Shown one piece after another: positions 1 to 64,000 of a DNA stretch of 64,000 nt (positions are counted from its first letter, which is position 1; each line of letters starts with the position of its first letter). The notes under the pieces are model-generated. The model saw nothing but the letters and a program-made list of their open reading frames with translations. It was not told the origin of the DNA and made no database searches. Both the position numbers and the translations under genes were made by a program. The stretch is from the NCBI GenBank assembly GCA_003215555.1, contig QCKE01000006.1:1-64000 (forward strand), given 5' to 3'. Origin of the DNA: Prochlorococcus sp. AG-409-K04 (GTDB lineage: Bacteria; Cyanobacteriota; Cyanobacteriia; PCC-6307; Cyanobiaceae).

Positions 1-87
1 TGTCTGAATTTTCGAACTCCTTAAAATACAAAGTTTTCTCCTATTAAGATCTTTAGAAGAAAGTTTTTCTTTATCATTAGCATCCAA
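1..87 (-). CDS. Possible 5' end of a gene leaving the window
   Basis: On the minus strand a frame is open from a TTG at position 87 to the left edge of the window (29 codons, polar and lysine/arginine-rich). No start better than TTG is visible and no family can be recognised from so short a piece. A 14-codon plus-strand frame that closes at about position 59 competes for the same bases. Treat this as a hint that a gene continues leftward, nothing more. Confidence 0.2.
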   Translation of the reverse strand, partial: MDANDKEKLSSKDLNRRKLCILRSSKIQT

Positions 88-142
88 TACAAATACGCAA
101 CACTAAAGGCTTAATAAAAGAAATATCAAAGCTTATATTCAA

Positions 143-225
143 TGCGGATGAGGAGACTTGAACTCCTATAGCACAAGGCTACATGTACCTGAAACATGCG
201 CGTCTACCAATTCCGCCACATCCGC
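143..225 (-). tRNA. tRNA-Leu (anticodon CAG)
   Basis: Read on the minus strand this folds as a class II tRNA: acceptor GCGGATG pairs with CATCCGC, the D arm is the leucine-type GGCGGAATTGG, and the T arm holds GTTCAAGTC. The anticodon stem CATGT/ACATG encloses TTCAGGT, so the anticodon is CAG and it reads CUG. There is a long variable arm and discriminator A at 143. CCA is not encoded. It is transcribed away from murA. Confidence 0.96.
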
Positions 226-403
226 AAAATAATCAAAAATTGATCTACAAAAAATATATTAAATGCATATTTGAAATATACAAATGCAAAATTTTTCGAC
301 AATCAAGAAAGTGCCATAATAAAAATTTTCTTTTTCTATTGCTTTAATCTGGACGACCCCCAATAGCTTGTCATCATGAAGGTATTCATGGTTAACTGCA
401 GCA

Positions 404-1789
404 ATGCATAGTGTTGGATCAATATCCTCAGATTTGACTAAACCTTATCTAAAGGTTGAAGGAGGAAGGTGTTTGTCTGGATCTTTAAAAGTAAGTGGTG
501 CAAAAAATTCAGCATTAGTCCTGATGGCTGCTTCTCTTTTAACAAAAGAAACAATTGAGTTAAACAATGTTCCAGAACTTACCGATATTGATGTAATGAC
601 AGAACTTCTGCTTAGTACAAGTGCAGAAGTACAGAGAACCAAAAATCAATTAATCGTTAACACAAGATCTCTTGATTCAGAGACACTAAAGTTGCCCTAT
701 AAGCTGGTCCACGCACTTCGAGCAAGTTTTGTGTGCCTAGGGCCAATACTTGCAAGAATCGGAGAAGTTCAAATACCTTTACCTGGTGGCTGTCGTATTG
801 GATCCAGACCTGTTGATGAGCATATTAAAGGGCTCCAAGCATTAGGAGCAAATGTAACTATTGAAGGTGAAAACGTTATTGCAAAAACAAAAAGTCCAAA
901 CAAAAAATTAGTTGGTGCAAAAATAAACCTAGATTATGAAAGTGTTGGTGCGACTGAAACTATTTTAATGGCAGCAACTCTTGCTGATGGTTGCACAATT
1001 ATTAAAAATGCTGCAAAAGAACCTGAAATTCAAGATCTAGCAAACTTTTTGAACAAAATGGGTGCAAAAATTCAAGGTGCCGGAAGCTCAACAATAACAA
1101 TTGAAGGAGTCAATTCTCTTAAAGGATGTAAACACCAAGTAATACCTGATCGGATAGAAGCAGGAACATTCCTTATAGCAGCAGCCATCACACGTTCTCC
1201 GCTTACAATTTCTCCTATAATTCCAGAGCACCTTTCTTCTGTTCTATCAAAACTTAAAGAATGTGGATGTGTTTTCGAACAATCAAACGATGAACTCAAA
1301 ATCATTCCAAGCAAAGTAATACAAGCTGTCGATATCACTACCAATCCATTCCCAGGATTCCCCACCGATTTACAAGCTCCATTTATGGCACTTATGTCCA
1401 CAGCTGAAGGAATATGCAAAATCAAAGAAACCGTTTTTGAGAAACGAATGCAACATGTTGGTGAATTCAAAAGAATGGGAAGCAAAATAAATTTATGCAG
1501 CAATACTGCGATCGTTAAAGGTGTAAAAAAATTACATGCAACATCTCTTACAGGAGGAGATCTAAGATCATCTGCGGCAATGGTTCTAGTTAGTCTTGTA
1601 GCAAAAGGAACAAGTATTGTTCAAGGTTTAGAGCACCTCGATAGGGGGTATGAGGATTTTGAAAAGAAGCTCAATAACATTGGCGCAAACATATTAAGGG
1701 TAAATAATTCAGATGGAAAAAAGTTTAGTTTCTATAAGAAAAAATCAGAGGCTAAACACAATTTTTCTTCTGGGTCCGAAGTGGCCTAA
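404..1789 (+). CDS. murA: UDP-N-acetylglucosamine 1-carboxyvinyltransferase (MurA)
   Basis: MurA transfers enolpyruvate from PEP to UDP-GlcNAc, the first committed step of peptidoglycan synthesis in the cytoplasm. The 461-residue product has the substrate-binding SGAKNSAL motif (Lys34-Asn35) and the loop [10 protein letters not shown] whose Cys130 is the catalytic, fosfomycin-target cysteine. The rest matches the two-domain EPSP-synthase-like inside-out barrel (for example PDRIEAGTF and [10 protein letters not shown]). The length is slightly above the usual 420-430 because of a short N-terminal lead and a polar C-terminal tail. The start is the ATG at 404; internal alternatives would remove little. 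The next gene, tRNA-Leu(UUG), begins 33 nt after the stop, so co-transcription is possible. Confidence 0.97.
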
Positions 1790-1822
1790 AATTATTACTT
1801 AGTTCATCTAAAACAAAATCAA

Positions 1823-1904
1823 GGGAGCGTGGTGGAATTGGTAGACGCACCGCACTCAAAATGCGGCACCTTCGGGTTTGTCGGTTCAAGTCCGACCGCT
1901 CCCA
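1823..1904 (+). tRNA. tRNA-Leu (anticodon CAA)
   Basis: This is a class II tRNA: acceptor GGGAGCG pairs with CGCTCCC, the D arm carries the leucine-type GTGGAATTGG, and the T arm has GGTTCAAGTCC. The anticodon stem CCGCA/TGCGG holds CTCAAAA, so the anticodon is CAA (reads UUG). The discriminator is A1904 and CCA is not encoded. The argD ATG follows after only 8 nt, so 3' processing of the tRNA also creates the 5' end of the argD mRNA if they share a transcript. Confidence 0.97.
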
Positions 1905-1912
1905 TTTGTTTA

Positions 1913-3097
1913 ATGGATACATATAAAAGGCTTCCACTGAAACTGATAAAAGGTAAAGGGTGTTGGGTATGGGATGATAAAGGGAAAAAATACTTAGACG
2001 CAGTTGCTGGCATAGCTTCATGCAGTCTTGGTCATAGTGATAAAAAGTTGGCAGCAGTTTTACGTAAACAACTCAACACCATTCAGCACATATCAAACCT
2101 TTATCAAATATCAGAACAAGAGGAATTAGGAGAGTGGCTAGTAAGCAATAGCTGTGCTGAAAAAGTGTTTTTTTGCAACAGTGGTGCTGAAGCAAATGAA
2201 GCTGTGATCAAATTAGCTCGTAAATATGGACATCAAAAAAAACAAATTTCTGAGCCTATAATTCTATGCGCAAAATCAAGTTTTCACGGTCGGACACTTG
2301 CAACCATTAGTGCAACAGGACAAGAAAAGTATCATAAAGGCTTCGAGCCATTGGTGCAGGGTTTCAGTTTTTTTGAATATAACGACCTAACTTCTTTTAT
2401 CAATTTACAAAAACAGATTGAAGAAAATGGTCCACGGATAGCAGCAGTATTAATAGAACCTATTCAAGGAGAAGGTGGGATTGTACCTGGCAATATATCT
2501 TTCTTCAAACATTTAAGAGATCTTTGCACTAAACATAAAATTCTACTGGTTTTTGATGAAGTCCAAACAGGTATGGGTAGAACTGGGACTTTATGGGGAT
2601 ATGAAAATTTAAATATTGAACCAGATGCTTTCACTCTGGCCAAAGGATTAGGAGGCGGGCACGCAATTGGAGCTCTACTTGTAAAAGAAAAGGCAAATAT
2701 ATTTGAACCTGGCGACCATGCAAGTACTTTTGGAGGAAATCCTTTCGCTTGCAAAGCCGCCTTAACAGTTGCAACAGAAATACAAAATAGAAAAATCCTC
2801 GTGAATGTAAACGTTAGAGGAGAGGAGTTGAAAGAAGGTCTACGAGAAATTGTTGCTATTTATCCAAATGACCTACAAGAAGTAAGAGGTATTGGTTTAA
2901 TGCAAGGCTTGGTCATAAATGAAAAAAGCAAATTAACTCCTACAAAAATTATAGAAATGGCAATTAAGGAAGGACTACTTGTCATATCTGCAGGACAAAA
3001 CGTAATCAGGGTAGTCCCACCATTAATTATTACAAAAAACGAAATCAGAAAAATATTAAAAAAGCTCAATACCACTTTCAATCTATTAATTAATTGA
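1913..3097 (+). CDS. argD: Acetylornithine aminotransferase (ArgD)
   Basis: ArgD is a PLP-dependent class III aminotransferase that converts N-acetylglutamate semialdehyde to N-acetylornithine in arginine synthesis. The 394-residue protein shows the cofactor-phosphate motif NSGAEANEA (about residues 89-97), FHGRT (124-128), the PLP-ring contact DEVQTGMGRTG and the Schiff-base lysine in LAKGLGGG (Lys244). The open frame runs back through the tRNA-Leu gene, but those upstream codons are tRNA sequence. The ATG at 1913 is the first plausible start and matches the family N-terminus (KGKGCWVWD by residue 13). No Shine-Dalgarno sequence fits in the 8-nt spacer. The TGA stop overlaps the TTG start of folC. 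Confidence 0.95.
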   Translation: MDTYKRLPLKLIKGKGCWVWDDKGKKYLDAVAGIASCSLGHSDKKLAAVLRKQLNTIQHISNLYQISEQEELGEWLVSNSCAEKVFFCNSGAEANEAVIKLARKYGHQKKQISEPIILCAKSSFHGRTLATISATGQEKYHKGFEPLVQGFSFFEYNDLTSFINLQKQIEENGPRIAAVLIEPIQGEGGIVPGNISFFKHLRDLCTKHKILLVFDEVQTGMGRTGTLWGYENLNIEPDAFTLAKGLGGGHAIGALLVKEKANIFEPGDHASTFGGNPFACKAALTVATEIQNRKILVNVNVRGEELKEGLREIVAIYPNDLQEVRGIGLMQGLVINEKSKLTPTKIIEMAIKEGLLVISAGQNVIRVVPPLIITKNEIRKILKKLNTTFNLLIN

Positions 3098-4326
3098 AGC
3101 GCACTACTTTAAAAAAAACTAATCCAATTGATAGGCTTATTCCGTCTTTTAAATCTCAGGGCATGAATCTTGGATTGAGAAGAATTCAAAATGTCTTAAA
3201 CAAAATGGGAAATCCCTGCAAAGATATAAATGCTATTCAAATTGCAGGGACAAATGGAAAAGGTTCAATTGCATGTTTCCTAGAAAGTTGCCTCATACAA
3301 GCGGGTATAAAAGCTGGTTGTACAACTTCTCCTCACTTAATGGACTGGTGTGAAAGAATAAAAGTTGATGGTGAAATGATTTCGCAAGAAGATTTTGTAA
3401 AATATATAAAAGATATTAAAAAGCTTTCTCTTGAAGAGGAATTAACTCCTTTTGAACTTGTAATAGCAACAGCATTCAATTACTTTTCACAGAAAAAAGT
3501 TCAATTGTTAATTTTAGAAGTTGGTTTAGGTGGAAGACTGGATGCAACAACAGTACATCCTTTGCGTCCTTTAATTGCTATAGCAGGAATAGGATTGGAC
3601 CATTGTGAACATCTAGGAAAAACCTTAACTGACATTGCAAAAGAAAAAGCAGCCGTCATAACACCAGACAGTATAGTAATAAGCTCAAGACAAAGCTCCG
3701 AGGTACAAGAAGTATTAGAAAAAGCAGCTGCAAAAAAAAATGCCAAGATTTCATGGGTATCACCTCTCTCTAAAAGCTGGGATCTTGGTCTTCAAGGAGA
3801 TATACAACGAGAAAATGCAGCCGTAGCAAAAGGAATACTGGAATCCTTAAAAAGTTTAGGTTTAGAAATAAGTAATGAGGCGATCAAAGCAGGGCTTGCT
3901 TCAGCAAGCTGGCCAGGAAGACTGCAAACAATGTTTTGGGAAAATCACCCCATAATTCTTGATGGTGCTCATAATCCCCACTCAACCCAACAATTATCTA
4001 AAGAACGTAACAACTGGTCTAACAACCGTTTCGGCATTATTTGGATTATAGGAATTCAAATTCACAAAGATGCGCCTAAGATGATTCGACATTTAATACA
4101 AGAAAATGATACAGCTTGGATTATTCCTATAAATAATCATAAAAGTTGGAATAAAGAAGAGTTGTCTCAAGCCTGTCCTGAATTATCTAAACAACTACGA
4201 GAGGAGATATCAATGCACAACATTTTGAAAAAATTAATTTCGAGAAACGCATGGCCATCCCCTCCACCAGTCGTGACAGGTTCTCTTTATTTAATAGGAG
4301 AACTTATGCCTTTTCTAAGTCACTAA
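3094..4326 (+). CDS. folC: Folylpolyglutamate / dihydrofolate synthase (FolC)
   Basis: FolC adds glutamate to dihydropteroate and to reduced folates, using ATP. The 410-residue protein has the Mur-ligase-type P-loop GTNGKGS (residues 52-58), then EVGLGGRLDATT, LDHCEHLG and the C-terminal-domain signature ILDGAHNPHS. The frame begins with a TTG that overlaps the argD stop (TTGA), which suggests translational coupling. The ATG 23 codons later (GMNLGLRRIQ) is a possible alternative start, but it sits very close to the conserved LGLRRIQ segment. The gene converges on the minus-strand FAD oxidase, with 2 nt between stops. Confidence 0.93.
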   Translation: MKRTTLKKTNPIDRLIPSFKSQGMNLGLRRIQNVLNKMGNPCKDINAIQIAGTNGKGSIACFLESCLIQAGIKAGCTTSPHLMDWCERIKVDGEMISQEDFVKYIKDIKKLSLEEELTPFELVIATAFNYFSQKKVQLLILEVGLGGRLDATTVHPLRPLIAIAGIGLDHCEHLGKTLTDIAKEKAAVITPDSIVISSRQSSEVQEVLEKAAAKKNAKISWVSPLSKSWDLGLQGDIQRENAAVAKGILESLKSLGLEISNEAIKAGLASASWPGRLQTMFWENHPIILDGAHNPHSTQQLSKERNNWSNNRFGIIWIIGIQIHKDAPKMIRHLIQENDTAWIIPINNHKSWNKEELSQACPELSKQLREEISMHNILKKLISRNAWPSPPPVVTGSLYLIGELMPFLSH

Positions 4327-4328
4327 CA

Positions 4329-5675
4329 TTATCTATCTATCCAACCTTTTAGCTTCCCTGGGTTAAGCAACCCTTGAGGATCAAAATTTTTTTTAGTTTG
4401 AACCTGATCAGAATCAATGACCCCTAATCCACCATCTTCAACTGTAATTACATGTGGATTAAACAAAATAGCACCAGCTTCTCGACAATCGTTCATTAAC
4501 TGTTCCAATTCCTCACGTCCTTGCCATTTAACTAATGGTAAAGCAGCTATTCGTTGAGCACCTTGCTGCCTAACTGCTTCTAAATGCCAAAGTATATTTT
4601 TACCCCATTTCTTAGCTAAAAAATCAAGTGCATTCATTTCAGGTTGCGGCAATAACATCTGTAAATAAGTCCAATTAGGATCAGTAGCCCTTATATGCAT
4701 AGTCGTATGATTCCAAGTTAATTCCCGTAATCCATTACCAGTATTCTCTTGTTCAGAACCTAAATGACAAAACTCAGCTCCCATATCCAATGCAAGTCTC
4801 TCTAGAGTAGTAATACCATCTGGTTCAACCAATAACAATAAGCGATGCTTACTCTTAGATTCCCCACTCCAAGTCGGAAGCAAGCGAACAATTTCTTTTT
4901 CTAAAAAGGTACACAAATATAAATTAACTGCCGCCCGCGTACATTTATTAAACAATTCTATTGCATTAGCAAAATCTATACAGTCAATAGCTATCTCTTG
5001 CCAATTAACTGCTGGACAAGTAGACAATGTGGCAGCAGTAATTATTCCATTCGTACCATAAGCATGATTAAGAGCTTCTGCAGAATTTGCATTTAGTTGA
5101 ATCACTTTTGGAGAATCTTCTAATGTAACAACTTCAAGATGAAGAAGATGACCTGCATCTCTTAGGAAACCCCACCTAACAGAACCAATGCCTCCAGATC
5201 CTCCAGCAACAAAACCTGCAACTGAAGCTGTTCGCCAAGTGCTAGGCAATAACCTCAATTGCCTTCCTTTTGAAACCAAATATGTATTTAAGTCTCCTAA
5301 TAAACAACCGCCTTCAACAGTTACTGAACCAGTAAACTCATCAAAATTTCGAATTTTTTTGATAGATGTCATGAGCATTACAACTCCTCCTTTTAGCGGA
5401 ACACATTGCCCATAATTTCCAGTGCCTGATCCTCTCAAAGTAAGAGGGATAAAATGCTTTTGGCAAAGATTAGCGACTTCAACTACTGCTCTAATTGACA
5501 TTGGTTTTACAACTAGGTCAGCACAGCAGCCCAGTAGTTTCTCTTTGAGAACAGGTGAATAATCAAAAAAATCTTTGGAAAACCTTTTTTTGTCAGAAAG
5601 TCTCTCAAAGAGAACTAAGTCATTAATCTCTCTTATCTCTTTAATCAAAATTGCCAAATTTTGTTTGTGTACCAT
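4329..5675 (-). CDS. FAD-linked oxidase, GlcD/GlcE-like
   Basis: The 448-residue protein belongs to the PCMH-type FAD-linked oxidase family (glycolate oxidase GlcD/GlcE, D-lactate dehydrogenases). The FAD-binding half shows LRGSGTGNYGQC (about 98-109) and AGGSGGIGSVRWG (about 157-169). The C-terminus ends in the family signature FDPQGLLNPGK, which lies against the flavin. No iron-sulfur (GlcF) partner is adjacent, so the acceptor and exact 2-hydroxyacid substrate are unknown. A glycolate or lactate role would fit photorespiration, but that is inference. It lies 40 nt downstream of the amidohydrolase on the same strand, so the two may form an operon. Confidence 0.85.
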   Translation of the reverse strand: MVHKQNLAILIKEIREINDLVLFERLSDKKRFSKDFFDYSPVLKEKLLGCCADLVVKPMSIRAVVEVANLCQKHFIPLTLRGSGTGNYGQCVPLKGGVVMLMTSIKKIRNFDEFTGSVTVEGGCLLGDLNTYLVSKGRQLRLLPSTWRTASVAGFVAGGSGGIGSVRWGFLRDAGHLLHLEVVTLEDSPKVIQLNANSAEALNHAYGTNGIITAATLSTCPAVNWQEIAIDCIDFANAIELFNKCTRAAVNLYLCTFLEKEIVRLLPTWSGESKSKHRLLLLVEPDGITTLERLALDMGAEFCHLGSEQENTGNGLRELTWNHTTMHIRATDPNWTYLQMLLPQPEMNALDFLAKKWGKNILWHLEAVRQQGAQRIAALPLVKWQGREELEQLMNDCREAGAILFNPHVITVEDGGLGVIDSDQVQTKKNFDPQGLLNPGKLKGWIDR

Positions 5676-5715
5676 GTAATCAAAAATCAGTTTTTCGAGG
5701 GAAAAATTTGATCAT

Positions 5716-6972
5716 CTAAGTAATCCACTTTCCTTGTATCATGACTTTTCTTGTGGGTGGAGTTGACATAGCACTAGACCAATTATCAGCTTCCAAAAGA
5801 ACAAAGTCTGCACTGCTACCAACCCTAAACATTCCATCCCATTCAAGTCCCAAAACCCTCGAAGCTGACGTCGTAAATGTAGTCAAACCCAACCTATTCC
5901 AAGGTCCTGATTGAGTAATAATCATAGATGTAGACATCAAAGATAATGGATCAAAATTACCACCAGGAAACCAAGGATCTTGCACATTATCGCCACCAAT
6001 AGCAACAGTTACACCTGCTTGTTGCAATTGCTTGATTGGAGCAAAAGGCCTGCTTAATGGAATTTTTTTGCAATCACGAGAAAGTAACCAAAAATTAGTC
6101 AAAGGAAGAGCAATCACATTTACTTGATGTTGAGCCAATCTATCAGCAAAAAAATTTATCTTTTTAGGTGTAAGTAAAGCCATACTACTTAAATGACTAC
6201 AAGTTATAGGAACATCTATTTTCATTTGATCGAGGACATGTACAAGTTGTTTTAAACCTTCTCCAGGCTCTAATGAAGTTTCATCTATATGAAGATCAAT
6301 ACCGCACCCAGATTGATTAGCAAGCTCCAATAATTTGGCTAGGTCTTCCCTTAGCTTTCCAGTTTTATATGGAGGCAACACAACCCCGCCAAACAGGCCC
6401 TTGTAATTGGCAACTTTACAAGCTAAGTCCCTTCCATTTTTGGTATGCCAATAATCCAATGGTACTAACGCAACAAGCTGCAAATCAATTAATGATTTCC
6501 ATTCATTTTTAACTTTAAGTAAAACATCCCAACTTTCGCTACCTATCAAACCAAAACTATCTATATGACTACGAATCGCCCTTAACCCATTTTTCAAAGC
6601 TAATTTCAGAACATTCTCTGCTCGTAAACGAACTATTAAGGCATTCCGATCTTGATATTCTTCTAAATTTGCCTGTAAAGCTCCTTCATATGTTCCTGCA
6701 AAATTGGGCGATATTTTCCAAGTAAATGCTTTATCAATGTGCGCATGAGGCTCAACCAGCCTAGGAAGCAACAATCCTAATGAACAATTCTCAAAATCAT
6801 CAATTATCTCGATTTTGCTTATGCATCCTCTTTTCAAATAAAACCTTAATGGGCTCAAGCCATCAGCCGTAATTGGGACATTCCTAAGGTCACTTTTAGT
6901 ATCTATTAATCCTCTTGGAACATATCCATCAATGAATTGAATATCAGGAGATGTCTTTTTTTGCGCAAACAT
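5716..6972 (-). CDS. Cytosine-deaminase-like amidohydrolase
   Basis: The protein is a 418-residue member of the metal-dependent amidohydrolase superfamily (TIM barrel). Visible metal and active-site motifs are EPHAHIDKAFTW (strand 1 HxH), HIDET on the middle strand, CSHLSS, and GGDNVQDPWFPGG, which closely resembles the Asp-containing loop of CodA cytosine deaminases. The C-terminal GSSADFVLLEAD motif is the usual beta-sandwich return. Cytosine or a related N-heterocycle is the likely substrate; deamination would give uracil and ammonium. Substrate choice cannot be fixed from sequence alone. It is the first gene of a two-gene minus-strand unit with the FAD oxidase. Confidence 0.82.
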   Translation of the reverse strand: MFAQKKTSPDIQFIDGYVPRGLIDTKSDLRNVPITADGLSPLRFYLKRGCISKIEIIDDFENCSLGLLLPRLVEPHAHIDKAFTWKISPNFAGTYEGALQANLEEYQDRNALIVRLRAENVLKLALKNGLRAIRSHIDSFGLIGSESWDVLLKVKNEWKSLIDLQLVALVPLDYWHTKNGRDLACKVANYKGLFGGVVLPPYKTGKLREDLAKLLELANQSGCGIDLHIDETSLEPGEGLKQLVHVLDQMKIDVPITCSHLSSMALLTPKKINFFADRLAQHQVNVIALPLTNFWLLSRDCKKIPLSRPFAPIKQLQQAGVTVAIGGDNVQDPWFPGGNFDPLSLMSTSMIITQSGPWNRLGLTTFTTSASRVLGLEWDGMFRVGSSADFVLLEADNWSSAMSTPPTRKVMIQGKWIT

Positions 6973-7013
6973 TAATATTAATCAAGTAAGAATTGGTAAA
7001 TTTGTATATACAA

Positions 7014-7087
7014 GGCGGGCGTCGCCAAGTGGTTAAGGCAGCGGCTTGTGGCGCCGCTATTCGGGGGTTCGAATCCCCTCGCTCGCC
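7014..7087 (+). tRNA. tRNA-His (anticodon GTG)
   Basis: The cloverleaf carries the histidine-specific extra G-1 (7014) opposite C73 (7087). Acceptor GCGGGCG pairs with CGCTCGC (one G-U), the anticodon stem GCGGC/GCCGC encloses TTGTGGC (anticodon GTG), and the T arm has GGTTCGAATCC. CCA is not encoded. It is the only His tRNA in the window. Confidence 0.97.
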
Positions 7088-7184
7088 CTTATTTAATAGA
7101 ATGTTGTGAAACATCACAAACAAAAGTGATTGGCAATGGGAAAATCAAGATGACTTTTATTCAAACTATAGATTTTTTATCACT

Positions 7185-8585
7185 GTGATATCAACCCAAA
7201 CGCAAACAATACAACCCAGATTTAATGAGCCTATGAAAAACAGAGGCAGTTATTGGATTACAACCTTTGGCTGCCAAATGAACAAAGCAGATTCAGAGAG
7301 AATGGCTGGAATACTTAGAAATATGGGGTATGAAGAGGCCTCTACAGAACTCAATGCTGATTTAGTCTTATATAACACCTGCACAATTAGAGATAATGCA
7401 GAGCAAAAAGTTTATAGCTATCTAGGTCGACAAGCTCAAAGAAAAAGAAGTTCCCCTCACTTAAAACTTGTTGTTGCAGGTTGCGTTGCTCAACAAGAAG
7501 GAGAAGCATTACTAAGAAGAGTTCCAGAGTTAGATCTTGTAATGGGACCTCAACATGCAAATCGATTAGAGACCCTACTCAATCAAGTTGACAATGGTCA
7601 GCAAGTTGTTGCCACTGATGAACACAAAATCATCGAAGATGTAACTACAGCAAGAAGAGATAGCAAGATCTGTGCATGGGTAAATGTAATTTATGGATGT
7701 AATGAAAGATGCACGTATTGCGTTGTTCCTTCAGTAAGAGGTAAAGAACAATCAAGAGAACCAAAAGCAATTAAACTTGAGATCGAGAAACTAGCCCAGA
7801 AAGGTTATAAAGAAATTACTTTGCTTGGGCAAAATATTGATGCATATGGCAGAGATCTACCAGGAATAACTTCTTCAGGAAGACGGCAAAATACACTGAC
7901 TGACCTTCTCTATTTCATCCACGATGTACAAGGGATTGAAAGGATTAGGTTCGCTACAAGTCATCCAAGGTATTTCACAACTAGATTAATAAAAGCTTGT
8001 TCAGAATTACCGAAACTTTGTGAACACTTTCACATCCCATTCCAAAGTGGAAATAATGACGTTCTAAGAAGAATGGCACGAGGTTATACCATAGAAAAAT
8101 ATAAAAGAATCATCTATAAAATTAAAGAACTTATGCCTAATGCCGCAATTAGTTCTGATGTAATAGTTGCTTTTCCAGGGGAAACTGAAAGTCAATTTAA
8201 AAACACTATTCAACTAATTAAAGAAATCGGTTTTGACCAAGTTAATACCGCTGCTTACTCACCACGACCCAACACACCTGCAGCAAAATGGCCAGATCAA
8301 TTACCTGAAGAAGTTAAAGTCAATAGATTAAAAGAGCTCAATATATTAGTTGAAAAAATAGCAAGACAAAGAAATAATCGATATATAAACCAGATTGAAG
8401 AGATATTAGTAGAAAATATTAATAGAAAGAATAATGAGCAACTAATGGGTAGGACAAGAACAAACAGATTAACTTTCTTTCCCAAAAGAAATCATCAAAA
8501 CAAATCTTACTCAATAGGAGATCTTGTAAAAGTAGAAATAAATGAAATTAGATCATTTTCATTAGGTGGGGTTATTGCAAAATAA
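7185..8585 (+). CDS. miaB: tRNA-2-methylthio-N6-dimethylallyladenosine synthase (MiaB)
   Basis: MiaB is a radical-SAM methylthiotransferase that modifies A37 of tRNAs reading UNN codons. The three N-terminal-domain cysteines that hold the auxiliary 4Fe-4S cluster are present (Cys30 in TFGCQMN, Cys66 in NTCTIRD, Cys100 in VAGCVAQ). So is the radical-SAM triad Cys172/176/179 in [11 protein letters not shown]-terminal TRAM-type region follows. The listed start is GTG at 7185; an ATG at 7233 sits just before the conserved YWITTFGC and is an equally good choice. The 3' end overlaps the longest ddl frame, but not the preferred ddl start at 8614. Confidence 0.95.
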
Positions 8586-8613
8586 CAAAAATCAACTCAC
8601 TACATTTTCAAAG

Positions 8614-9675
8614 ATGAGTAAAAAGATTACAACAGTTGGGATTATTTTTGGGGGTGCTTCTGGAGAACATGATGTTTCAATCAATTCCGCAAAAACAGTT
8701 ATCAAAGCACTTTCAGACACTAAAAATATAAAGAAATATGAGTTAGTAACTATTTATATAGACAAACAAGGTCGATGGTGGTCTAGCAAGGTTGCTGAAA
8801 GTATTCTAAACAATTTCTCTATAAATAGCCACCTAAATACAAACAATAAAACGAATTTCAAAGGGTTAAATCAATTACCTAAAGAAACAGAAAATATAGA
8901 CATTTGGTTCCCAGTATTGCATGGCCCATATGGAGAGGATGGAGCTGTACAAGGACTTTTAAAACTTACAGGGAAACCCTTTGTTGGGAGCGATGTATTA
9001 GGTTCAGCTATAGGAATGGACAAAATCGCAATGAAAGCTGCATTTCAGGCAGCAGGATTGCCTCAAGTGAAATTTATACAAGTAAATAGTTCAGATGTCT
9101 CAAAGAAAAAGGAACTCAAAATTTCAATAGAGAAAATTGAAAGTACATTGGGTTACCCATGTTTTATCAAGCCTGCAAACTTAGGGTCCTCAGTTGGTAT
9201 TACCAAAGCATATGATGCAAAGCAGCTTGTGAAAGGATTAAGACTTGCAAGCCAACTAGACAAACGAATTGTTGTTGAAAAAAGTGTTAGAGCAAGGGAG
9301 TTAGAATGCGCTGTACTAGGAAAAAATAAAATTTCTACTTCTTGTGTTGGAGAAGTTCGTTACATTTCAGATTGGTATGATTACCAAACAAAGTATTCTG
9401 AAAACTCAAGTGAAGTATTAATACCAGCTCCAATACCCAAAACAGTCTCAGCAAAAGTTCAAGAACTTTCTTTAATTGCTTGCAAAGCTATTTCAGCAGA
9501 AGGACTTGCAAGAATTGATTTTTTCTATGAAGAAGATAAACAAAATCTGTGGATCAATGAAATAAATACGCTGCCGGGATTTACTTCAAAAAGTATGTTT
9601 CCAATGCTTTGGGAAGCTTCTGGTATTAATCTTTCTCAACTTGTAGCTAGGTTAGTGGAAAGCGCTACAGAATAA
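8614..9675 (+). CDS. ddl: D-alanine-D-alanine ligase (Ddl)
   Basis: Ddl joins two D-alanines with ATP to supply the peptidoglycan stem dipeptide. The 353-residue ATP-grasp protein shows the N-terminal FGGASGEHDVS, the PFVGSDVLGS hinge, the ATP-lid region PANLGSSVGI and the metal-binding INEINTLPGFT. I chose the ATG at 8614, 28 nt after the miaB stop, because it lies directly before the conserved beta-strand KKITTVGIIFGG. A longer frame (GTG-type start at 8566) would overlap miaB and add unrelated residues. It heads a run ddl-(membrane protein)-ftsQ-ftsZ, the usual wall and division grouping. Confidence 0.95.
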   Translation: MSKKITTVGIIFGGASGEHDVSINSAKTVIKALSDTKNIKKYELVTIYIDKQGRWWSSKVAESILNNFSINSHLNTNNKTNFKGLNQLPKETENIDIWFPVLHGPYGEDGAVQGLLKLTGKPFVGSDVLGSAIGMDKIAMKAAFQAAGLPQVKFIQVNSSDVSKKKELKISIEKIESTLGYPCFIKPANLGSSVGITKAYDAKQLVKGLRLASQLDKRIVVEKSVRARELECAVLGKNKISTSCVGEVRYISDWYDYQTKYSENSSEVLIPAPIPKTVSAKVQELSLIACKAISAEGLARIDFFYEEDKQNLWINEINTLPGFTSKSMFPMLWEASGINLSQLVARLVESATE

Positions 9676-9716
9676 ATTAGTGCAGATTGCATGGTTTTTA
9701 CAATCTCTTTTCAAAC

Positions 9717-10127
9717 ATGATACATGGTCTGCTTTGGTTTCCTTTGCTTCTAGTTTTTGTCCTCTTAACTGCACTTGGCTGGCTAGAGAGAAGAAGGCAA
9801 AATCTTTATAGATCCTGGGCAGAAGGTTCTGAACTGGCAAAATTAGATGGGTCAGGTGCTGCTCGCTTAAAAGAAGGGATAATTAGCTGGAGTAGTTTTG
9901 AAGCAGGTAGTTTCGCAGAGAAAGATTCTTTCGAAATTAAAAAATTAGAATTAGTAGAATTGATGGCCCTGAGCTCTGGCGAGGCCCCCCTAACAAATGA
10001 ATCGCAAGGACAATGTCGCTTAAGATTAATTGGTTCTGGAAAAGAAATAGATGTTCCTTTTGCAGATGCTGAGCGAGCTCGTCAATGGATGAATCAATTA
10101 ATGGGGAAAGCACGCTGCGACTTATGA
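9717..10127 (+). CDS. Conserved cyanobacterial membrane protein between ddl and ftsQ
   Basis: I do not recognise a named family. The 136-residue product has one N-terminal hydrophobic helix (about residues 3-22, GLLWFPLLLVFVLLTALGW) followed by WLERRRQNLYRSW and a soluble domain with no catalytic motif visible. The ATG at 9717 starts just before the helix; a TTG at 9687 would add ten residues. Its last four bases overlap the ftsQ start (ATGA), so it is co-translated with ftsQ. Position inside the ddl-ftsQ-ftsZ block suggests an accessory envelope or division role. That is inference from context only. Confidence 0.75.
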   Translation: MIHGLLWFPLLLVFVLLTALGWLERRRQNLYRSWAEGSELAKLDGSGAARLKEGIISWSSFEAGSFAEKDSFEIKKLELVELMALSSGEAPLTNESQGQCRLRLIGSGKEIDVPFADAERARQWMNQLMGKARCDL

Positions 10128-10900
10128 AAACAAAACTAAACAAGAAACATAAGTCTTCGAATAATTCTTTTCATTTAAATCTTTTAAAGCTTTGGCAATT
10201 AACTTTATTATTCTCGATTTCAGGTTATCTAGGATTTTTTTTTATAACTAAAACAACTGAACCTTTTAACAAATCAAGCATAAGCATTGAAGGGGAACAT
10301 CTTCTAAACAAAGAACAGATCATTAAAGCAATGAGAATCAATCTCCCTACAACACTTTTAAAAGTCAATCCCAAACAAATTCAAAAAAATCTTCAAGCAA
10401 AACTCCCAATAAAAGCTGTTGCAATAAATAGAAGAATCTTACCGCTTGGAATTGATGTAAAAATTCTAGAAAGAGTTCCTGTTGCGTTAGCTTTCAAAAC
10501 TGGAAAAGACGGAAATAAAAAAGGAATGCTAGATAAAAATGGAAATTGGATACAAATAGATAACGCAGAGAAACCCTTAAAGCATTTGAACAAAATAATT
10601 TTTGATGGATGGACTGAAAGCAATAGTGACCTTGTTGCATTAATCCTTAGAGATCAAAGCAAACTTGACCTTTCTATAAAAAGAGTAATCTTCAACAGTG
10701 ATGGAAATATTACTCTCCAAACGAAAGAGTTTTTGTTTGTTTATCTTGGAAATCAGCCAAATCTTATAAGTCAGCAGATTGAAGCAATTGCTCACCTCTC
10801 AAATTCCCTACCAAATCAATTTCTGAATAAACCTGGACTAGTTTTAGATATAAAAAATCCTAATAAACCAAAGCTCTTTCTTGAAGAACAAAGGGATTAG
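10124..10900 (+). CDS. ftsQ: Cell division protein FtsQ
   Basis: FtsQ is a bitopic divisome protein that links early and late division proteins. The 258-residue product starts with a basic cytoplasmic tail (KTKLNKKHK), then one membrane helix (about residues 26-44). Next comes a POTRA-like segment beginning ISIEGEHLLNKEQI, and the FtsQ beta domain with GMLDKNGNWIQI. Sequence identity to distant FtsQ proteins is low, as usual, but this layout and the ftsZ neighbour make the call firm. The start ATG at 10124 overlaps the previous stop by four bases. Confidence 0.88.
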   Translation: MKTKLNKKHKSSNNSFHLNLLKLWQLTLLFSISGYLGFFFITKTTEPFNKSSISIEGEHLLNKEQIIKAMRINLPTTLLKVNPKQIQKNLQAKLPIKAVAINRRILPLGIDVKILERVPVALAFKTGKDGNKKGMLDKNGNWIQIDNAEKPLKHLNKIIFDGWTESNSDLVALILRDQSKLDLSIKRVIFNSDGNITLQTKEFLFVYLGNQPNLISQQIEAIAHLSNSLPNQFLNKPGLVLDIKNPNKPKLFLEEQRD

Positions 10901-11065
10901 AGCAATTTATGTATACTTTCTTTCATTTATCAACCAAAGGCGAATTTTTAGAAAAGTCAGTGAATTAAGATTTATCTTCTTAAAGAAAGAAGAGACTTTC
11001 TTGAAAAAAGCAACAGAACTCTCTAGTCAGTTCATAATGCAAAAAATAATTATTCAATTTTGAAT

Positions 11066-12193
11066 ATGGTGATGGGTATGGGCAACAATTCTGGTTCTTC
11101 CTATAAGACGGAAAGCATTCAACCAAGTCAAACCGCTCGAATTGAAGTTATTGGCGTAGGTGGAGGTGGCAGCAATGCTGTTAACCGAATGATCCTTAGT
11201 GATTTAAAAGGAGTCTCATATCGAGTACTCAATACAGATGCTCAAGCACTACTTCAATCATCCGCCGAAAACAGAGTACAACTTGGACAAACATTGACCA
11301 GAGGACTTGGCGCAGGAGGAAATCCAAGTATTGGAGAGAAAGCCGCCGAAGAATCAAGAGCTGATCTTCAACAAGCTTTAGAAGGAGCCGACCTGGTTTT
11401 CATTGCAGCTGGGATGGGAGGTGGAACAGGCACAGGTGCCGCTCCTGTTGTTGCTGAAGTTGCAAAACAAACTGGTGCTTTAACTGTAGGAATAGTGACT
11501 AAGCCTTTTGGTTTTGAAGGCAAACGAAGAATGCGTCAAGCCGACGAAGGAATCGCAAAGCTGACTGAAAGTGTAGATACACTTATTGTTATTCCAAATG
11601 ATCGACTTAAAGAATCAATTGCTGAAGCACCACTTCAAGAAGCTTTTAAAAATGCAGATGATGTATTGCGCATGGGAGTTAAAGGAATAACAGATATAAT
11701 TACTTGTCCAGGCCTTGTAAACGTTGATTTTGCTGATGTTCGTTCTGTCATGACAGAAGCTGGTACATCTTTACTTGGAATCGGAACTGGAACTGGTCGT
11801 TCAAGAGCTGCAGAAGCCGCACAAGCTGCCATCAATAGTCCTTTACTTGAAGCTGGTCGAATAAATGGAGCAAAAGGCTGTGTTCTCAATATTACTGGAG
11901 GCAAAGATATGACACTGGAAGACATGACCTCCGCGGCAGAAGTTATCTACGAAGTAGTGGATCAAGAAGCCAATATCATTGTCGGAGCTGTGGTAGATGA
12001 AGCTATTGAAGGAGAAGTTCAGGTAACTGTTATTGCAACTGGTTTCAATGGAAACCAGCCATATGTAACAAAAGGTAGTTCAACAAGACTTTCTAACGAA
12101 TCTATTTATCGTCCTCAAAACATTAAATCAGGAGGAGCAAATATTCCTGAATTCCTAAGGCTCAGACAACTGAGAAGAGATACAGATGATTAA
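11066..12193 (+). CDS. ftsZ: Cell division protein FtsZ
   Basis: FtsZ is the tubulin-like GTPase that polymerises into the division ring. The GTP-binding signature [14 protein letters not shown] is intact, as are [13 protein letters not shown] near the N-terminus, the NTDAQAL strand and the T7-loop region NVDFADVR. The protein is 375 residues from the ATG at 11066. Two further in-frame ATG codons at 11072 and 11078 and a TTG at 11060 make the exact start uncertain by a few residues. The C-terminal linker is short and ends [13 protein letters not shown] rather than in the canonical FtsA/ZipA-binding peptide. That fits cyanobacteria, which lack FtsA. About 165 nt separate it from ftsQ, so a promoter of its own is likely. 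Confidence 0.97.
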
Positions 12194-12204
12194 TTCAAAG
12201 GCGA

Positions 12205-12308
12205 TTAGGTGACCCGGGTTCCACGCCAGCTGCAAGCATCCCTTTTGGCTGCTACCTTCCGGTCCTGACCAGATTTAGGCGTCGCTGCCGCATGGGCCCG
12301 AGTCCTCT
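12205..12308 (-). ncRNA. ffs: Signal recognition particle RNA (4.5S type)
   Basis: The minus strand contains the near-universal SRP domain IV core: GGTCAGGACCGGAAGG followed by TAGCAGCC, i.e. the GGAA tetraloop region and the asymmetric loop that bind Ffh M domain. Flanking arms GGGCCCATGCGGCAGCG and GCTGGCGTGGAACCCGGG can pair as the rest of the hairpin. The small 4.5S-type (no Alu domain) is the form seen in cyanobacteria. Ends are approximate. It lies antisense in the 153-nt gap between ftsZ and panB. Confidence 0.93.
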
Positions 12309-12346
12309 AAAGTTTAGCAATCTAAATCTCTTAGCAACAGAGCTAT

Positions 12347-13165
12347 ATGCTTCCTAATGAATTAATTCGATTTAAAAACTGCGGAAAACAAATAACAATT
12401 CTAACTGCGTGGGACAGCCTCTCATCAGCAATTGTCCAAGAAGCAGGAGCTGATGTTGTTCTCGTAGGCGATTCATTGGCAATGTTTGTTCATGGTCATT
12501 CCACAACATTGCCAATAACAATTGAGCAAATACTTCATCACACTCAGGCAGTTTGCAGAGGATTTATTAACTCAACTCATAAACAACCTTTAGTAGTTTG
12601 TGATCTTCCATTCCTCAGCTATCAATGCGGAGAGAATAAAGCCGTTGAAGCTGCAGGAAGTCTTCTCAAAAATTCTTGTGCTGCAGCAGTAAAAATCGAA
12701 GGAGCAGAACCTGAAGTGATTTCTGTTATTGAAAGGTTAATTCGTATGGGTATTCCAGTTATGGGGCACCTAGGCTTAACGCCTCAATCTGTAAATAAAC
12801 TGGGTTATCGTAGACAAGCGCAAAACAAACTAGAGCAAGAAAAATTAACATCACAAGCTCTTGAGATAGAAAGAATTGGATGCTTTGCACTTGTTGTTGA
12901 GCATATCCCTGCCGATTTTGCTAGCAAATTGAGTAATATCCTCAAAATCCCAGTCATAGGAATTGGTGCAGGTGATGATTGTGATGGACAGGTTAGAGTC
13001 ACAGCTGATTTACTTGGACTTACAGAAAGGCAACCTCCCTTTGCTCAACCATTAATCAATTTAAGGGCTCTATCTATAGAAGCTCTTAAAGGATGGGTTA
13101 AAGAGAAGAGTAATTATTCAAAGAGTCCCACCAAATCAAAGTCTCAACCAATATCTGATTACTAA
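12347..13165 (+). CDS. panB: 3-methyl-2-oxobutanoate hydroxymethyltransferase (PanB)
   Basis: PanB makes ketopantoate from 2-oxoisovalerate and methylene-tetrahydrofolate, the first step of pantothenate and CoA synthesis. The 272-residue TIM-barrel shows [17 protein letters not shown] with the metal-binding Asp, the AAAVKIEGA lysine strand, [10 protein letters not shown] and the active-site loop [17 protein letters not shown]. The start is ATG 12347, with [15 protein letters not shown] near the N-terminus as expected. The last 68 nt, encoding a polar tail beyond the fold ([13 protein letters not shown]), overlap the 3' end of hemW on the other strand. Confidence 0.96.
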
Positions 13166-14336
13166 GTTCCATTCCATCTGGATCAGTTAAACAAAATCTA
13201 TACCCGCTTTCTTTAATTAGACCCATTTTTAATTGATCTTTCCAACGCATTTTTAAATTCAAAATATTTGCTTCTAGGTTTTTCTCGTCCCACCCCAGTG
13301 CTTCTCCAAAGACTCTGAAATCTATTCCTTCTCTTCGACGCAAACCAACAATCAACAGTTCATCAAAAGGAATCGATTGATAATGATTAGATATTTGAAG
13401 AGCAGAGTTTTTCCCATGCAATTCCTGCGTTTTAACCCATTTTTCATATTCTTTTCGTTTTCTAGGTCTGGAATACCTCTTCCCAGCTAAACAACTTGTA
13501 GCACCTAACCCAAAAGCCCACCAATTTGCGCCACTCCAATAAACTCGATTATGCCGAGAAGCATGACCAGGAATAGCATAATTAGAAATCTCATATCTAG
13601 AAAATCCTTTCTTCCTAAGTATTTGACTAGTCAACTTTGAAATATCAGAAGATATTTCATGACTAGGTAAATCCATCTCTCCTCGACGAATTTTCCATGA
13701 AAAAACCGTTCCTTCTTCAATTGAAAGGTCATATACAGAAAGATGAGGTGGAGAAAATTCAATAGCTTTCAACAATTGCTTTTCCCAATCAAGTAAACCC
13801 TGCCCAGGCAAATTTTGTATTAAATCAAGACTCCAGGAAGTTATATATCCCTTGCGATAAGTATCTGCTATCAGATTACAAGCATCATTTAATTGTGAAA
13901 CTGTATGCCTTCTCCCCAATTTGTGTAAAACATTATCATCAAAGCTTTGTGCGCCTAGGCTAAACCTATTCACCCCAGCATCTACATACCCTCTCAAAGA
14001 AAACTCATCGAAACTAGCAGGATCTATCTCAAGTGTAATTTCAATGCCAGATAAAAATCCAAAGCGCAATTTCAATAAATCCAACAAACCAACTACTTGC
14101 TCAGGAATTAATAAAGAAGGAGTCCCTCCACCTATATAAATAGTTGACAATGGTTTCCCTTGATCAACTAATAAAATTTCTCGGTGCAAAACCTCTAGAT
14201 ATGACTTAATAGAAGAACTACCCGGACCATTTCCACCACTAGCTTTATCTCCTAAAGGCACAACAGGAAAATCACAATAGAAACATCGCCTGTGACAAAA
14301 AGGAATATGTAAGTAAGCACTACGTGGATAATTCAC
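13098..14336 (-). CDS. hemW: Radical SAM heme chaperone / HemN-like protein (HemW)
   Basis: The 412-residue protein has the radical-SAM cluster motif [12 protein letters not shown] (Cys14, Cys18, Cys21), then the SAM-binding IYIGGGTPS and [13 protein letters not shown]. These features and the length fit HemW rather than the longer anaerobic coproporphyrinogen oxidase HemN, which carries an extra cysteine after the triad. HemW is a heme chaperone in studied bacteria, so older 'coproporphyrinogen oxidase' labels should be treated with caution. The start ATG at 14336 is close to the family start (YLHIPFC). The C-terminus overlaps panB tail-to-tail by 68 nt. Confidence 0.9.
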
Positions 14337-14442
14337 TTTGACTTATGAATCAATACAAAAAGCTATACATTTTTCTTTAAAACCAATACATTAAAGAAAA
14401 ATCATGCTCCAAAAAAGAAAAAAAGGTGTCTAAATTAATTCT

Positions 14443-15543
14443 ATGTTGGAGCTCCTAATACTAATTATATTTTTCCTTGCGGGAGTTGCCAGTGGATTGA
14501 TGGCAGTTGATTATTACTCTTTGCCAATAGCAAATATTTTTACTACGCCCAAACAAGCTCAATTAATCATAGGAGGTGTTTCCGGTATTCTGGCTCTTTT
14601 CATAGGCCTCCTTCTTCAAAGATTAAGAGCAAAAATTACTCAACAAATTACCACCACACCAACTGATCTTCTTGTAAGCAGAGCAGTTGGACTAATTTTA
14701 GGACTACTTGTCGCAAATCTTCTTATAGCACCATTACTTCTACTTCCATTACCAAAAACTTTATTCCTTATAAAGCCAATTGCAGCAGTAATTAGCAATA
14801 TTTTTCTTGGACTACTTGGTTATAATTTAGCTGAAATTCACGGTAGAACATTTCTGCGAATTTTTAATCCAAATAGCACTGAAGCTTTACTAGTAACAGA
14901 AGGAATCTTGACACCTGCAAGTGCAAAGATCTTAGATACAAGTGTAATAATTGATGGTCGCATAAAAGGACTTATCATTTTCGGACTAATTGAAGGGAAA
15001 ATTATAGTAGCTCAAACAGTGATAGAGGAACTCCAACAATTAGCAGATTCTAGTAATAATGAAAAAAGAGCAAAAGGAAGAAGAGGACTCAAAATACTAA
15101 CTGAACTAAGAGAAAATTTTGGCAAAAGATTGGTTATTAATAGCACAAAATATGGAGGGAAGGGAACTGATGATCGACTATTGCAATTAACAGAAGATAC
15201 TGGCGGTACACTTATTACTGCAGACTATAATCTTTCACAAGTTGCCAAAGTTAAAGACTTAGATGTTTTAAACCTAAGTGACCTTGTAATAGCACTTAGG
15301 CCAGAAGTTCAGCCTGGAGAAAAATTATTAATAAAAATAGTTAGAGTTGGCAAAGAAGACAACCAAGGTGTTGGATACCTAGATGATGGAACAATGGTTG
15401 TTGTTGAAGACGCAAAAGACTTGCAAGGGAAGAGATTAGACGTAATTGCAACAGGAACCTTGCAAACACCCACAGGAAGAATGGTATTTGGAAAATTGGA
15501 AAAAAGTCCTCCTACCAACAAAACAAAAACCTCTTCCACCTAG
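14443..15543 (+). CDS. PIN/TRAM-domain integral membrane protein
   Basis: The 366-residue protein resembles the YacL family of membrane-anchored PIN proteins. Four hydrophobic helices (about 1-20, 42-60, 80-101, 108-128) precede a PIN nuclease domain beginning ILDTSVIIDGR, with acidic metal ligands Asp165 and Asp171, and TADYNLSQVA further on. A C-terminal TRAM domain follows (VGYLDDGTMVVVEDA, TPTGRMVFG), which usually binds RNA. It is likely a membrane-tethered ribonuclease of unknown target. The gene ends 30 nt before clpR and may be co-transcribed with it. Confidence 0.87.
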   Translation: MLELLILIIFFLAGVASGLMAVDYYSLPIANIFTTPKQAQLIIGGVSGILALFIGLLLQRLRAKITQQITTTPTDLLVSRAVGLILGLLVANLLIAPLLLLPLPKTLFLIKPIAAVISNIFLGLLGYNLAEIHGRTFLRIFNPNSTEALLVTEGILTPASAKILDTSVIIDGRIKGLIIFGLIEGKIIVAQTVIEELQQLADSSNNEKRAKGRRGLKILTELRENFGKRLVINSTKYGGKGTDDRLLQLTEDTGGTLITADYNLSQVAKVKDLDVLNLSDLVIALRPEVQPGEKLLIKIVRVGKEDNQGVGYLDDGTMVVVEDAKDLQGKRLDVIATGTLQTPTGRMVFGKLEKSPPTNKTKTSST

Positions 15544-15572
15544 ATCTAGCTATTCTCTAGATCTGAACAATT

Positions 15573-16253
15573 ATGTTCATTATGACGGTATCTGCCCCTT
15601 ACTACGGCGACTCAGCCGTAATGCGAACTCCACCTCCCGATTTGCCATCACTTTTGTTAAAGGAAAGGATTGTTTATCTTGGACTTCCTTTGTTTTCCGA
15701 TGATGATGCCAAAAGGCAACTAGGAATGGATGTAACTGAGTTAATTATTGCTCAATTATTATTTTTAGAATTTGACAACCCAGAAAAACCTATCTACTTC
15801 TATATCAATTCCACTGGAACCAGTTGGCACACTGGAGATGCAATTGGATTTGAGACAGAAGCTTTTGCTATCTGCGACACAATTAGATATATAAAACCAC
15901 CTATTCACACAATTTGTATTGGTCAAGCAATGGGTTCTGCAGCCGTTATCCTTTCAGCCGGATCAAAAGGGAATCGTGCAGCTCTTCCTCACTCCTCAAT
16001 AGTTCTTCATCAACCTAGAAGTGGTGCAAGCGGTCAAGCTACTGATATTCAAATACGTGCTAAAGAGGTAATCCATAATAAACAAGCTATGCTTAAGATC
16101 CTGTCCGAAAATACAGGCAGAACAATTGAACAATTATCAAAAGACTCAGACAGGATGAGTTATTTAAATCCTAATGAAGCTGTTGAATATGGCCTAATAG
16201 ACAAAGTATTAACCAGCAGAAAAGATCTACCCATTTCAAACACTGTTAATTAA
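15573..16253 (+). CDS. clpR: ClpR: inactive ClpP-like protease subunit
   Basis: The 226-residue protein has the ClpP fold ([42 protein letters not shown]). The nucleophile position of ClpP (the Ser of AASMG) is Gly121 here (QAMGSA), and the region of the catalytic Asp reads DSDRM instead of DRDYF; His146 is kept. It also has a 9-residue insertion after INSTG compared with the next gene. These are the marks of ClpR, which forms a mixed ClpP3/ClpR ring partnered by ClpC in Synechococcus elongatus. It sits 36 nt upstream of clpP3. The start is ATG 15573; an in-frame ATG follows at residue 4. Confidence 0.92.
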   Translation: MFIMTVSAPYYGDSAVMRTPPPDLPSLLLKERIVYLGLPLFSDDDAKRQLGMDVTELIIAQLLFLEFDNPEKPIYFYINSTGTSWHTGDAIGFETEAFAICDTIRYIKPPIHTICIGQAMGSAAVILSAGSKGNRAALPHSSIVLHQPRSGASGQATDIQIRAKEVIHNKQAMLKILSENTGRTIEQLSKDSDRMSYLNPNEAVEYGLIDKVLTSRKDLPISNTVN

Positions 16254-16289
16254 CTCCCTTATTTATAAAGTTTTTCTCAATTTTCTATC

Positions 16290-16892
16290 ATGCCAATTGG
16301 TACACCAAGCGTTCCTTATAGACTTCCAGGCAGCCAACTAGAGCGCTGGGTAGATATTTACACAAGACTAGGTGTAGAGCGAATTCTTTTCCTTGGGCAA
16401 GAGGTAAATGATGGTATCGCCAATAGCCTGGTTGCTCAAATGCTCTACTTAGATTCAGAAGATAGTAGCAAGCCAATTTATTTGTATATCAATAGTCCTG
16501 GTGGATCAGTAACTGCAGGGTTGGCCATATATGACACTATGAAATACGTAAAAAGTGAAGTGGTAACAATTTGTGTTGGCCTAGCCGCTTCCATGGGTGC
16601 ATTTCTTTTATCAGCAGGAACCAAAACCAAGCGTCTTGCTTTACCTCATAGCAGAATAATGATTCATCAACCTCTGGGTGGAACTTCTCAACGTCAAGCT
16701 AGTGACATTGAAATTGAAGCTAAAGAGATTTTAAGAATCAAAGAAATGCTAAATCGTTCAATGGCCGAAATGACAGGACAAGCTTTTGAAAAAATAGAAA
16801 AAGATACCGACAGGGATTATTTTTTGAGTGCTCAAGAAGCCAAAGAATATGGGCTTATAGATAAAGTAATTTCACACCCCAACGAGGCCTAA
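16290..16892 (+). CDS. clpP3: ATP-dependent Clp protease proteolytic subunit ClpP3
   Basis: This is a 200-residue serine peptidase of the Clp barrel. The complete triad is present: Ser101 in GLAASMGAF, His126 in [10 protein letters not shown], and an Asp near 176 in [21 protein letters not shown] is standard, in contrast to the insertion in ClpR just upstream. Pairing with clpR in one operon identifies it as the P3 paralog, the catalytic partner of ClpR in a ring likely fed by ClpC. The start is ATG 16290, before the family-typical [11 protein letters not shown]. Together the two genes likely encode an essential house-keeping protease core. Confidence 0.95.
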
Positions 16893-17041
16893 ATCAAAAA
16901 TTGTGTTTTCGCAGAGAATTTCAGTCAAAACTTTTCATTCATATCAACACAAAAAAATACCTATTTTAAAAAAAGTATATAAATATAGCTTTCTTATTTA
17001 TAATTATTTCCTATCAGCAGGCCTTAAAAAAACCTCTTTAA

Positions 17042-19070
<2,029 letters not shown>

Positions 19071-19102
19071 GGCATATATGTAATTTCATATTAAAACAAC
19101 AG

Positions 19103-19561
19103 TTAAATAAAGAAGGCTGTAAGAGTTGAGATTGGATCAATCAGCAGTAAAAAGAATAAGCAACTAAAGATAAATGTTAGTACAGACATATAACGAACAT
19201 AACCCTTCGATCTAGGCAATTTAAGATAAGAAAATATCATAATAATCAAAGCTATTAATCCAGAAATAGATAATAACAATTCAGAAGAATCATTGAAAAG
19301 AAAATATAATGGGTTATCGAACTGAAAGAAATTCCACAACGGAATAGAAATCCTAGCAGAAATATGCTTTATTAAAATAACAAAAGAGTAAAAAGTGGAA
19401 GCAAATATACTACTGATAAGTAATAGCGAAATAGGCTTTGTCAGCCTGTTTATAGTTCTATTAAAGCTAATAAGCAAAGTCAAGACAAACAAGGCTGAAA
19501 AAAAAGGCAGAAAAGGTATTAGGACTGCCAGATCAACTAAGGAGTTCATTTGAATATGCAT
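19103..19561 (-). CDS. NuoL/NdhF N-terminal-like orphan membrane protein
   Basis: This 152-residue protein has four to five hydrophobic helices. It begins LVDLAVLIPFLPFFSALFV and later has KGYVRYMSVLTFIFSCLFFLLLIDP. That pattern resembles the first 120-150 residues of NDH-1 antiporter-type subunits (NuoL/NdhF), just before their conserved GWE segment. The GWE segment and the large channel domain are absent, and the stop lies only 32 nt from the cobD stop on the other strand. It could be a genuine small membrane protein kept in this lineage, or the remnant of a longer gene. The frame is intact over its whole length. Function unknown. Confidence 0.6.
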   Translation of the reverse strand: MHIQMNSLVDLAVLIPFLPFFSALFVLTLLISFNRTINRLTKPISLLLISSIFASTFYSFVILIKHISARISIPLWNFFQFDNPLYFLFNDSSELLLSISGLIALIIMIFSYLKLPRSKGYVRYMSVLTFIFSCLFFLLLIDPISTLTAFFI

Positions 19562-19795
19562 CTACCTCTTCAAGGTTAGCTTGCTAAACATTTTCGAAAA
19601 GTAATTAAGAATAAAACAAAACAATCTTATTATAGGAATTAGACTCTAAGATTAACTTTCTAAAATTAGATTAAGTTTACAGTTATAGCGCAAATCAAAG
19701 AATATACGTTTTAAAATCTTATTAATTGCTTAAATATACAAATGAATTAAACTAGACCTATTAGAATTAACATTAAATTTAAAAGCTGGTTTGAC

Positions 19796-19960
19796 ATGAT
19801 ATTATATCTTATAATTCTAATCTTAATTTTCTTAGTATCGTTAATTACTTTTAGACTTTATCTAAGTGAAACGGAATATCACAGATTAAAGAAAAACAAA
19901 ATGGTTAAAAAAAGAAGAAGAAAATTGCCTAAGAATAAAAAAACAAATAAAATTTTCTAG
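19796..19960 (+). CDS. Small membrane protein with basic tail (54 aa)
   Basis: An ATG at 19796 opens a 54-codon frame ending in TAG at 19958-19960. The first 21 residues are almost wholly hydrophobic (MILYLIILILIFLVSLITF), and the rest is strongly basic (KKNKMVKKRRRKLPKNKKT), so a single helix with positive cytoplasmic tail is predicted. No clear Shine-Dalgarno sequence is visible. The next gene, an Hli protein, begins 21 nt later on the same strand, so they may share a transcript. I do not recognise the family. Confidence 0.45.
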   Translation: MILYLIILILIFLVSLITFRLYLSETEYHRLKKNKMVKKRRRKLPKNKKTNKIF

Positions 19961-19981
19961 TTATTATTTTCTTTTATCAAC

Positions 19982-20248
19982 ATGAGCAATCATCCCAATT
20001 TAAAAAATGATGGTCAGGAAGAAAACATAAATCTCGACAAGGAAAATTTCTCAAACAATGTGAAAAATACTTCCGATGTAAAATGGATTGACAATGATGA
20101 TAATGAAGTTGATCAGGTATTTGGTTTTAACAAAAATGCAGAATTAGTAAATTCACGAGCAGCTATGATTGGCTTTCTGATGCTTATATTAACCGAGCTT
20201 GCATTTCAAGGAAAGCCTGCAACTTTAGCAATCTTTGGAATTCAATGA
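19982..20248 (+). CDS. hli: High-light-inducible (Hli / one-helix Cab-like) protein
   Basis: The 88-residue protein ends in the Hli chlorophyll-binding helix. NAELVNSRAAMIGFLMLI contains the ExxNxRxAMIGF signature, with Glu and Asn as chlorophyll ligands and Arg for the inter-helix ion pair. The helix is followed by ELAFQGKPAT. The first 45 residues are acidic and Asn-rich with no recognised motif. Hli proteins sit in thylakoids, bind pigment during photosystem repair and quench excess energy; they are multi-copy and stress-induced in Prochlorococcus. The paralog number cannot be told from this sequence. Confidence 0.92.
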   Translation: MSNHPNLKNDGQEENINLDKENFSNNVKNTSDVKWIDNDDNEVDQVFGFNKNAELVNSRAAMIGFLMLILTELAFQGKPATLAIFGIQ

Positions 20249-20310
20249 TATAGCACTACTACAACAGAAGGGAATCAAACCATTATAATTGATTAAAACT
20301 TCAAACAAAA

Positions 20311-20547
20311 ATGACAAAACAAGATTTTATTGGCATTATCTATGTATCGATTGCTGTAATCATTTGGGGCACAATAGGTTCTATTATTGATTATCCTCTA
20401 TTAAATAAAAATGTATATTTAGCTGGCTCGTTGGGACAAATCACAACTTTCTCTTTGACAGGCATATTTACAACATTAATAGCAATATTTATCTATAAAA
20501 AAGTACTAACTAAATACTTTGGGCAAAACAGTAACTCTAATACTTAA
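20311..20547 (+). CDS. Small two-helix membrane protein, unknown function
   Basis: This 78-residue protein has two hydrophobic helices (about 8-27 and 39-62) separated by a short polar segment (DYPLLNKNVY), and a polar tail. The first helix contains IIWGTIGSIID. I do not recognise the family. The frame is clean, with an ATG start 62 nt after the hli stop. The last 11 nt overlap the 3' end of the opposite-strand gene. Confidence 0.6.
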   Translation: MTKQDFIGIIYVSIAVIIWGTIGSIIDYPLLNKNVYLAGSLGQITTFSLTGIFTTLIAIFIYKKVLTKYFGQNSNSNT

Positions 20548-20779
20548 ATCTTTTTATTACTTCTGCAGGCATATCAGATCCAGTAGATTGATAAAGAATC
20601 CATTGTCTAGTTTCTGTATCATGATCGCATGCTACAGCCTTAATTCCAGCATCATACGTTGATAATTCAAAGTGGCATTGTTGATCTGCCTCAAAAGCAG
20701 ACCTATATTCAGGCCGAAAATATACAATTCCTAAAATAGAAAATGCTAATGCAAATAAGATTAATGCAATTACCCTCAT
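20537..20779 (-). CDS. Small secreted or anchored protein, unknown function
   Basis: This 80-residue protein starts with a hydrophobic segment (about residues 3-20, a signal peptide or anchor). A small extracytoplasmic domain follows with two cysteines (QQCHFEL and KAVACDHD) that could form a disulfide, and the motif ETRQWILYQSTG. No named family is recognised. It overlaps the convergent upstream gene by 11 nt. Location in the periplasm or lumen is inferred from the leader only. Confidence 0.6.
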   Translation of the reverse strand: MRVIALILFALAFSILGIVYFRPEYRSAFEADQQCHFELSTYDAGIKAVACDHDTETRQWILYQSTGSDMPAEVIKRFKY

Positions 20780-20904
20780 TTAAATTTAAAAATCTTTTTT
20801 AAACTTATTATATTTAAAAGTAATTTATTTTACAATTACTATTTATTAAAAGAATAAAAATAATCAAAACTTTAAAAACCACTTAATTTATTACTAAAGC
20901 CAAC

Positions 20905-20990
20905 TAAAATATAGTTGAGAGGAGGCTAGATTTAGCCAGTGGTCGAAACAAGGAAAGACGCCCTAAGCAAATCTAAAGAAAAAAGGAAAA
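20905..20990 (+). ncRNA. Candidate small RNA with 5' hairpin
   Basis: The 218-nt gap between two minus-strand genes holds a patch far less AT-rich than its surroundings. A promoter-like TAAAAT/TATAGT lies near 20906-20915. It is followed by the hairpin GGCTA-GATT-TAGCC (20924-20937) and an A/G-rich stretch TCGAAACAAGGAAAGACGCC. AGATTT at 20928 can also pair with AAATCT near 20970, giving an alternative fold. The GAAACAAGGAAA stretch loosely recalls the unpaired motifs of cyanobacterial Yfr RNAs, but I cannot assign it. It might instead be a 3' UTR of the minus-strand gene ending at 20998. Confidence 0.3.
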
Positions 20991-20997
20991 ATTAAAT

Positions 20998-21312
20998 TCA
21001 GTTCCTGCCAACGGAATATATGAACTGCTGAAAAGAAGGACTATAGAAATATAAAGCGACTGCACAAACCAAAAGAAGGTTCAGTCCCAAAACAATTGAA
21101 GCAATAATGATTCTCTGTCTTCTTCCTGGTGTTTTGTACTCAAAGCCTCCTACTTTTATAAGAACCTCTTGATTGGAAGATTCAGTTTGAGCTTTGAATT
21201 TTGAATTGGCTTTCTTCCCTTTTGCATTTTTCAAAAAGCTTTCTGGTGTTTTTGATTGACTAGGTGTTTGAGAAGATTGATCTTTTTTATCCATTTGATT
21301 CGATCTAATCAT
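20998..21312 (-). CDS. Single-helix membrane protein with basic N-terminal domain
   Basis: The 104-residue protein has a polar, Gln/Lys/Ser-rich N-terminus (about 1-50), then the segment LIKVGGFEYKTPGRRQRIIIASIV leading into one membrane helix (about 69-92). It ends in a short tail FYSPSFQQFIYSVGRN. It looks like a bitopic protein with a cytoplasmic disordered arm. No named family is recognised. ATG codons at 21312 and six codons downstream (MDKKDQ) are both possible starts. Confidence 0.6.
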   Translation of the reverse strand: MIRSNQMDKKDQSSQTPSQSKTPESFLKNAKGKKANSKFKAQTESSNQEVLIKVGGFEYKTPGRRQRIIIASIVLGLNLLLVCAVALYFYSPSFQQFIYSVGRN

Positions 21313-21417
21313 TTTTATTTAATTAATGATTTAGCAGCAAACGCTATTTAAATTCATTCCTAAGACTAAAACTCAATAATTTACAACTAATTTTGATTCC
21401 CGTTAAAAGCGATAAAT

Positions 21418-21753
21418 TCACTTGTATGAGCTACAAGCATTTTCAAAATGTTCTACTGTACGAAAATTCTGATCAAATTTTGACCTATTCAAAAAGGCCA
21501 TTAATATTTTTGACTCTAACCCCAGCAATCTTGTCTCACATGCAAAATCCTTAGTAGAAACAACTCGAGTTTTTAATTCTTGAATCCTATTTAAAACATT
21601 TTGACATGATTTAATTTCTTCTAAATTAGAACATTTATACGCAAGAGAGGTTACCAGTTCAATCTCCGAGGCTTCTAAATTATTTGAATTTAGACAAAAT
21701 ACCTGAAGAAAAATAAAACAGATTAAAAGTTTCAGCAGAACTCTCAAGGACAT
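21418..21753 (-). CDS. Small exported helical protein, unknown function
   Basis: This 111-residue protein begins with a typical signal peptide (LLKLLICFIFLQVFCL, cleavage likely before residue 30). The mature part is helical with four cysteines (KCSNLEEIKSC, FACETR, ENACSS), likely paired in two disulfides in the periplasm. No family is recognised. It stands alone, with 413 nt of non-coding sequence behind its start. Confidence 0.55.
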   Translation of the reverse strand: MSLRVLLKLLICFIFLQVFCLNSNNLEASEIELVTSLAYKCSNLEEIKSCQNVLNRIQELKTRVVSTKDFACETRLLGLESKILMAFLNRSKFDQNFRTVEHFENACSSYK

Positions 21754-21797
21754 TTTCCTATATTCTTAATTTTAGTTTATCAATTAGTATCAAATAT

Positions 21798-21832
21798 GGT
21801 AAGGATTTTGAAGATATAAAGAAATCCTTGCC
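21798..21832. repeat. Strong inverted repeat, 11-bp stem
   Basis: GGTAAGGATTT and AAATCCTTGCC can pair over 11 positions (one G-T) with a 13-nt loop. No run of T follows on either strand, so it is not a standard intrinsic terminator. It lies 45 nt upstream of the small exported protein gene and could be a 5' regulatory hairpin or part of a small RNA. Confidence 0.5.
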
Positions 21833-22083
21833 AAGCCTAATATAAAAATTATATATATAAGAATTTTTCCTGGTTCATAATAAATGGATTAGTCAAATCA
21901 CCCTGAATAGAAGCTATAATATTAATAAATGAACGGAATACTTTAGCTTAATTTGACAAAAACTAATGATAGAAATTAGCTTCAGGATGAAGACTGTTTT
22001 ATTAAAGTATTAATAAAGAAATTTAATATGCATGCTCTAATTTTTTAATTAATAAAAAGTATTGAAAAGAGGTCGCAAGTGAT

Positions 22084-22136
22084 AAAAAGAAAAACAACCT
22101 TAAAGGCTCAAAGCTATATTGAGGCTCTAAGGTTGT
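22084..22136 (-). terminator. Intrinsic terminator of the HU gene
   Basis: ACAACCTTA (22094-22102) pairs perfectly with TAAGGTTGT (22128-22136); an inner CTCAA/TTGAG adds a second stem. Read on the minus strand, the hairpin is followed by a T-rich run (TTTTTCTTTTT). It lies 31 nt beyond the HU stop codon. Confidence 0.88.
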
Positions 22137-22166
22137 TATAAAAATGGAAAGCCAAGAAAATTTAAA

Positions 22167-22442
22167 TTAGCCTTGAACACGATCTTTAAACAATTTACCT
22201 GCGGTAAATGCTGGTACTCGCTTAGCTGGGATTTTGATTTTTTCGCCAGTTTTTGGATTAAGTCCTTGACGTGCAGAGCGATCACGAGGTTCAAAGGAAC
22301 CAAACCCGAGAATGGAGACTTTTTTGCCTTCCACTACTGAGTCAACGATTGTTTCTATGGCAGCATCGATAACAAGTGCCACGTCTGTCTTAGTTAGCTC
22401 AGTACGAGCTGCAACCAAATTAACTAAATCTGCTTTGTTCAT
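22167..22442 (-). CDS. hup: HU-type DNA-binding protein
   Basis: The protein is a 91-residue histone-like HU, which bends DNA non-specifically as a dimer and helps compact the nucleoid. It has the standard start MNKADLVNLVAA, the core signature GFGSFEPRDRSARQGLNPKTG with the proline-bearing beta arm (KIKIPAKRVPAF), and the C-terminal FTAGKLFKDRV. The open frame extends 21 codons further upstream, but those residues (hydrophobic, Leu/Phe-rich) have no place in HU. The ATG at 22442 is the start. A strong intrinsic terminator follows the stop, so the gene is likely monocistronic. Confidence 0.96.
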   Translation of the reverse strand: MNKADLVNLVAARTELTKTDVALVIDAAIETIVDSVVEGKKVSILGFGSFEPRDRSARQGLNPKTGEKIKIPAKRVPAFTAGKLFKDRVQG

Positions 22443-22599
22443 TGGATAAAGGTGTTGTAGCAGAGAGCGAAAGGTGAAAAGACTCAAAAAAGAGTTAAAC
22501 ATCAAACACTCGATCCCGCTAATGGTATGGAGCTAATGCCAATGAGGCAATAGCAAAAGTAAGTTGGCGCAAAGCTTTATACCAAACTCGTGGAGATTT

Positions 22600-23265
22600 T
22601 TAGCTAATTTCCACAGGTTCCCAAGCATTCCATGGAAGTAGTTTTCCAGAACCAATAGAAGACAATGTGATCCCACAAGCCAGTGATGGCAGTGGATCTG
22701 TGGTTATCCGTTTGCGCAATTTCCTGATACTTTTTTGCTGTGTAGACCAGTGAAAAGTCATTCGAGTGCAAATCGAACTAATTTGATCATTTGCAACTGG
22801 TCTTAACAAACGTCCGCAGAACAGCACATTCCAAGGATTTGGGGCATATACAACGCAAGAACCAGGCGAAGGGCCTGGAGTCCAAAAAAGTTTTATCCCT
22901 GACGATAATCTCATTTCTTCTTCAAACGTATGCAAATTGTCTAATTCAGGAAGCAAATAGGCTTCCTGTTCCTGAAGTAAAACAGGCCAGCCAAACTCTC
23001 CAGATAAGCTGGAAACATCTCCATGTGAATTTCTATTTGTGAGAATAATCCTTGGCTTAAAGCCTTCTGAGAGTTTTTTCAAGTCATTTTTCAACACTCG
23101 ATCAATTTGTTCAGGGCAGTCGATCAGGATAGGTTCTGGAAGGCAATCGACCCACCACGAGACAATCTTGGCTCCCTTAGAAGGGTATTGAGATGAAATC
23201 CTTAGTAACCCATCACTTACTTCTGTAACCGCATTGCTTAAATCAATAGAAGAGAATCTAGACAT
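22600..23265 (-). CDS. Metallo-beta-lactamase-fold protein, degenerate metal site
   Basis: The 221-residue protein has the strand-loop pattern of the MBL superfamily: ILIDCPEQ, IILTNRNSHGDVSSL, FWTPGPSPGS and VLFCGRLLRPV. The normal HxHxDH metal signature is replaced by NRNSHGDVS, so at least two ligands are missing. TPGPSPGS stands where TPGHTPGS is usual. It is therefore probably not a standard zinc hydrolase; a binding or structural role, or an altered metal site, is possible. Found alone between HU and the debranching enzyme. Confidence is high for the fold and low for any function. Confidence 0.65.
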   Translation of the reverse strand: MSRFSSIDLSNAVTEVSDGLLRISSQYPSKGAKIVSWWVDCLPEPILIDCPEQIDRVLKNDLKKLSEGFKPRIILTNRNSHGDVSSLSGEFGWPVLLQEQEAYLLPELDNLHTFEEEMRLSSGIKLFWTPGPSPGSCVVYAPNPWNVLFCGRLLRPVANDQISSICTRMTFHWSTQQKSIRKLRKRITTDPLPSLACGITLSSIGSGKLLPWNAWEPVEIS

Positions 23266-23333
23266 GAAGTTGCTAAAAAAAACCAGGGCACTAACTTGGT
23301 AGTAATGCTTACTGCCTATACAAAGAAAAAACA

Positions 23334-25403
23334 GTGAGCGAAACTAATCTTGGTACTGCTTATCCCTTAGGAAGCACAATAACTAAAACAGGAGTTAATT
23401 TCTCTGTTCCTGCACCTAATGCTTCTGGAATAGATCTCTTGTTTTTTACTAATGCAGAAGACATAAATCCTACGAAAGTAATTAAACTCGGCAATAGAAA
23501 TAGATCAGGAGATTATTGGCATATTGAGGTAAAAGGCATTACAGCAGGCTGTTATTACGCCTATCGTGTGTATGGAAAAGAAACAAAAGAAAATAAGCAA
23601 TTTCATTCTGAAAAAATATTATTGGATCCATTTGCAAGAGAAATTGCAGGTTGGGAGAATTTTCAACGTTCATCAAAAAAACAAAAATCTAACGGAAAAA
23701 TAGATTTTCTAAAAAGTGTTGTTTCTGAAAAAGAAAAATTTAATTTTAATGATCACCCCCGTCCAAAACATCCCTGGAATAAAACTATTATTTATGAGTT
23801 ACATATTGGAGGTTTTACTAAAAGAAAAGACTCGGGTTTAAATAAAAATGAAAAAGGTACTTTTTTAGGATTAATTAAAAAAATACCTTATCTTAAAGAA
23901 CTTGGAATAACAACAATTGAATTACTTCCTGTTTTTGCCTTTGATCCTTCCGATGCACCGATGGGTCTTGAAAATTACTGGGGATATAGCCCCATCAATT
24001 GGTTTACTCCTCATGAAACATTTGTCTGCAAGAATTCAGAATTAAGCGCCAGAGATCAATTCAGAAATCTTGTAGAAAAATGCCATGATAACAATATAGA
24101 AGTTATACTAGATGTAGTTTATAATCACACATCAGAAGGAAATAAAGATGGTCCAATATTCAGTTGGAAAGGATTTGGAGAATCAGATTTTTATCATAAG
24201 AATGAAGAAGGTGATTTTTTAGATGTAACTGGTTGTGGCAATACAATTGCAGCAAATAAACCAATAGTTAGACAAGTAATTCTCTCATCCTTAAAATGTT
24301 GGGCCAACGAACTTGGAGTAGATGGGTTTCGCTTTGACTTGGGAATTGCCTTAAGCAGAGGCAAAAATTTATCCCCTTTAGATTCACCTCCAATTTTCGA
24401 AGAAATTGAATCTGACCCTTTTCTAAGTGATTTAAAATTAATCAGTGAACCTTGGGATTGCGGAGGTCTTTATCGCTTATCAGATTTCCCTGCAAAAAGA
24501 ATAAGTACATGGAATGGTCATTTCAGAGATGATCTTAGAAGATTTTGGAAAGGTGATAAAAATAGTACTTGGCCTTTAAAAGATCGTCTTACTGGTAGTC
24601 CTACAATATACAAAAGTAATACAAATTCAGTAAAAAAATCTATAAATTTTATAACTTCACATGATGGATTTACTTTATTAGATTTAGTTAGTTTTAATAA
24701 AAAACATAATCTATCTAATGGTGAAAATAACAGGGATGGCGAGAACCATAACAATAGCTGGAATCATGGAATAGAAGGTCCATGTTCAAATGATAAAATA
24801 AACAGTATCAGAAGCAGGCAACAAAGAAATCTTTTATCTGTATTACTTCTATCACCTGGCATACCAATGCTTCTCATGGGTGATGAGGTAGGTAGAAGTC
24901 AAGGAGGAAATAACAATGCCTGGTGCCAAAATACATCTCTCGGATGGATGATCTGGGATGAAATTGATTGTGATATTGAATTGCTAGCTTTTGTAAAAAA
25001 TCTAATAAGAATTCGAAAGAAACTAAGCTTATTTTTTAGTCCAGAAGAGACTCCAATATCAAATATTTCTGTTAATGAATCTAATAAAAAATTCTGGACT
25101 CAATGGCATGGTATTCAAACTAATAATCCAGACTGGGGAAGTTGGTCTCACACCATAAGTTTTAGTATTAATGATCTACAAAATTGCTCACTAATATGGG
25201 TTGGTCTTAACGCATATAACCAATCAATGAAATTTGAATTACCAAAATGTACTTCTTTCTGGATGAAATTAATTGATACCTCTAAGATAATTTGTAAAGA
25301 TCTTCATCCAGTAAAAATCAGCAATCAAAACGAGATTGAAGTTGAAAGCAGAAGTCTTGTTTTATTAGCTTCAAAAGAGCACGTAGATTTTCTATGTTCC
25401 TAA
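23334..25403 (+). CDS. glgX: Glycogen debranching enzyme / isoamylase (GlgX type)
   Basis: This GH13 enzyme hydrolyses alpha-1,6 branches of glycogen so that phosphorylase can finish. The 689-residue product has an N-terminal CBM48 domain (YPLGSTITKTGVNFSV), then the TIM barrel. The nucleophile is Asp335 in DGFRFDLG, the acid/base Glu372 in ISEPWD and the stabilising Asp444 in TSHDGFT; DVVYNHTSEG is region I. NNRDGENHNNSWNHG is typical of isoamylase/GlgX. The start is GTG 23334, just before the family start AYPLGST. The glycogen link fits overnight carbon storage. A tRNA-Gly lies head-on 17 nt after its stop. Confidence 0.94.
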   Translation: MSETNLGTAYPLGSTITKTGVNFSVPAPNASGIDLLFFTNAEDINPTKVIKLGNRNRSGDYWHIEVKGITAGCYYAYRVYGKETKENKQFHSEKILLDPFAREIAGWENFQRSSKKQKSNGKIDFLKSVVSEKEKFNFNDHPRPKHPWNKTIIYELHIGGFTKRKDSGLNKNEKGTFLGLIKKIPYLKELGITTIELLPVFAFDPSDAPMGLENYWGYSPINWFTPHETFVCKNSELSARDQFRNLVEKCHDNNIEVILDVVYNHTSEGNKDGPIFSWKGFGESDFYHKNEEGDFLDVTGCGNTIAANKPIVRQVILSSLKCWANELGVDGFRFDLGIALSRGKNLSPLDSPPIFEEIESDPFLSDLKLISEPWDCGGLYRLSDFPAKRISTWNGHFRDDLRRFWKGDKNSTWPLKDRLTGSPTIYKSNTNSVKKSINFITSHDGFTLLDLVSFNKKHNLSNGENNRDGENHNNSWNHGIEGPCSNDKINSIRSRQQRNLLSVLLLSPGIPMLLMGDEVGRSQGGNNNAWCQNTSLGWMIWDEIDCDIELLAFVKNLIRIRKKLSLFFSPEETPISNISVNESNKKFWTQWHGIQTNNPDWGSWSHTISFSINDLQNCSLIWVGLNAYNQSMKFELPKCTSFWMKLIDTSKIICKDLHPVKISNQNEIEVESRSLVLLASKEHVDFLCS

Positions 25404-25419
25404 ACACAAATTCTCAAAA

Positions 25420-25490
<71 letters not shown>

Positions 25491-25561
25491 ACTAAATACA
25501 AAATACAATCAATCCTAACAAGGATCTTAATCTTGTATTAGCACTTCTCTATTATTACCTT

Positions 25562-26983
25562 GTGCAGCCCCCTTTAACGAGAAAAAGAAAAGCAAAGACC
25601 TTCAAACAAGATTCAAGAAGAAGGTTAATGTTCTCATATGGATTAGGAGATTCCGGCACTGGTCTTGCGGCAACTCAATTAGGCATATATCTTTTCCCTT
25701 TTTTTACATGTGCAGCGGGATTGCCTGCTTTTATTGCAGGCTCTTTACTAATGGTAATAAAAGTTTGGGATGCTATAAATGATCCTCTTATAGGTTGGCT
25801 CAGTGACCATACAAAAACAAAATGGGGGCCAAGATTACCTTGGATGATAGGGGCGGCTACCCCTCTAGGGATTAGTCTTGCTGCCATTTGGTGGGTACCA
25901 CCTGGAAATATAATTACAAAAACTATTTACTATGTATTCGTAACCATTCTTTTAATGACTGCTTATACGAGCGTAAACCTTCCTTTTGCTGCCTTATCAA
26001 CTGAAATAACTGAAGACACTTCAATAAGAACTCGATTAAATGCTGCACGTTTTACTGGTTCAATCCTTGCAGGATTAACAGGGCTTATTGTTGCGGCAAG
26101 TCTAATATCTTCTGAACAAAATGGTTATTTAATAATGGGAAGAATAACTGGATCAATTGCAACTTTTAGCACCCTAATATCATGTTGGGGACTAGCCCCT
26201 TTTGCAAAGAAGGCAAGAAAACCTTCAGGCAATACTGAACCTTTAAAAATACAAATAAATAGGATTGTTAGAAATAAAATCTTTCATAAGATTATTTTCC
26301 TTTATTTACTTTTATGGTGTGGCCTTCAACTTATGCAAACTGTTTCTCTTATATATTTACAACAAGTAATGAAAGTTTCAAGTGGTCTTTCCGCATGGAT
26401 ACTTATACCTTTTCAAATAAGCGCCCTCATAGGACTTCAATTCTGGAGTATATATTCTAATAGATTTGGAAGAATAAAAGCTCTTGTAAAAGGAGCTTCA
26501 ATATGGATTGTAGCGTGCATTATTACAATTTTTCTTCCACCTATATCTTCAATAGTTTCTATGAGCAATGTATTTTCTCTAAATTACTTAGATACAATAA
26601 AGTTCATCATATTACTAATTACTATTTTATTAGTTGGATTTGGTGCCTCAACAGCCTATTTAATTCCATGGTCGTTACTTCCTGATGCTATCGATGCTGA
26701 TCCTGAAAAATCAGCTGGAATTTATACAGCATGGATGGTTTTTGTTCAAAAGATTGGCATCGGAATAAGTGTATTTTTACTAGGAGTATTACTTACATTT
26801 TCTGGATACCAATCATCTACAGAGTGTATTTCAGTCGCCGAATCTTTTATTCAACCTGAAAGCGCATTAACTACTATTCGTTTATGCATGGGATTAATTC
26901 CTTCCCTTCTTGTCGCGATTGGGCTAATAATGACGAAAAACTTGGTGGATCAAAATACAAAATATCAATCAGAAACCCTATGA
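25562..26983 (+). CDS. GPH-family (melibiose-permease-like) MFS transporter
   Basis: The 473-residue, about 12-helix transporter has features of the glycoside-pentoside-hexuronide group: SYGLGDSGTGLA at the start of helix 1, WDAINDPLIGWLSDHT with the Asp pair of MelB-type carriers, and TKWGPRLPW in the first cytoplasmic loop. Substrate cannot be set; a sugar-cation symporter is the family role, though many cyanobacterial members are uncharacterised. The start is GTG 25562. Its stop overlaps the next gene by four bases (ATGA), so it heads a tight operon with an MlaE-like permease, DUF3119, DUF3086 and plsY. That lipid-linked context makes a sugar role less certain. Confidence 0.85.
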   Translation: MQPPLTRKRKAKTFKQDSRRRLMFSYGLGDSGTGLAATQLGIYLFPFFTCAAGLPAFIAGSLLMVIKVWDAINDPLIGWLSDHTKTKWGPRLPWMIGAATPLGISLAAIWWVPPGNIITKTIYYVFVTILLMTAYTSVNLPFAALSTEITEDTSIRTRLNAARFTGSILAGLTGLIVAASLISSEQNGYLIMGRITGSIATFSTLISCWGLAPFAKKARKPSGNTEPLKIQINRIVRNKIFHKIIFLYLLLWCGLQLMQTVSLIYLQQVMKVSSGLSAWILIPFQISALIGLQFWSIYSNRFGRIKALVKGASIWIVACIITIFLPPISSIVSMSNVFSLNYLDTIKFIILLITILLVGFGASTAYLIPWSLLPDAIDADPEKSAGIYTAWMVFVQKIGIGISVFLLGVLLTFSGYQSSTECISVAESFIQPESALTTIRLCMGLIPSLLVAIGLIMTKNLVDQNTKYQSETL

Positions 26984-27729
26984 GATTTCCACGCTGGCTT
27001 AAAAGACTTCTTAGTAGCCTAGTTATTGGAGGTCAAGCAATTTCATCCATATCAAAGGGTCATTTCAATAAATCAGATTTAACTGATCAGCTTATGGAGG
27101 CAGGTCCAGCAAGTTTCCTAATCGTTTTAATTACAGGTATTTCAGCAGGAACTGTATTTAACATTCAAGTTGCAGCAGAATTAAGTCGGCAAGGTCTTGG
27201 ATCTGAAGTAGGTGGATTATTAGCTATTGGATTATCAAGAGAAATAGCTCCATTATTAACAGCAACACTGCTTACTGGAAAAGTAGCGACAGCTTATGCA
27301 GCTCAATTAGGAACAATGAAAGTTACCGAGCAGATAGATGCAATAACTATGCTCAAAGCTGATCCAGTTGAATATCTAGTAGTACCAAGGCTTATAGCCA
27401 TGGTAGTCATGGCGCCTTTACAGTGTCTATTGTTTTATTTAGTAGCATTGTGGAGTGGCCAAATAAGCAGCACAGCTTTCTATAGCATCCCACCTGATGT
27501 TTTTTGGAACTCTGTGAAAGCATGGATGGATGGATCAAGTGATCTTCCATTTATGTTAATTAAATCCATTGTATTTGGACTTCAAATTGCTGTAATAGCA
27601 TGCGGGTGGGGATTAACCACTCGAGGTGGAGCAAAAGAAGTAGGTACAAGTACAACAGGTGCAGTAGTTATGACATTGTTAACTGTATCTTTAATGGATG
27701 TTGTTTTAACTAAAGTATTATTTGGCTAA
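26980..27729 (+). CDS. MlaE-like ABC transporter permease (Ycf63 family)
   Basis: The 249-residue integral membrane protein belongs to the MlaE/Ycf63/TGD1 permease family of phospholipid ABC transporters. It has the family motifs GLSREIAPLLTATLLTGKV, AQLGTMKVTEQIDA and a conserved GLTTRGGAKEVGTSTTGAV near the end, and five or so helices. In plastids (TGD1) and proteobacteria (MlaE) these proteins move lipids between membranes with an MCE-domain partner and an ATPase, which are not adjacent here. The start ATG at 26980 overlaps the previous stop (ATGA). A longer frame from 26884 merely shadows the transporter gene. Confidence 0.9.
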   Translation: MRFPRWLKRLLSSLVIGGQAISSISKGHFNKSDLTDQLMEAGPASFLIVLITGISAGTVFNIQVAAELSRQGLGSEVGGLLAIGLSREIAPLLTATLLTGKVATAYAAQLGTMKVTEQIDAITMLKADPVEYLVVPRLIAMVVMAPLQCLLFYLVALWSGQISSTAFYSIPPDVFWNSVKAWMDGSSDLPFMLIKSIVFGLQIAVIACGWGLTTRGGAKEVGTSTTGAVVMTLLTVSLMDVVLTKVLFG

Positions 27730-27734
27730 CTAGT

Positions 27735-28148
27735 ATGAACTCAGCATCAATTATGGATAAATCTGAAGAAGTAATCCTTTCCCCCATGTACAGACTTCCT
27801 ATAATTATTATTATTTTCGGAATTACACTCTTTTTAGCACCTATTCCATCATGGATAGGTATTGCAACATTTACTTTTGGTCTATTCTTATTAGTTCAAT
27901 CATTTACGCTTCGAGTGAAAGTCACTTCTGAAGCTTTTATTGTCTTGCAACTCAACAAAGAAATAAGATGCTTTCCTTTTAAAGACTGGTTGGCATGGAG
28001 AATTTTCCTACCTAACTTGCCAGGAATACTTTATTTTCGTGAAACAGCCAGTCCTCATCTCTTGCCCATTCTATTTGACATAAAAATGTTAGAGAGTCAA
28101 TTAGAGGAAAAAGTCAGTTCTCTAAAAATAAAAAATGAATCAAAATAA
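27735..28148 (+). CDS. DUF3119 family membrane protein
   Basis: The 137-residue protein matches the cyanobacterial and plastid DUF3119 type: two adjacent hydrophobic helices (about 18-35 and 38-57), then a small soluble domain with CFPFKDWLAWRIF and PGILYFRE. Function is unknown. It sits 5 nt after the MlaE-like permease and 50 nt before DUF3086, so it belongs to the same transcript. Conserved linkage to a lipid permease suggests an accessory envelope role. Confidence 0.75.
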   Translation: MNSASIMDKSEEVILSPMYRLPIIIIIFGITLFLAPIPSWIGIATFTFGLFLLVQSFTLRVKVTSEAFIVLQLNKEIRCFPFKDWLAWRIFLPNLPGILYFRETASPHLLPILFDIKMLESQLEEKVSSLKIKNESK

Positions 28149-28198
28149 TTAATTCCATTAAAAACTTTTTTCAATAAATTAATTAATTAATTGGTATA

Positions 28199-29206
28199 AT
28201 GACCGAATCAAATCTAAAACAAAATCAAGAGGTTGTTGATAATCAAAACAAAAATAATCTGGATAATGAAAATTTAGATAAATCAATGCATGTTGAAGAA
28301 AATTGTCTTGATCAAAATATTTCAGCTCAGTTGGAAGGAAAAAATGTAGAAGAATTATTTAAATTAGCGTTAAAGGATCTCTGCGAAAGGCGTATATCTT
28401 TAGAGAAACAAATAGAAGAACTCGAAAAAAGAAAAATAAAAGTAGAACAAGAAGCAGAAACTTCCTTCACAGGACAATCAGATTCAATTGCAAGAAAAGT
28501 AAAAGGGTTTCAAGATTACTTGACTGGGGCACTTCAAAATTTAAGTCAATCAGTAGAACAGCTTGAATTGGTTTCACAACCTGTAGTAGTCACACCATCA
28601 CCTCTTGACAAAAACCAATCAACAAACGAGACGGAAATAGTTGAATCAATTCCTGCAATAGCTGACACATTTAAGCCAGATAAAGAGCTGATCCTTCAAC
28701 TTTTAAATCAATACCAAGAAAGGCCTGATTATTATGCTGAGCCATGGAAATTCAGAAGAAGCTTGGAGTCCCAAGACATAGAAGTTCTGGAAGATTGGTT
28801 TTTTAATATGGGTGGAAGAGGAGCTCAACCAAGTAGAGGGAATAGATCAAGAAATGTTCTTCTAGCAGCAGCCTTAATATCTATACTAGGCGAATTATAT
28901 GGGGATAAATTTCAGGCCCTAGTCTTAGCAAGTCAACCAGAAAGACTTGGAGAATGGCGTCGTGGTCTTCAAGATGCTCTAGGTCTAAATAGAGAGGATT
29001 TTGGCCCAAATAGTGGCATTGTTCTTTTTGAACGCGCTAACCCCTTAATTGAAAGAGCTGACCGATTAGAGTCGGCTAATGAAGTGCCTCTCATCCTTAT
29101 AGATGCAGCAGAACAAAATGTTGAGATACCAATACTTCAATTCCCTATTTGGTTAGCCTTTGCAGCAACTAATGATGAACTTTATCTTGAAGAAGATTTA
29201 ATGTAA
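28199..29206 (+). CDS. DUF3086 family protein
   Basis: The 335-residue protein has a disordered acidic Asn/Glu-rich N-terminus (about 1-45). A coiled coil follows (about 55-90, ISLEKQIEELEKRKIK), then a linker and a conserved C-terminal domain (about 150-330) with YAEPWKFRRSL, NMGGRGAQPSRG and PILQFPIWLAFAA. This matches the cyanobacterial DUF3086 pattern. No catalytic motif is seen. Its TAA stop shares one base with the plsY ATG, so translation is coupled. Confidence 0.75.
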   Translation: MTESNLKQNQEVVDNQNKNNLDNENLDKSMHVEENCLDQNISAQLEGKNVEELFKLALKDLCERRISLEKQIEELEKRKIKVEQEAETSFTGQSDSIARKVKGFQDYLTGALQNLSQSVEQLELVSQPVVVTPSPLDKNQSTNETEIVESIPAIADTFKPDKELILQLLNQYQERPDYYAEPWKFRRSLESQDIEVLEDWFFNMGGRGAQPSRGNRSRNVLLAAALISILGELYGDKFQALVLASQPERLGEWRRGLQDALGLNREDFGPNSGIVLFERANPLIERADRLESANEVPLILIDAAEQNVEIPILQFPIWLAFAATNDELYLEEDLM

Positions 29207-29823
29207 TGAATTTCTCAACAATGACAATAAGCTTATTATGTTTGTTCATCAGTTACTTATTTGGATCTTTCCCAAGCGGCTTTATTGCAGGAAAATGGAT
29301 CTCAGGAATTGACCTAAGAGAGTTAGGGTCTGGTTCTACAGGTGCGACAAATGTTTTGAGATATGTTGGGAAATTCCCCGCATTATTTGTTTTCTTTTTG
29401 GATGTTGCCAAGGGTATATTCGCCATATCACTGGCTCGATCATTTCAATTAGATGAAAGCTGGCAAGTCGCTGCAGGGGTTTCAGCATTGTCAGGTCATA
29501 TTTGGCCAATTTGGCTTAAGGGCAAAGGGGGAAAGGCAGTAGCGACGGGCTTAGGTGTTTTTCTGGGGATTTCCTGGCAAGTAGGTTTAGCCTCACTTGG
29601 TATATTTCTTGCCTTCCTAAGCATTTGGAGAATAGTTTCTTTATCAAGTATTGCTGCTGCGATAAGCTTACCAATATTGATGTTTCTTCAATTTAATACT
29701 CAAATATCTATTCCATATCTTCTAATTAGTGTAGTAGCAATGGGAATGGTTTTGTGGAGACACAGAACTAACCTTGAGAGAATCAAAAATGGTACGGAAC
29801 CATCCATTGGTCGATCAAGCTAA
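29206..29823 (+). CDS. plsY: Acyl-phosphate glycerol-3-phosphate acyltransferase (PlsY)
   Basis: PlsY transfers an acyl chain from acyl-phosphate to glycerol-3-phosphate, the first acylation of membrane lipid synthesis. The 205-residue, five- to six-helix protein carries the three family motifs: FGSFPSGFIAGK, GSGSTGATNVLR (substrate phosphate binding) and GHIWPIWLKGKGGKAVATGLG. Start ATG 29206 overlaps the preceding stop by one base. It ends the transporter-MlaE-DUF3119-DUF3086-plsY run, tying that operon to membrane lipids. The stop is 1 nt from pyrF on the other strand. Confidence 0.96.
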   Translation: MNFSTMTISLLCLFISYLFGSFPSGFIAGKWISGIDLRELGSGSTGATNVLRYVGKFPALFVFFLDVAKGIFAISLARSFQLDESWQVAAGVSALSGHIWPIWLKGKGGKAVATGLGVFLGISWQVGLASLGIFLAFLSIWRIVSLSSIAAAISLPILMFLQFNTQISIPYLLISVVAMGMVLWRHRTNLERIKNGTEPSIGRSS

Positions 29824-29824
29824 T

Positions 29825-30553
29825 TTAGAATCCAGCCAACTGATCACAAATACGGGCAAATACATCAGCAGGTTTTTCAGCTTTAGTAATCTCCCTTCCT
29901 ACAACTAATTGAGAAGCACCAAGCTTCACCGCCTCCATGGGAGATAAAGTTCTTTTCTGATCGTCAACATTTACTCCAAAAGAACGAATTCCAGGAGTAA
30001 TCAATTTAAATGGTTCGGGAAAGTCTTTTCGCAAATTTTCCACTTCTAAAGGTGAGCAAACACAACCTCCAATTCCTGCATTAAAGGCAAGATTCGTCAA
30101 AAAATTCACCCTCTTTTCTATAGATTGATCGATATTCAACTCTTTGCAAAAACTGGATTCTTGCCAACTTGTTAACACAGTCACAGCTAATAGAGTAGGT
30201 GGAGGAAAACCAATTTCTTTAGCACCAATAATTGCTGCCTGATTTGATTCTTCTAAACCTTTTCGCCCTGCACATGCATGCACTGTTATCAATTCAGCTC
30301 CAGTTTGTGCAGCTCGAAAACAAGCGCTGCTCATAGTACTTGGAATATCATGAAACTTGAGATCTAAAAAAACTTTCTTTCCCAAACCTTTCAGTTTCGA
30401 TAAAATTTCAGGTCCTAAATATGTAAACAATTCAAGGCCAACTTTCACCCAGACAAGATCAGGCAATTTCGCTATCAAAGTTAATGCTTCTGATTCACTC
30501 ATCCGATCTAGTGCAAGAATTATTCTCTGTTGAGGTGTGACAATTTCAATCAT
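29825..30553 (-). CDS. pyrF: Orotidine-5'-phosphate decarboxylase (PyrF)
   Basis: PyrF decarboxylates OMP to UMP, the last step of pyrimidine synthesis. The 242-residue barrel has the catalytic strand VFLDLKFHDIPSTM (Lys/Asp array), VHACAGRKGL, PGIRSFGV and the phosphate gripper QLVVGREIT. Start ATG 30553 is followed by IVTPQQRIILALDRM, as expected for the group I enzyme. It lies 26 nt downstream of tyrS on the same strand. Confidence 0.96.
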   Translation of the reverse strand: MIEIVTPQQRIILALDRMSESEALTLIAKLPDLVWVKVGLELFTYLGPEILSKLKGLGKKVFLDLKFHDIPSTMSSACFRAAQTGAELITVHACAGRKGLEESNQAAIIGAKEIGFPPPTLLAVTVLTSWQESSFCKELNIDQSIEKRVNFLTNLAFNAGIGGCVCSPLEVENLRKDFPEPFKLITPGIRSFGVNVDDQKRTLSPMEAVKLGASQLVVGREITKAEKPADVFARICDQLAGF

Positions 30554-30579
30554 TAATTTTTCAGTTATTTAAAGACTTG

Positions 30580-31830
30580 TTAAGCAGAAATACGCCTAAA
30601 TGTTTTTTTCCCCAATTGCAATATTTTGCCAACAAGTTCTTTAGAATCAATAAATTCCAAATTTGGATCTTCTATTTTTTTACCATCAATTCGAACACCA
30701 CCTCCTAGGATTTTACGTCTAGCTTCACTACTACTTGTACATAATCCAATGGCACTAATTAAATAAAAAGCCTTTACTGGAAAAGTAATATTTGCAACTG
30801 ATACCTCAGGCACATCTTCAATATCATCACTAACACCAGATACAATCTTCACAGCATCTGCTTGAGCAATTCTTGCTGCAGTCATTCCATGAAATTGCGC
30901 TGTTACGTTTAAGGCCATATATTTTTGAAGTTCTCTTAAATTTTTAGGGAATGTTTTCAACTCACAGTTAGTTAATAAGGTCAAATATTCTTCAACATGG
31001 TTATCTGAAATTTTTTCTAGCTTAGAATACATTGAAAGTGCATCTTCAGAAATAGAAACAGTATTTCCTAAGCTTTTACTCATCTTTTGAACACCATCTA
31101 ATCCAACAAGAATAGGTAACAAAACTCCAAATTGTGGACTCTGACCAAAGTGACGCTGGATATCTCTACCCATAGCCACATTAAATTTTTGATCAACCCC
31201 TCCTAGCTCTATATCCGCTTCAACAGCAACTGAATCATAACCCTGCAGAATTGGATATAAAAATTCATGCAAGGCAATTGAAGTTCCAGATGAGTATCTT
31301 TTCGAAAATTCATCTTTTGCAAGCATCTGACCAACAGTGGATTTGCTAAGCAAATCAATAACCATTTCCATATCAAAACTACTCAACCATTCACTATTTC
31401 TCCTAACCTCAATTCGACCAGGTGTTTCAAAATCGAGAAGAGATATGTCTTTACTTTTACCTTTACCTAGTTGTTCAAGATATGTTTTTGAATTCTCTTC
31501 TACTTCTTGTGATGATAACTTAACTCTAGTTTTACTTTTGCCAGTAGGGTCACCAATTTTAGCTGTAAAATCTCCAATAATCAAAACAGCCGTATGGCCC
31601 GCATCCTGAAATGCTCTAAGTTTGCGAAACAATATACTATGACCTAAATGGATTTCTGAACCAGTTGGATCTATCCCAAATTTAACCCTAAGAGGATTTT
31701 CAGTTTCAGCCGATGAAGAAAATCTTAAACTCAAATCTTCATCAGCATCTTGACTTGAAATAGCTAACGGAAATACATCCACTATCCCTCTAGCAAACCA
31801 TTCAGGAAAAATTTTGAATTTTTCAATCAT
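30580..31830 (-). CDS. tyrS: Tyrosyl-tRNA synthetase
   Basis: The 416-residue class I synthetase charges tRNA-Tyr. The HIGH motif appears as HLGH (residues 61-64 in [12 protein letters not shown]) and KMSKS as [10 protein letters not shown] near residue 253. [16 protein letters not shown] binds tyrosine and tRNA. A C-terminal S4 RNA-binding domain follows ([17 protein letters not shown]). Spacing of the motifs matches the TyrZ-like shorter-loop type rather than the classical TyrS, but this assignment is tentative. Start is ATG 31830. Confidence 0.95.
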
Positions 31831-31875
31831 AATATCTACCCCTATGAGAGAGTCCTAATTGGCCATAATGAAGAT

Positions 31876-32202
31876 TCAATCCTTATTTTCATCAATTTCG
31901 GTTTTCATTCTAGTCAAAGTCATATTCATTTGATCAAACATTTGATCAGGAGTCATTCCAAATTGACCTAATTGAGTTTTTAATTGTTCTACTGTCATTT
32001 TTGCTTGAAAATCCTCAGAAAGTTCAAACCTCTTCATAAAAACTTTATATCTCTCCATTAAAGATTCCATTTTTTTTATAAACATTTTTTTTCCTTCCCG
32101 ATCAAACTTGCCATAATCACCTCCTAACTTCATAAGATTCTGGTAATCAGTAAAAAGGTTTTTAGCCTCTTCTTGTACTATCTCAGATTCAAAAAATGCC
32201 AT
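31876..32202 (-). CDS. DUF1825 family cyanobacterial protein
   Basis: This 108-residue, all-helical soluble protein matches the cyanobacteria-restricted DUF1825 family, with MAFFESEIVQEEAK at the start and FMKRFELSEDFQAKMTVEQL in the middle. No catalytic residues are apparent; it looks like an adaptor or scaffold. Function unknown. It is 45 nt upstream of tyrS on the same strand and may be co-transcribed. Confidence 0.85.
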   Translation of the reverse strand: MAFFESEIVQEEAKNLFTDYQNLMKLGGDYGKFDREGKKMFIKKMESLMERYKVFMKRFELSEDFQAKMTVEQLKTQLGQFGMTPDQMFDQMNMTLTRMKTEIDENKD

Positions 32203-32385
32203 GTGCCGAGAATGTAGTGTATTAAAAACTATTCTGAAAAATTGGATAATCTAAGCTTATAAGCTGTTTTGTCTAAGCTTGAAACCATTTAATCGAATTT
32301 TATGAGGTTCTTAGAAATAAATTATAATTGTTTTTTTTTATCAAGGGGTATTCGTAAGTAGTGAACACCAAACCAAAAGATTCAA

Positions 32386-32988
32386 ATGAACTTTTCAAAA
32401 GGTCAAGGTGAGTTATTTCAACAAGAAGATCATTTTGACCATTCAATCAAAACAAACGATCAACTTTTATTAAACAAACAGGCAATAGAAAAATGGCAAA
32501 GAAGAATTTACTCACACCAGAAATCACTCTTCAAGAATATCCATGTCACTGAAGTCCAAAAATCTATTTTTGAATCAAGTAAAAAGGAAGAGCACTTTGA
32601 AACTAATGATTTTTTAAAACTAACTCCCTTATCTCTTAATTTCTGGCGATGGCCTACATCGCCCCATCATGGCCCAGCAATATATTTAGTTATGGACAAA
32701 CCAAAAACCTTAGATTCAAATATCCTCCTATATATAGGTGAAACTATTTCTGCTGAGAAAAGATGGAAAGGTGAGCATGATTGTAAAAATTATCTACAGG
32801 CATACTCAGAAGCTTGCCAAAGGAATGAGATAGCAAATCAACTAAGCATTCGTTTTTGGAAGGATGTTCCTAAAGACACAAAAGAAAGAAGAAAATTAGA
32901 GCAAATTCTGATAAAGAAATGGCTCCCAGCTTTTAACAAAGAAACAAAATCTATTTGGAACACACCATTTACTAATGAAATTCCATAA
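32386..32988 (+). CDS. GIY-YIG nuclease-fold protein
   Basis: The 200-residue protein contains a GIY-YIG-like domain in its second half. PAIYLVMD (Tyr100) and LLYIGETISA (Tyr116-Ile-Gly118) form the paired-tyrosine strands, SAEKRW supplies the catalytic Arg126, RRKLEQILIKKW the metal-binding Glu172, and PAFNKE a conserved Asn184. All expected catalytic residues are thus present. The N-terminal 80 residues are polar with no known motif. It stands alone, unlike UvrC or homing endonucleases. Target is unknown; DNA repair is one possibility. Confidence 0.7.
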   Translation: MNFSKGQGELFQQEDHFDHSIKTNDQLLLNKQAIEKWQRRIYSHQKSLFKNIHVTEVQKSIFESSKKEEHFETNDFLKLTPLSLNFWRWPTSPHHGPAIYLVMDKPKTLDSNILLYIGETISAEKRWKGEHDCKNYLQAYSEACQRNEIANQLSIRFWKDVPKDTKERRKLEQILIKKWLPAFNKETKSIWNTPFTNEIP

Positions 32989-33026
32989 TAGAAACAGTTA
33001 CCATCAATACATCAGCCATAAGGCAA

Positions 33027-34505
33027 ATGCAACTCTCATTACAACAAAAAAATCTGCACGCCTGGTCCGGATCAGTCCTAGTTATAGGACTCCTAGAAGG
33101 TAATCTCAAAACTCAGCTAAATGAAATAGAAGGTGCATATGTCACAACCGATCTTTTGAGATTTTTCGAAAAGGAAGATTTTTCCGCAAAATCTGGAGAA
33201 TTAATCAAATTAGAGTTTTTAAATCAATCACCATCAAAAATCATATTTGTAGGGCTGGGAAAATCAGAAGAACTCTTGCTTGAGGATATTAGAGAAGGTG
33301 CAGCACTTGCCTCTAGAGCAAGTGTTGGTTCCGAAGGAACAATTGGTGTCTTCTTTCCGTGGGAAATATTTAATCCTGGTATTGCCGCAAAAGTAGTAGC
33401 TGAATCAATAAGATTATCTATTTTTGAAGATCTTCGCTACCAAAAAGATCCTAAACCCAAGAAATCACCTCAGTGTCTTGACTTAATTGGTCTACCAGAA
33501 ATCGTTCAAGAGGTTTTGACAGAAATTGATCCAATTTGTTCAGGTGTAGAACTTGCAAGACAACTTGTAGGAGCACCTCCTAATGACCTAACTCCAACTG
33601 CTTTAGCAGCCAAAGCAGTTGAGATAGCGCAAGAATTTAATTTAGAGCACAAAATCCTAGAAAAAGTTGACTGTGAAAAAGAAGGTATGGGTGCTTACTT
33701 AGCTGTTGCCAAAGGATCTGATTTAATGCCTAAATTCATTCACCTTATTTACCGATCCAAAAGTCCCGCTAAACGTCGTATTGCAATAGTAGGGAAAGGA
33801 TTAACTTTTGATTCCGGTGGTTACAACCTAAAAGTTGGTGCCGCTCAAATAGACATGATGAAATATGACATGGGGGGTAGTGCAGCTGTAATTGGTGCTG
33901 CCCGTGCACTAGGTGAATTAGCGCCAAAAGATATAGAAATACATTTTATAATTGCAGCATGTGAAAATATGATCAATGGCTCAGCTGTTCATCCTGGAGA
34001 CATAGTGAAAGCATCCAATGGGAAAACAATAGAAATCAACAATACTGATGCTGAAGGGAGACTGACACTTGCAGATGCATTGATCTATGCATGCAAACTT
34101 AAGCCAGACTCAATTGTAGACTTAGCTACTTTAACAGGTGCTTGTGTCATCGCTCTAGGAGAAGAGATTGCTGGATTATGGACTAACAATGATGAATTAG
34201 GAGATGATTTAAAAAAAGCTTCAATTCTTACTGGCGAAAAGCTTTGGCGGATGCCTCTACAAAAATCATATAAAAAAGGTCTCAAATCTATGCTTGCAGA
34301 CCTTAAAAACACTGGACCAAGAGCTGGGGGCTCTATAACAGCAGCTCTTTTTCTTCAAGAGTTTCTTCAACCAGGTATAGCCTGGGCTCATTTAGATATT
34401 GCAGGAACTTGTTGGACTGACAAGGATAGGGGGTTAAACCCTGCTGGTGCTACTGGCTATGGAGTTAGAACTCTTGTTAATTGGATCTGCGACAATTTCG
34501 AATAA
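33027..34505 (+). CDS. pepA: Cytosol (leucyl) aminopeptidase PepA
   Basis: PepA is an M17 hexameric aminopeptidase that removes N-terminal residues from peptides in the cytoplasm. The 492-residue protein shows the metal and catalytic motifs VGKGLTFDSGGYNLK, MKYDMGGSAAV and NTDAEGRLTLADAL (residues 339-345 onward, the family signature). ATLTGACVIALGEEI follows. The N-terminal domain is the usual macro-like fold. The start is ATG 33027. It ends 46 nt before the stop of msrA on the other strand. Confidence 0.96.
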   Translation: MQLSLQQKNLHAWSGSVLVIGLLEGNLKTQLNEIEGAYVTTDLLRFFEKEDFSAKSGELIKLEFLNQSPSKIIFVGLGKSEELLLEDIREGAALASRASVGSEGTIGVFFPWEIFNPGIAAKVVAESIRLSIFEDLRYQKDPKPKKSPQCLDLIGLPEIVQEVLTEIDPICSGVELARQLVGAPPNDLTPTALAAKAVEIAQEFNLEHKILEKVDCEKEGMGAYLAVAKGSDLMPKFIHLIYRSKSPAKRRIAIVGKGLTFDSGGYNLKVGAAQIDMMKYDMGGSAAVIGAARALGELAPKDIEIHFIIAACENMINGSAVHPGDIVKASNGKTIEINNTDAEGRLTLADALIYACKLKPDSIVDLATLTGACVIALGEEIAGLWTNNDELGDDLKKASILTGEKLWRMPLQKSYKKGLKSMLADLKNTGPRAGGSITAALFLQEFLQPGIAWAHLDIAGTCWTDKDRGLNPAGATGYGVRTLVNWICDNFE

Positions 34506-34551
34506 ACAGTTTTACCTTTCCAAGCCATTATTAGAAAATAAACTATATAAA

Positions 34552-35181
34552 TTAAGATAGCCAATCTACATTTTTCCGAGCATTGCCTCCCCAGACCTGT
34601 CTAAGCCTTTCGTCTCTGCCACATGCAGATCGATAGAATTTGTATTTAAGTTTATTTTTTTTTGCAAAATTTTGATGATATTCCTCAGCTATCCAAAATT
34701 GACCTGCTTGTTGCAAACTTACTCCAAGATTATCTATTGAGACTGACAATTCTTTTGCAGCAAGTTCCTGACTTTCCTCTGCAGAAGTTTTTTGTAAGTC
34801 ATTCATAAAAAAAATAACTGGTCTATATGAATCTCCTCTATCGCAAAATTGCCCTTTGGAATCCAAGGGATCAATATTTCTCCAATAACTTTTAAGTAAG
34901 GTTTGAAAATCTATATCTGATGAATTAAAAGTCACTTTAACTGCCTCTTGATGCCCTTCATGATTTCTATAAGTTGGGTTTAATCCTGCCCCTCCCGTAT
35001 ATCCACTTTCTACAGACAAAACACCCGGTAATTCTTCTAGATCATGTTCTAAACACCAAAAACATCCTCCCGCTAAAAGCGAATTTTCTATTGCAGCATT
35101 AGCATTAGGTACAAAGAATAACAGGCAAGAGCAAAGGACAGCTGCAAATAGAAATTTAATAATTAGCTTAAAATAATTCAT
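34552..35181 (-). CDS. msrA: Exported peptide methionine sulfoxide reductase A
   Basis: MsrA reduces methionine-S-sulfoxide in proteins. The 209-residue product has an N-terminal signal peptide (about residues 5-29, ending NANA). The active site GGCFWCLEHDLEELPGV follows with nucleophile Cys40, then SGYTGG, HQEAVKV and the C-terminal YRSACGRDERLRQVWG whose cysteine can resolve the disulfide. Export implies repair in the periplasm or lumen. It overlaps lpxB by four bases (ATGA), closing the outer-membrane operon. Confidence 0.93.
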   Translation of the reverse strand: MNYFKLIIKFLFAAVLCSCLLFFVPNANAAIENSLLAGGCFWCLEHDLEELPGVLSVESGYTGGAGLNPTYRNHEGHQEAVKVTFNSSDIDFQTLLKSYWRNIDPLDSKGQFCDRGDSYRPVIFFMNDLQKTSAEESQELAAKELSVSIDNLGVSLQQAGQFWIAEEYHQNFAKKNKLKYKFYRSACGRDERLRQVWGGNARKNVDWLS

Positions 35182-36356
35182 TTTTTCATGAAGTCTAGAA
35201 TCTGCTTTGCTGCACGTTCAGTTGCTCCAGGATCACCTAGTTTTTGTCTCAATTTTTGATATCCATCTATGATTCGCGAGCGATCAAAGGGATTATCTAC
35301 TAATGGAGTTGCAAAATCTGCAATTTTTTCTGCAGTAAAATCTTGTTGTACAAGTTCGGGTACTAATCTCTGATTTAACAAAAGATTTACAGGAGAGATA
35401 TGATCCACTTTAAAGCCCAACAATTTCTTAGCTATAAAGGCTGTAATTCTACTCACCTTATATCCAACAATTTGAGGAATATAATATAACGCCAATTCCA
35501 TATTAATAGTACCTGATTTACATAAAGCAAGCTGAGCAACTTTAAAAAAACTTGGTTTAAACTTATCATTATTTTTGGCTGAAAAAACCTTGCCTTTCAC
35601 ACCAAAACGCTTTAATGCTTTATAAAGAGGGTATTCAAAATGTTCTTGCCCAGCTGGCAAAAGCACAAAAAGGCTAGGGTCTTTCTTCTGAAGTAATGCT
35701 GCAGCCCGAAGCAAAGTTGGCAATAAATATCTAATTTCTTGAGATCTTGAAGCAGGCAACACTAATAAGAATTTATTAGCAGGATCTACCCCCAACTCTT
35801 CACAAGCCTTCTCTCTTGAAGGCAATTCTCTAAGATTATCTACCATTGGATAGCCAATCCAAGAAACATTACCTCCTCGTGATTCATAAAAGTCAGCTTC
35901 CTTTTTAAATATGGCCAGAATTTTATTGCTAAATCCAATCAAATCAGTCGAACCACCCTCTCCAAGTCTCCAAGCCCATTCTTGTGGGGCAATATAATAA
36001 ATTATTGGCAAAGATGGTATTAAATCCCTGGCCTTTTTCCCAAGTCGAATATTTGGTCCCATGTAATCTATCAAAACCAAAGCATCAGGAGGTGCGGTCT
36101 CCAAAAGGTCATCAGCGAATCTCTTCGCTTTCAAAGTTGGTAGTACATATGGTAAAACCTCCCAAAAACCAACAGCTCCAATAGCAGCTGTATTGACAAT
36201 CAATTCTGCTCCGGCTTGTTTCATCAATTCTCCTCCAAGAGCAATAATCTCCAAAGGAATTGAACGTCTAGATGACTCCTTCAACAAAGCTCTTACTAAT
36301 AAACTTCCTTGCAAATCTCCAGATACTTCTCCAGTACTTATAAGCAAGCGCATCAT
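35178..36356 (-). CDS. lpxB: Lipid-A-disaccharide synthase (LpxB)
   Basis: LpxB condenses UDP-diacylglucosamine with lipid X to make the lipid A disaccharide. The 392-residue GT19 protein has LISTGEVSGDLQGS at the N-terminus, DYMGPNIRLGKKAR, IIYYIAPQEWAW and the donor-binding ALCKSGTINMELAL. It starts 1 nt after the lpxA stop and overlaps msrA. Lipid A genes in a picocyanobacterium are normal, though the lipid A itself is simplified there. Confidence 0.94.
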   Translation of the reverse strand: MMRLLISTGEVSGDLQGSLLVRALLKESSRRSIPLEIIALGGELMKQAGAELIVNTAAIGAVGFWEVLPYVLPTLKAKRFADDLLETAPPDALVLIDYMGPNIRLGKKARDLIPSLPIIYYIAPQEWAWRLGEGGSTDLIGFSNKILAIFKKEADFYESRGGNVSWIGYPMVDNLRELPSREKACEELGVDPANKFLLVLPASRSQEIRYLLPTLLRAAALLQKKDPSLFVLLPAGQEHFEYPLYKALKRFGVKGKVFSAKNNDKFKPSFFKVAQLALCKSGTINMELALYYIPQIVGYKVSRITAFIAKKLLGFKVDHISPVNLLLNQRLVPELVQQDFTAEKIADFATPLVDNPFDRSRIIDGYQKLRQKLGDPGATERAAKQILDFMKK

Positions 36357-37181
36357 TTAAACATTACTTGAATTTAAACAAGGCATCGGACCTCTTCTAC
36401 CAGAGCCTATAGAAGCTTCTAGGAACGAACATAGTTCCAAAGAGGCTTTTAACAAATTCCTCTCTTTGGCTAATTGCAAACCCTGTTTATAAACGTGACC
36501 TGATCTAAAAATTAAACTCCAAATTTCTTGTAATTGATTAAATTCCTCAGGATTATGACTTGCAAGACCTCTACGTTTAATACCAACACGATTAAGGCTC
36601 CTAATTCTCCCAGGATGTCCTTCTACTAGACAATATGGCGGGACGTCTCTATCTACTCTTGTCATACCACCTACCATCGCCAAAGTGCCAATATGAACAA
36701 ATTGGTGAATACCTAAAGAACCTCCAATAACTGCCTGATCTTGTATAACAACCTCACCCGCAACTTGAACACTATTAGCAATAACAACACCATTACCTAA
36801 ATAACAACCATGAGCAATATGGGTATAAGCCATAAGCAAATTGCCATTACCAATAAGTGTTTGTTCTCCTTCGTTAGTTGCGCGATTCACTGTTACACAT
36901 TCACGAAATATATTTTTATCTCCAATAACAACCTCAGTAGGAGCCCCTTTATATTTTAAATCTTGAGGTTCAAGCCCTATGCATGCTCCAGGAAAAACTT
37001 TGTTGCCAGAGCCCATTGTTACTCTTCCATCTAGAACAACATTTGCTCCGATCATCGAGTCAGCACCTATTTTGACTTCTGGACCAATAACAGCGCCAGG
37101 TCCAACTAAAACTCCTTTTCCAAGCTGAGCATTGGAATCAACAACAGCTAAAGGATGAATATTTATGGACTTATCAATCAT
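36357..37181 (-). CDS. lpxA: Acyl-ACP:UDP-GlcNAc O-acyltransferase (LpxA)
   Basis: LpxA adds the first 3-hydroxyacyl chain in lipid A synthesis. The 274-residue protein has the left-handed beta-helix hexapeptide repeats through the first two thirds (IHPLAVVDSNAQLGKGVLVGPG and many V/I-G-x-x periods) and the active-site region MAYTHIAHGCYLGN with the catalytic His. The expected C-terminal helical region (NRVGIKRRGLASHNPEEF) completes it. Start ATG 37181 is 4 nt after the fabZ stop. Confidence 0.95.
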   Translation of the reverse strand: MIDKSINIHPLAVVDSNAQLGKGVLVGPGAVIGPEVKIGADSMIGANVVLDGRVTMGSGNKVFPGACIGLEPQDLKYKGAPTEVVIGDKNIFRECVTVNRATNEGEQTLIGNGNLLMAYTHIAHGCYLGNGVVIANSVQVAGEVVIQDQAVIGGSLGIHQFVHIGTLAMVGGMTRVDRDVPPYCLVEGHPGRIRSLNRVGIKRRGLASHNPEEFNQLQEIWSLIFRSGHVYKQGLQLAKERNLLKASLELCSFLEASIGSGRRGPMPCLNSSNV

Positions 37182-37185
37182 TTAA

Positions 37186-37641
37186 TCAGTCCACCAAAGA
37201 GAACATTAGTTCACCTGAGCAAGCCAATTTGCCATCCACTAATGCTTCTCCTTTAACCTTGCCAAAACGCTGTCTTTTTATGCTAATTAATTGGCAATTT
37301 ATAATCAATTGATCTCCAGGTACAACAGGGCGTCTAAATCGGACACTATCAATTCCCGCAAATACAAACAACCCCTTGGGCAAATCTGGCATCTGTTTAA
37401 CAATCAATCCACCTACTTGGGCCATTGCTTCTACTATTAGCACTCCAGGCATTAACGGTCTATCAGGAAAATGTCCTTGAAAATGAGGCTCGTTTATGGT
37501 CACATTCTTTACTCCAGTGGCACTTTTTCCAGCTTCATATGCAATTACGCGATCAACCAATGCAAATGGATAACGATGGGGCAAAAGTCCCATAATTTCC
37601 TCATTAGAAAGCACAACTGGGATATTAGAAGAATTAGTCAA
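37186..37641 (-). CDS. fabZ: 3-hydroxyacyl-ACP dehydratase (FabZ)
   Basis: FabZ dehydrates 3-hydroxyacyl-ACP in fatty-acid elongation. The hot-dog fold shows [14 protein letters not shown] (catalytic His), [27 protein letters not shown] (catalytic Glu) and the [17 protein letters not shown] strand. The frame is open further upstream inside lpxC, but family length points to the TTG at 37641 as start (151 residues); it overlaps the lpxC stop by 8 nt. No ATG lies nearby that keeps the conserved N-terminus. Start moderately certain. Confidence 0.93.
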
Positions 37642-38524
37642 AACAAAATTGTGATAAAGAACATACTGATGGAAGAGATTCAGCGAATTCCGCATGCAAT
37701 GCATGAGAACCTCTGTAAACCAAAATCTGAGCTTTAGGCAATCCAACTAGAGCTAAATCGCCTATTAGGTCCAGCAACTTATGCCGAACCGGCTCATCTT
37801 GGAATCTCAAAGGAGGATTAAGCCAAGATTGGCCATCGCATACCAATGAATTGTTTAGATCACCCCCTTGAATAAGTCCTTGTGCAATCAAAGCATCAAT
37901 TTGATCTTTAAAGCCAAACGTTCGAGCAGGAGCAATTTCTTTAACGAAAGAACGAGGTGTTAATTCCAAAGAAAAAGTTTGCCTACCAATTGCTGGATAA
38001 GGGAAATCAATTATTCCTACTAATTTTAAAACATCTGAAGGAATAGCAGTGATTACACTTGATTCCTTGTAAAGAGTTAAAGCTTTAGTTGGAGCAAGCA
38101 CATTTTGCCTGGGGGTACTTATTTTCATCATTCCAGCTTCACGAATCGCTTCTACCCATTCAATAGCTGATCCATCTAAGAGCGGAATTTCAGTTCCAGA
38201 AACAATTATGTGAACTTGGGTTAGGCCGCAGCCAAACATCGCAGCCAATAAATGCTCTACCGTTGACAACTTTTTAATTCCGAAATCAAGCGTTGTACAT
38301 AGCTGGCTATTCACTACTTGTGATGGTTTTAATCTTAAAGGTGGTCTGTCACTATCAATCCAAGAAACAAAAAAGCCTTCCGAATCAAAAGGGGCAAGAG
38401 TCACTTCAGATTCTTTACCAGTATGTAATCCAATACCGCTACGAGAAACAGAACTTCTTAAAGTCCAATTGCTCTCATAATCTTCAGGGAAAAATTCCAC
38501 ACTAGAATTTCCATCCAAATCCAA
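37634..38524 (-). CDS. lpxC: UDP-3-O-acyl-GlcNAc deacetylase (LpxC)
   Basis: LpxC is the committed zinc-dependent step of lipid A synthesis. The 296-residue protein has [12 protein letters not shown] at the N-terminal domain, [15 protein letters not shown] with the first zinc His and LDGSAIEWV. The C-terminal zinc motif is [13 protein letters not shown]. The listed ATG (38524) overlaps the bamA stop by 23 nt; a GTG at 38500 just beyond that stop is about equally plausible and would shorten the protein by eight residues. LpxC activity is the usual control point of lipid A level. Confidence 0.94.
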
Positions 38525-40733
38525 TGTTATATCTCATATCTCCCTCCAAGTCTTTACTAGCAACTTCAATTCTTAAAGGCCCTACTGGTGTATTAAATGA
38601 CAAACCACTTCCTACCGAAAAACCACTTCCCTTCTTACCTAATAACTCTCCAGGGTTACCAGGGACTCTCTTTTGAGACTCAAAATCAGTTCCAACATCA
38701 ACAAACAAATTTCCTGAAATCATCCGCCATATAGGAACCCTATATTCAGCAGAAGCCTCTCCATAATGCCTAGCAACTGCCAAATCACAAGATCTCCATC
38801 CACGTATTGACTTGGGCCCCCCTAAACAAAAGGCTTCATACGGAGGAAGTTCTCCACTGATAGTACCTGCTTTCAATTGAAATCCTAAAGCTTGAGGACA
38901 AGAAAATTTTTCATCATCTTTAGGTCTACAACCTTTGTGAAGCTTCACTAAATTAACAGGAAAGAAATGCGAGTAAGTAGCTCTTGATCGATTAAAAGTT
39001 GGTGAATTATCTCCTACTGAAAAATACTGGTCAGAATTGATTCTTGCAAAATAACCTGAAGTTGGATTCCTCGAATCATTTAATTTGTTGTAGCTAATAC
39101 CACCTTTAACTCCAACTAAAGTATTCTCATCTGCACAATTAAAAGCTATGCAAACAATATCTTTTTTACCAATTGCACTATCGTAGCGATCATTGACAAT
39201 TCCATACGGCCTATCTTGGGCCGAGAAATCCATGGGCTTAACCTGTTGAAGGTCCATTCCCACCAAGACTGACCACGCAGACTTTTGAAAAGGATTTCCT
39301 CCATTCAAAGGTCTTGCAAAAGAGAAGTTACCTCCCGTTCTCTGAAGAAGAATAGAATCTCCTTCATAATCGAACCAACTTGCTGAGGCATCACCTAGTC
39401 TTGCATCAGCAACTGAATTATATGGGCCACCTTGGTTACCTCCATGTGCAGTTCCTATTTCATAAACAGTTGTATCAGGATGACTCCCTGGAGAAAAATA
39501 AGCATCAGCCAAACCAGTTATATTGCCACCACTAGTGCTTCTAAATTCTTGCGGTACATCTCTACTAATGAACATAGAAGTACGAAAAGATGTTTTATAT
39601 TTATCGCCTTTAATCCATGGATCAGTTAAAGAAAAACTTATTAACGCTCCATATTCGCCATAATTAAAATCTAAGCCACTGGTCCAAGACCTTCCTATTA
39701 AATTTTTCTCTTGAAGACTAATGGAGCCAAAGACACCTTGAGCTCCGCTATAGCCAATCCCTCCAGTAAGTGTTCCTGTCCTTTGCTCAGTAATACCTAA
39801 TACTATTTTCACTTTTCCTGGGTCACCAATTATTGGCTTTAAAGTAACTTTGATATCGCTAAAAAGGGAAAGGCCATAAAGTCTTTTTATATCTGACTCA
39901 AGAGTCTTTCTATTAAAAATCATTCCAGGTTTACTCTTGAGCTGTCTTGAAATCACCCATTTTTTTGTTTTCCCTCTCACTGGCTTTCCATTGTCCTTTA
40001 TAGAGTTACCTTCTTCATTGAGAAAAACAAACTCTATATCTGAAATAGTGCCTTCTTGAACTTTTAACTGAACGATCCCATTAGAAGTTATCCGATTTGG
40101 ACCTGAAATTCTTGCTAAAGAATATCCTCGATCCGAGTACCATGCCTTTAAGGTATTCATTCTTAAATTAAGACTATTAAGATTAAGAGTTTTTCCAAAA
40201 TCTATTGCAAAAATTTCTTTTAAGACCTTATTAGTAAGAAGAGAGTTTCTAGGAATCACTTCAACGCCCTTAAATACAGGATTAGGCTGGACATTAACCA
40301 GTAGTCTTACTCCTAAAACAGTGTCTTCTGGTTCTATTTCTAATCCTGAAAACCAACCAGTAGCATAAAGCGAATTTAAATCTCTTTTAAGCTCTAATCG
40401 ACTAACTCTTGAACCAGGCTTAATACTCATCGCATCATAAGCTTCTGTTCTTAATCGACCTTCATCAGGATGATTTTCAAGACCTGTAATAACAACCTCT
40501 GAAATCAAAACCAATTTATCTTTTGATCCTTTTTTTAAAGACTCATCTGCTTTGTTCGAATTTGCAATCTGAAAATGACTAAAAACCCTCAAATTAGTAT
40601 TTTTAAAACCGCTTTTATTACTATTAAAAATATGAGAGTTGGCAGGGGTCCCAAGCAAAGGCAAGGTCAATGCCAATAAATAAGACCCTCTACGAAAAAA
40701 TCTCATTGAACTGAAGTAAGAATTTCCTGCCAT
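38502..40733 (-). CDS. bamA: Outer membrane protein assembly factor, BamA/Omp85 family
   Basis: The 743-residue protein starts with a signal sequence (about residues 16-32). POTRA repeats follow (from about residue 72, LVLISEVVITGLENHP) and a C-terminal 16-strand barrel (about 320-743). The barrel contains the lid-lock motif GPKSIRGWRS and ends in a beta-signal with terminal Phe (NIGFGWKF). It inserts beta-barrel proteins into the outer membrane. It heads bamA-lpxC-fabZ-lpxA-lpxB-msrA, a full outer-membrane operon. Start could also be the ATG ten codons downstream (MRFFRRG), which gives a cleaner signal peptide. Confidence 0.93.
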   Translation of the reverse strand: MAGNSYFSSMRFFRRGSYLLALTLPLLGTPANSHIFNSNKSGFKNTNLRVFSHFQIANSNKADESLKKGSKDKLVLISEVVITGLENHPDEGRLRTEAYDAMSIKPGSRVSRLELKRDLNSLYATGWFSGLEIEPEDTVLGVRLLVNVQPNPVFKGVEVIPRNSLLTNKVLKEIFAIDFGKTLNLNSLNLRMNTLKAWYSDRGYSLARISGPNRITSNGIVQLKVQEGTISDIEFVFLNEEGNSIKDNGKPVRGKTKKWVISRQLKSKPGMIFNRKTLESDIKRLYGLSLFSDIKVTLKPIIGDPGKVKIVLGITEQRTGTLTGGIGYSGAQGVFGSISLQEKNLIGRSWTSGLDFNYGEYGALISFSLTDPWIKGDKYKTSFRTSMFISRDVPQEFRSTSGGNITGLADAYFSPGSHPDTTVYEIGTAHGGNQGGPYNSVADARLGDASASWFDYEGDSILLQRTGGNFSFARPLNGGNPFQKSAWSVLVGMDLQQVKPMDFSAQDRPYGIVNDRYDSAIGKKDIVCIAFNCADENTLVGVKGGISYNKLNDSRNPTSGYFARINSDQYFSVGDNSPTFNRSRATYSHFFPVNLVKLHKGCRPKDDEKFSCPQALGFQLKAGTISGELPPYEAFCLGGPKSIRGWRSCDLAVARHYGEASAEYRVPIWRMISGNLFVDVGTDFESQKRVPGNPGELLGKKGSGFSVGSGLSFNTPVGPLRIEVASKDLEGDMRYNIGFGWKF

Positions 40734-40791
40734 TACTTATTAGGATAAGCCTTTCTTGAAAAAAGCAATCAAAATTAAGTTCAAATTCTTT

Positions 40792-41523
40792 TTATAAGGA
40801 TTTTTTTATTCGTCTTAGTACTTCCTCATAACCCTCGATCATACCTCCCAGATCCTTCCTAAAACGATCCTTGTCAAGAATTCTGTCTTGACAATTTTCA
40901 CTTTTTGCATCCCATATTCTACAAGTATCAGGGCTAATTTCATCTGCAACAAGAAGCTCTCCACGATTGTTGAAACCCATTTCTAATTTAAAATCAACCA
41001 AAACAAGATCTATTCCCGTAAAAAAAATCTTTAAAAAGTTATTTACTTCAAGAGCAAGACTACGAATCTTCTTCTTTTGACTAGAGCTTACCAAGGACAA
41101 TAAGTCTAATCTTGCATCAGTTAAAAGAGGATCTCCGAGGCTATCGTCCTTGTAATATAAATCCATTAATGGATGCGCAAGTTCACTACCAATTTCCAAA
41201 GGTGTCTCTTTACACAAAGAACCATAAGCAATATTCCTAATAACAATTTCTATTGGAATTACTTCCACTTTCTGAACTAACATCCAGCAATCATTTCTTA
41301 AATCTATAAAATGTGTAGGGATTCCATTATCTTCTAAAAATTTAAAAATTAATGCAGAGATCTGACAATTCAAGCTGCCCTTCGTCTCAAACTTTTCATG
41401 CTTTTTCGAGTTAAATGCAGTTACATCATCTTTAAACTGCACCAAAAATTCATCATGGTGATCAGTTCTAAAAACTCTTTTTGCTTTACCTTCATAAACT
41501 AAAGAGCCATGAGCTAATGACAT
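40792..41523 (-). CDS. purC: SAICAR synthetase (PurC)
   Basis: PurC joins aspartate to CAIR with ATP, step 8 of purine synthesis. The 243-residue protein has [13 protein letters not shown] at the N-terminus, [12 protein letters not shown] and [15 protein letters not shown]. The family signature around [11 protein letters not shown] is followed by [15 protein letters not shown] with metal ligands. It starts from ATG 41523, 148 nt from the purD start on the other strand: a divergent purine pair sharing one control region. Confidence 0.96.
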
Positions 41524-41671
41524 TGAATCCAGTGTTTCTGTATTTGAAAATCATTCATTTATTATGTTAAACAAATCGAGAGGCTAAAGAAACTAGCAAA
41601 ATCAATTGTTGCCATTAGTGGATACACCTATTTGGACCTCTCCTCGTACCAATGCACCTAAAGTATTTTTT

Positions 41672-43015
41672 ATGACAAAGAAAGATAACAAATCAATTAA
41701 GGTAGTTCTTCCCCCTTTAAAAAAAATTTTAATTATTGGCGGGGGTGGACGTGAAAATTCCCTTGCCTGGGCACTTAGTAAATCTCCAGAAGTGCTGAAA
41801 GTCTATGTTGCACCTGGAAATGGTGGGACAGAAGATCATTCTAATTGTTATAAGCTAAATATTGATGACACAAATAGTGATGAACTCATCAATGCATGCA
41901 AATCCCTAGAGATTGATCTCGTAATAATAGGCCCAGAGAAACCACTTGCAGCTGGATTAGCTGATGTACTTCGGCAAGCCAATTTAGTAGTATTTGGCCC
42001 AGGTAAGCAAGGTGCTCAATTAGAAGCAAGTAAGCAATGGGCTAAAAAACTAATGGTTGAAGCAAATATTCCTACGGCGAAACACTGGACAGCAACTAGT
42101 GAAAAAGATGCTTTACAAATTTTGAATGCAATCCAAACTCCATTGGTTGTAAAAGCAGATGGATTAGCTTCTGGGAAAGGAGTAACAGTATGTAATTCGC
42201 TAACAGAAACCAAAGCTGCCATCAAGGAAGCTTTCACTGGCAAATTTGGAGAAGCAGGGACAAAACTTGTTCTAGAGGAAATTCTAAAAGGGCCAGAAGT
42301 ATCAATTTTTGCAATCTGCGACGGAAAAAATCTTAGGATTTTACCGCCTGCACAAGATCACAAAAGGCTCCTAGACAATGATGAAGGTCCAAACACAGGT
42401 GGCATGGGTGCCTATGCTCCGACTCCTATTCTGACAAAAAAACAACTTCAAATGATAGAGGAAGAAATAATGCTACCCACATTAAAAGCACTTATAAAAA
42501 AAGAGATAGATTTTCGAGGAGTAATTTATGCAGGTTTAATGCTCACAGATGAGGGCCCCAAGGTAATTGAATACAACTGTCGTTTTGGAGACCCAGAATG
42601 TCAAGCATTAATGCCATTAATGGGGCCAGAACTTGCTAAAGTTCTACAATCTGCAGCACTAGGAGCCTTGGAAATAGGTCCCAAACTACTCCCAAAAGAT
42701 ATTCTTAGTGTCTGTGTTATTGCTGCCTCATCGGGTTATCCCGACAATCCAAGAAAAGGAGATAAAATTTCAATCAATCTTGAAGAGAAAGAAGGTTTAC
42801 CTATTCAGCTATTCCATTCAGGTACCACAATCAATCAGGAAGGTGAACTGATTACCTCAGGTGGAAGAATCCTTTCAATAGTTGCTCAAGGCACCAATTA
42901 TCAAAATGCTTTTAAAACTGCATATATGGCATTGAAAAAAATTGATTTCAAGGGTATCTATTATCGTTGCGATATTGGCTATCAAGTTAGAAATAATGAG
43001 CCAAGCTTTGAATGA
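41672..43015 (+). CDS. purD: Phosphoribosylamine-glycine ligase (PurD)
   Basis: PurD makes GAR from phosphoribosylamine and glycine, step 2 of purine synthesis. It is an ATP-grasp enzyme of 447 residues with ILIIGGGGRENSLAWAL at the N-terminus, VVKADGLASGKGV, the DNDEGPNTGGMGAYAP loop and YNCRFGDPECQ. The frame is open from a TTG at 41606, but the ATG at 41672 is closer to the conserved start and preferred. The stop overlaps nblS by four bases (ATGA). Confidence 0.95.
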   Translation: MTKKDNKSIKVVLPPLKKILIIGGGGRENSLAWALSKSPEVLKVYVAPGNGGTEDHSNCYKLNIDDTNSDELINACKSLEIDLVIIGPEKPLAAGLADVLRQANLVVFGPGKQGAQLEASKQWAKKLMVEANIPTAKHWTATSEKDALQILNAIQTPLVVKADGLASGKGVTVCNSLTETKAAIKEAFTGKFGEAGTKLVLEEILKGPEVSIFAICDGKNLRILPPAQDHKRLLDNDEGPNTGGMGAYAPTPILTKKQLQMIEEEIMLPTLKALIKKEIDFRGVIYAGLMLTDEGPKVIEYNCRFGDPECQALMPLMGPELAKVLQSAALGALEIGPKLLPKDILSVCVIAASSGYPDNPRKGDKISINLEEKEGLPIQLFHSGTTINQEGELITSGGRILSIVAQGTNYQNAFKTAYMALKKIDFKGIYYRCDIGYQVRNNEPSFE

Positions 43016-45081
43016 CAAATAATCATTTTCAACAAAAAAATCAAACTCCTTCAAATACAAGCTCTTCTGCAGGGTTAAGGGAAAACAATTTTAGGCTTTT
43101 AATTTCTCAATGGTGGAATGAATTTAGTTTAAGAGCAAAATTATTAGGCATTGCAACTCTAGTTGTAAGTCTATTAATGACAGGGATTACTTTTTTTGCT
43201 TTGAGTAGCATAGAAAGAGATGCAGGAATGAATGATACTAGATATGCAAGAGATCTTGGCTTACTCCTCTCTGGTAATGTCACAGAATTAGTCGCCAATG
43301 GACAAGAAAGAGAGCTATTTAATGTTGCTGAAAAATTTTGGCGTTCCAGCAGAAACATACGTTATATTTTCTTCACTGATCCAAACGGTATAGTTCAACT
43401 TGGAATTCCAATCAGTGCAACTCCTAATGATTTTAACAATGACTTGCAGTTAAAAAAGACATTACAACTTCCGCAAGAATTAAAAAAACAGCCTCAAATC
43501 CCTTTAATTCGCAAACATCTAACTCCTCAAGGACAAGTTACAGATGTATTTGTAGCTTTGCGAAATAAAGGAAAGTACGTAGGGAATCTTGCACTCGGTG
43601 TAACACCTAATAAAACAGCACTTGCCAATGCTGCCTTGACAAGAGAGATTACTATTGCCGTATTTATATCAATATGGATTCTTGTAATTATCGGAGCAGT
43701 ATTTAATGCTTTGACAATCACCAGACCAATTAGAGAACTTGTTATCGGTGTAAGAGAAATCTCAAAAGGTAACTTCAAGTCCAGAATCTCACTCCCTATG
43801 AGCGGCGAATTAGGAGAGCTATTAAATGGGTTCAATAACATGGCATCACAACTTGAGAATTACGATGCTGCAAACATTGAAGAACTTAAAGCAGCACAAG
43901 TGAAACAACAATCGTTAATTGCCACAATGGCAGATGGCGCAATTTTATTAGATGAAAAAGGTCAAATTGTTTTGGTCAACCCTACTGCAAGAAGACTCTT
44001 TAGATGGGAAGGAAGAAATATAGATTCCCAGAATCTTCTTGATGAATTGCCAGAAATTTTAGCCAATGATTTACACGAAAATATTAATTCAATTTTGAAC
44101 AATTCATACGATAACGATGAACTAAGATGTAGCACCGGAGAGCCATCTAGAACACTTAGAATTGTTCTACAAGCTGTACGGGATACAAGTCGGTCTAAGC
44201 TCAAGGGAATTGCTATAACAATTCAAGATCTCACAAGAGAAGTAGAACTAAATGCAGCACAGAGACGTTTTATTAGTAATGTCTCTCATGAATTACGTAC
44301 CCCTTTATTTAATATAAAGAGCTACGTTGAAACTCTATATGATCTTGATGATAAACTTGAACATCAAGAAAAAATGGAATTTTTAGAAGTTGCAAATGCT
44401 GAAACCGATAGACTTACAAGACTCGTCAATGATGTACTGGATTTATCAAAATTAGAAACTGCCAATAATGTTCAATTTACTGAACTTAGTATTACACCTG
44501 CAATAGAACAAACAATAAGAAATTACAAATTAAATGCAGAAGAAAAAAATGTAACCATATCTCAAGATCTAGAAAAAAATATGCAATCAATTCTAGGAAA
44601 TTGGGATTTAATACTTCAGGTTCTAGATAATTTAATTGGCAATGCTTTAAAATTTAGCAACTCTGGTGGGAAAATAGTTATACGCGCATATACATGGCCA
44701 AATATATGCTTTACTTCAACATCAAGTACTGAAAATTCTGCTCCTTCTTGCGATATTATTTCTCCACTTCCAAGAATAAGAATAGAAATCAATGATACAG
44801 GCTGTGGCATTTCTGAAGAAGGTCAAGTAAGGATTTTTGAAAGATTTTATAGAGTTGAGAATGATGTGCATACTGAGGTTGGAACTGGTCTAGGTTTATC
44901 AATTGTTAGAGAAATAGTTGAAAAACATGGAAGCAAAATACAACTAGCAAGCATCCCAAATATAGGTACAACTTTCTGGTTTGATTTACCACTATCTACA
45001 AATGATGAGGATGAATTATTAATAGAGTCTACGAGAGCTCAAATACAATTAGAGAATGAACTTCACAGAGATTTATTATAA
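43012..45081 (+). CDS. nblS: Sensor histidine kinase NblS
   Basis: The 689-residue kinase matches NblS (Hik33), the conserved cyanobacterial light, nutrient and redox sensor. In order: first helix (about 44-66), a periplasmic sensor region, second helix (about 207-231) and a HAMP linker with GELLNGFNNMASQLENY. Then come a PAS domain (about 300-400), HisKA with SHELRTPLFN (phospho-acceptor His426) and an HATPase with DNLIGNALKFS, INDTGCGIS and GTGLGLSIV. Partners in related species are RpaB-type response regulators, which control hli and photosystem genes. The start ATG at 43012 overlaps purD. The gene converges on kaiC with 18 nt between stops. Confidence 0.93.
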   Translation: MTNNHFQQKNQTPSNTSSSAGLRENNFRLLISQWWNEFSLRAKLLGIATLVVSLLMTGITFFALSSIERDAGMNDTRYARDLGLLLSGNVTELVANGQERELFNVAEKFWRSSRNIRYIFFTDPNGIVQLGIPISATPNDFNNDLQLKKTLQLPQELKKQPQIPLIRKHLTPQGQVTDVFVALRNKGKYVGNLALGVTPNKTALANAALTREITIAVFISIWILVIIGAVFNALTITRPIRELVIGVREISKGNFKSRISLPMSGELGELLNGFNNMASQLENYDAANIEELKAAQVKQQSLIATMADGAILLDEKGQIVLVNPTARRLFRWEGRNIDSQNLLDELPEILANDLHENINSILNNSYDNDELRCSTGEPSRTLRIVLQAVRDTSRSKLKGIAITIQDLTREVELNAAQRRFISNVSHELRTPLFNIKSYVETLYDLDDKLEHQEKMEFLEVANAETDRLTRLVNDVLDLSKLETANNVQFTELSITPAIEQTIRNYKLNAEEKNVTISQDLEKNMQSILGNWDLILQVLDNLIGNALKFSNSGGKIVIRAYTWPNICFTSTSSTENSAPSCDIISPLPRIRIEINDTGCGISEEGQVRIFERFYRVENDVHTEVGTGLGLSIVREIVEKHGSKIQLASIPNIGTTFWFDLPLSTNDEDELLIESTRAQIQLENELHRDLL

Positions 45082-45099
45082 ATAAGAAAGTATTTTTTT

Positions 45100-46659
45100 C
45101 TATTTTTGTCTATTTTTTTTATTAACAGACTTAAACACTCCTGCGATATTTTCATCAGAGTTGATTCGATGTGGAGCCCCACTAAAAATCTGTTCAAAGT
45201 TAGTAAAAGAATCTTTTATCTCTGGTCCTTCTGCAGTGATTATAAACTCCCTGATTCTTTTATCATGCCATGAGCCTCTCATCTTAAATACATTAACTGC
45301 ACGAGCCATTTCACCTCTTATTTCTACATACTGAAGCAATAAGATAGTGTCAGTAATAGTTGAGATATGAGAATCAGTTATTGAATGGCTACCCATAAAT
45401 TCCTCAGCCGTATTAGTAAAGAAACCTGCAATTTCTTCCTGTTTTGCATAACCAGTCACACCAATAACAAATTGTCTAAATGCATTCAAGCTTACACCTC
45501 GTGCCAGAGCAGACAAAGAATCTATTGCCATTCTAGAGGGCTTAAACTCAGTGATTTCTGTCTTAATTATTTGCAGATGATCTTCTAACCCTGTTGATTC
45601 TGGATATGCACAAATAATCTTAAGCAATCCATCACTCTCCATTTGTTCAAAATCAATTCCCCAACTTGTAGCATTTCTCAGAAGCTGAGCTCTTGATTCT
45701 TCATATGCAAAAAGAATCGCCTTCTCTTTATTTCTGTAGGCATCCTCTACGAATTTAGATACAAGCATTGTCTTACCCGTTCCTGTTGCTCCTGTTGCAA
45801 GAATAATTGAATCCTGAAAATATCCACCACCACACATCTCATCCAAATCAGGAACCCCAGAACTTATGCGTACATTAGAGGAACGTTGAGTCAACCTCAT
45901 TGCTCCTAGTGGAAAGACACTAATACCATGAGCTCCCATAGTAAAAGGGAACTCTCCTTTCATATGAGTTGTTCCTCTCAGCTTTAATACTTCTACTGTG
46001 CGTCGTCTTTTTTCAGACTCAAGTACATTCCTTAAAATAACAACATTGTCAGATACAAATTCTTCGACACCATATCTAGCTATAGGTCCATACTCATCCA
46101 CCCTTTCAGTAGTCATAACTGTGGTAACACCTATTACCTTCAGCCTTGCTATTAAACGAAAGATTTCTCTACGCACTACATAAATAGCATCATATTGTTG
46201 AAAAACAGCAGTCATAGAGTCAATAGCAACTCTCTTTGCCTTGTATTTTTTTATTGCATAACTAATTCTTTCAATTAATCCTGATAAATCAAAATTACCT
46301 GCTACATCCTGTCCATCAGGATCAGGAGATGCATCTAGAATAAACAGTTTATCTTGATCAATTAATTCTTGAAGATTCCACCCAAAGCTTGAAGCATTCC
46401 GAATTATATCTATAGGAGACTCTTCAAAAGTGACAAGAACACCTGGTTCATCAAAATGACAAATACCATGGTGCAAATATTGAAGCGAGAAAACAGTTTT
46501 CCCTGTTCCAGACGTACCACTAACCAAAGTGCTTCTTGCCGTAGGCAACCCACCCTGACAAACATCATCAAAGCCTTCTATCCCTGTAGGGAGCTTTTGG
46601 ACTTGCATTTCAGGGACTTTATAAAGATCAGCAGAAGGCATAAAAGAAATGTTCTTCAA
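45100..46659 (-). CDS. kaiC: Circadian clock ATPase/kinase KaiC
   Basis: KaiC is the core clock hexamer. The 519-residue tandem RecA-like protein has two P-loops, SGTSGTGKTVFS (CI) and ATGATGTGKTML (CII). Catalytic Glu pairs FEES (CI) and YEES (CII) are present, as are the autophosphorylation pair Ser433/Thr434 in DSHISTITD (equivalent to S431/T432 of S. elongatus). The C-terminal A-loop and tail normally contacted by KaiA are still present in part (EGPEIKDSFTNFEQIFSG). All chemistry for phosphorylation is intact although kaiA is absent here. It lies 73 nt downstream of kaiB on the same strand. Confidence 0.98.
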   Translation of the reverse strand: MKNISFMPSADLYKVPEMQVQKLPTGIEGFDDVCQGGLPTARSTLVSGTSGTGKTVFSLQYLHHGICHFDEPGVLVTFEESPIDIIRNASSFGWNLQELIDQDKLFILDASPDPDGQDVAGNFDLSGLIERISYAIKKYKAKRVAIDSMTAVFQQYDAIYVVRREIFRLIARLKVIGVTTVMTTERVDEYGPIARYGVEEFVSDNVVILRNVLESEKRRRTVEVLKLRGTTHMKGEFPFTMGAHGISVFPLGAMRLTQRSSNVRISSGVPDLDEMCGGGYFQDSIILATGATGTGKTMLVSKFVEDAYRNKEKAILFAYEESRAQLLRNATSWGIDFEQMESDGLLKIICAYPESTGLEDHLQIIKTEITEFKPSRMAIDSLSALARGVSLNAFRQFVIGVTGYAKQEEIAGFFTNTAEEFMGSHSITDSHISTITDTILLLQYVEIRGEMARAVNVFKMRGSWHDKRIREFIITAEGPEIKDSFTNFEQIFSGAPHRINSDENIAGVFKSVNKKNRQK

Positions 46660-46732
46660 TTAAAAGCTAATTAGAAATTGGCATAGGGCTTTACTTCTAT
46701 ATTGAGATTTAAGATTTGTCTTCTTGAAAAGC

Positions 46733-47059
46733 TTATTTCTTCTTTTTTGTTTCAAAGAAATCACTGTCAGTCAATTCCTCAAACAGCAAATCAAGACCAA
46801 TCAGAACCCGTTCTCTATCTGAAAGATCTCCAATTATTCGCCTTACTGGAGGAGGTAAAATCTTTGCAAGTGTAGGAGTTGCAAGGATTTTATCCTCTTC
46901 AGCAAGTTGAGGACTTTTTAATACATCAATCACTTTTAAGGCATACACACCCTGAAAATCTTCTTTTAGAATTTCTCTAAGAGTATTTAATGCCCTCACC
47001 GAATTTGGTGTATTTCCAGCCACATAAAGCTTAAGTATGTACGTTTTTTTATTTTTCAT
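46733..47059 (-). CDS. kaiB: Circadian clock protein KaiB
   Basis: The 108-residue KaiB has a thioredoxin-like, fold-switching family signature: [37 protein letters not shown] and [24 protein letters not shown]. It binds KaiC CI when CII is phosphorylated. Start ATG 47059. Upstream, where marine Synechococcus carries kaiA, there are only 176 nt before rplU. Together with kaiC this is the Prochlorococcus hourglass-type clock. Confidence 0.98.
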
Positions 47060-47235
47060 TTTTATTACCCATAAAAAACAAATTCTAAATACATATCGAT
47101 ATTCTTGACGAAATCAACCTTAAAGAGTGAAAATAGTAGTTTGTCTTTCGATTGTGATGTAGGCCTAATTGGAACAGTTAAATGGTTTTTATCTAAAGAC
47201 CAAAACACACCAGCCTGCTCATGTCCTTAGTCTAA
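47060..47235. promoter_or_regulatory. kaiB-rplU divergent control region; site of lost kaiA
   Basis: These 176 nt separate the divergently transcribed kaiB and rplU. They must contain promoters for both, but no strong boxes stand out. No intact kaiA frame exists. On the kaiB strand one short frame reads [18 protein letters not shown] before a stop, which bears a faint likeness to part of a KaiA C-terminal helix. That likeness is too weak to call a remnant. Confidence 0.6.
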
Positions 47236-47721
47236 ATGACCACATCCAAAACAAAAGAATCCAAAAAGTCTTCATCGAATCCAAGCTATGCAATCGTTGA
47301 AACTTCAGGAGCACAATTTTGGCTAGAAGCCAATCGATACTATGATCTGGATAGAATCGATGCAAAAGTAAATGATCAAATCACGCTAGAAAAAGTTCTT
47401 TTTCTAAATGATGAGAATGGCCCATCAATAGGTAAACCCTATGTTGAGGGAGCAAGTGTTCAGGCAAAGGTTTTATCGCATATCAGAGGCGCAAAGATAA
47501 TTGTTTACAAAATGCGTCCAAAAAAGAAAACACGTAGAAAAAATGGCCATAGACAAGAATTAACAAGAGTATTAGTTACAGAAATATCAAATGGGAAAAA
47601 ACAAAAAACTGTTTCCAAGTCCAAAAAAGAAACAACTTCAGATTCCGCATCAAAAGAACCAGCGAGTAAAGTAGAGAAACAACCTAAAAAAGCGTCCAAA
47701 ACCAAAAAGGAAACTGATTAA
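47236..47721 (+). CDS. rplU: Ribosomal protein bL21 with extended lysine-rich tail
   Basis: The L21 core (about residues 18-117) is clear: YAIVETSGAQFWLEAN, KVLFLNDENG, GAKIIVYKMRPKKKTRRKNGHRQELTRV. It binds 23S rRNA of the large subunit. The protein is 161 residues, against about 103 in E. coli, because of a polar N-terminal lead and a 40-residue Lys/Ser/Thr-rich C-terminal tail (KKQKTVSKSKKETTSDSAS). Start is ATG 47236. It is followed after 39 nt by rpmA, the usual rplU-rpmA pair. Confidence 0.95.
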   Translation: MTTSKTKESKKSSSNPSYAIVETSGAQFWLEANRYYDLDRIDAKVNDQITLEKVLFLNDENGPSIGKPYVEGASVQAKVLSHIRGAKIIVYKMRPKKKTRRKNGHRQELTRVLVTEISNGKKQKTVSKSKKETTSDSASKEPASKVEKQPKKASKTKKETD

Positions 47722-47760
47722 AATCACCTTTTTCAAGATCATCTAATCTATTTTTTTTCA

Positions 47761-48048
47761 ATGGCACATAAAAAAGGTACTGGCTCTACTAGAAACGGTA
47801 GAGATTCAAACTCCAAAAGACTTGGAGTCAAAGCCTATGGAGGCGAAAAGGTTAGTGCAGGATCTATTCTTATACGACAGAGAGGCACATCTGTTTTACC
47901 AGGAATAAATGTCGGGAGAGGAAAAGATGACACCCTCTTTGCATTAACTGATGGAATAGTAAATTTCGACACAATTAAACGAAGTCTTAAATCTAGAAAA
48001 CGTATAAATGTTGCTGCAGAAACTAACTCAATGAAAGTGACTGCATAG
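47761..48048 (+). CDS. rpmA: Ribosomal protein bL27
   Basis: The 95-residue L27 reaches the peptidyl-transferase centre with its N-terminus. It starts [23 protein letters not shown], with [18 protein letters not shown] and [14 protein letters not shown] in the core. There is no long N-terminal leader needing cleavage. Its last 26 nt overlap the 3' end of the opposite-strand methyltransferase gene. Confidence 0.98.
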
Positions 48049-48775
48049 GCATATAACATCTAGCCGTTATTAGATAAGGGTGGAATATTTCAATGAAATT
48101 AGATTGAAGAGTTAAAAAGAAATTCTCAATCATTTTTTTATCATCTAAATGAAAAGGATATTCACCTTCATTTCCTTTAAAAAAGTACCAATTCAAAATA
48201 GCAACAGCAGAATCTGATAAACGACTTTTAAAAGTAAGTAATTGCTGAGAAGGGTCATGCAAATGTTCTAAAACATCCAAACAAATAAGAGTGTCAAATT
48301 TAATATCAGGGATACTTTCCAAATCACGATGAACGGAAATTGATTTACTAACACCCAATATATTTGCTCTTTCTGAAACAAATTCACGATTGTATGGATT
48401 AAGATCAACAAAATAAACATGCTCTACATTTGTTGAAGCAGCAGCCGCTATTGCATGTGTACCTATACCACCACCAAAATCTAAAACCTTACCAAAAGCA
48501 AACATATTCTGAAGACGAATTGTATCAGCTATATATTCAGCACTTCCCAAATGCCATGATGCAAGATCAAAAAGATGCCTATTCCCTATTTCGTTCTCGT
48601 AAAATCCAGTTAAGCTTTCGTCGCTAAAAGAGCCTGGATGCATAGATGACATATTATTCATTCCCTTAGAAATAAGAGCATCAATTTCCCTTTGATCCAA
48701 CTGTAGATATTTACCTAAATGCTTTTTTAAGTTAAAGCCCGTTGCAATAAATGCCTCCAATCCTAATTCATGCAT
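48023..48775 (-). CDS. SAM-dependent methyltransferase, unknown substrate
   Basis: The 250-residue class I methyltransferase has motif [13 protein letters not shown] (SAM glycine loop), motif II acidic [10 protein letters not shown], and motif IV/post-[16 protein letters not shown]. An N-terminal helical part of about 90 residues precedes the Rossmann domain. The DVLEHL pattern is common in UbiG/UbiE-like and sugar-cluster methyltransferases; the target cannot be set from sequence. Its 3' end overlaps rpmA by 26 nt tail-to-tail. Confidence 0.82.
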
Positions 48776-48868
48776 TATTTATTTTCCTGAATTTTTCTAA
48801 TATAAATTTATCCTTTTTTTTACCTAAATTGAAAAATAGCTCCAAATCTATAATTAACAAAAAATCTT

Positions 48869-49798
48869 GTGGAAAATAAAAACTTTGGTTTTTTAGCCAT
48901 AAATAAACCAACCGGGCTAACCTCTCATGATTGCGTAAACAAACTTCGAAAGATCCTTGGTATAAAGCGGATTGGACATGGCGGCACATTAGATCCAGCA
49001 GTCACCGGAGTTCTTCCAATTGCAATTGGCAATGCAACAAGACTCCTTTCCTTTCTTCCATTATCAAAAAAATACGAAGGAATAATACAACTTGGTTTAA
49101 GAACAAATACAAATGATCTTGAAGGAGAAATTCTTACAAAGCAGAACTGGCCTAACCTAAGCAAAGAGCATATCGAAAAATATCTGCAAGATTTTCGCGG
49201 GGAAATTGAACAATCCCCACCACTTTTTTCAAGCGTTCATATCAAAGGTGAGCGAGCTCACACAAAAGCGAGAAGAGGAGAAATCTTTGAGTTAAAAAGC
49301 AAACAAATCATAATCCATAAAATCAAACTATTAGATTGGAATAAAGAGTTAGGAAAGATAAGTTTAAGCATACATTGCTCTTCAGGTACCTATATCAGAG
49401 CTCTTGCAAGAGATATAGGTGAAAGAATAGGCTGCGGAGGTGCTTTAGATAAATTGTGCAGAACAGAAGCTCTTGGATTTAATTTAAAAGAGACAATCTC
49501 ACTAGATGATTTAACTAGTGTCCGCACATCTATTATAAATCCTATTAAAGTATTAACTCATTTACCTAATATTCAATTAAAAACAGAACACGAAATTTCA
49601 TGCTGGAGTAAAGGACAAGCGTTATATGTTCCAGAAAGTAGAGTCAATCAACCATCCTCATCAACAAAAATAGAATTAAATAATATAAATAGATCTATCT
49701 TAGTAACTATTGAAAATGATTTATTAATTGGAATAGCTAATTACGACGAAAAATCCTTTTTGATACATCCAAAAATAGTCTTTAATGCTGCTGGATAA
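48869..49798 (+). CDS. truB: tRNA pseudouridine-55 synthase (TruB)
   Basis: TruB converts U55 to pseudouridine in the T loop of tRNAs. The 309-residue protein has FLAINKPTGLTSHDCV, then the catalytic GHGGTLDPAVTGVLPIAIG with Asp42, and SSGTYIRALARDIGE of the core. The GTG at 48869 is the start, close to the family N-terminus. The C-terminal region is polar and poorly conserved. It stands divergent from the methyltransferase, with 93 nt between the starts. Confidence 0.96.
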   Translation: MENKNFGFLAINKPTGLTSHDCVNKLRKILGIKRIGHGGTLDPAVTGVLPIAIGNATRLLSFLPLSKKYEGIIQLGLRTNTNDLEGEILTKQNWPNLSKEHIEKYLQDFRGEIEQSPPLFSSVHIKGERAHTKARRGEIFELKSKQIIIHKIKLLDWNKELGKISLSIHCSSGTYIRALARDIGERIGCGGALDKLCRTEALGFNLKETISLDDLTSVRTSIINPIKVLTHLPNIQLKTEHEISCWSKGQALYVPESRVNQPSSSTKIELNNINRSILVTIENDLLIGIANYDEKSFLIHPKIVFNAAG

Positions 49799-49809
49799 GA
49801 AGAAAAATA

Positions 49810-51087
49810 TTATCGAGACCTGACTGCTCTATTAGTGATATTAACTCCTGTATAAAAATGTCTAAGTATTCTACGAAAGTTATTCCCTCTTTCGGCTAAT
49901 CCTTTTGCACCCCATTGACTCATTCCTGCACCATGACCAGATCCAGATCCTTCAACCAACAAATAGTTAATTTCTGGCAATTCTGGTAATGAGTCCAACT
50001 GATGAAATTGAATATTTTTTTTTGAATTGACTAAATTAAATTTATTAAGAGATATTTTTTTCTTAACAGATTCAATAAAAAAATTGTTTGAACTGTTTTC
50101 TTTTTGGTTAGAAGACAAGATTTTAAATTTAACTAAAGTACTTTTTAAATCTAAAATACTACGAAGTCTTTTTCCAGATATTATTTTCGCACCATATGGA
50201 CCATAAATTTTTATTTTTTGTACTCTATTTGTAGTTGTTTGTTCAAGCGTTCGAATAGTATTTACTCCACCAATTTCAGGGAAAAGTTTTTGCAGGGTTT
50301 TACTATCTATTTTTTTACTCCAGGAAAAGTGAGGACTTTCTTGATCAAAATCTTCAACACTAACTAAATAGGGCATGAACCTACCCCAAATAAAACTACT
50401 TTCTTCCGTTCTTCCACCAGAACTGCTATGAAAAACCGCATCAATTAATTTGCCTTTATAAGTTATTACTAATGATCTAGTTGCTCTAACAGCCCTACGA
50501 ATTCTTGGGGTCTCAGCTTCAATACCCAAGTAAACTTGGTTTGAAACGCTGGAATCAACATCGTAGTAATCTTTTCCTTTTAATTGATTCAACGCATACG
50601 TCCTAGCTGCTACAGCTTGTGCTTTTAAAGCTTCCAATGGCCAAGTTTTTGGCATCTCACTCCCAACCACACTTTGCAAATACTTTTCAAGTCCTAAATG
50701 ATTCACTACTTTAATTGTATTAAAGGAATTTAAAACTCTTAATTCACCTGCATACCTGCGCTTCCCTAACCAAATTCCTCTAGGGTCTCTAGTTGAAACT
50801 ATTATATTTCTATCTTTCGGAAGATGAATTAATTTAGATCGATCACCATTTATATAATAAGTAAGTTTTTCCTTATCTTTTTGTATAGTTAAAGATTTTA
50901 TGTTGCTTTCACGTGAGGTAATTCCTTTAACGCTAAGGGTATTTGATTTATCTGCTTTTAGATATATTTTACTAGATTGAAAAACTAATATACGAATCTT
51001 CTGAGCCCTAGCAGCAAAACTTTCACCTACTGGCATCGCCCAAAAAAGGCAACTTAAAACAAGAATTTTTGAAAAATCTTTTAGCAA
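49810..51087 (-). CDS. SpoIID/LytB-domain protein
   Basis: The 425-residue exported protein has a signal peptide (about residues 6-26). Its SpoIID domain shows GLEKYLQSVVGSEMP, LEALKAQAVAARTYAL, the catalytic-type SSSGGRTEESSFIWG, and a C-terminal GSGSGHGAGMSQWGAKG. SpoIID in Bacillus is a lytic transglycosylase that opens glycan strands; cyanobacterial forms probably act on peptidoglycan outside sporulation. A middle section (about 330-370) of low complexity and high Lys/Asn looks like an insertion. It stops 11 nt from truB. Confidence 0.9.
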   Translation of the reverse strand: MLKDFSKILVLSCLFWAMPVGESFAARAQKIRILVFQSSKIYLKADKSNTLSVKGITSRESNIKSLTIQKDKEKLTYYINGDRSKLIHLPKDRNIIVSTRDPRGIWLGKRRYAGELRVLNSFNTIKVVNHLGLEKYLQSVVGSEMPKTWPLEALKAQAVAARTYALNQLKGKDYYDVDSSVSNQVYLGIEAETPRIRRAVRATRSLVITYKGKLIDAVFHSSSGGRTEESSFIWGRFMPYLVSVEDFDQESPHFSWSKKIDSKTLQKLFPEIGGVNTIRTLEQTTTNRVQKIKIYGPYGAKIISGKRLRSILDLKSTLVKFKILSSNQKENSSNNFFIESVKKKISLNKFNLVNSKKNIQFHQLDSLPELPEINYLLVEGSGSGHGAGMSQWGAKGLAERGNNFRRILRHFYTGVNITNRAVRSR

Positions 51088-51125
51088 ATGTCAATTCAAT
51101 GTATTTCCTCAATTAAGAATCTAAT

Positions 51126-52163
51126 TTGTCTAGAAGACAGTTTGGAGAAAATTCACCAGAATCTAAAAGATGGAAATTTTTCGTTAAAGACCCACTTGCT
51201 TTGCAAATCACATTTCTTGGAACAAGCTCCGGCGTACCTACAAGAAGCCGCAACGTTTCATCATTAGTCTTTCGATTACCTCAGAGATCTGAGTTGTGGC
51301 TATTTGATTGCGGCGAGGGTACTCAACACCAATTTCTTCGAAGTCAACTACGAAGCTCTCAACTAAAAAAGATATTTATTACGCATATGCATGGAGATCA
51401 TATATATGGTCTGCCTGGTCTTTTAGCAAGTTTAGGGTTGGCTGGAAATACTTCTGGAATTGAACTTTACGGTCCTTCGCCTTTAAAAGAATTTCTCAAT
51501 GGTGTTTTTAAAAGTAGTTCATCGCGTATCTCATATCCTATGAAAATAAACGCCGTTGAACAAAGTGCTCTTAACAACACAATTCTTTTCGAAGATGAAG
51601 AATTACTAGTGCGATCCTCTCCGCTTGTTCATCGAGTTCCTTCCTTTGCTTATAGAGTTGATCAAAAAGCAAAACCAGGTCGTTTTGATATTAATAAAGC
51701 AAAATCATTAAATATTCCACCTGGTCCAATTTATTCCCAATTACAAAAGGGAGAAGTAGTTCAATTAAAAGATGGCCGAATTGTTAAAGGGAAGGACTTT
51801 TGTGGACCTGATAGACCAGGATCTAGTTTTGTATATTGTACTGACACATATTTTACTGAATCAGCAATAAAACTTGCAAAAGGAGCCGATTTACTTATTC
51901 ATGAAGCAACTTTTGCTCATGAAGATCATAAAATGGCGCATGAAAGGCAGCATTCGACCTCTACAATGGCCGCCCAAATAGCGTTAGAAGCCAAAGTTGG
52001 GCAACTAGTTTTAACTCATCTCAGCCCAAGATATGCTCCTGGAAACGCACTTTCTCCAAACGATCTGTTAAAAGAAGCAAAATCAATTTTTCCTAATACG
52101 TTGCTAGCAAAGGATTTTCTTCAAATTCAAATACAAAAGCATGCAACAGTTCGTGATACCTAG
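51126..52163 (+). CDS. rnz: Ribonuclease Z
   Basis: RNase Z removes the 3' trailer of tRNA precursors. This matters here because no tRNA in the window encodes CCA. The 345-residue MBL-fold protein has [19 protein letters not shown] and the zinc motif [13 protein letters not shown] (His87, His89, Asp91, His92). [13 protein letters not shown] and THLSPRYAP complete the site. The only reasonable start is TTG 51126. It gives about 20 residues more than the E. coli-type N-terminus, so the true start may be internal, though no ATG lies before the conserved strand. Confidence 0.94.
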
Positions 52164-52230
52164 ACACAGTAATCCCACATCATGAAAGAATGTGTTCATC
52201 GGTTGTTTCCGTAAGTCTTTGGTGTCCTCA

Positions 52231-52785
52231 ATGGCCTCTCTTATTTCTTCCCTGAAAAGATCCTTCTCAAAATTACTGATCCTTTTACCAGTAATCATCG
52301 GCCTCACTGTTAGCCCTATTGCAGTAGATGCTCTATATCCCAGCGACCCATCTTCCGTGGATGCGCTAGACACGAGTCTTCACGGCCAAAACCTACAGAA
52401 TACTGAATATGTCAAATATGACCTTTCAGGACGAGATCTCGGTGACGCAGATCTAAGTGGTTCATATTTCAGCGTCTCGAATCTTCAAAAAGCAGATCTT
52501 AGTGGTGCAAATATGCAGAACGTAATTGCATATGCCACACGGTTTGATAATGCTGATCTTTCAAATGCCAATTTTAGTGGTGCAGAACTATTAAAAAGTC
52601 GTTTTGATGGAGCAGTAATTGAAGGTACTAATTTTACTAATGCAGTACTTGATTTACCCCAAGTAAAGTCCTTATGTGAAAGAGCATCAGGACAAACAGC
52701 TGAAAGTCTTCAATGCGAAGGTCTAAATCAAAGCTATGTTCCTGCATCAAAAGAGCAAAACAAGTTCAATCCTGGAATGAGCTAA
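52231..52785 (+). CDS. Exported pentapeptide-repeat protein
   Basis: The 184-residue protein has a signal peptide (about residues 3-34, IIGLTVSPIAVDA before cleavage) and 12 or so pentapeptide repeats of the A(D/N)LSx type (DLSGRDLGDADLSGSYFS, ADLSGANMQNV, NADLSNANFSGAELL). They form a quadrilateral beta helix. A small domain with two cysteines (KSLCERA and SLQCEGL) closes it. Such proteins lie in the thylakoid lumen or periplasm; function unknown. I prefer ATG 52231 over the earlier GTG at 52192, since it starts right before the signal peptide. A strong terminator follows. Confidence 0.85.
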   Translation: MASLISSLKRSFSKLLILLPVIIGLTVSPIAVDALYPSDPSSVDALDTSLHGQNLQNTEYVKYDLSGRDLGDADLSGSYFSVSNLQKADLSGANMQNVIAYATRFDNADLSNANFSGAELLKSRFDGAVIEGTNFTNAVLDLPQVKSLCERASGQTAESLQCEGLNQSYVPASKEQNKFNPGMS

Positions 52786-52809
52786 CACTCAACTCCAAAC
52801 CATAAGAAA

Positions 52810-52839
52810 AAGGGCCTTAAATTGAGGCCCTTTTTTTTA
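52810..52839 (+). terminator. Intrinsic terminator after the pentapeptide gene
   Basis: AAGGGCCT and AGGCCCTT form a GC-rich stem with a short AAATTG-type loop, followed by eight T residues. It lies about 25 nt past the pentapeptide protein's stop and is the clearest plus-strand terminator in the window. Confidence 0.92.
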
Positions 52840-52866
52840 TGATTTTAATAAAGCCAGAAGAAAGAT

Positions 52867-53061
52867 CTATGGGGCTGTTATGTAATAAAACGCTGCTGCA
52901 GCTGCACCAATAGCAAACATTGGAACACCAACAAGTAAATGAGAAGTTCCAAACCCTAAGCCCTTAGAGCGCATAATGTAATAACCAACACCAGCGGCTC
53001 CAGCAGCTAAAGGAATAGCTGTATGTAAAAGCGCTGCAACTGCGTGATAATCGAAGTTCAT
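52867..53061 (-). CDS. Small Gly/Ala-rich two-helix membrane protein
   Basis: The 64-residue product (from ATG 53061) has two hydrophobic Gly/Ala-rich helices (AALLHTAIPLAAGAAGVGYY and LLVGVPMFAIGAAAAAFYY) joined by a short polar turn (RSKGLGFGTS). The frame is open 13 codons further upstream (to 53100), but those residues look unrelated. Glycine-zipper-like spacing suggests tight helix packing. No family recognised. Confidence 0.65.
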   Translation of the reverse strand: MNFDYHAVAALLHTAIPLAAGAAGVGYYIMRSKGLGFGTSHLLVGVPMFAIGAAAAAFYYITAP

Positions 53062-53239
53062 TCTTGAATTTGAGCTTATATGTGAAAAGTATCTCAGCAA
53101 ATCTATGCAGGAAGCCTATATAAAGCCCAATGATGCTTTATATCTTCATCTTCATTTATGTTACAAATCAAGCGAAATCGATGAATCTCCTTTCATAGCC
53201 TATGTTTTCAGATAATTGTCTATAAATCCGATTAAGGTT

Positions 53240-53659
53240 CTACACTGTTAAAAATGGATCAATATTTGTAGCTTCTTTTGATCTTGGATGTTTGCTATAC
53301 CACCACTCTTGCATTTTTGGCGTAAATCTGGTCGAAAACAAAGTAAGAGTTGTCGATATAGGTTTAGATCCTGGTTGCAAAATATCTACTGAATAAGAAG
53401 GGCAACGCCTTGCAGCTATATCTGGAACAAATCGTCTGCCTATCCTCCTCCAACTTGGTTCTTTACTTCTCCAACTCAAACGAGAACATGGCCATGGTAA
53501 ATCTTCACGATCAAATAGCCTACAACAAGGTCCAATAACCTTATAGCTAAAATGACCTCCCTCACTAGGATATACACTCCCATGATCCTTAAGCATTTCC
53601 TTGTTTTCGTCAGAAAAAAATTGAGAGCTCACAAATAAAAAAGCAATTTGTTTAAACAA
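53240..53659 (-). CDS. Conserved hypothetical with cysteine- and arginine-rich centre
   Basis: The 139-residue frame contains the segment GPCCRLFDREDLPWPCSRL followed by an Arg/Trp-rich stretch, then SYSVDILQPGSKP and a polar end. No recognised family. The first 20 residues (hydrophobic Phe/Ala) may not be coding: an ATG at residue 22 (LKDHGSVYPSEGGHF) is a fair alternative start. Cys-Cys and CxxxC-like spacing could bind a metal, but the sequence gives no proof. Confidence 0.55.
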   Translation of the reverse strand: MFKQIAFLFVSSQFFSDENKEMLKDHGSVYPSEGGHFSYKVIGPCCRLFDREDLPWPCSRLSWRSKEPSWRRIGRRFVPDIAARRCPSYSVDILQPGSKPISTTLTLFSTRFTPKMQEWWYSKHPRSKEATNIDPFLTV

Positions 53660-53735
53660 AAAAATCAGCCACCTATAGAGGGTGACTGATTAACGCTTGA
53701 TTTGCAAGTAAAAAAAGAAACTAGCAAACAAAAAA

Positions 53736-54035
53736 TCAATACAACTCTTCTTCTGCATGAGTTGTAATGCTTACATCTGAAGTTGGATAAGCAACACAAG
53801 TCAAAACAAAGCCAGCTTCAAGTTGATCATCATCCAAAAAGCTTTGATCTGACTGATCCACACTTCCAGAAGTTATTTTACCTGCACAAGTTGAGCAAGC
53901 ACCAGCTCTGCAAGAATAAGGGAGGTCAATGCCTTGCTCTTCAGCAGCATCAAGAATGTATTGATCATCAGGAACCTCAATGGTCTGATTTAAACCCTCA
54001 CTTTCACTAACGAGGGTGACTTTATAAGAAGCCAT
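53736..54035 (-). CDS. petF: 2Fe-2S ferredoxin (PetF)
   Basis: The 99-residue plant-type ferredoxin carries electrons from photosystem I to FNR and other reductases. The cluster cysteines are Cys42, Cys47, Cys50 ([12 protein letters not shown]) and Cys80 (VLTCVAYP). The acidic surface ([14 protein letters not shown]) fits docking to FNR. Start is ATG 54035. It stands alone, on the minus strand, after a 144-nt gap, so it likely has its own promoter. Confidence 0.97.
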
Positions 54036-54179
54036 GGGATATCAAGAAGGTGAATAGGAGGTAAAATTTTTTACCTCAAGATGAACCCTTTTTACACTGT
54101 CTTGGGTCAAATGTGGCCTAAAATTGTCACAAATAACAATCAAGCCAATCAAAAAGCATTCAAATATAAGTTTGACTTA

Positions 54180-55133
54180 TCAATGGATGCTTTCTGTAGG
54201 GATTTTACACAAGTCTATTAGAGCCCAATTTTCCTGGGTATAAAGAGCACACAAATTCCAATTAAATTGAGCAAGAAATGTAGTTATTTCTTCTACTTGA
54301 TCAACCAACAACCCGCTTAGAAGAATGTGAGCATCTGATTTGGTGACATTTGAAAAATGAGGGCATAGATTCTTAATAACGGGAGCCAGAATATTGCAAA
54401 TAAGCAAATCCGCTTTTTGAGTACTCATTTTGTTTTCCAAAACATCAATAGATCCCTTATTAACAATTAACTGCTTGTCTGTTAAATCATTTTTCGAAGC
54501 ATTATGCAAAGTAGCTCTTACAGCAAAAGAATCAACATCAACAGCCTGCACTTGGATTGCACCTAAAAAAATTGCTGCTATTCCTAAAATGCCACTGCCA
54601 CATCCAACATCAGCAACGATTAGATCAGAAGGAGGTTTACGCTCCAGTGCTTCTAAACATAAGCGAGTTGTAGGGTGACTACCTGTGCCAAAAGCACTCC
54701 CAGGATCCAATCTCAAGACAATTCGATGTGAAAAAGCTTTTGGCAGATCATGCCAAGATGGCAAAATCAACAATTTCTCACCTACAGGATCTGGTTTCCA
54801 TTGTTTTTTCCAACTTTCACCCCAATCTTTATCACAAATCTTCTTCCATTTAAACTTTCCCAGCTTTTTATTAAAGACAGTAGCAAGCAAACATAAAGAT
54901 AACTCCAGCTGATCTCTATCAAATTCAGACCAATCATCGAAAGGGAGCCAAATAAAAAGTTTTTTTTCACCAAAGCTATCAAGAGTATTTTCTATAGAAA
55001 AATTCTTAATAGAAAGAGTATTTAATTTCCAAATCAAACTCTCTTCGAGTTCCTGAAAAAAAACTAATTCACACTTCCACCAAAAAAGTTCATTAGTTTG
55101 TTTTTGTGCTGACAAACCTTGAAAACTATTCAC
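54180..55133 (-). CDS. prmA: Ribosomal protein L11 methyltransferase (PrmA)
   Basis: PrmA trimethylates ribosomal protein L11. The 317-residue protein has the N-terminal substrate domain and a SAM domain with RLDPGSAFGTGSHPTTRL, VADVGCGSGILGIAA, AVDVDSFAVRAT and ICNILAPVI (NxxP-like active site). The start is a GTG at 55133 that overlaps the serA TGA (GTGA), indicating translational coupling. Length is slightly above the E. coli 293. Confidence 0.93.
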   Translation of the reverse strand: MNSFQGLSAQKQTNELFWWKCELVFFQELEESLIWKLNTLSIKNFSIENTLDSFGEKKLFIWLPFDDWSEFDRDQLELSLCLLATVFNKKLGKFKWKKICDKDWGESWKKQWKPDPVGEKLLILPSWHDLPKAFSHRIVLRLDPGSAFGTGSHPTTRLCLEALERKPPSDLIVADVGCGSGILGIAAIFLGAIQVQAVDVDSFAVRATLHNASKNDLTDKQLIVNKGSIDVLENKMSTQKADLLICNILAPVIKNLCPHFSNVTKSDAHILLSGLLVDQVEEITTFLAQFNWNLCALYTQENWALIDLCKIPTESIH

Positions 55134-56716
55134 AACGTTATTGGATGAGCCTGATTAATACCTTCTACAGCAAGAATAGAAGTAAGTAAATCATTTGGGA
55201 TTGGATCATCAATACTCAAAACCATTACAGCCTCTCCCCGCACTATCTTTCTACCAACTTGCATTGCAGCAATATTCACATTATTTGCACCAAGCAAAGA
55301 ACCCAACTTTCCAATTATCCCAGGCATATCCCTATGTCTTGTGAAAAGCATATATCTACTTGGTGAAACGTTTACAGGAAATGCATCAATACTAGAAATT
55401 CGCAAATCACCGTCTGCCAAAACAGTGCCTGTAAAACTATTCGTTCCATTATCTGAGACGGTAGTTAATTGCAATGAACCACCTGTTAAGTCAGGGCTAG
55501 CTTCTTCCTTCACCTCTTCAACTCTTACCCCCCTTGCTTTAGCTTCTAAAGAAGCATTGACATAATTAATCCCATCTCCTAAAGCACTTGACAAAAGACC
55601 TTTTAAAGTTGCAACAACTAATGGTTGCGATGGGTATTGAGCAAACTCTCCTTGCAAACGCACTTCTATCTTTCTTACCTGACCTCCTGAAACCTGATGA
55701 GATAGCAAACCAAGTGTCTCTGCTAGTTGCAAATGGGGCTTAAGGCTATCCATTATTTCAGCTGACAACCCAGGAATATTTACAGCACTTCTTGCTGGCA
55801 ATCCTAAAAGTACATCACGAATCTGCTCTGCTACATCTATAGCCACGTTTTGCTGGGCCTCTACCGTAGAAGCTCCCAAATGAGGAGTAAGAATCAATCC
55901 ATTTTTGACTTTGAGAAGTGGAGATTCAGAATTTAAAGGTTCTTCTGCAAATACATCTAAAGCTGCTCCAGAGATCAAACCAGAATTCAATGCTTCTGCA
56001 AGTGCAGGTTCATCAATAATTCCTCCTCTAGCACAATTAACCAATTTTGCATTTGATTTCATTGTTGATAACAATTTCAAATCAACTAAATTCTCTGTCT
56101 CAGGAGTTCTTGGCAAATGAAGACTTATGTAGTCAGCCTGCTTAAATAATTGTTCAATTGATGAAAGTTTTACCTGCATCTGAAGAGCCCTTTCTGCAGA
56201 AACAAAAGGATCAAAAGCAATTACCTTCATTCCCATTGCATTAGCGACTTTTGAAACATGAGAACCAATTTTTCCTAGTCCTACTACCCCTAAAATCTTT
56301 TTATGCAGCTCATGCCCAACAAAATTCTTTCTATCCCAGGCACCTGAAAAAGTACTTGAATGTGCTTGAGGAATATTTCTAGATAATGACAATAATAAAG
56401 CAAGGGCATGTTCAGCCGCAGCAATAGTATTACCACCTGGAGAGTTTACTACTATCACACCTCGCTTCGTAGCCGCTTGTACATCAACGTTATCCACTCC
56501 AACACCAGCTCTTCCAATAATGCGAAGCTTAGCGCCTGCATCAATAACTTCAGATGTAACCTGAGTGCCTGAGCGAATCATTAAGGCGTCATAATCTCCT
56601 ATGATTTCTGCAAGTTGAAAAGGCGAAAGACCTATTTTCTGATCTACCTGAGCAACCTGACTAAGAATGTCAATGCCTGACTGATCTATAGAGTCTGAAA
56701 CTAAAACTTTTGTCAT
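55130..56716 (-). CDS. serA: D-3-phosphoglycerate dehydrogenase (SerA)
   Basis: SerA oxidises 3-phosphoglycerate to start serine synthesis, drawing on Calvin-cycle carbon. The 528-residue protein is the long type: substrate and NAD domains with VVGLGKIGSHVSKVANAMG and HLPRTPETENLV, catalytic GGIIDEPALAEAL, and the HLGASTVEAQ His. An intervening ASB domain (about 320-450) and a C-terminal ACT domain (MPGIIGKLGSLLGANNVN) complete it. Start is ATG 56716. It leads an operon with prmA. Confidence 0.96.
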   Translation of the reverse strand: MTKVLVSDSIDQSGIDILSQVAQVDQKIGLSPFQLAEIIGDYDALMIRSGTQVTSEVIDAGAKLRIIGRAGVGVDNVDVQAATKRGVIVVNSPGGNTIAAAEHALALLLSLSRNIPQAHSSTFSGAWDRKNFVGHELHKKILGVVGLGKIGSHVSKVANAMGMKVIAFDPFVSAERALQMQVKLSSIEQLFKQADYISLHLPRTPETENLVDLKLLSTMKSNAKLVNCARGGIIDEPALAEALNSGLISGAALDVFAEEPLNSESPLLKVKNGLILTPHLGASTVEAQQNVAIDVAEQIRDVLLGLPARSAVNIPGLSAEIMDSLKPHLQLAETLGLLSHQVSGGQVRKIEVRLQGEFAQYPSQPLVVATLKGLLSSALGDGINYVNASLEAKARGVRVEEVKEEASPDLTGGSLQLTTVSDNGTNSFTGTVLADGDLRISSIDAFPVNVSPSRYMLFTRHRDMPGIIGKLGSLLGANNVNIAAMQVGRKIVRGEAVMVLSIDDPIPNDLLTSILAVEGINQAHPITL

Positions 56717-56805
56717 TAGAAGGCGAAACTATATGCCTGAGTAAACTTTAATAAGCAAAATGTTTTTGATCTGTTTTCTTAAAAGACAGGTCAGAATTCA
56801 AACAA

Positions 56806-57384
56806 TTGAGGACTACTTTTGTGGCAATTTGCATACTTGTTTTTGATCAAGAAGAAAAAACCCTTCAGTTATGGAAAAACCTGCAACAAGCCAGCCCTAA
56901 AATCAACAAGTTTCAAATCATAGAACCAAATTCACAAAATCAACCAGATTCGAACAATGAAAAAAGCACCCCAAACAATGAATCACCTAAAAAATTAAAA
57001 ATTCATGAAATAGCGCTGTTTAATCCAAAAATTTCTAGAAAAGAACGACAAAGAAAAATGTCGAGATGGTTAATGCCATTTGGATTCATATCGGGTTTGA
57101 CATTTGCTGGGATGACCGATCTAAGTACCTTTTCTAGTTTTGGCTTTGGCACGACTAGTGAACCAATTTTTGGAGGAATTCTAGGAATGATTGCAGGCTG
57201 GATTGGTAGTTTTTTCGCTGCACGCAGCATCAATAACAATAAAGACGACCTTAAAAGCATTCTTAAGCGAAATGAAGAGGGTCTTTGGTTGGTTCTACTG
57301 GAAACATCCTTGGAGTCTCAACTTCCATGGCCATCTATTAATGAAATCCAACCACTAGAAGTCATCAATCTAAATCCAAATTGA
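56806..57384 (+). CDS. Conserved cyanobacterial membrane protein, unknown function
   Basis: The 192-residue product has a polar N-terminal third with a Asn/Pro/Ser-rich linker, then two hydrophobic Gly-rich helices (about 92-113 and 122-140, GGILGMIAGWIGSFFAARS). A C-terminal segment is KRNEEGLWLVLLETSLESQLPWP. A glycine-zipper pair is likely. The frame starts at a TTG (56806); a GTG five codons later is an alternative. The last codons overlap the start of the S4-domain gene by four bases (TTGA). No named family recognised. Confidence 0.65.
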   Translation: MRTTFVAICILVFDQEEKTLQLWKNLQQASPKINKFQIIEPNSQNQPDSNNEKSTPNNESPKKLKIHEIALFNPKISRKERQRKMSRWLMPFGFISGLTFAGMTDLSTFSSFGFGTTSEPIFGGILGMIAGWIGSFFAARSINNNKDDLKSILKRNEEGLWLVLLETSLESQLPWPSINEIQPLEVINLNPN

Positions 57385-58169
57385 AACTACCAAAAGAAAA
57401 ATATCTCAAAAGATCTAAACACTCTCAAGAGCTTGAGCAACTTTTAGATATCGCTCAAAAAGCTATGGATACATGGGACTCAATTTGGACAAAATTTATT
57501 CCTGCCCCTCTAAGAGAAGAAGCCATAAAAATTTTTCAGGAAATAGAAGATATAGCTTATACATCTACAGGAGGCTTCCCTCAAGCAGAACGCCAAAGGA
57601 TCCTCATATCCAGAAAAAGACAAGAGAAATTACTTTTCGAAGAAAACCCGCCAATTAGTGCAATAAAAATAGTTGGGAATTTCCTCTTTGACAGAACAAG
57701 CACTAGTGACTTTACTCAAGTATTGTCAAAAATGGGTATTCGTTCAGAAGATATAGGGGACATATGGATTTCTGGAGATAGAGGGGCCCAGGCAATATGT
57801 ACTCCGGAAGCATCAATATCCCTTGCTAATCAGAATGGACTTATAAGAGATGTAGAAATTTGCTGCAAAGCAATAGATCTTGAAGAGCTAAGGATTCCTT
57901 TTCAAAGAATTCCAAAAAGAATCACGAGTGTCGAAGCTTCGAAAAGATTAGATGCTATTGCTTCAGCAGGTTTTGGAATATCAAGGTCAAAAATTTCACA
58001 GAAACTAAAAGCAGGAAAATTGAGATTAAATTGGTGCTCAGCAAAAACTTTATCTAAAGAAATTACAGTAGGTGATCAAATTCAGCTTGAAGATAAAGGA
58101 AATATCAAAATATTGAGTCTGGAACTGACAAAGAGAGGTAGATGGAGAGTGGAATTGATAAGAGAATAA
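57381..58169 (+). CDS. Photosystem II S4-domain RNA-binding protein (YlmH-like)
   Basis: The 262-residue protein belongs to the YlmH/PSII S4 family. The N-terminal part (about 20-170) contains ISGDRGAQAIC and FPQAERQRILISRK. The C-terminal S4 domain (about 180-250) begins RITSVEASKRLDAIASAGFGISRSKI, with KLRLNWCSAK and VGDQIQLEDKG following. S4 domains bind RNA. YlmH in other bacteria acts on ribosome-related RNA and in cyanobacteria the family is labelled 'photosystem II S4', though its exact role is not settled. The TTG start overlaps the preceding TGA. Confidence 0.88.
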   Translation: MKLPKEKYLKRSKHSQELEQLLDIAQKAMDTWDSIWTKFIPAPLREEAIKIFQEIEDIAYTSTGGFPQAERQRILISRKRQEKLLFEENPPISAIKIVGNFLFDRTSTSDFTQVLSKMGIRSEDIGDIWISGDRGAQAICTPEASISLANQNGLIRDVEICCKAIDLEELRIPFQRIPKRITSVEASKRLDAIASAGFGISRSKISQKLKAGKLRLNWCSAKTLSKEITVGDQIQLEDKGNIKILSLELTKRGRWRVELIRE

Positions 58170-58245
58170 AGATTATTGAAAATTTTACTGCTAGCTTTAT
58201 TAGCAAAAGCTTTAAAATAAAACCAAACATCAAATGGTTTTGACC

Positions 58246-58317
58246 GGGCGATTAGCTCAGAGGTAGAGCACTACCTTGACACGGTAGGAGTCACTGGTTC
58301 GATTCCAGTATCGCCCA
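58246..58317 (+). tRNA. tRNA-Val (anticodon GAC)
   Basis: The cloverleaf is perfect: acceptor GGGCGAT pairs with ATCGCCC, D arm GCTCAGAGGTAGAGC, anticodon stem CTACC/GGTAG encloses TTGACAC (anticodon GAC), and the T arm is TGGTTCGATTCCA. The discriminator is A58317. CCA is not encoded. The murD GTG begins after a 6-nt spacer. Confidence 0.97.
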
Positions 58318-58323
58318 TTTCTT

Positions 58324-59721
58324 GTGACAACAACAACAAATAAAGCAATTACTATTGCAATAGGTTTAGGTCGCTCAGGAATTGCTGCAGCAAAATATTT
58401 AAATGCAAAAGGTCAGAATGTTCTAATTTTTGAAGAATCTAAGAAAGAATCTTTTCAACAATTATCTCGAGAATTAACAAAAGAAGGGATAAAAGTAAAG
58501 CTTGGAATGCCAATGCAATTTTCAAGCTTCAAGCCATGGCTTAATCAATTGCAATCCGTAGTAACCAGCCCAGGTATCCCTTGGGATCACCCAACACTAA
58601 ACCAATTAAGGAATCAAGGTATATCTATTGAAGCCGAAATATCATTGGCTTGGGAAAACTTGAAAAACATTCCATGGGTGGGAGTTACAGGAACAAATGG
58701 GAAAACAACAGTCACTCACATGCTCAATCATGTTTTAAAAAAATGTCTCATAAGTTCGAACATTGGTGGGAACGTTGGGAAGGCAGCTTGTGAGTTAGCT
58801 TTAGAATTTAAAATCTACCCTGAAACAATACCTAAATGGTTAATAGTTGAATTAAGTAGCTACCAAATAGAAAGCGCTCCAAATATCAGTCCTCGTATAG
58901 GTATATGGACCACTCTTACACCTGATCATCTAGATAGACATGGATCCATAGAAAATTATTTTGAGATTAAACGTTCTCTTATAGCAAACTCATCAATTCG
59001 TATTTATAATGGTAATGATAAATACTTGGAAAGTCACAGACCAATACTTCCTAAAGGAATATGGATTAATACAAATACCTTTCACTCAAATAACACAAAA
59101 TACGATTATTGGATTTCTAAAAATGGTAAACTGACTGAGAAAGGTAAAGAGTTATTTGATACGTCAATTCTCAACTTACCTGGAAATCATAATCTTCAAA
59201 ACCTTCTTTTAGTAACTGCAGCAGCAAGAAAAATTGGTCTATCTCCTCACAATATTGAAGCTGCTATAAGTGATTTCAAAGGAATAGAACATAGACTTGA
59301 AAAAATTGGCGCTATAAAAAATATTGAGGTTTTTAATGATAGTAAATCTACTAATTTTGATTCTGTGGAGATTGCCCTAAAAGCAATTAATAAGAAAACA
59401 ATATTGATAGCAGGTGGTCAACTAAAGAAAGGTAATAGCAAAAATTGGATAAAAGAGATACATCTTAATACCTGCGCTATAATTTTGTTCGGAGAAAGTA
59501 GATATGATTTAAAGAAAATCATAGAAATCAGCTCCTTCAAAGGAAAGATTTTTACTTTTCAAACTCTAGATAAAGCAGTAACAAAATCAGTTAATTTAGG
59601 CATTGAATTAAAAGCAAAGAGCATTCTATTTTCTCCTGGATGTGCGAGCTTTGACCAATATAATAATTTTGAAGAACGCGGAATACATTTTAAAAGCCTA
59701 ATCAAAGAATATTCAACATGA
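58324..59721 (+). CDS. murD: UDP-N-acetylmuramoyl-L-alanine:D-glutamate ligase (MurD)
   Basis: MurD adds D-glutamate to UDP-MurNAc-L-Ala with ATP. The 465-residue Mur ligase has an N-terminal Rossmann domain (AIGLGRSGIAAAKYL), the P-loop GVTGTNGKTTVTHML, ELSSYQIES, LTPDHLDRHGS and the C-terminal domain with FNDSKSTNFDS. GTG 58324 is the only start before the conserved strand. It lies 6 nt after tRNA-Val, leaving no room for a normal leader or Shine-Dalgarno sequence. Confidence 0.95.
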   Translation: MTTTTNKAITIAIGLGRSGIAAAKYLNAKGQNVLIFEESKKESFQQLSRELTKEGIKVKLGMPMQFSSFKPWLNQLQSVVTSPGIPWDHPTLNQLRNQGISIEAEISLAWENLKNIPWVGVTGTNGKTTVTHMLNHVLKKCLISSNIGGNVGKAACELALEFKIYPETIPKWLIVELSSYQIESAPNISPRIGIWTTLTPDHLDRHGSIENYFEIKRSLIANSSIRIYNGNDKYLESHRPILPKGIWINTNTFHSNNTKYDYWISKNGKLTEKGKELFDTSILNLPGNHNLQNLLLVTAAARKIGLSPHNIEAAISDFKGIEHRLEKIGAIKNIEVFNDSKSTNFDSVEIALKAINKKTILIAGGQLKKGNSKNWIKEIHLNTCAIILFGESRYDLKKIIEISSFKGKIFTFQTLDKAVTKSVNLGIELKAKSILFSPGCASFDQYNNFEERGIHFKSLIKEYST

Positions 59722-59857
59722 AAGTTAAGTCTTAAGTAAACAATAATAAATCAAAAAGCTAAGTAAATAGGAATAAAGTGATTGGTCGGTCATTACCCAA
59801 AGAACATCTCTAGAAAAAGCAAATAATAAAGATATATTGAAATAGATTATAAAAGGT

Positions 59858-60172
59858 TTGATTTTGAATAACAATACCTCCTTTCCAGAGTCTATAAGCC
59901 ATAAAAAGCTTAATTGCTTATTTACCAAGGCTAGCAAAAACAATCAAGCCAAAAATGAATTTTCAGAGCCATCCTCACTCAAAAGCAACGAGTTAGATCA
60001 AATGCTTATTAAATGGTCGGATATAAGCAAAGAATTATTAACCATCCTAAACAAAAAAGAACTTCAATCTATTGAAGGAAAAAGTCCAAGATCTCTAATA
60101 GCATTAGGAGCAATGGAAGCACATATAAATATGGCCCTACAGGCATTAAAGGCTTCAGAACAAGACCAATAA
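59858..60172 (+). CDS. Small helical protein, unknown function
   Basis: The 104-residue product has a polar N-terminal half and a helical second half with LDQMLIKWSDISKELLTILN and IALGAMEAHINMALQALK. No family recognised. The frame has no internal signal or membrane helix. It stands alone on the plus strand between murD and the DUF1499 gene. Confidence 0.55.
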   Translation: MILNNNTSFPESISHKKLNCLFTKASKNNQAKNEFSEPSSLKSNELDQMLIKWSDISKELLTILNKKELQSIEGKSPRSLIALGAMEAHINMALQALKASEQDQ

Positions 60173-60220
60173 GTACACGCTTAATCTAAAAATTAAGATT
60201 CCATTGATTACAAACGAATA

Positions 60221-60547
60221 TTAGATTGAGCGAAATAAGTCATCCACACGCTTCTTATTAACACCCAAGTCACTTAAACCTATTCTTGAACAAGATCTAA
60301 TTTGAATTTTATTTTTAGAAGGAATATTTAGAATTTCAAGATCATCTGGAAAACGAAAAATCAAACTTCTAACGACACCATGCCAGTAATTCTTGGAAGA
60401 ATGAATCACCTGAACCCTTGGCAAAGAAGAAGCAGCCTGAACCAACTTCTCAAAAATCTCTTGGGAATTAGCATAAGTATTCTCAATTCGCACACAGTTT
60501 GTAGTAATTAAGCAGTCTGGTAAATTAAGAGGTTGATTTAATACCAT
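60221..60547 (-). CDS. DUF1499 family protein
   Basis: The 108-residue protein shows the DUF1499 pattern: PDCLITTNCV near the start, RFPDDLEILNI in the middle and the conserved RSCSRIGLSDLGVNKKRVDDL at the end. The family is widespread in cyanobacteria and plant plastids, without a known biochemical function. No signal peptide is evident. Stop is at 60221. Confidence 0.82.
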   Translation of the reverse strand: MVLNQPLNLPDCLITTNCVRIENTYANSQEIFEKLVQAASSLPRVQVIHSSKNYWHGVVRSLIFRFPDDLEILNIPSKNKIQIRSCSRIGLSDLGVNKKRVDDLFRSI

Positions 60548-60698
60548 TGATCAATCCAACATTACTTCTAAAAGTATAAACAAACTTAGATATACTATAA
60601 TAATTCTATTCATTAAGAAAAAAAGACTTTTTCAAAGCAAAACCATATTTTCAATGCAAAAAAGTTGACAAATTAGATTGATATTAGTATAAAAAAGA

Positions 60699-60884
60699 AT
60701 GGAAAAAATTAAAAATAGATCTAAGAAGAAGATTTTAAGTCAAATTCTATTTGATGAAATTGATCATCGGTTGTCTTGTGGATGGCATGCAGAAATTGAA
60801 GACAATGGCAATAGAAAGAAATATTTAAAGGAAATTAAACATAGTTCTCAAAATAAAATTCTCCATAAACCACAGGATCTTTAG
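60699..60884 (+). CDS. Possible small basic protein (61 aa)
   Basis: A 61-codon frame from ATG 60699 encodes a Lys/Glu-rich, probably helical polypeptide with a single Cys (HRLSCGWHAEIEDNG). Composition is clearly more ordered than random AT-rich sequence, but no family is recognised and no strong ribosome-binding site is seen. The 200 nt that follow, up to the next small gene, hold nothing else I can identify. Confidence 0.4.
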   Translation: MEKIKNRSKKKILSQILFDEIDHRLSCGWHAEIEDNGNRKKYLKEIKHSSQNKILHKPQDL

Positions 60885-61084
60885 AAACTTATATTATCTA
60901 GTACTCTTATATAGAGTATAGAGCGTTGTGCTTGTTAGATAATTGAATTTAGAACTTAAGAAATACATTTTCTTTTATACAGATTGAGGAATTGGCTCTA
61001 AACTCAAGAAATCTCCATGCTCTCTGAACATGTTTTCATGAGAAGCAAGAGCTTTATCAGATCATGGCTACTTTTTAAAATCTC

Positions 61085-61246
61085 ATGGACCCTTTTGATC
61101 CAGCTATTCATTATGGCCCCAATGATGCTGGGGTATCCGCCTTATCAATTGCAATAGTTGTAATAGGACTTTTAATTGGCTCTTGGGCATTTGGTGCTCT
61201 TTATGGGATTATCTCTAATTATCTACAGAATAAAACAAAGAACTGA
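61085..61246 (+). CDS. Small single-helix membrane protein (53 aa)
   Basis: The ATG at 61085 opens 53 codons, ending with TGA at 61244-61246. The product starts DPFDPAIHYGPNDAGVSA and then has one hydrophobic helix (about residues 19-40, LSIAIVVIGLLIGSWAFGALYG) and a short basic tail (QNKTKN). The well-formed helix and structured N-terminus favour a real protein. No family is recognised. Confidence 0.6.
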   Translation: MDPFDPAIHYGPNDAGVSALSIAIVVIGLLIGSWAFGALYGIISNYLQNKTKN

Positions 61247-61326
61247 GAGCAATATTAATCAAATAAATATCAACTCCATTGCAAAAATTCTAGCTTATTA
61301 AGTTAAAAGAGTACTATATTAATCAT

Positions 61327-61479
61327 TTAAGTAATATTAGATTTTAAATGAATCTCAAGGCAATTTGTTAAACATTCATTAGCCTCATCACCAATACCAC
61401 AAGATGTAATGCAATCAAAGTATGAATCTATAGAATCATTATCTTCTATACTTATTTCTTGCTCTTTTGCAATAGACAT
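61327..61479 (-). CDS. Small twin-CX3C protein (50 aa)
   Basis: On the minus strand an ATG at 61479 begins a 50-codon frame ending in TAA at 61327. The product has a Glu/Asp-rich N-terminus and a centre with CITSC and CLTNC (Cys23/27 and Cys36/40), 8 residues apart. Two CX3C motifs in predicted helices would make a disulfide-linked helical hairpin or a metal site. I do not recognise a named family. The pattern is too regular to be chance. Confidence 0.6.
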   Translation of the reverse strand: MSIAKEQEISIEDNDSIDSYFDCITSCGIGDEANECLTNCLEIHLKSNIT

Positions 61480-61706
61480 AAAGTTTAATTAGTAGGAATA
61501 CATTTTTAGCATAATAATGCTCATCTAACACGCTTTAGTTACCACAGATAAAGTACCTAGGCAATAATTACTACAATATAAAAATAGCTATTTAAAATAC
61601 TAGTGTTATTCGGTCTTCAAAAATAAATCATTTTTTCAATCCTAAAAACTATCTAGATTAAAGGAACATTTGATCTTTTTAGACATTAGTTCTGATATTT
61701 TTTAGA

Positions 61707-62354
61707 TTAAGAATTTACCGAAACAACAGAAAAGAAAGGGTCACCTTTGATACCTAAAATATTTAGCAAGCTGGAAGCCTCTGTAACCTCTGAAATGCAC
61801 TCAGGATGAGCCCAAGCTTGGGAAATTAACACATTCTCAATATATTTCATACGATCAATATCTGTTCCTTCTCTCCATATTCTAGGTGCTTTTGTCCAAA
61901 AAGCCCTATTAGAAAAAGAAATCATTAAAAGTCCATTAGGCTTGATTATCCGTTTTAATTCCGCAGCAATATCCTCTGGGTATTGCAAATACTGCCAGGC
62001 AGCTACCATCAAACAAACATCAATGGAAGAATCTTCCAAAGGTAATTTTTGAGAAACATTTAGGTCCTGCACCCAATGTGAGTCCAGTCGCTTATTACAC
62101 TCAAGTTCTATTTTATTTAACCCATGCCCAATAACTCTTTTATATACAACCTCATCAGGCAAATGACTTGTCCAACTAGACATTAGATCTAAGATAATTG
62201 AATCTTCTTCAATTCTTTCTCTATATAAATTAGTCAATCTTCGTCTAAAAGATTGATCCAAATGATTTACAAGTCTAGGTTCAGAATAAAAAAATGAATC
62301 ATCAGAATTATCCTCTTTTTTTCTTTGATCATCTGATAAAACTTTTACACTCAT
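61707..62354 (-). CDS. Class I SAM-dependent methyltransferase
   Basis: The 215-residue protein has a Rossmann methyltransferase fold: LDLMSSWTSHLPDE (motif I region), IELECNKRLDSHW, and the conserved DVCLMVAAWQYLQYPEDIAAELKRIIKPNG of motifs IV-VI. It resembles methyltransferase type 11 proteins of cyanobacteria. The glycine loop is atypical (LMSSWTS instead of GxGxG). Substrate unknown. ATG 62354 start. Confidence 0.78.
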   Translation of the reverse strand: MSVKVLSDDQRKKEDNSDDSFFYSEPRLVNHLDQSFRRRLTNLYRERIEEDSIILDLMSSWTSHLPDEVVYKRVIGHGLNKIELECNKRLDSHWVQDLNVSQKLPLEDSSIDVCLMVAAWQYLQYPEDIAAELKRIIKPNGLLMISFSNRAFWTKAPRIWREGTDIDRMKYIENVLISQAWAHPECISEVTEASSLLNILGIKGDPFFSVVSVNS

Positions 62355-62419
62355 TAAAACGGATATTAATTTTTCTTAGCAACTATAACAAATAAATTCC
62401 CAATTAAAAATATTTATTT

Positions 62420-62908
62420 TTAGAAATTAAATATTCTAGCTATTCTTCTAACTAGTTTATTAGTAATAGTTCCTGTTATTTCATAAATATGATTCTTCTT
62501 TCTTTTAATTACTAATCCATATGGATTAGTAAAAATAACAAATAATATTTTAAAGAATCTCAAAGGTTTTTTGCTTGTAAAAGATGGGATTGGTTTAAGG
62601 CCATTGAGCTCTTCCAAGATAGATTTCTTAAACAAACACTCATTTTCCAAAACTTGCAGAATTTTTTTCTTTTGTGAATCATTAAGAGTACTCAACAAAA
62701 TATCCATAGCCCTAACCGAGCTATGATCACCATTTATGAGTTCACGAGAAACACTTTGAAACAGATTTTCCCACTTATAAGGTTCTTCTGCGTACAAATA
62801 ATAAGCTTTACTTTTAGTATTTCCTAAAGCAAGCCTTTCCCTCTCATCCTCATCTGTCTGTTGTGAGATCCAATAATTGTATAAAGGAGAAATCTGTCTT
62901 ATGTCCAA
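62420..62908 (-). CDS. Hypothetical protein with amphipathic C-terminus
   Basis: The 162-residue product starts RQISPLYNYWISQQTDEDERE and ends with a basic hydrophobic segment (FKILFVIFTNPYGLVIKRKKNH and NKLVRRIARIFNF). The C-terminus may touch the membrane. No recognised domain. It is 65 nt upstream of the methyltransferase on the same strand and might be co-transcribed with it. Confidence 0.5.
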   Translation of the reverse strand: MDIRQISPLYNYWISQQTDEDERERLALGNTKSKAYYLYAEEPYKWENLFQSVSRELINGDHSSVRAMDILLSTLNDSQKKKILQVLENECLFKKSILEELNGLKPIPSFTSKKPLRFFKILFVIFTNPYGLVIKRKKNHIYEITGTITNKLVRRIARIFNF

Positions 62909-62952
62909 GGTTCAAAAAAGAATTTCTTTGAAATATATTAGAAGATTTCAAT

Positions 62953-63078
62953 TCAAGAAGTTGTTTTCTTAAATACTGCTGTAGAAGCCTCTTTAAACAA
63001 TTCCCTGGCACCTAAGACAACAAACCAACCAAGAGTCAATCCTATAAGAATTGGCGCGATTTCATTAAAATGAGACAT
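62953..63078 (-). CDS. Small single-helix membrane protein (41 aa)
   Basis: The ATG at 63078 is preceded by a strong ribosome-binding site (GGAGGG, 5-6 nt upstream), unusual for this window. The 41-residue product starts SHFNEIAPILIGLTLGWFVV, forming one helix, and continues with a basic amphipathic tail (ARELFKEASTAVFKKTTS). Its size and shape are like small thylakoid subunits, but I cannot match it to a named Psa, Psb, Pet or Ndh protein. The TGA is at 62953-62955. Confidence 0.6.
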   Translation of the reverse strand: MSHFNEIAPILIGLTLGWFVVLGARELFKEASTAVFKKTTS

Positions 63079-63275
63079 ACTTCCCTCCGTATTGTATCTG
63101 AGTGGAAGAGCAATCTTCAATCTGAATTGCCCAAAATGATTACGAAAGTATTTAATGAGATCTTGATTGATCTTACTTCGTAAACTGTTTATAGTTCTAT
63201 ACCAAGATTTTTTATTTGTCTATAAGAGAAATAACTCAGGCATTTATACACAATTCATATGAGTTAAAATTTCTT

Positions 63276-63307
63276 CAAAAAAAAAAGCCCCGCATATTGA
63301 GCGGGGC
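63276..63307 (-). terminator. Intrinsic terminator of the pcb gene
   Basis: GCCCCGC (63287-63293) and GCGGGGC (63301-63307) form a GC-rich perfect stem with a seven-nucleotide loop. On the minus strand it is followed by ten or so T residues. It lies about 50 nt past the pcb stop and ends that transcript. Confidence 0.93.
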
Positions 63308-63356
63308 AAACATTTTATAAGTTTAAAAATCTAGCTATTAAAAACCAATCAAGGTT

Positions 63357-64000
63357 CTAATCAGCCAAAGTGATCTTTGCGCTATCTAAATTAGCTACTG
63401 CACTTGTTATTCTCTTAAAGTCAAAGCCTAGCGCACGAATCGCGTGCCATAGATGACCTTGAATAAAGAAGAAGCCCAAGTAATAATGAACATTGGTTAG
63501 CCAAGCACGAGATGTATGCCCAGTAACAACTCCATCCATATTGCCTGTATCTATCCAATAAGGAGAGATCCCAAACTTAAGGGCTAAAGGCTCACCATAC
63601 CAAGCTTCTGGATAAACTGTAGTATTAGTAGCACACCAGAATGCAGCAATAATAGCCATCCAACCAATACCAGCTAATGACCAAGAAAGAACTGCCTCGG
63701 CAGAAAGAACATTTTTACCTTTGAATTCTGTGTATTCACCAAGAAGTCCTGAACCCATTTTTGTTGCAATGTGATGAGCTCCACCCAGGATCTCTGCAAA
63801 AGCCAAGAAGGCATGACCACCCATAACATCTTCAAGGCTATCAATAGTCAGGAAGTCAAACTGATGATTCCATATAGCATTTAAATTCAAGTTGTATTCA
63901 ACCTGACGAACAGCTCCAATTGCAGGATCGTAAATTCCGTGCCATTTTGCCCATTCAACAAACCAGATACAAGCAACACCAAAGAATATTAAATGATGTC
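63357..64000 (-). CDS. pcb: Chlorophyll a/b-binding antenna protein Pcb (partial)
   Basis: The frame is open from the stop at 63357 to the right edge, so the N-terminal part lies outside the window. Visible residues show the CP43/IsiA-type antenna fold: HHLIFFGVACIW, EWAKWHGIYDPAIGAVRQVEYN, GGHAFLAFAEILGGAHHIAT and WLTNVHYYLGFFFIQGHLWHAIRALGFDF. Conserved His residues bind chlorophyll. Pcb replaces phycobilisomes in Prochlorococcus and binds divinyl chlorophyll a/b. Which Pcb paralog this is cannot be told from the fragment. An internal TTG at 63890 is not the true start. Confidence 0.95.
   Translation of the reverse strand, partial: HHLIFFGVACIWFVEWAKWHGIYDPAIGAVRQVEYNLNLNAIWNHQFDFLTIDSLEDVMGGHAFLAFAEILGGAHHIATKMGSGLLGEYTEFKGKNVLSAEAVLSWSLAGIGWMAIIAAFWCATNTTVYPEAWYGEPLALKFGISPYWIDTGNMDGVVTGHTSRAWLTNVHYYLGFFFIQGHLWHAIRALGFDFKRITSAVANLDSAKITLAD

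Follow-up and report, generated by a model that had tools for sequence, protein, structure and literature searches.

The tRNA-Val gene and murD of Prochlorococcus sp. AG-409-K04 lie on the same strand with six nucleotides between them, a junction that is real and conserved in the genus and that most likely marks a tRNA-mRNA unit in which the end of the message would be set by tRNA processing. The window, meaning the whole 64,000-nucleotide stretch of DNA that was analysed, comes from a genome of 1.41 Mb in 38 contigs that is 75% complete. A tRNA-Val(GAC) gene without an encoded CCA occupies positions 58246-58317 of the forward strand (ARAGORN; Rfam RF00005, 70.9 bits) and is followed by the spacer TTTCTT (58318-58323, forward strand), which contains no Shine-Dalgarno-like triplet and is predicted to be the entire 5′ leader of the processed murD message, and then by a GTG at 58324, exactly as the original prediction had placed it. 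This GTG opens a forward-strand reading frame of 465 amino acids (58324-59721) that scores 363.2 bits against TIGR01087, above the NCBIfam equivalog cut-off of 211.95, identifying it as MurD, UDP-N-acetylmuramoyl-L-alanine--D-glutamate ligase, and its start is kept in the genus. The nearest named relatives of this murD are Prochlorococcus single cells, among which the tree also places it. Upstream, on the forward strand, the gene for a photosystem II S4-domain protein of the Sll1252 family (57381-58169; TIGR03069, 336 bits, cut-off 201.55) has its stop codon 76 nt 5′ of tRNA-Val. GTG 58324 is the sole ATG, GTG, or TTG ahead of the nucleotide-binding motif (GLG) of murD, in agreement with the earlier claim that no other start precedes the nucleotide-binding strand. 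In the murD frame, no such codon occurs 5′ of it back to a TAG at 58285, inside the tRNA, and between it and GLG the only near candidates are ATT and ATA codons (58348, 58354, and 58360).

Homologues of murD were matched in all 60 relatives searched, and tRNA-Val was present on 28 of the 30 murD loci returned, the window's own locus included. Among 80 named murD loci (the best 80 of 578), a set that overlaps with the first 30 such that some loci represent the same genome, 59 carried tRNA-Val upstream, 20 lacked it there, and the remaining one (L092) starts at the edge of its contig. Outside the family, none of 15 cyanobacteria (15 of 23 class-level genomes) carried a tRNA in the 1 kb that precedes its murD match, and a tRNA-murD linkage older than the family was rejected on this count. 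As far as seen, the linkage is a feature of the picocyanobacterial family, and its 6-nt form is found mainly in Prochlorococcus. In all 14 genomes of the genus that were examined, murD starts just past the tRNA, at +6 in 13 (12 GTG, 1 TTG) and at +8 in one (GTG), and this start is the sole ATG, GTG, or TTG before GLG in 10 of them. A quick murD tree (99 of 110 loci, with many open forks and long branches) was used to count label changes and to place the murD loci that have no tRNA; on it, the short form needs four label changes and the tRNA-less group has a single origin. The exact 6-nt spacing was rejected as a sign of selection, since one length change was seen against 0.56 expected in 13 genomes, the expectation per 6 nt being derived from seven length changes over ~75 nt upstream of the tRNA in those genomes.

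The case for a shared transcript is built from sequence patterns, in that both genes lie on the same strand, a presumed promoter stands 5′ of the tRNA, and neither a good promoter nor a terminator is seen between the two genes. The presumed promoter is an extended -10 element, TGCTAGCTT, at 58189-58197 of the forward strand, which would serve tRNA-Val directly and murD by read-through and from which transcription is predicted to start near 58204. Of 82 distinct upstream sequences, 65 contain an element of the form TG[CT]TAnn[TG]T, compared to 1.7% in mononucleotide shuffles, and the majority of sequences read TGCTAnnTT; the 17 of 82 regions upstream of tRNA-Val that are without the motif count against the explanation favoured here. 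The element at 58189-58197 is absent from the site list of a generic promoter scan, which over 58100-58420 returned a single promoter-like site, 5′ of tRNA-Val and at chance level, and no terminator-like sites were found in that interval. As no signal to stop or restart transcription is seen from the tRNA into murD, read-through from the tRNA promoter would be the simplest source of the murD message.

Given this arrangement, we lean towards the reading that the murD message is cut off the tRNA-Val transcript by RNase Z and that start-codon capture made the geometry of the junction in part of the tree. tRNA-Val(GAC) and murD would then form one transcription unit, transcribed from the conserved extended -10 promoter, which ends 48 nt 5′ of the tRNA, through the tRNA and into murD. 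From known enzymology, RNase P would be expected to cut before 58246 and RNase Z to cut past the discriminator base at 58317, the latter because the tRNA-Val gene is without CCA. The murD message would begin at this same RNase Z cut, with UUUCUU-GUG, and would be read from a 6-nt leader without a Shine-Dalgarno site. Both things that tRNA punctuation calls for, a tRNA without CCA and an RNase Z encoded in the genome, were found: CCA follows the discriminator in one of the genome's own 33 tRNAs, tRNA-Val being among the other 32, and an RNase Z gene lies at 51204-52133 of the forward strand (TIGR02651, 371.6 / 372.1 bits, cut-off 292.95), with RNase Z genes present in all seven genomes searched. 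Excerpts of a review describe RNase Z as encoded by a single gene per cyanobacterial genome and as making the tRNA 3′ end (PMC10989914).

A message with such a short leader would have precedents in the group. Median leaders are 27 nt in MED4 and 29 nt in MIT9313 (excerpts of PMC6091082), and 6-8% of primary start sites in MED4 are no more than 10 nt from the start codon (excerpts of PMC5607370), which indicates that very short leaders exist in the Prochlorococcus group. With a predicted leader of 6 nt, murD is not leaderless in the strict sense of a start codon at the very 5′ end, and it would fit the looser 10-nt definition. TTG does not work as the start of a leaderless message in mycobacteria, and GTG is weak in that role in E. 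coli (excerpts of PMC4633059). The +6 codon is TTG in G005, L048, L067, and L083, all four of which have more in-frame starts before GLG, in G005 a second TTG at +15. The presence of TTG at +6 in G005, despite its failure in mycobacterial leaderless messages, means that initiation need not be strictly leaderless.

The origin of the short spacer was examined in 68 distinct junctions with GLG within 150 nt, in 21 of which the first start lies no farther than +8 (short) and in 47 of which it lies later (longer); two of those counted as short, L094 and L097, also have ATG at +27 and +9, respectively, and may not be short, leaving 19 clear. The distance from the tRNA end to GLG is 42-48 nt in the 21 short junctions and exactly 48 nt in 17 of them, and the same 48 nt were found in six of the 47 longer junctions (L056, L057, L071, L084, L089, and L090), which start at +24 or +27 and of which L089 and L090 have AGGAG ahead of the ATG at +27. 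GGAG, AGGA, or GAGG precedes the start in 12 of the 47 longer junctions, compared to none of the 21 short ones. Because the 48-nt spacing is equal while the start codon differs, and because Synechococcus and Cyanobium widely have the longer form, this is read most simply as an upstream move of the start, in at least part of the tree, by which leader was turned into coding sequence. In most relatives with longer leaders 16-47 nt would remain between the cut and the first start, whereas in Prochlorococcus an in-frame GTG or TTG at +6 would have taken over and about seven former leader codons would have become N-terminal protein, the move presumably running in this direction. Three loci with a TTG at +6 plus a TTG at +24 (L048, L067, and L083) are possible intermediates. 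Longer junctions overall have a larger tRNA-to-GLG distance (median 61 vs. 48 nt, p = 0.009), so the argument for capture is carried by the subset in which the distance is the same; that a clear Shine-Dalgarno-like motif is present in only 12 of the 47 longer leaders also counts against it. For lineages with the unchanged 48-nt distance, a deletion of DNA at murD, in the sense of genome streamlining, was rejected as the origin of the junction.

A different arrangement was found in relatives in which tRNA-Val is not adjacent to murD. Low-light and high-light labels were given to loci from general clade features and are presumptive. TATAAATTTRATG stands at the murD start codon in all 21 loci of presumed high-light type without an adjacent tRNA-Val (L107, L110, L113, L114, L116, L117, L124-L126, L130-L135, L137-L139, L141, L142, and L061), which comprise L061 of G029 and 20 of the 80 named loci, two of these 20 having no more than 240 and 630 nt of upstream sequence. 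It was not seen at the start in L047, which has no tRNA-Val on the locus, or in the loci with a distant tRNA. In G029, tRNA-Val(GAC) lies 4.8 kb upstream of murD. When two high-light sequence groups were compared in a gapped alignment, their consensus agreed in 14 of the 16 columns directly 5′ of the ATG, compared to 10/24, 12/20, and 15/30 columns farther upstream and 13/27 in coding sequence, and 11 of those 16 columns were invariant, compared to two in the adjacent 24. With a -10 box four bases 5′ of the ATG, transcription would begin at or just inside the start codon and murD would be leaderless, which suggests that high-light murD carries its promoter on the start codon and may reach a leaderless message by another route. 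In one high-light locus, L132, the murD N-terminus and upstream DNA resemble one of the two groups and the protein clusters with the other, possibly as a result of recombination within murD.

The original prediction had further pointed to a second junction in the window, at argD, and had taken the two as a hint of a repeated device. The argD junction is present as described, with tRNA-Leu(CAA) at 1823-1904 of the forward strand (ARAGORN, Rfam) and the ATG of argD at 1913, past a spacer of 8 nt (1913-3097, forward strand; TIGR00707, 477.6 bits, cut-off 410.05). The argD start codon is homologous across relatives by the M-N/D-T-Y start of the protein; it is TTG in G001, and an extra start codon lies directly upstream of it in G001, G022, and G029. 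At this junction the spacer did shrink, with a length of 41 nt in G022 (a genome of 2.4 Mb), 8 nt in the three genomes of the genus, and 5 nt in G029. Starting from a GTG at 1829 (1829-3097), the argD frame is also open across the greater part of tRNA-Leu(CAA), so that automatic annotation could place the argD start inside the tRNA.

Across the genome, 16 of the 33 own tRNAs identified by Rfam have a homologue-supported co-directional gene downstream, and in four of these 16 the gene starts within 15 nt past the tRNA (Val 6, Leu(CAA) 8, Leu(AAG) 12, and Met 14), rising to six within 20 nt with Gln (18) and Asp (19); where several starts were possible, the choice was made by hand (for Met an ATG at +14 over a TTG at +11, for Lys an ATG at +24 over a TTG at +3). 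Besides tRNA-Val with murD and tRNA-Leu(CAA) with argD, the six pairs join tRNA-Leu(AAG) to an NGPGEL gene, tRNA-Met to a CNNM-like gene, and tRNA-Gln and tRNA-Asp to genes that, judged by their motifs, would be HAD-like and gltX, respectively. In each of the three same-genus genomes surveyed, all six pairs have the start within 20 nt, and in G001 and G003 the spacing is equal or differs by at most 2 nt. None of the 18 spacers (six pairs, three genomes of the genus) contains GGA, GAG, or AGG, an absence that is partly expected in short AT-rich spacers; these triplets were found in 0/5 spacers of G029 and in 5/6 of G022, where the spacers are longer. The recurrence that had been proposed stands, with very short co-directional junctions in six pairs and three genomes, but the excess that would set them apart does not. 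The genome-wide count of junctions within 15 nt, which had been set as the test beforehand, was not above ordinary gene spacing, with 4/16 junctions compared to 4/30 non-overlapping co-directional pairs in the window (Fisher p = 0.42) or, counting overlaps, 15/41 (p = 0.54), all small numbers in which the reference spacing comes from a simple longest-ORF caller run on the 64-kb window. The recurrence of short junctions is real and inherited, and it need not be a selected device.

Three other explanations of the murD junction were weighed against processing by RNase Z. If GTG 58324 were not the true start and murD began at an ATT or ATA farther in, its leader would be longer; the N-terminal extension of MurD is poorly conserved, as this would predict, and isoleucine codons do recur before GLG at codons -5 (11 of 14 genus genomes), -3 (12), and -1 (10). 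We regard an inner start as very improbable, because a start-competent codon stands at codon -14 (12 genomes) or -13 (2 genomes) relative to GLG in all 14, even in G007, in which the spacer is 2 nt longer and the GTG is still in frame with GLG, and because isoleucines are to be expected in a buried beta strand. murD could instead have its own promoter within the tRNA gene, the tRNA being merely the promoter's site. TTGACA, a perfect -35-like hexamer, does lie in the anticodon loop, the anticodon arm contains TACCTT (58272), the lone TAnnnT hexamer in tRNA-Val and the spacer, and a promoter-like box directly precedes murD in the relatives without the tRNA link. We consider this improbable all the same, as the best match to TATAAT in the tRNA and spacer is 3/6, the generic scan lists no site there, and the sequence thus offers a promoter inside tRNA-Val no adequate -10. 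The tRNA-Val sequence is identical in 65 of 87 loci, and this commonest sequence is found in 20 of the 21 short and 32 of the 47 longer junctions; being common to both, it indicates that the tRNA did not evolve as a promoter of murD.

murD might also be read from a long unprocessed or operon transcript that begins at the upstream gene, in which case the abutment would be ordinary compact gene order. This fits the frequency of junctions within 15 nt, which is no higher than that of ordinary spacing, and a spacer whose exact length is within the neutral indel rate. An initiating 30S subunit must occupy the region just 5′ of the start codon, which here is the 6-nt spacer. On an unprocessed transcript, the folded tRNA would end one base before that place, and the tRNA must be excised in any case; moreover, where the tRNA-to-GLG distance is unchanged, the start would have moved toward the tRNA. 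On these grounds we find this explanation unlikely and prefer release of the murD message from the tRNA-Val transcript by RNase Z. A broader version of that preferred reading is a tentative possibility, namely that low-light Prochlorococcus uses tRNA punctuation, with RNase Z release of tRNA-Val licensing murD for translation, the same rule extending to argD and as many as four other genes, so that the synthesis of cell-wall precursors and amino acids would be coupled to tRNA maturation, and that a near-leaderless murD has been kept through a change of mechanism, made by a processing cut where the tRNA abuts and by a start-codon promoter in those high-light clades in which the tRNA link was lost. 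That release by RNase Z is required for murD translation is put forward here as a hypothesis.

In E. coli, tRNA-tufB is a mixed tRNA-mRNA transcript. An archaeal tRNA-Lys lies in the 5′ UTR of TK0306 (excerpts of PMC4247193). The murD junction resembles both in placing a tRNA and a protein gene on one, here predicted, transcript, and it differs from them in that the spacer is 6 nt and the start codon would have been captured from the former leader. The junction is also like the tRNA punctuation of mitochondrial transcripts (Ojala 1981, cited in excerpts of PMC10941002), since the neighbouring message would owe its end to removal of the tRNA by RNase P and RNase Z and would keep almost no leader. 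Unlike in mitochondria, it would concern only some genes of a free-living bacterium, with a promoter that serves one tRNA-mRNA unit, a start codon six nucleotides in, and a cut that is predicted. With the leaderless and short-leader mRNAs of mycobacteria (excerpts of PMC4633059) and MED4 (excerpts of PMC5607370), murD shares a start within 10 nt and the absence of a Shine-Dalgarno site; the 5′ end is a transcription start in those messages, whereas in murD it would be a processing end bearing a monophosphate. No bacterial case of a leaderless message made by RNase Z at a tRNA was among the matches listed in the open-licence literature, nor in the excerpts of PMC4247193, PMC5723415, and PMC10941002, and a search of that literature for Prochlorococcus murD with a tRNA gave one unrelated paper. 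If the preferred reading is true, a free-living bacterium makes an essential message by the mitochondria's route, with the 3′ end of a tRNA and the 5′ end of an mRNA set by one RNase Z cut. The junction would also illustrate how a start codon can shift upstream to leave a leader of just 6 nt, the former leader having become protein, and the leaders of 5 to ~47 nt that follow almost the same tRNA form a natural series on which short-leader initiation can be tested in cyanobacteria.

Several minor features of the locus and its relatives were also observed. A hairpin of eight pairs is predicted in the 5′ leader of the tRNA-Val precursor (58218-58242, forward strand; RNA fold -5.0 kcal/mol, z -2.8 vs. 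200 mononucleotide shuffles), and when 16 leaders were folded, the predicted hairpin directly 5′ of the tRNA gave z values from 0.0 to -5.3, with a mean of -2.1. The RNase Z gene lies ~6 kb 5′ of the tRNA-Val-murD junction on the same strand, and the two are also ~6 kb apart in G001. In seven loci (L078, L080, L085, L086, L088, L136, and L069), 300-545 nt separate tRNA-Val from murD, and the gap in such loci holds a small frame on the opposite strand with a common ending like ESEITWIKLHQMFDR (7/8 loci looked at), possibly a conserved small protein.
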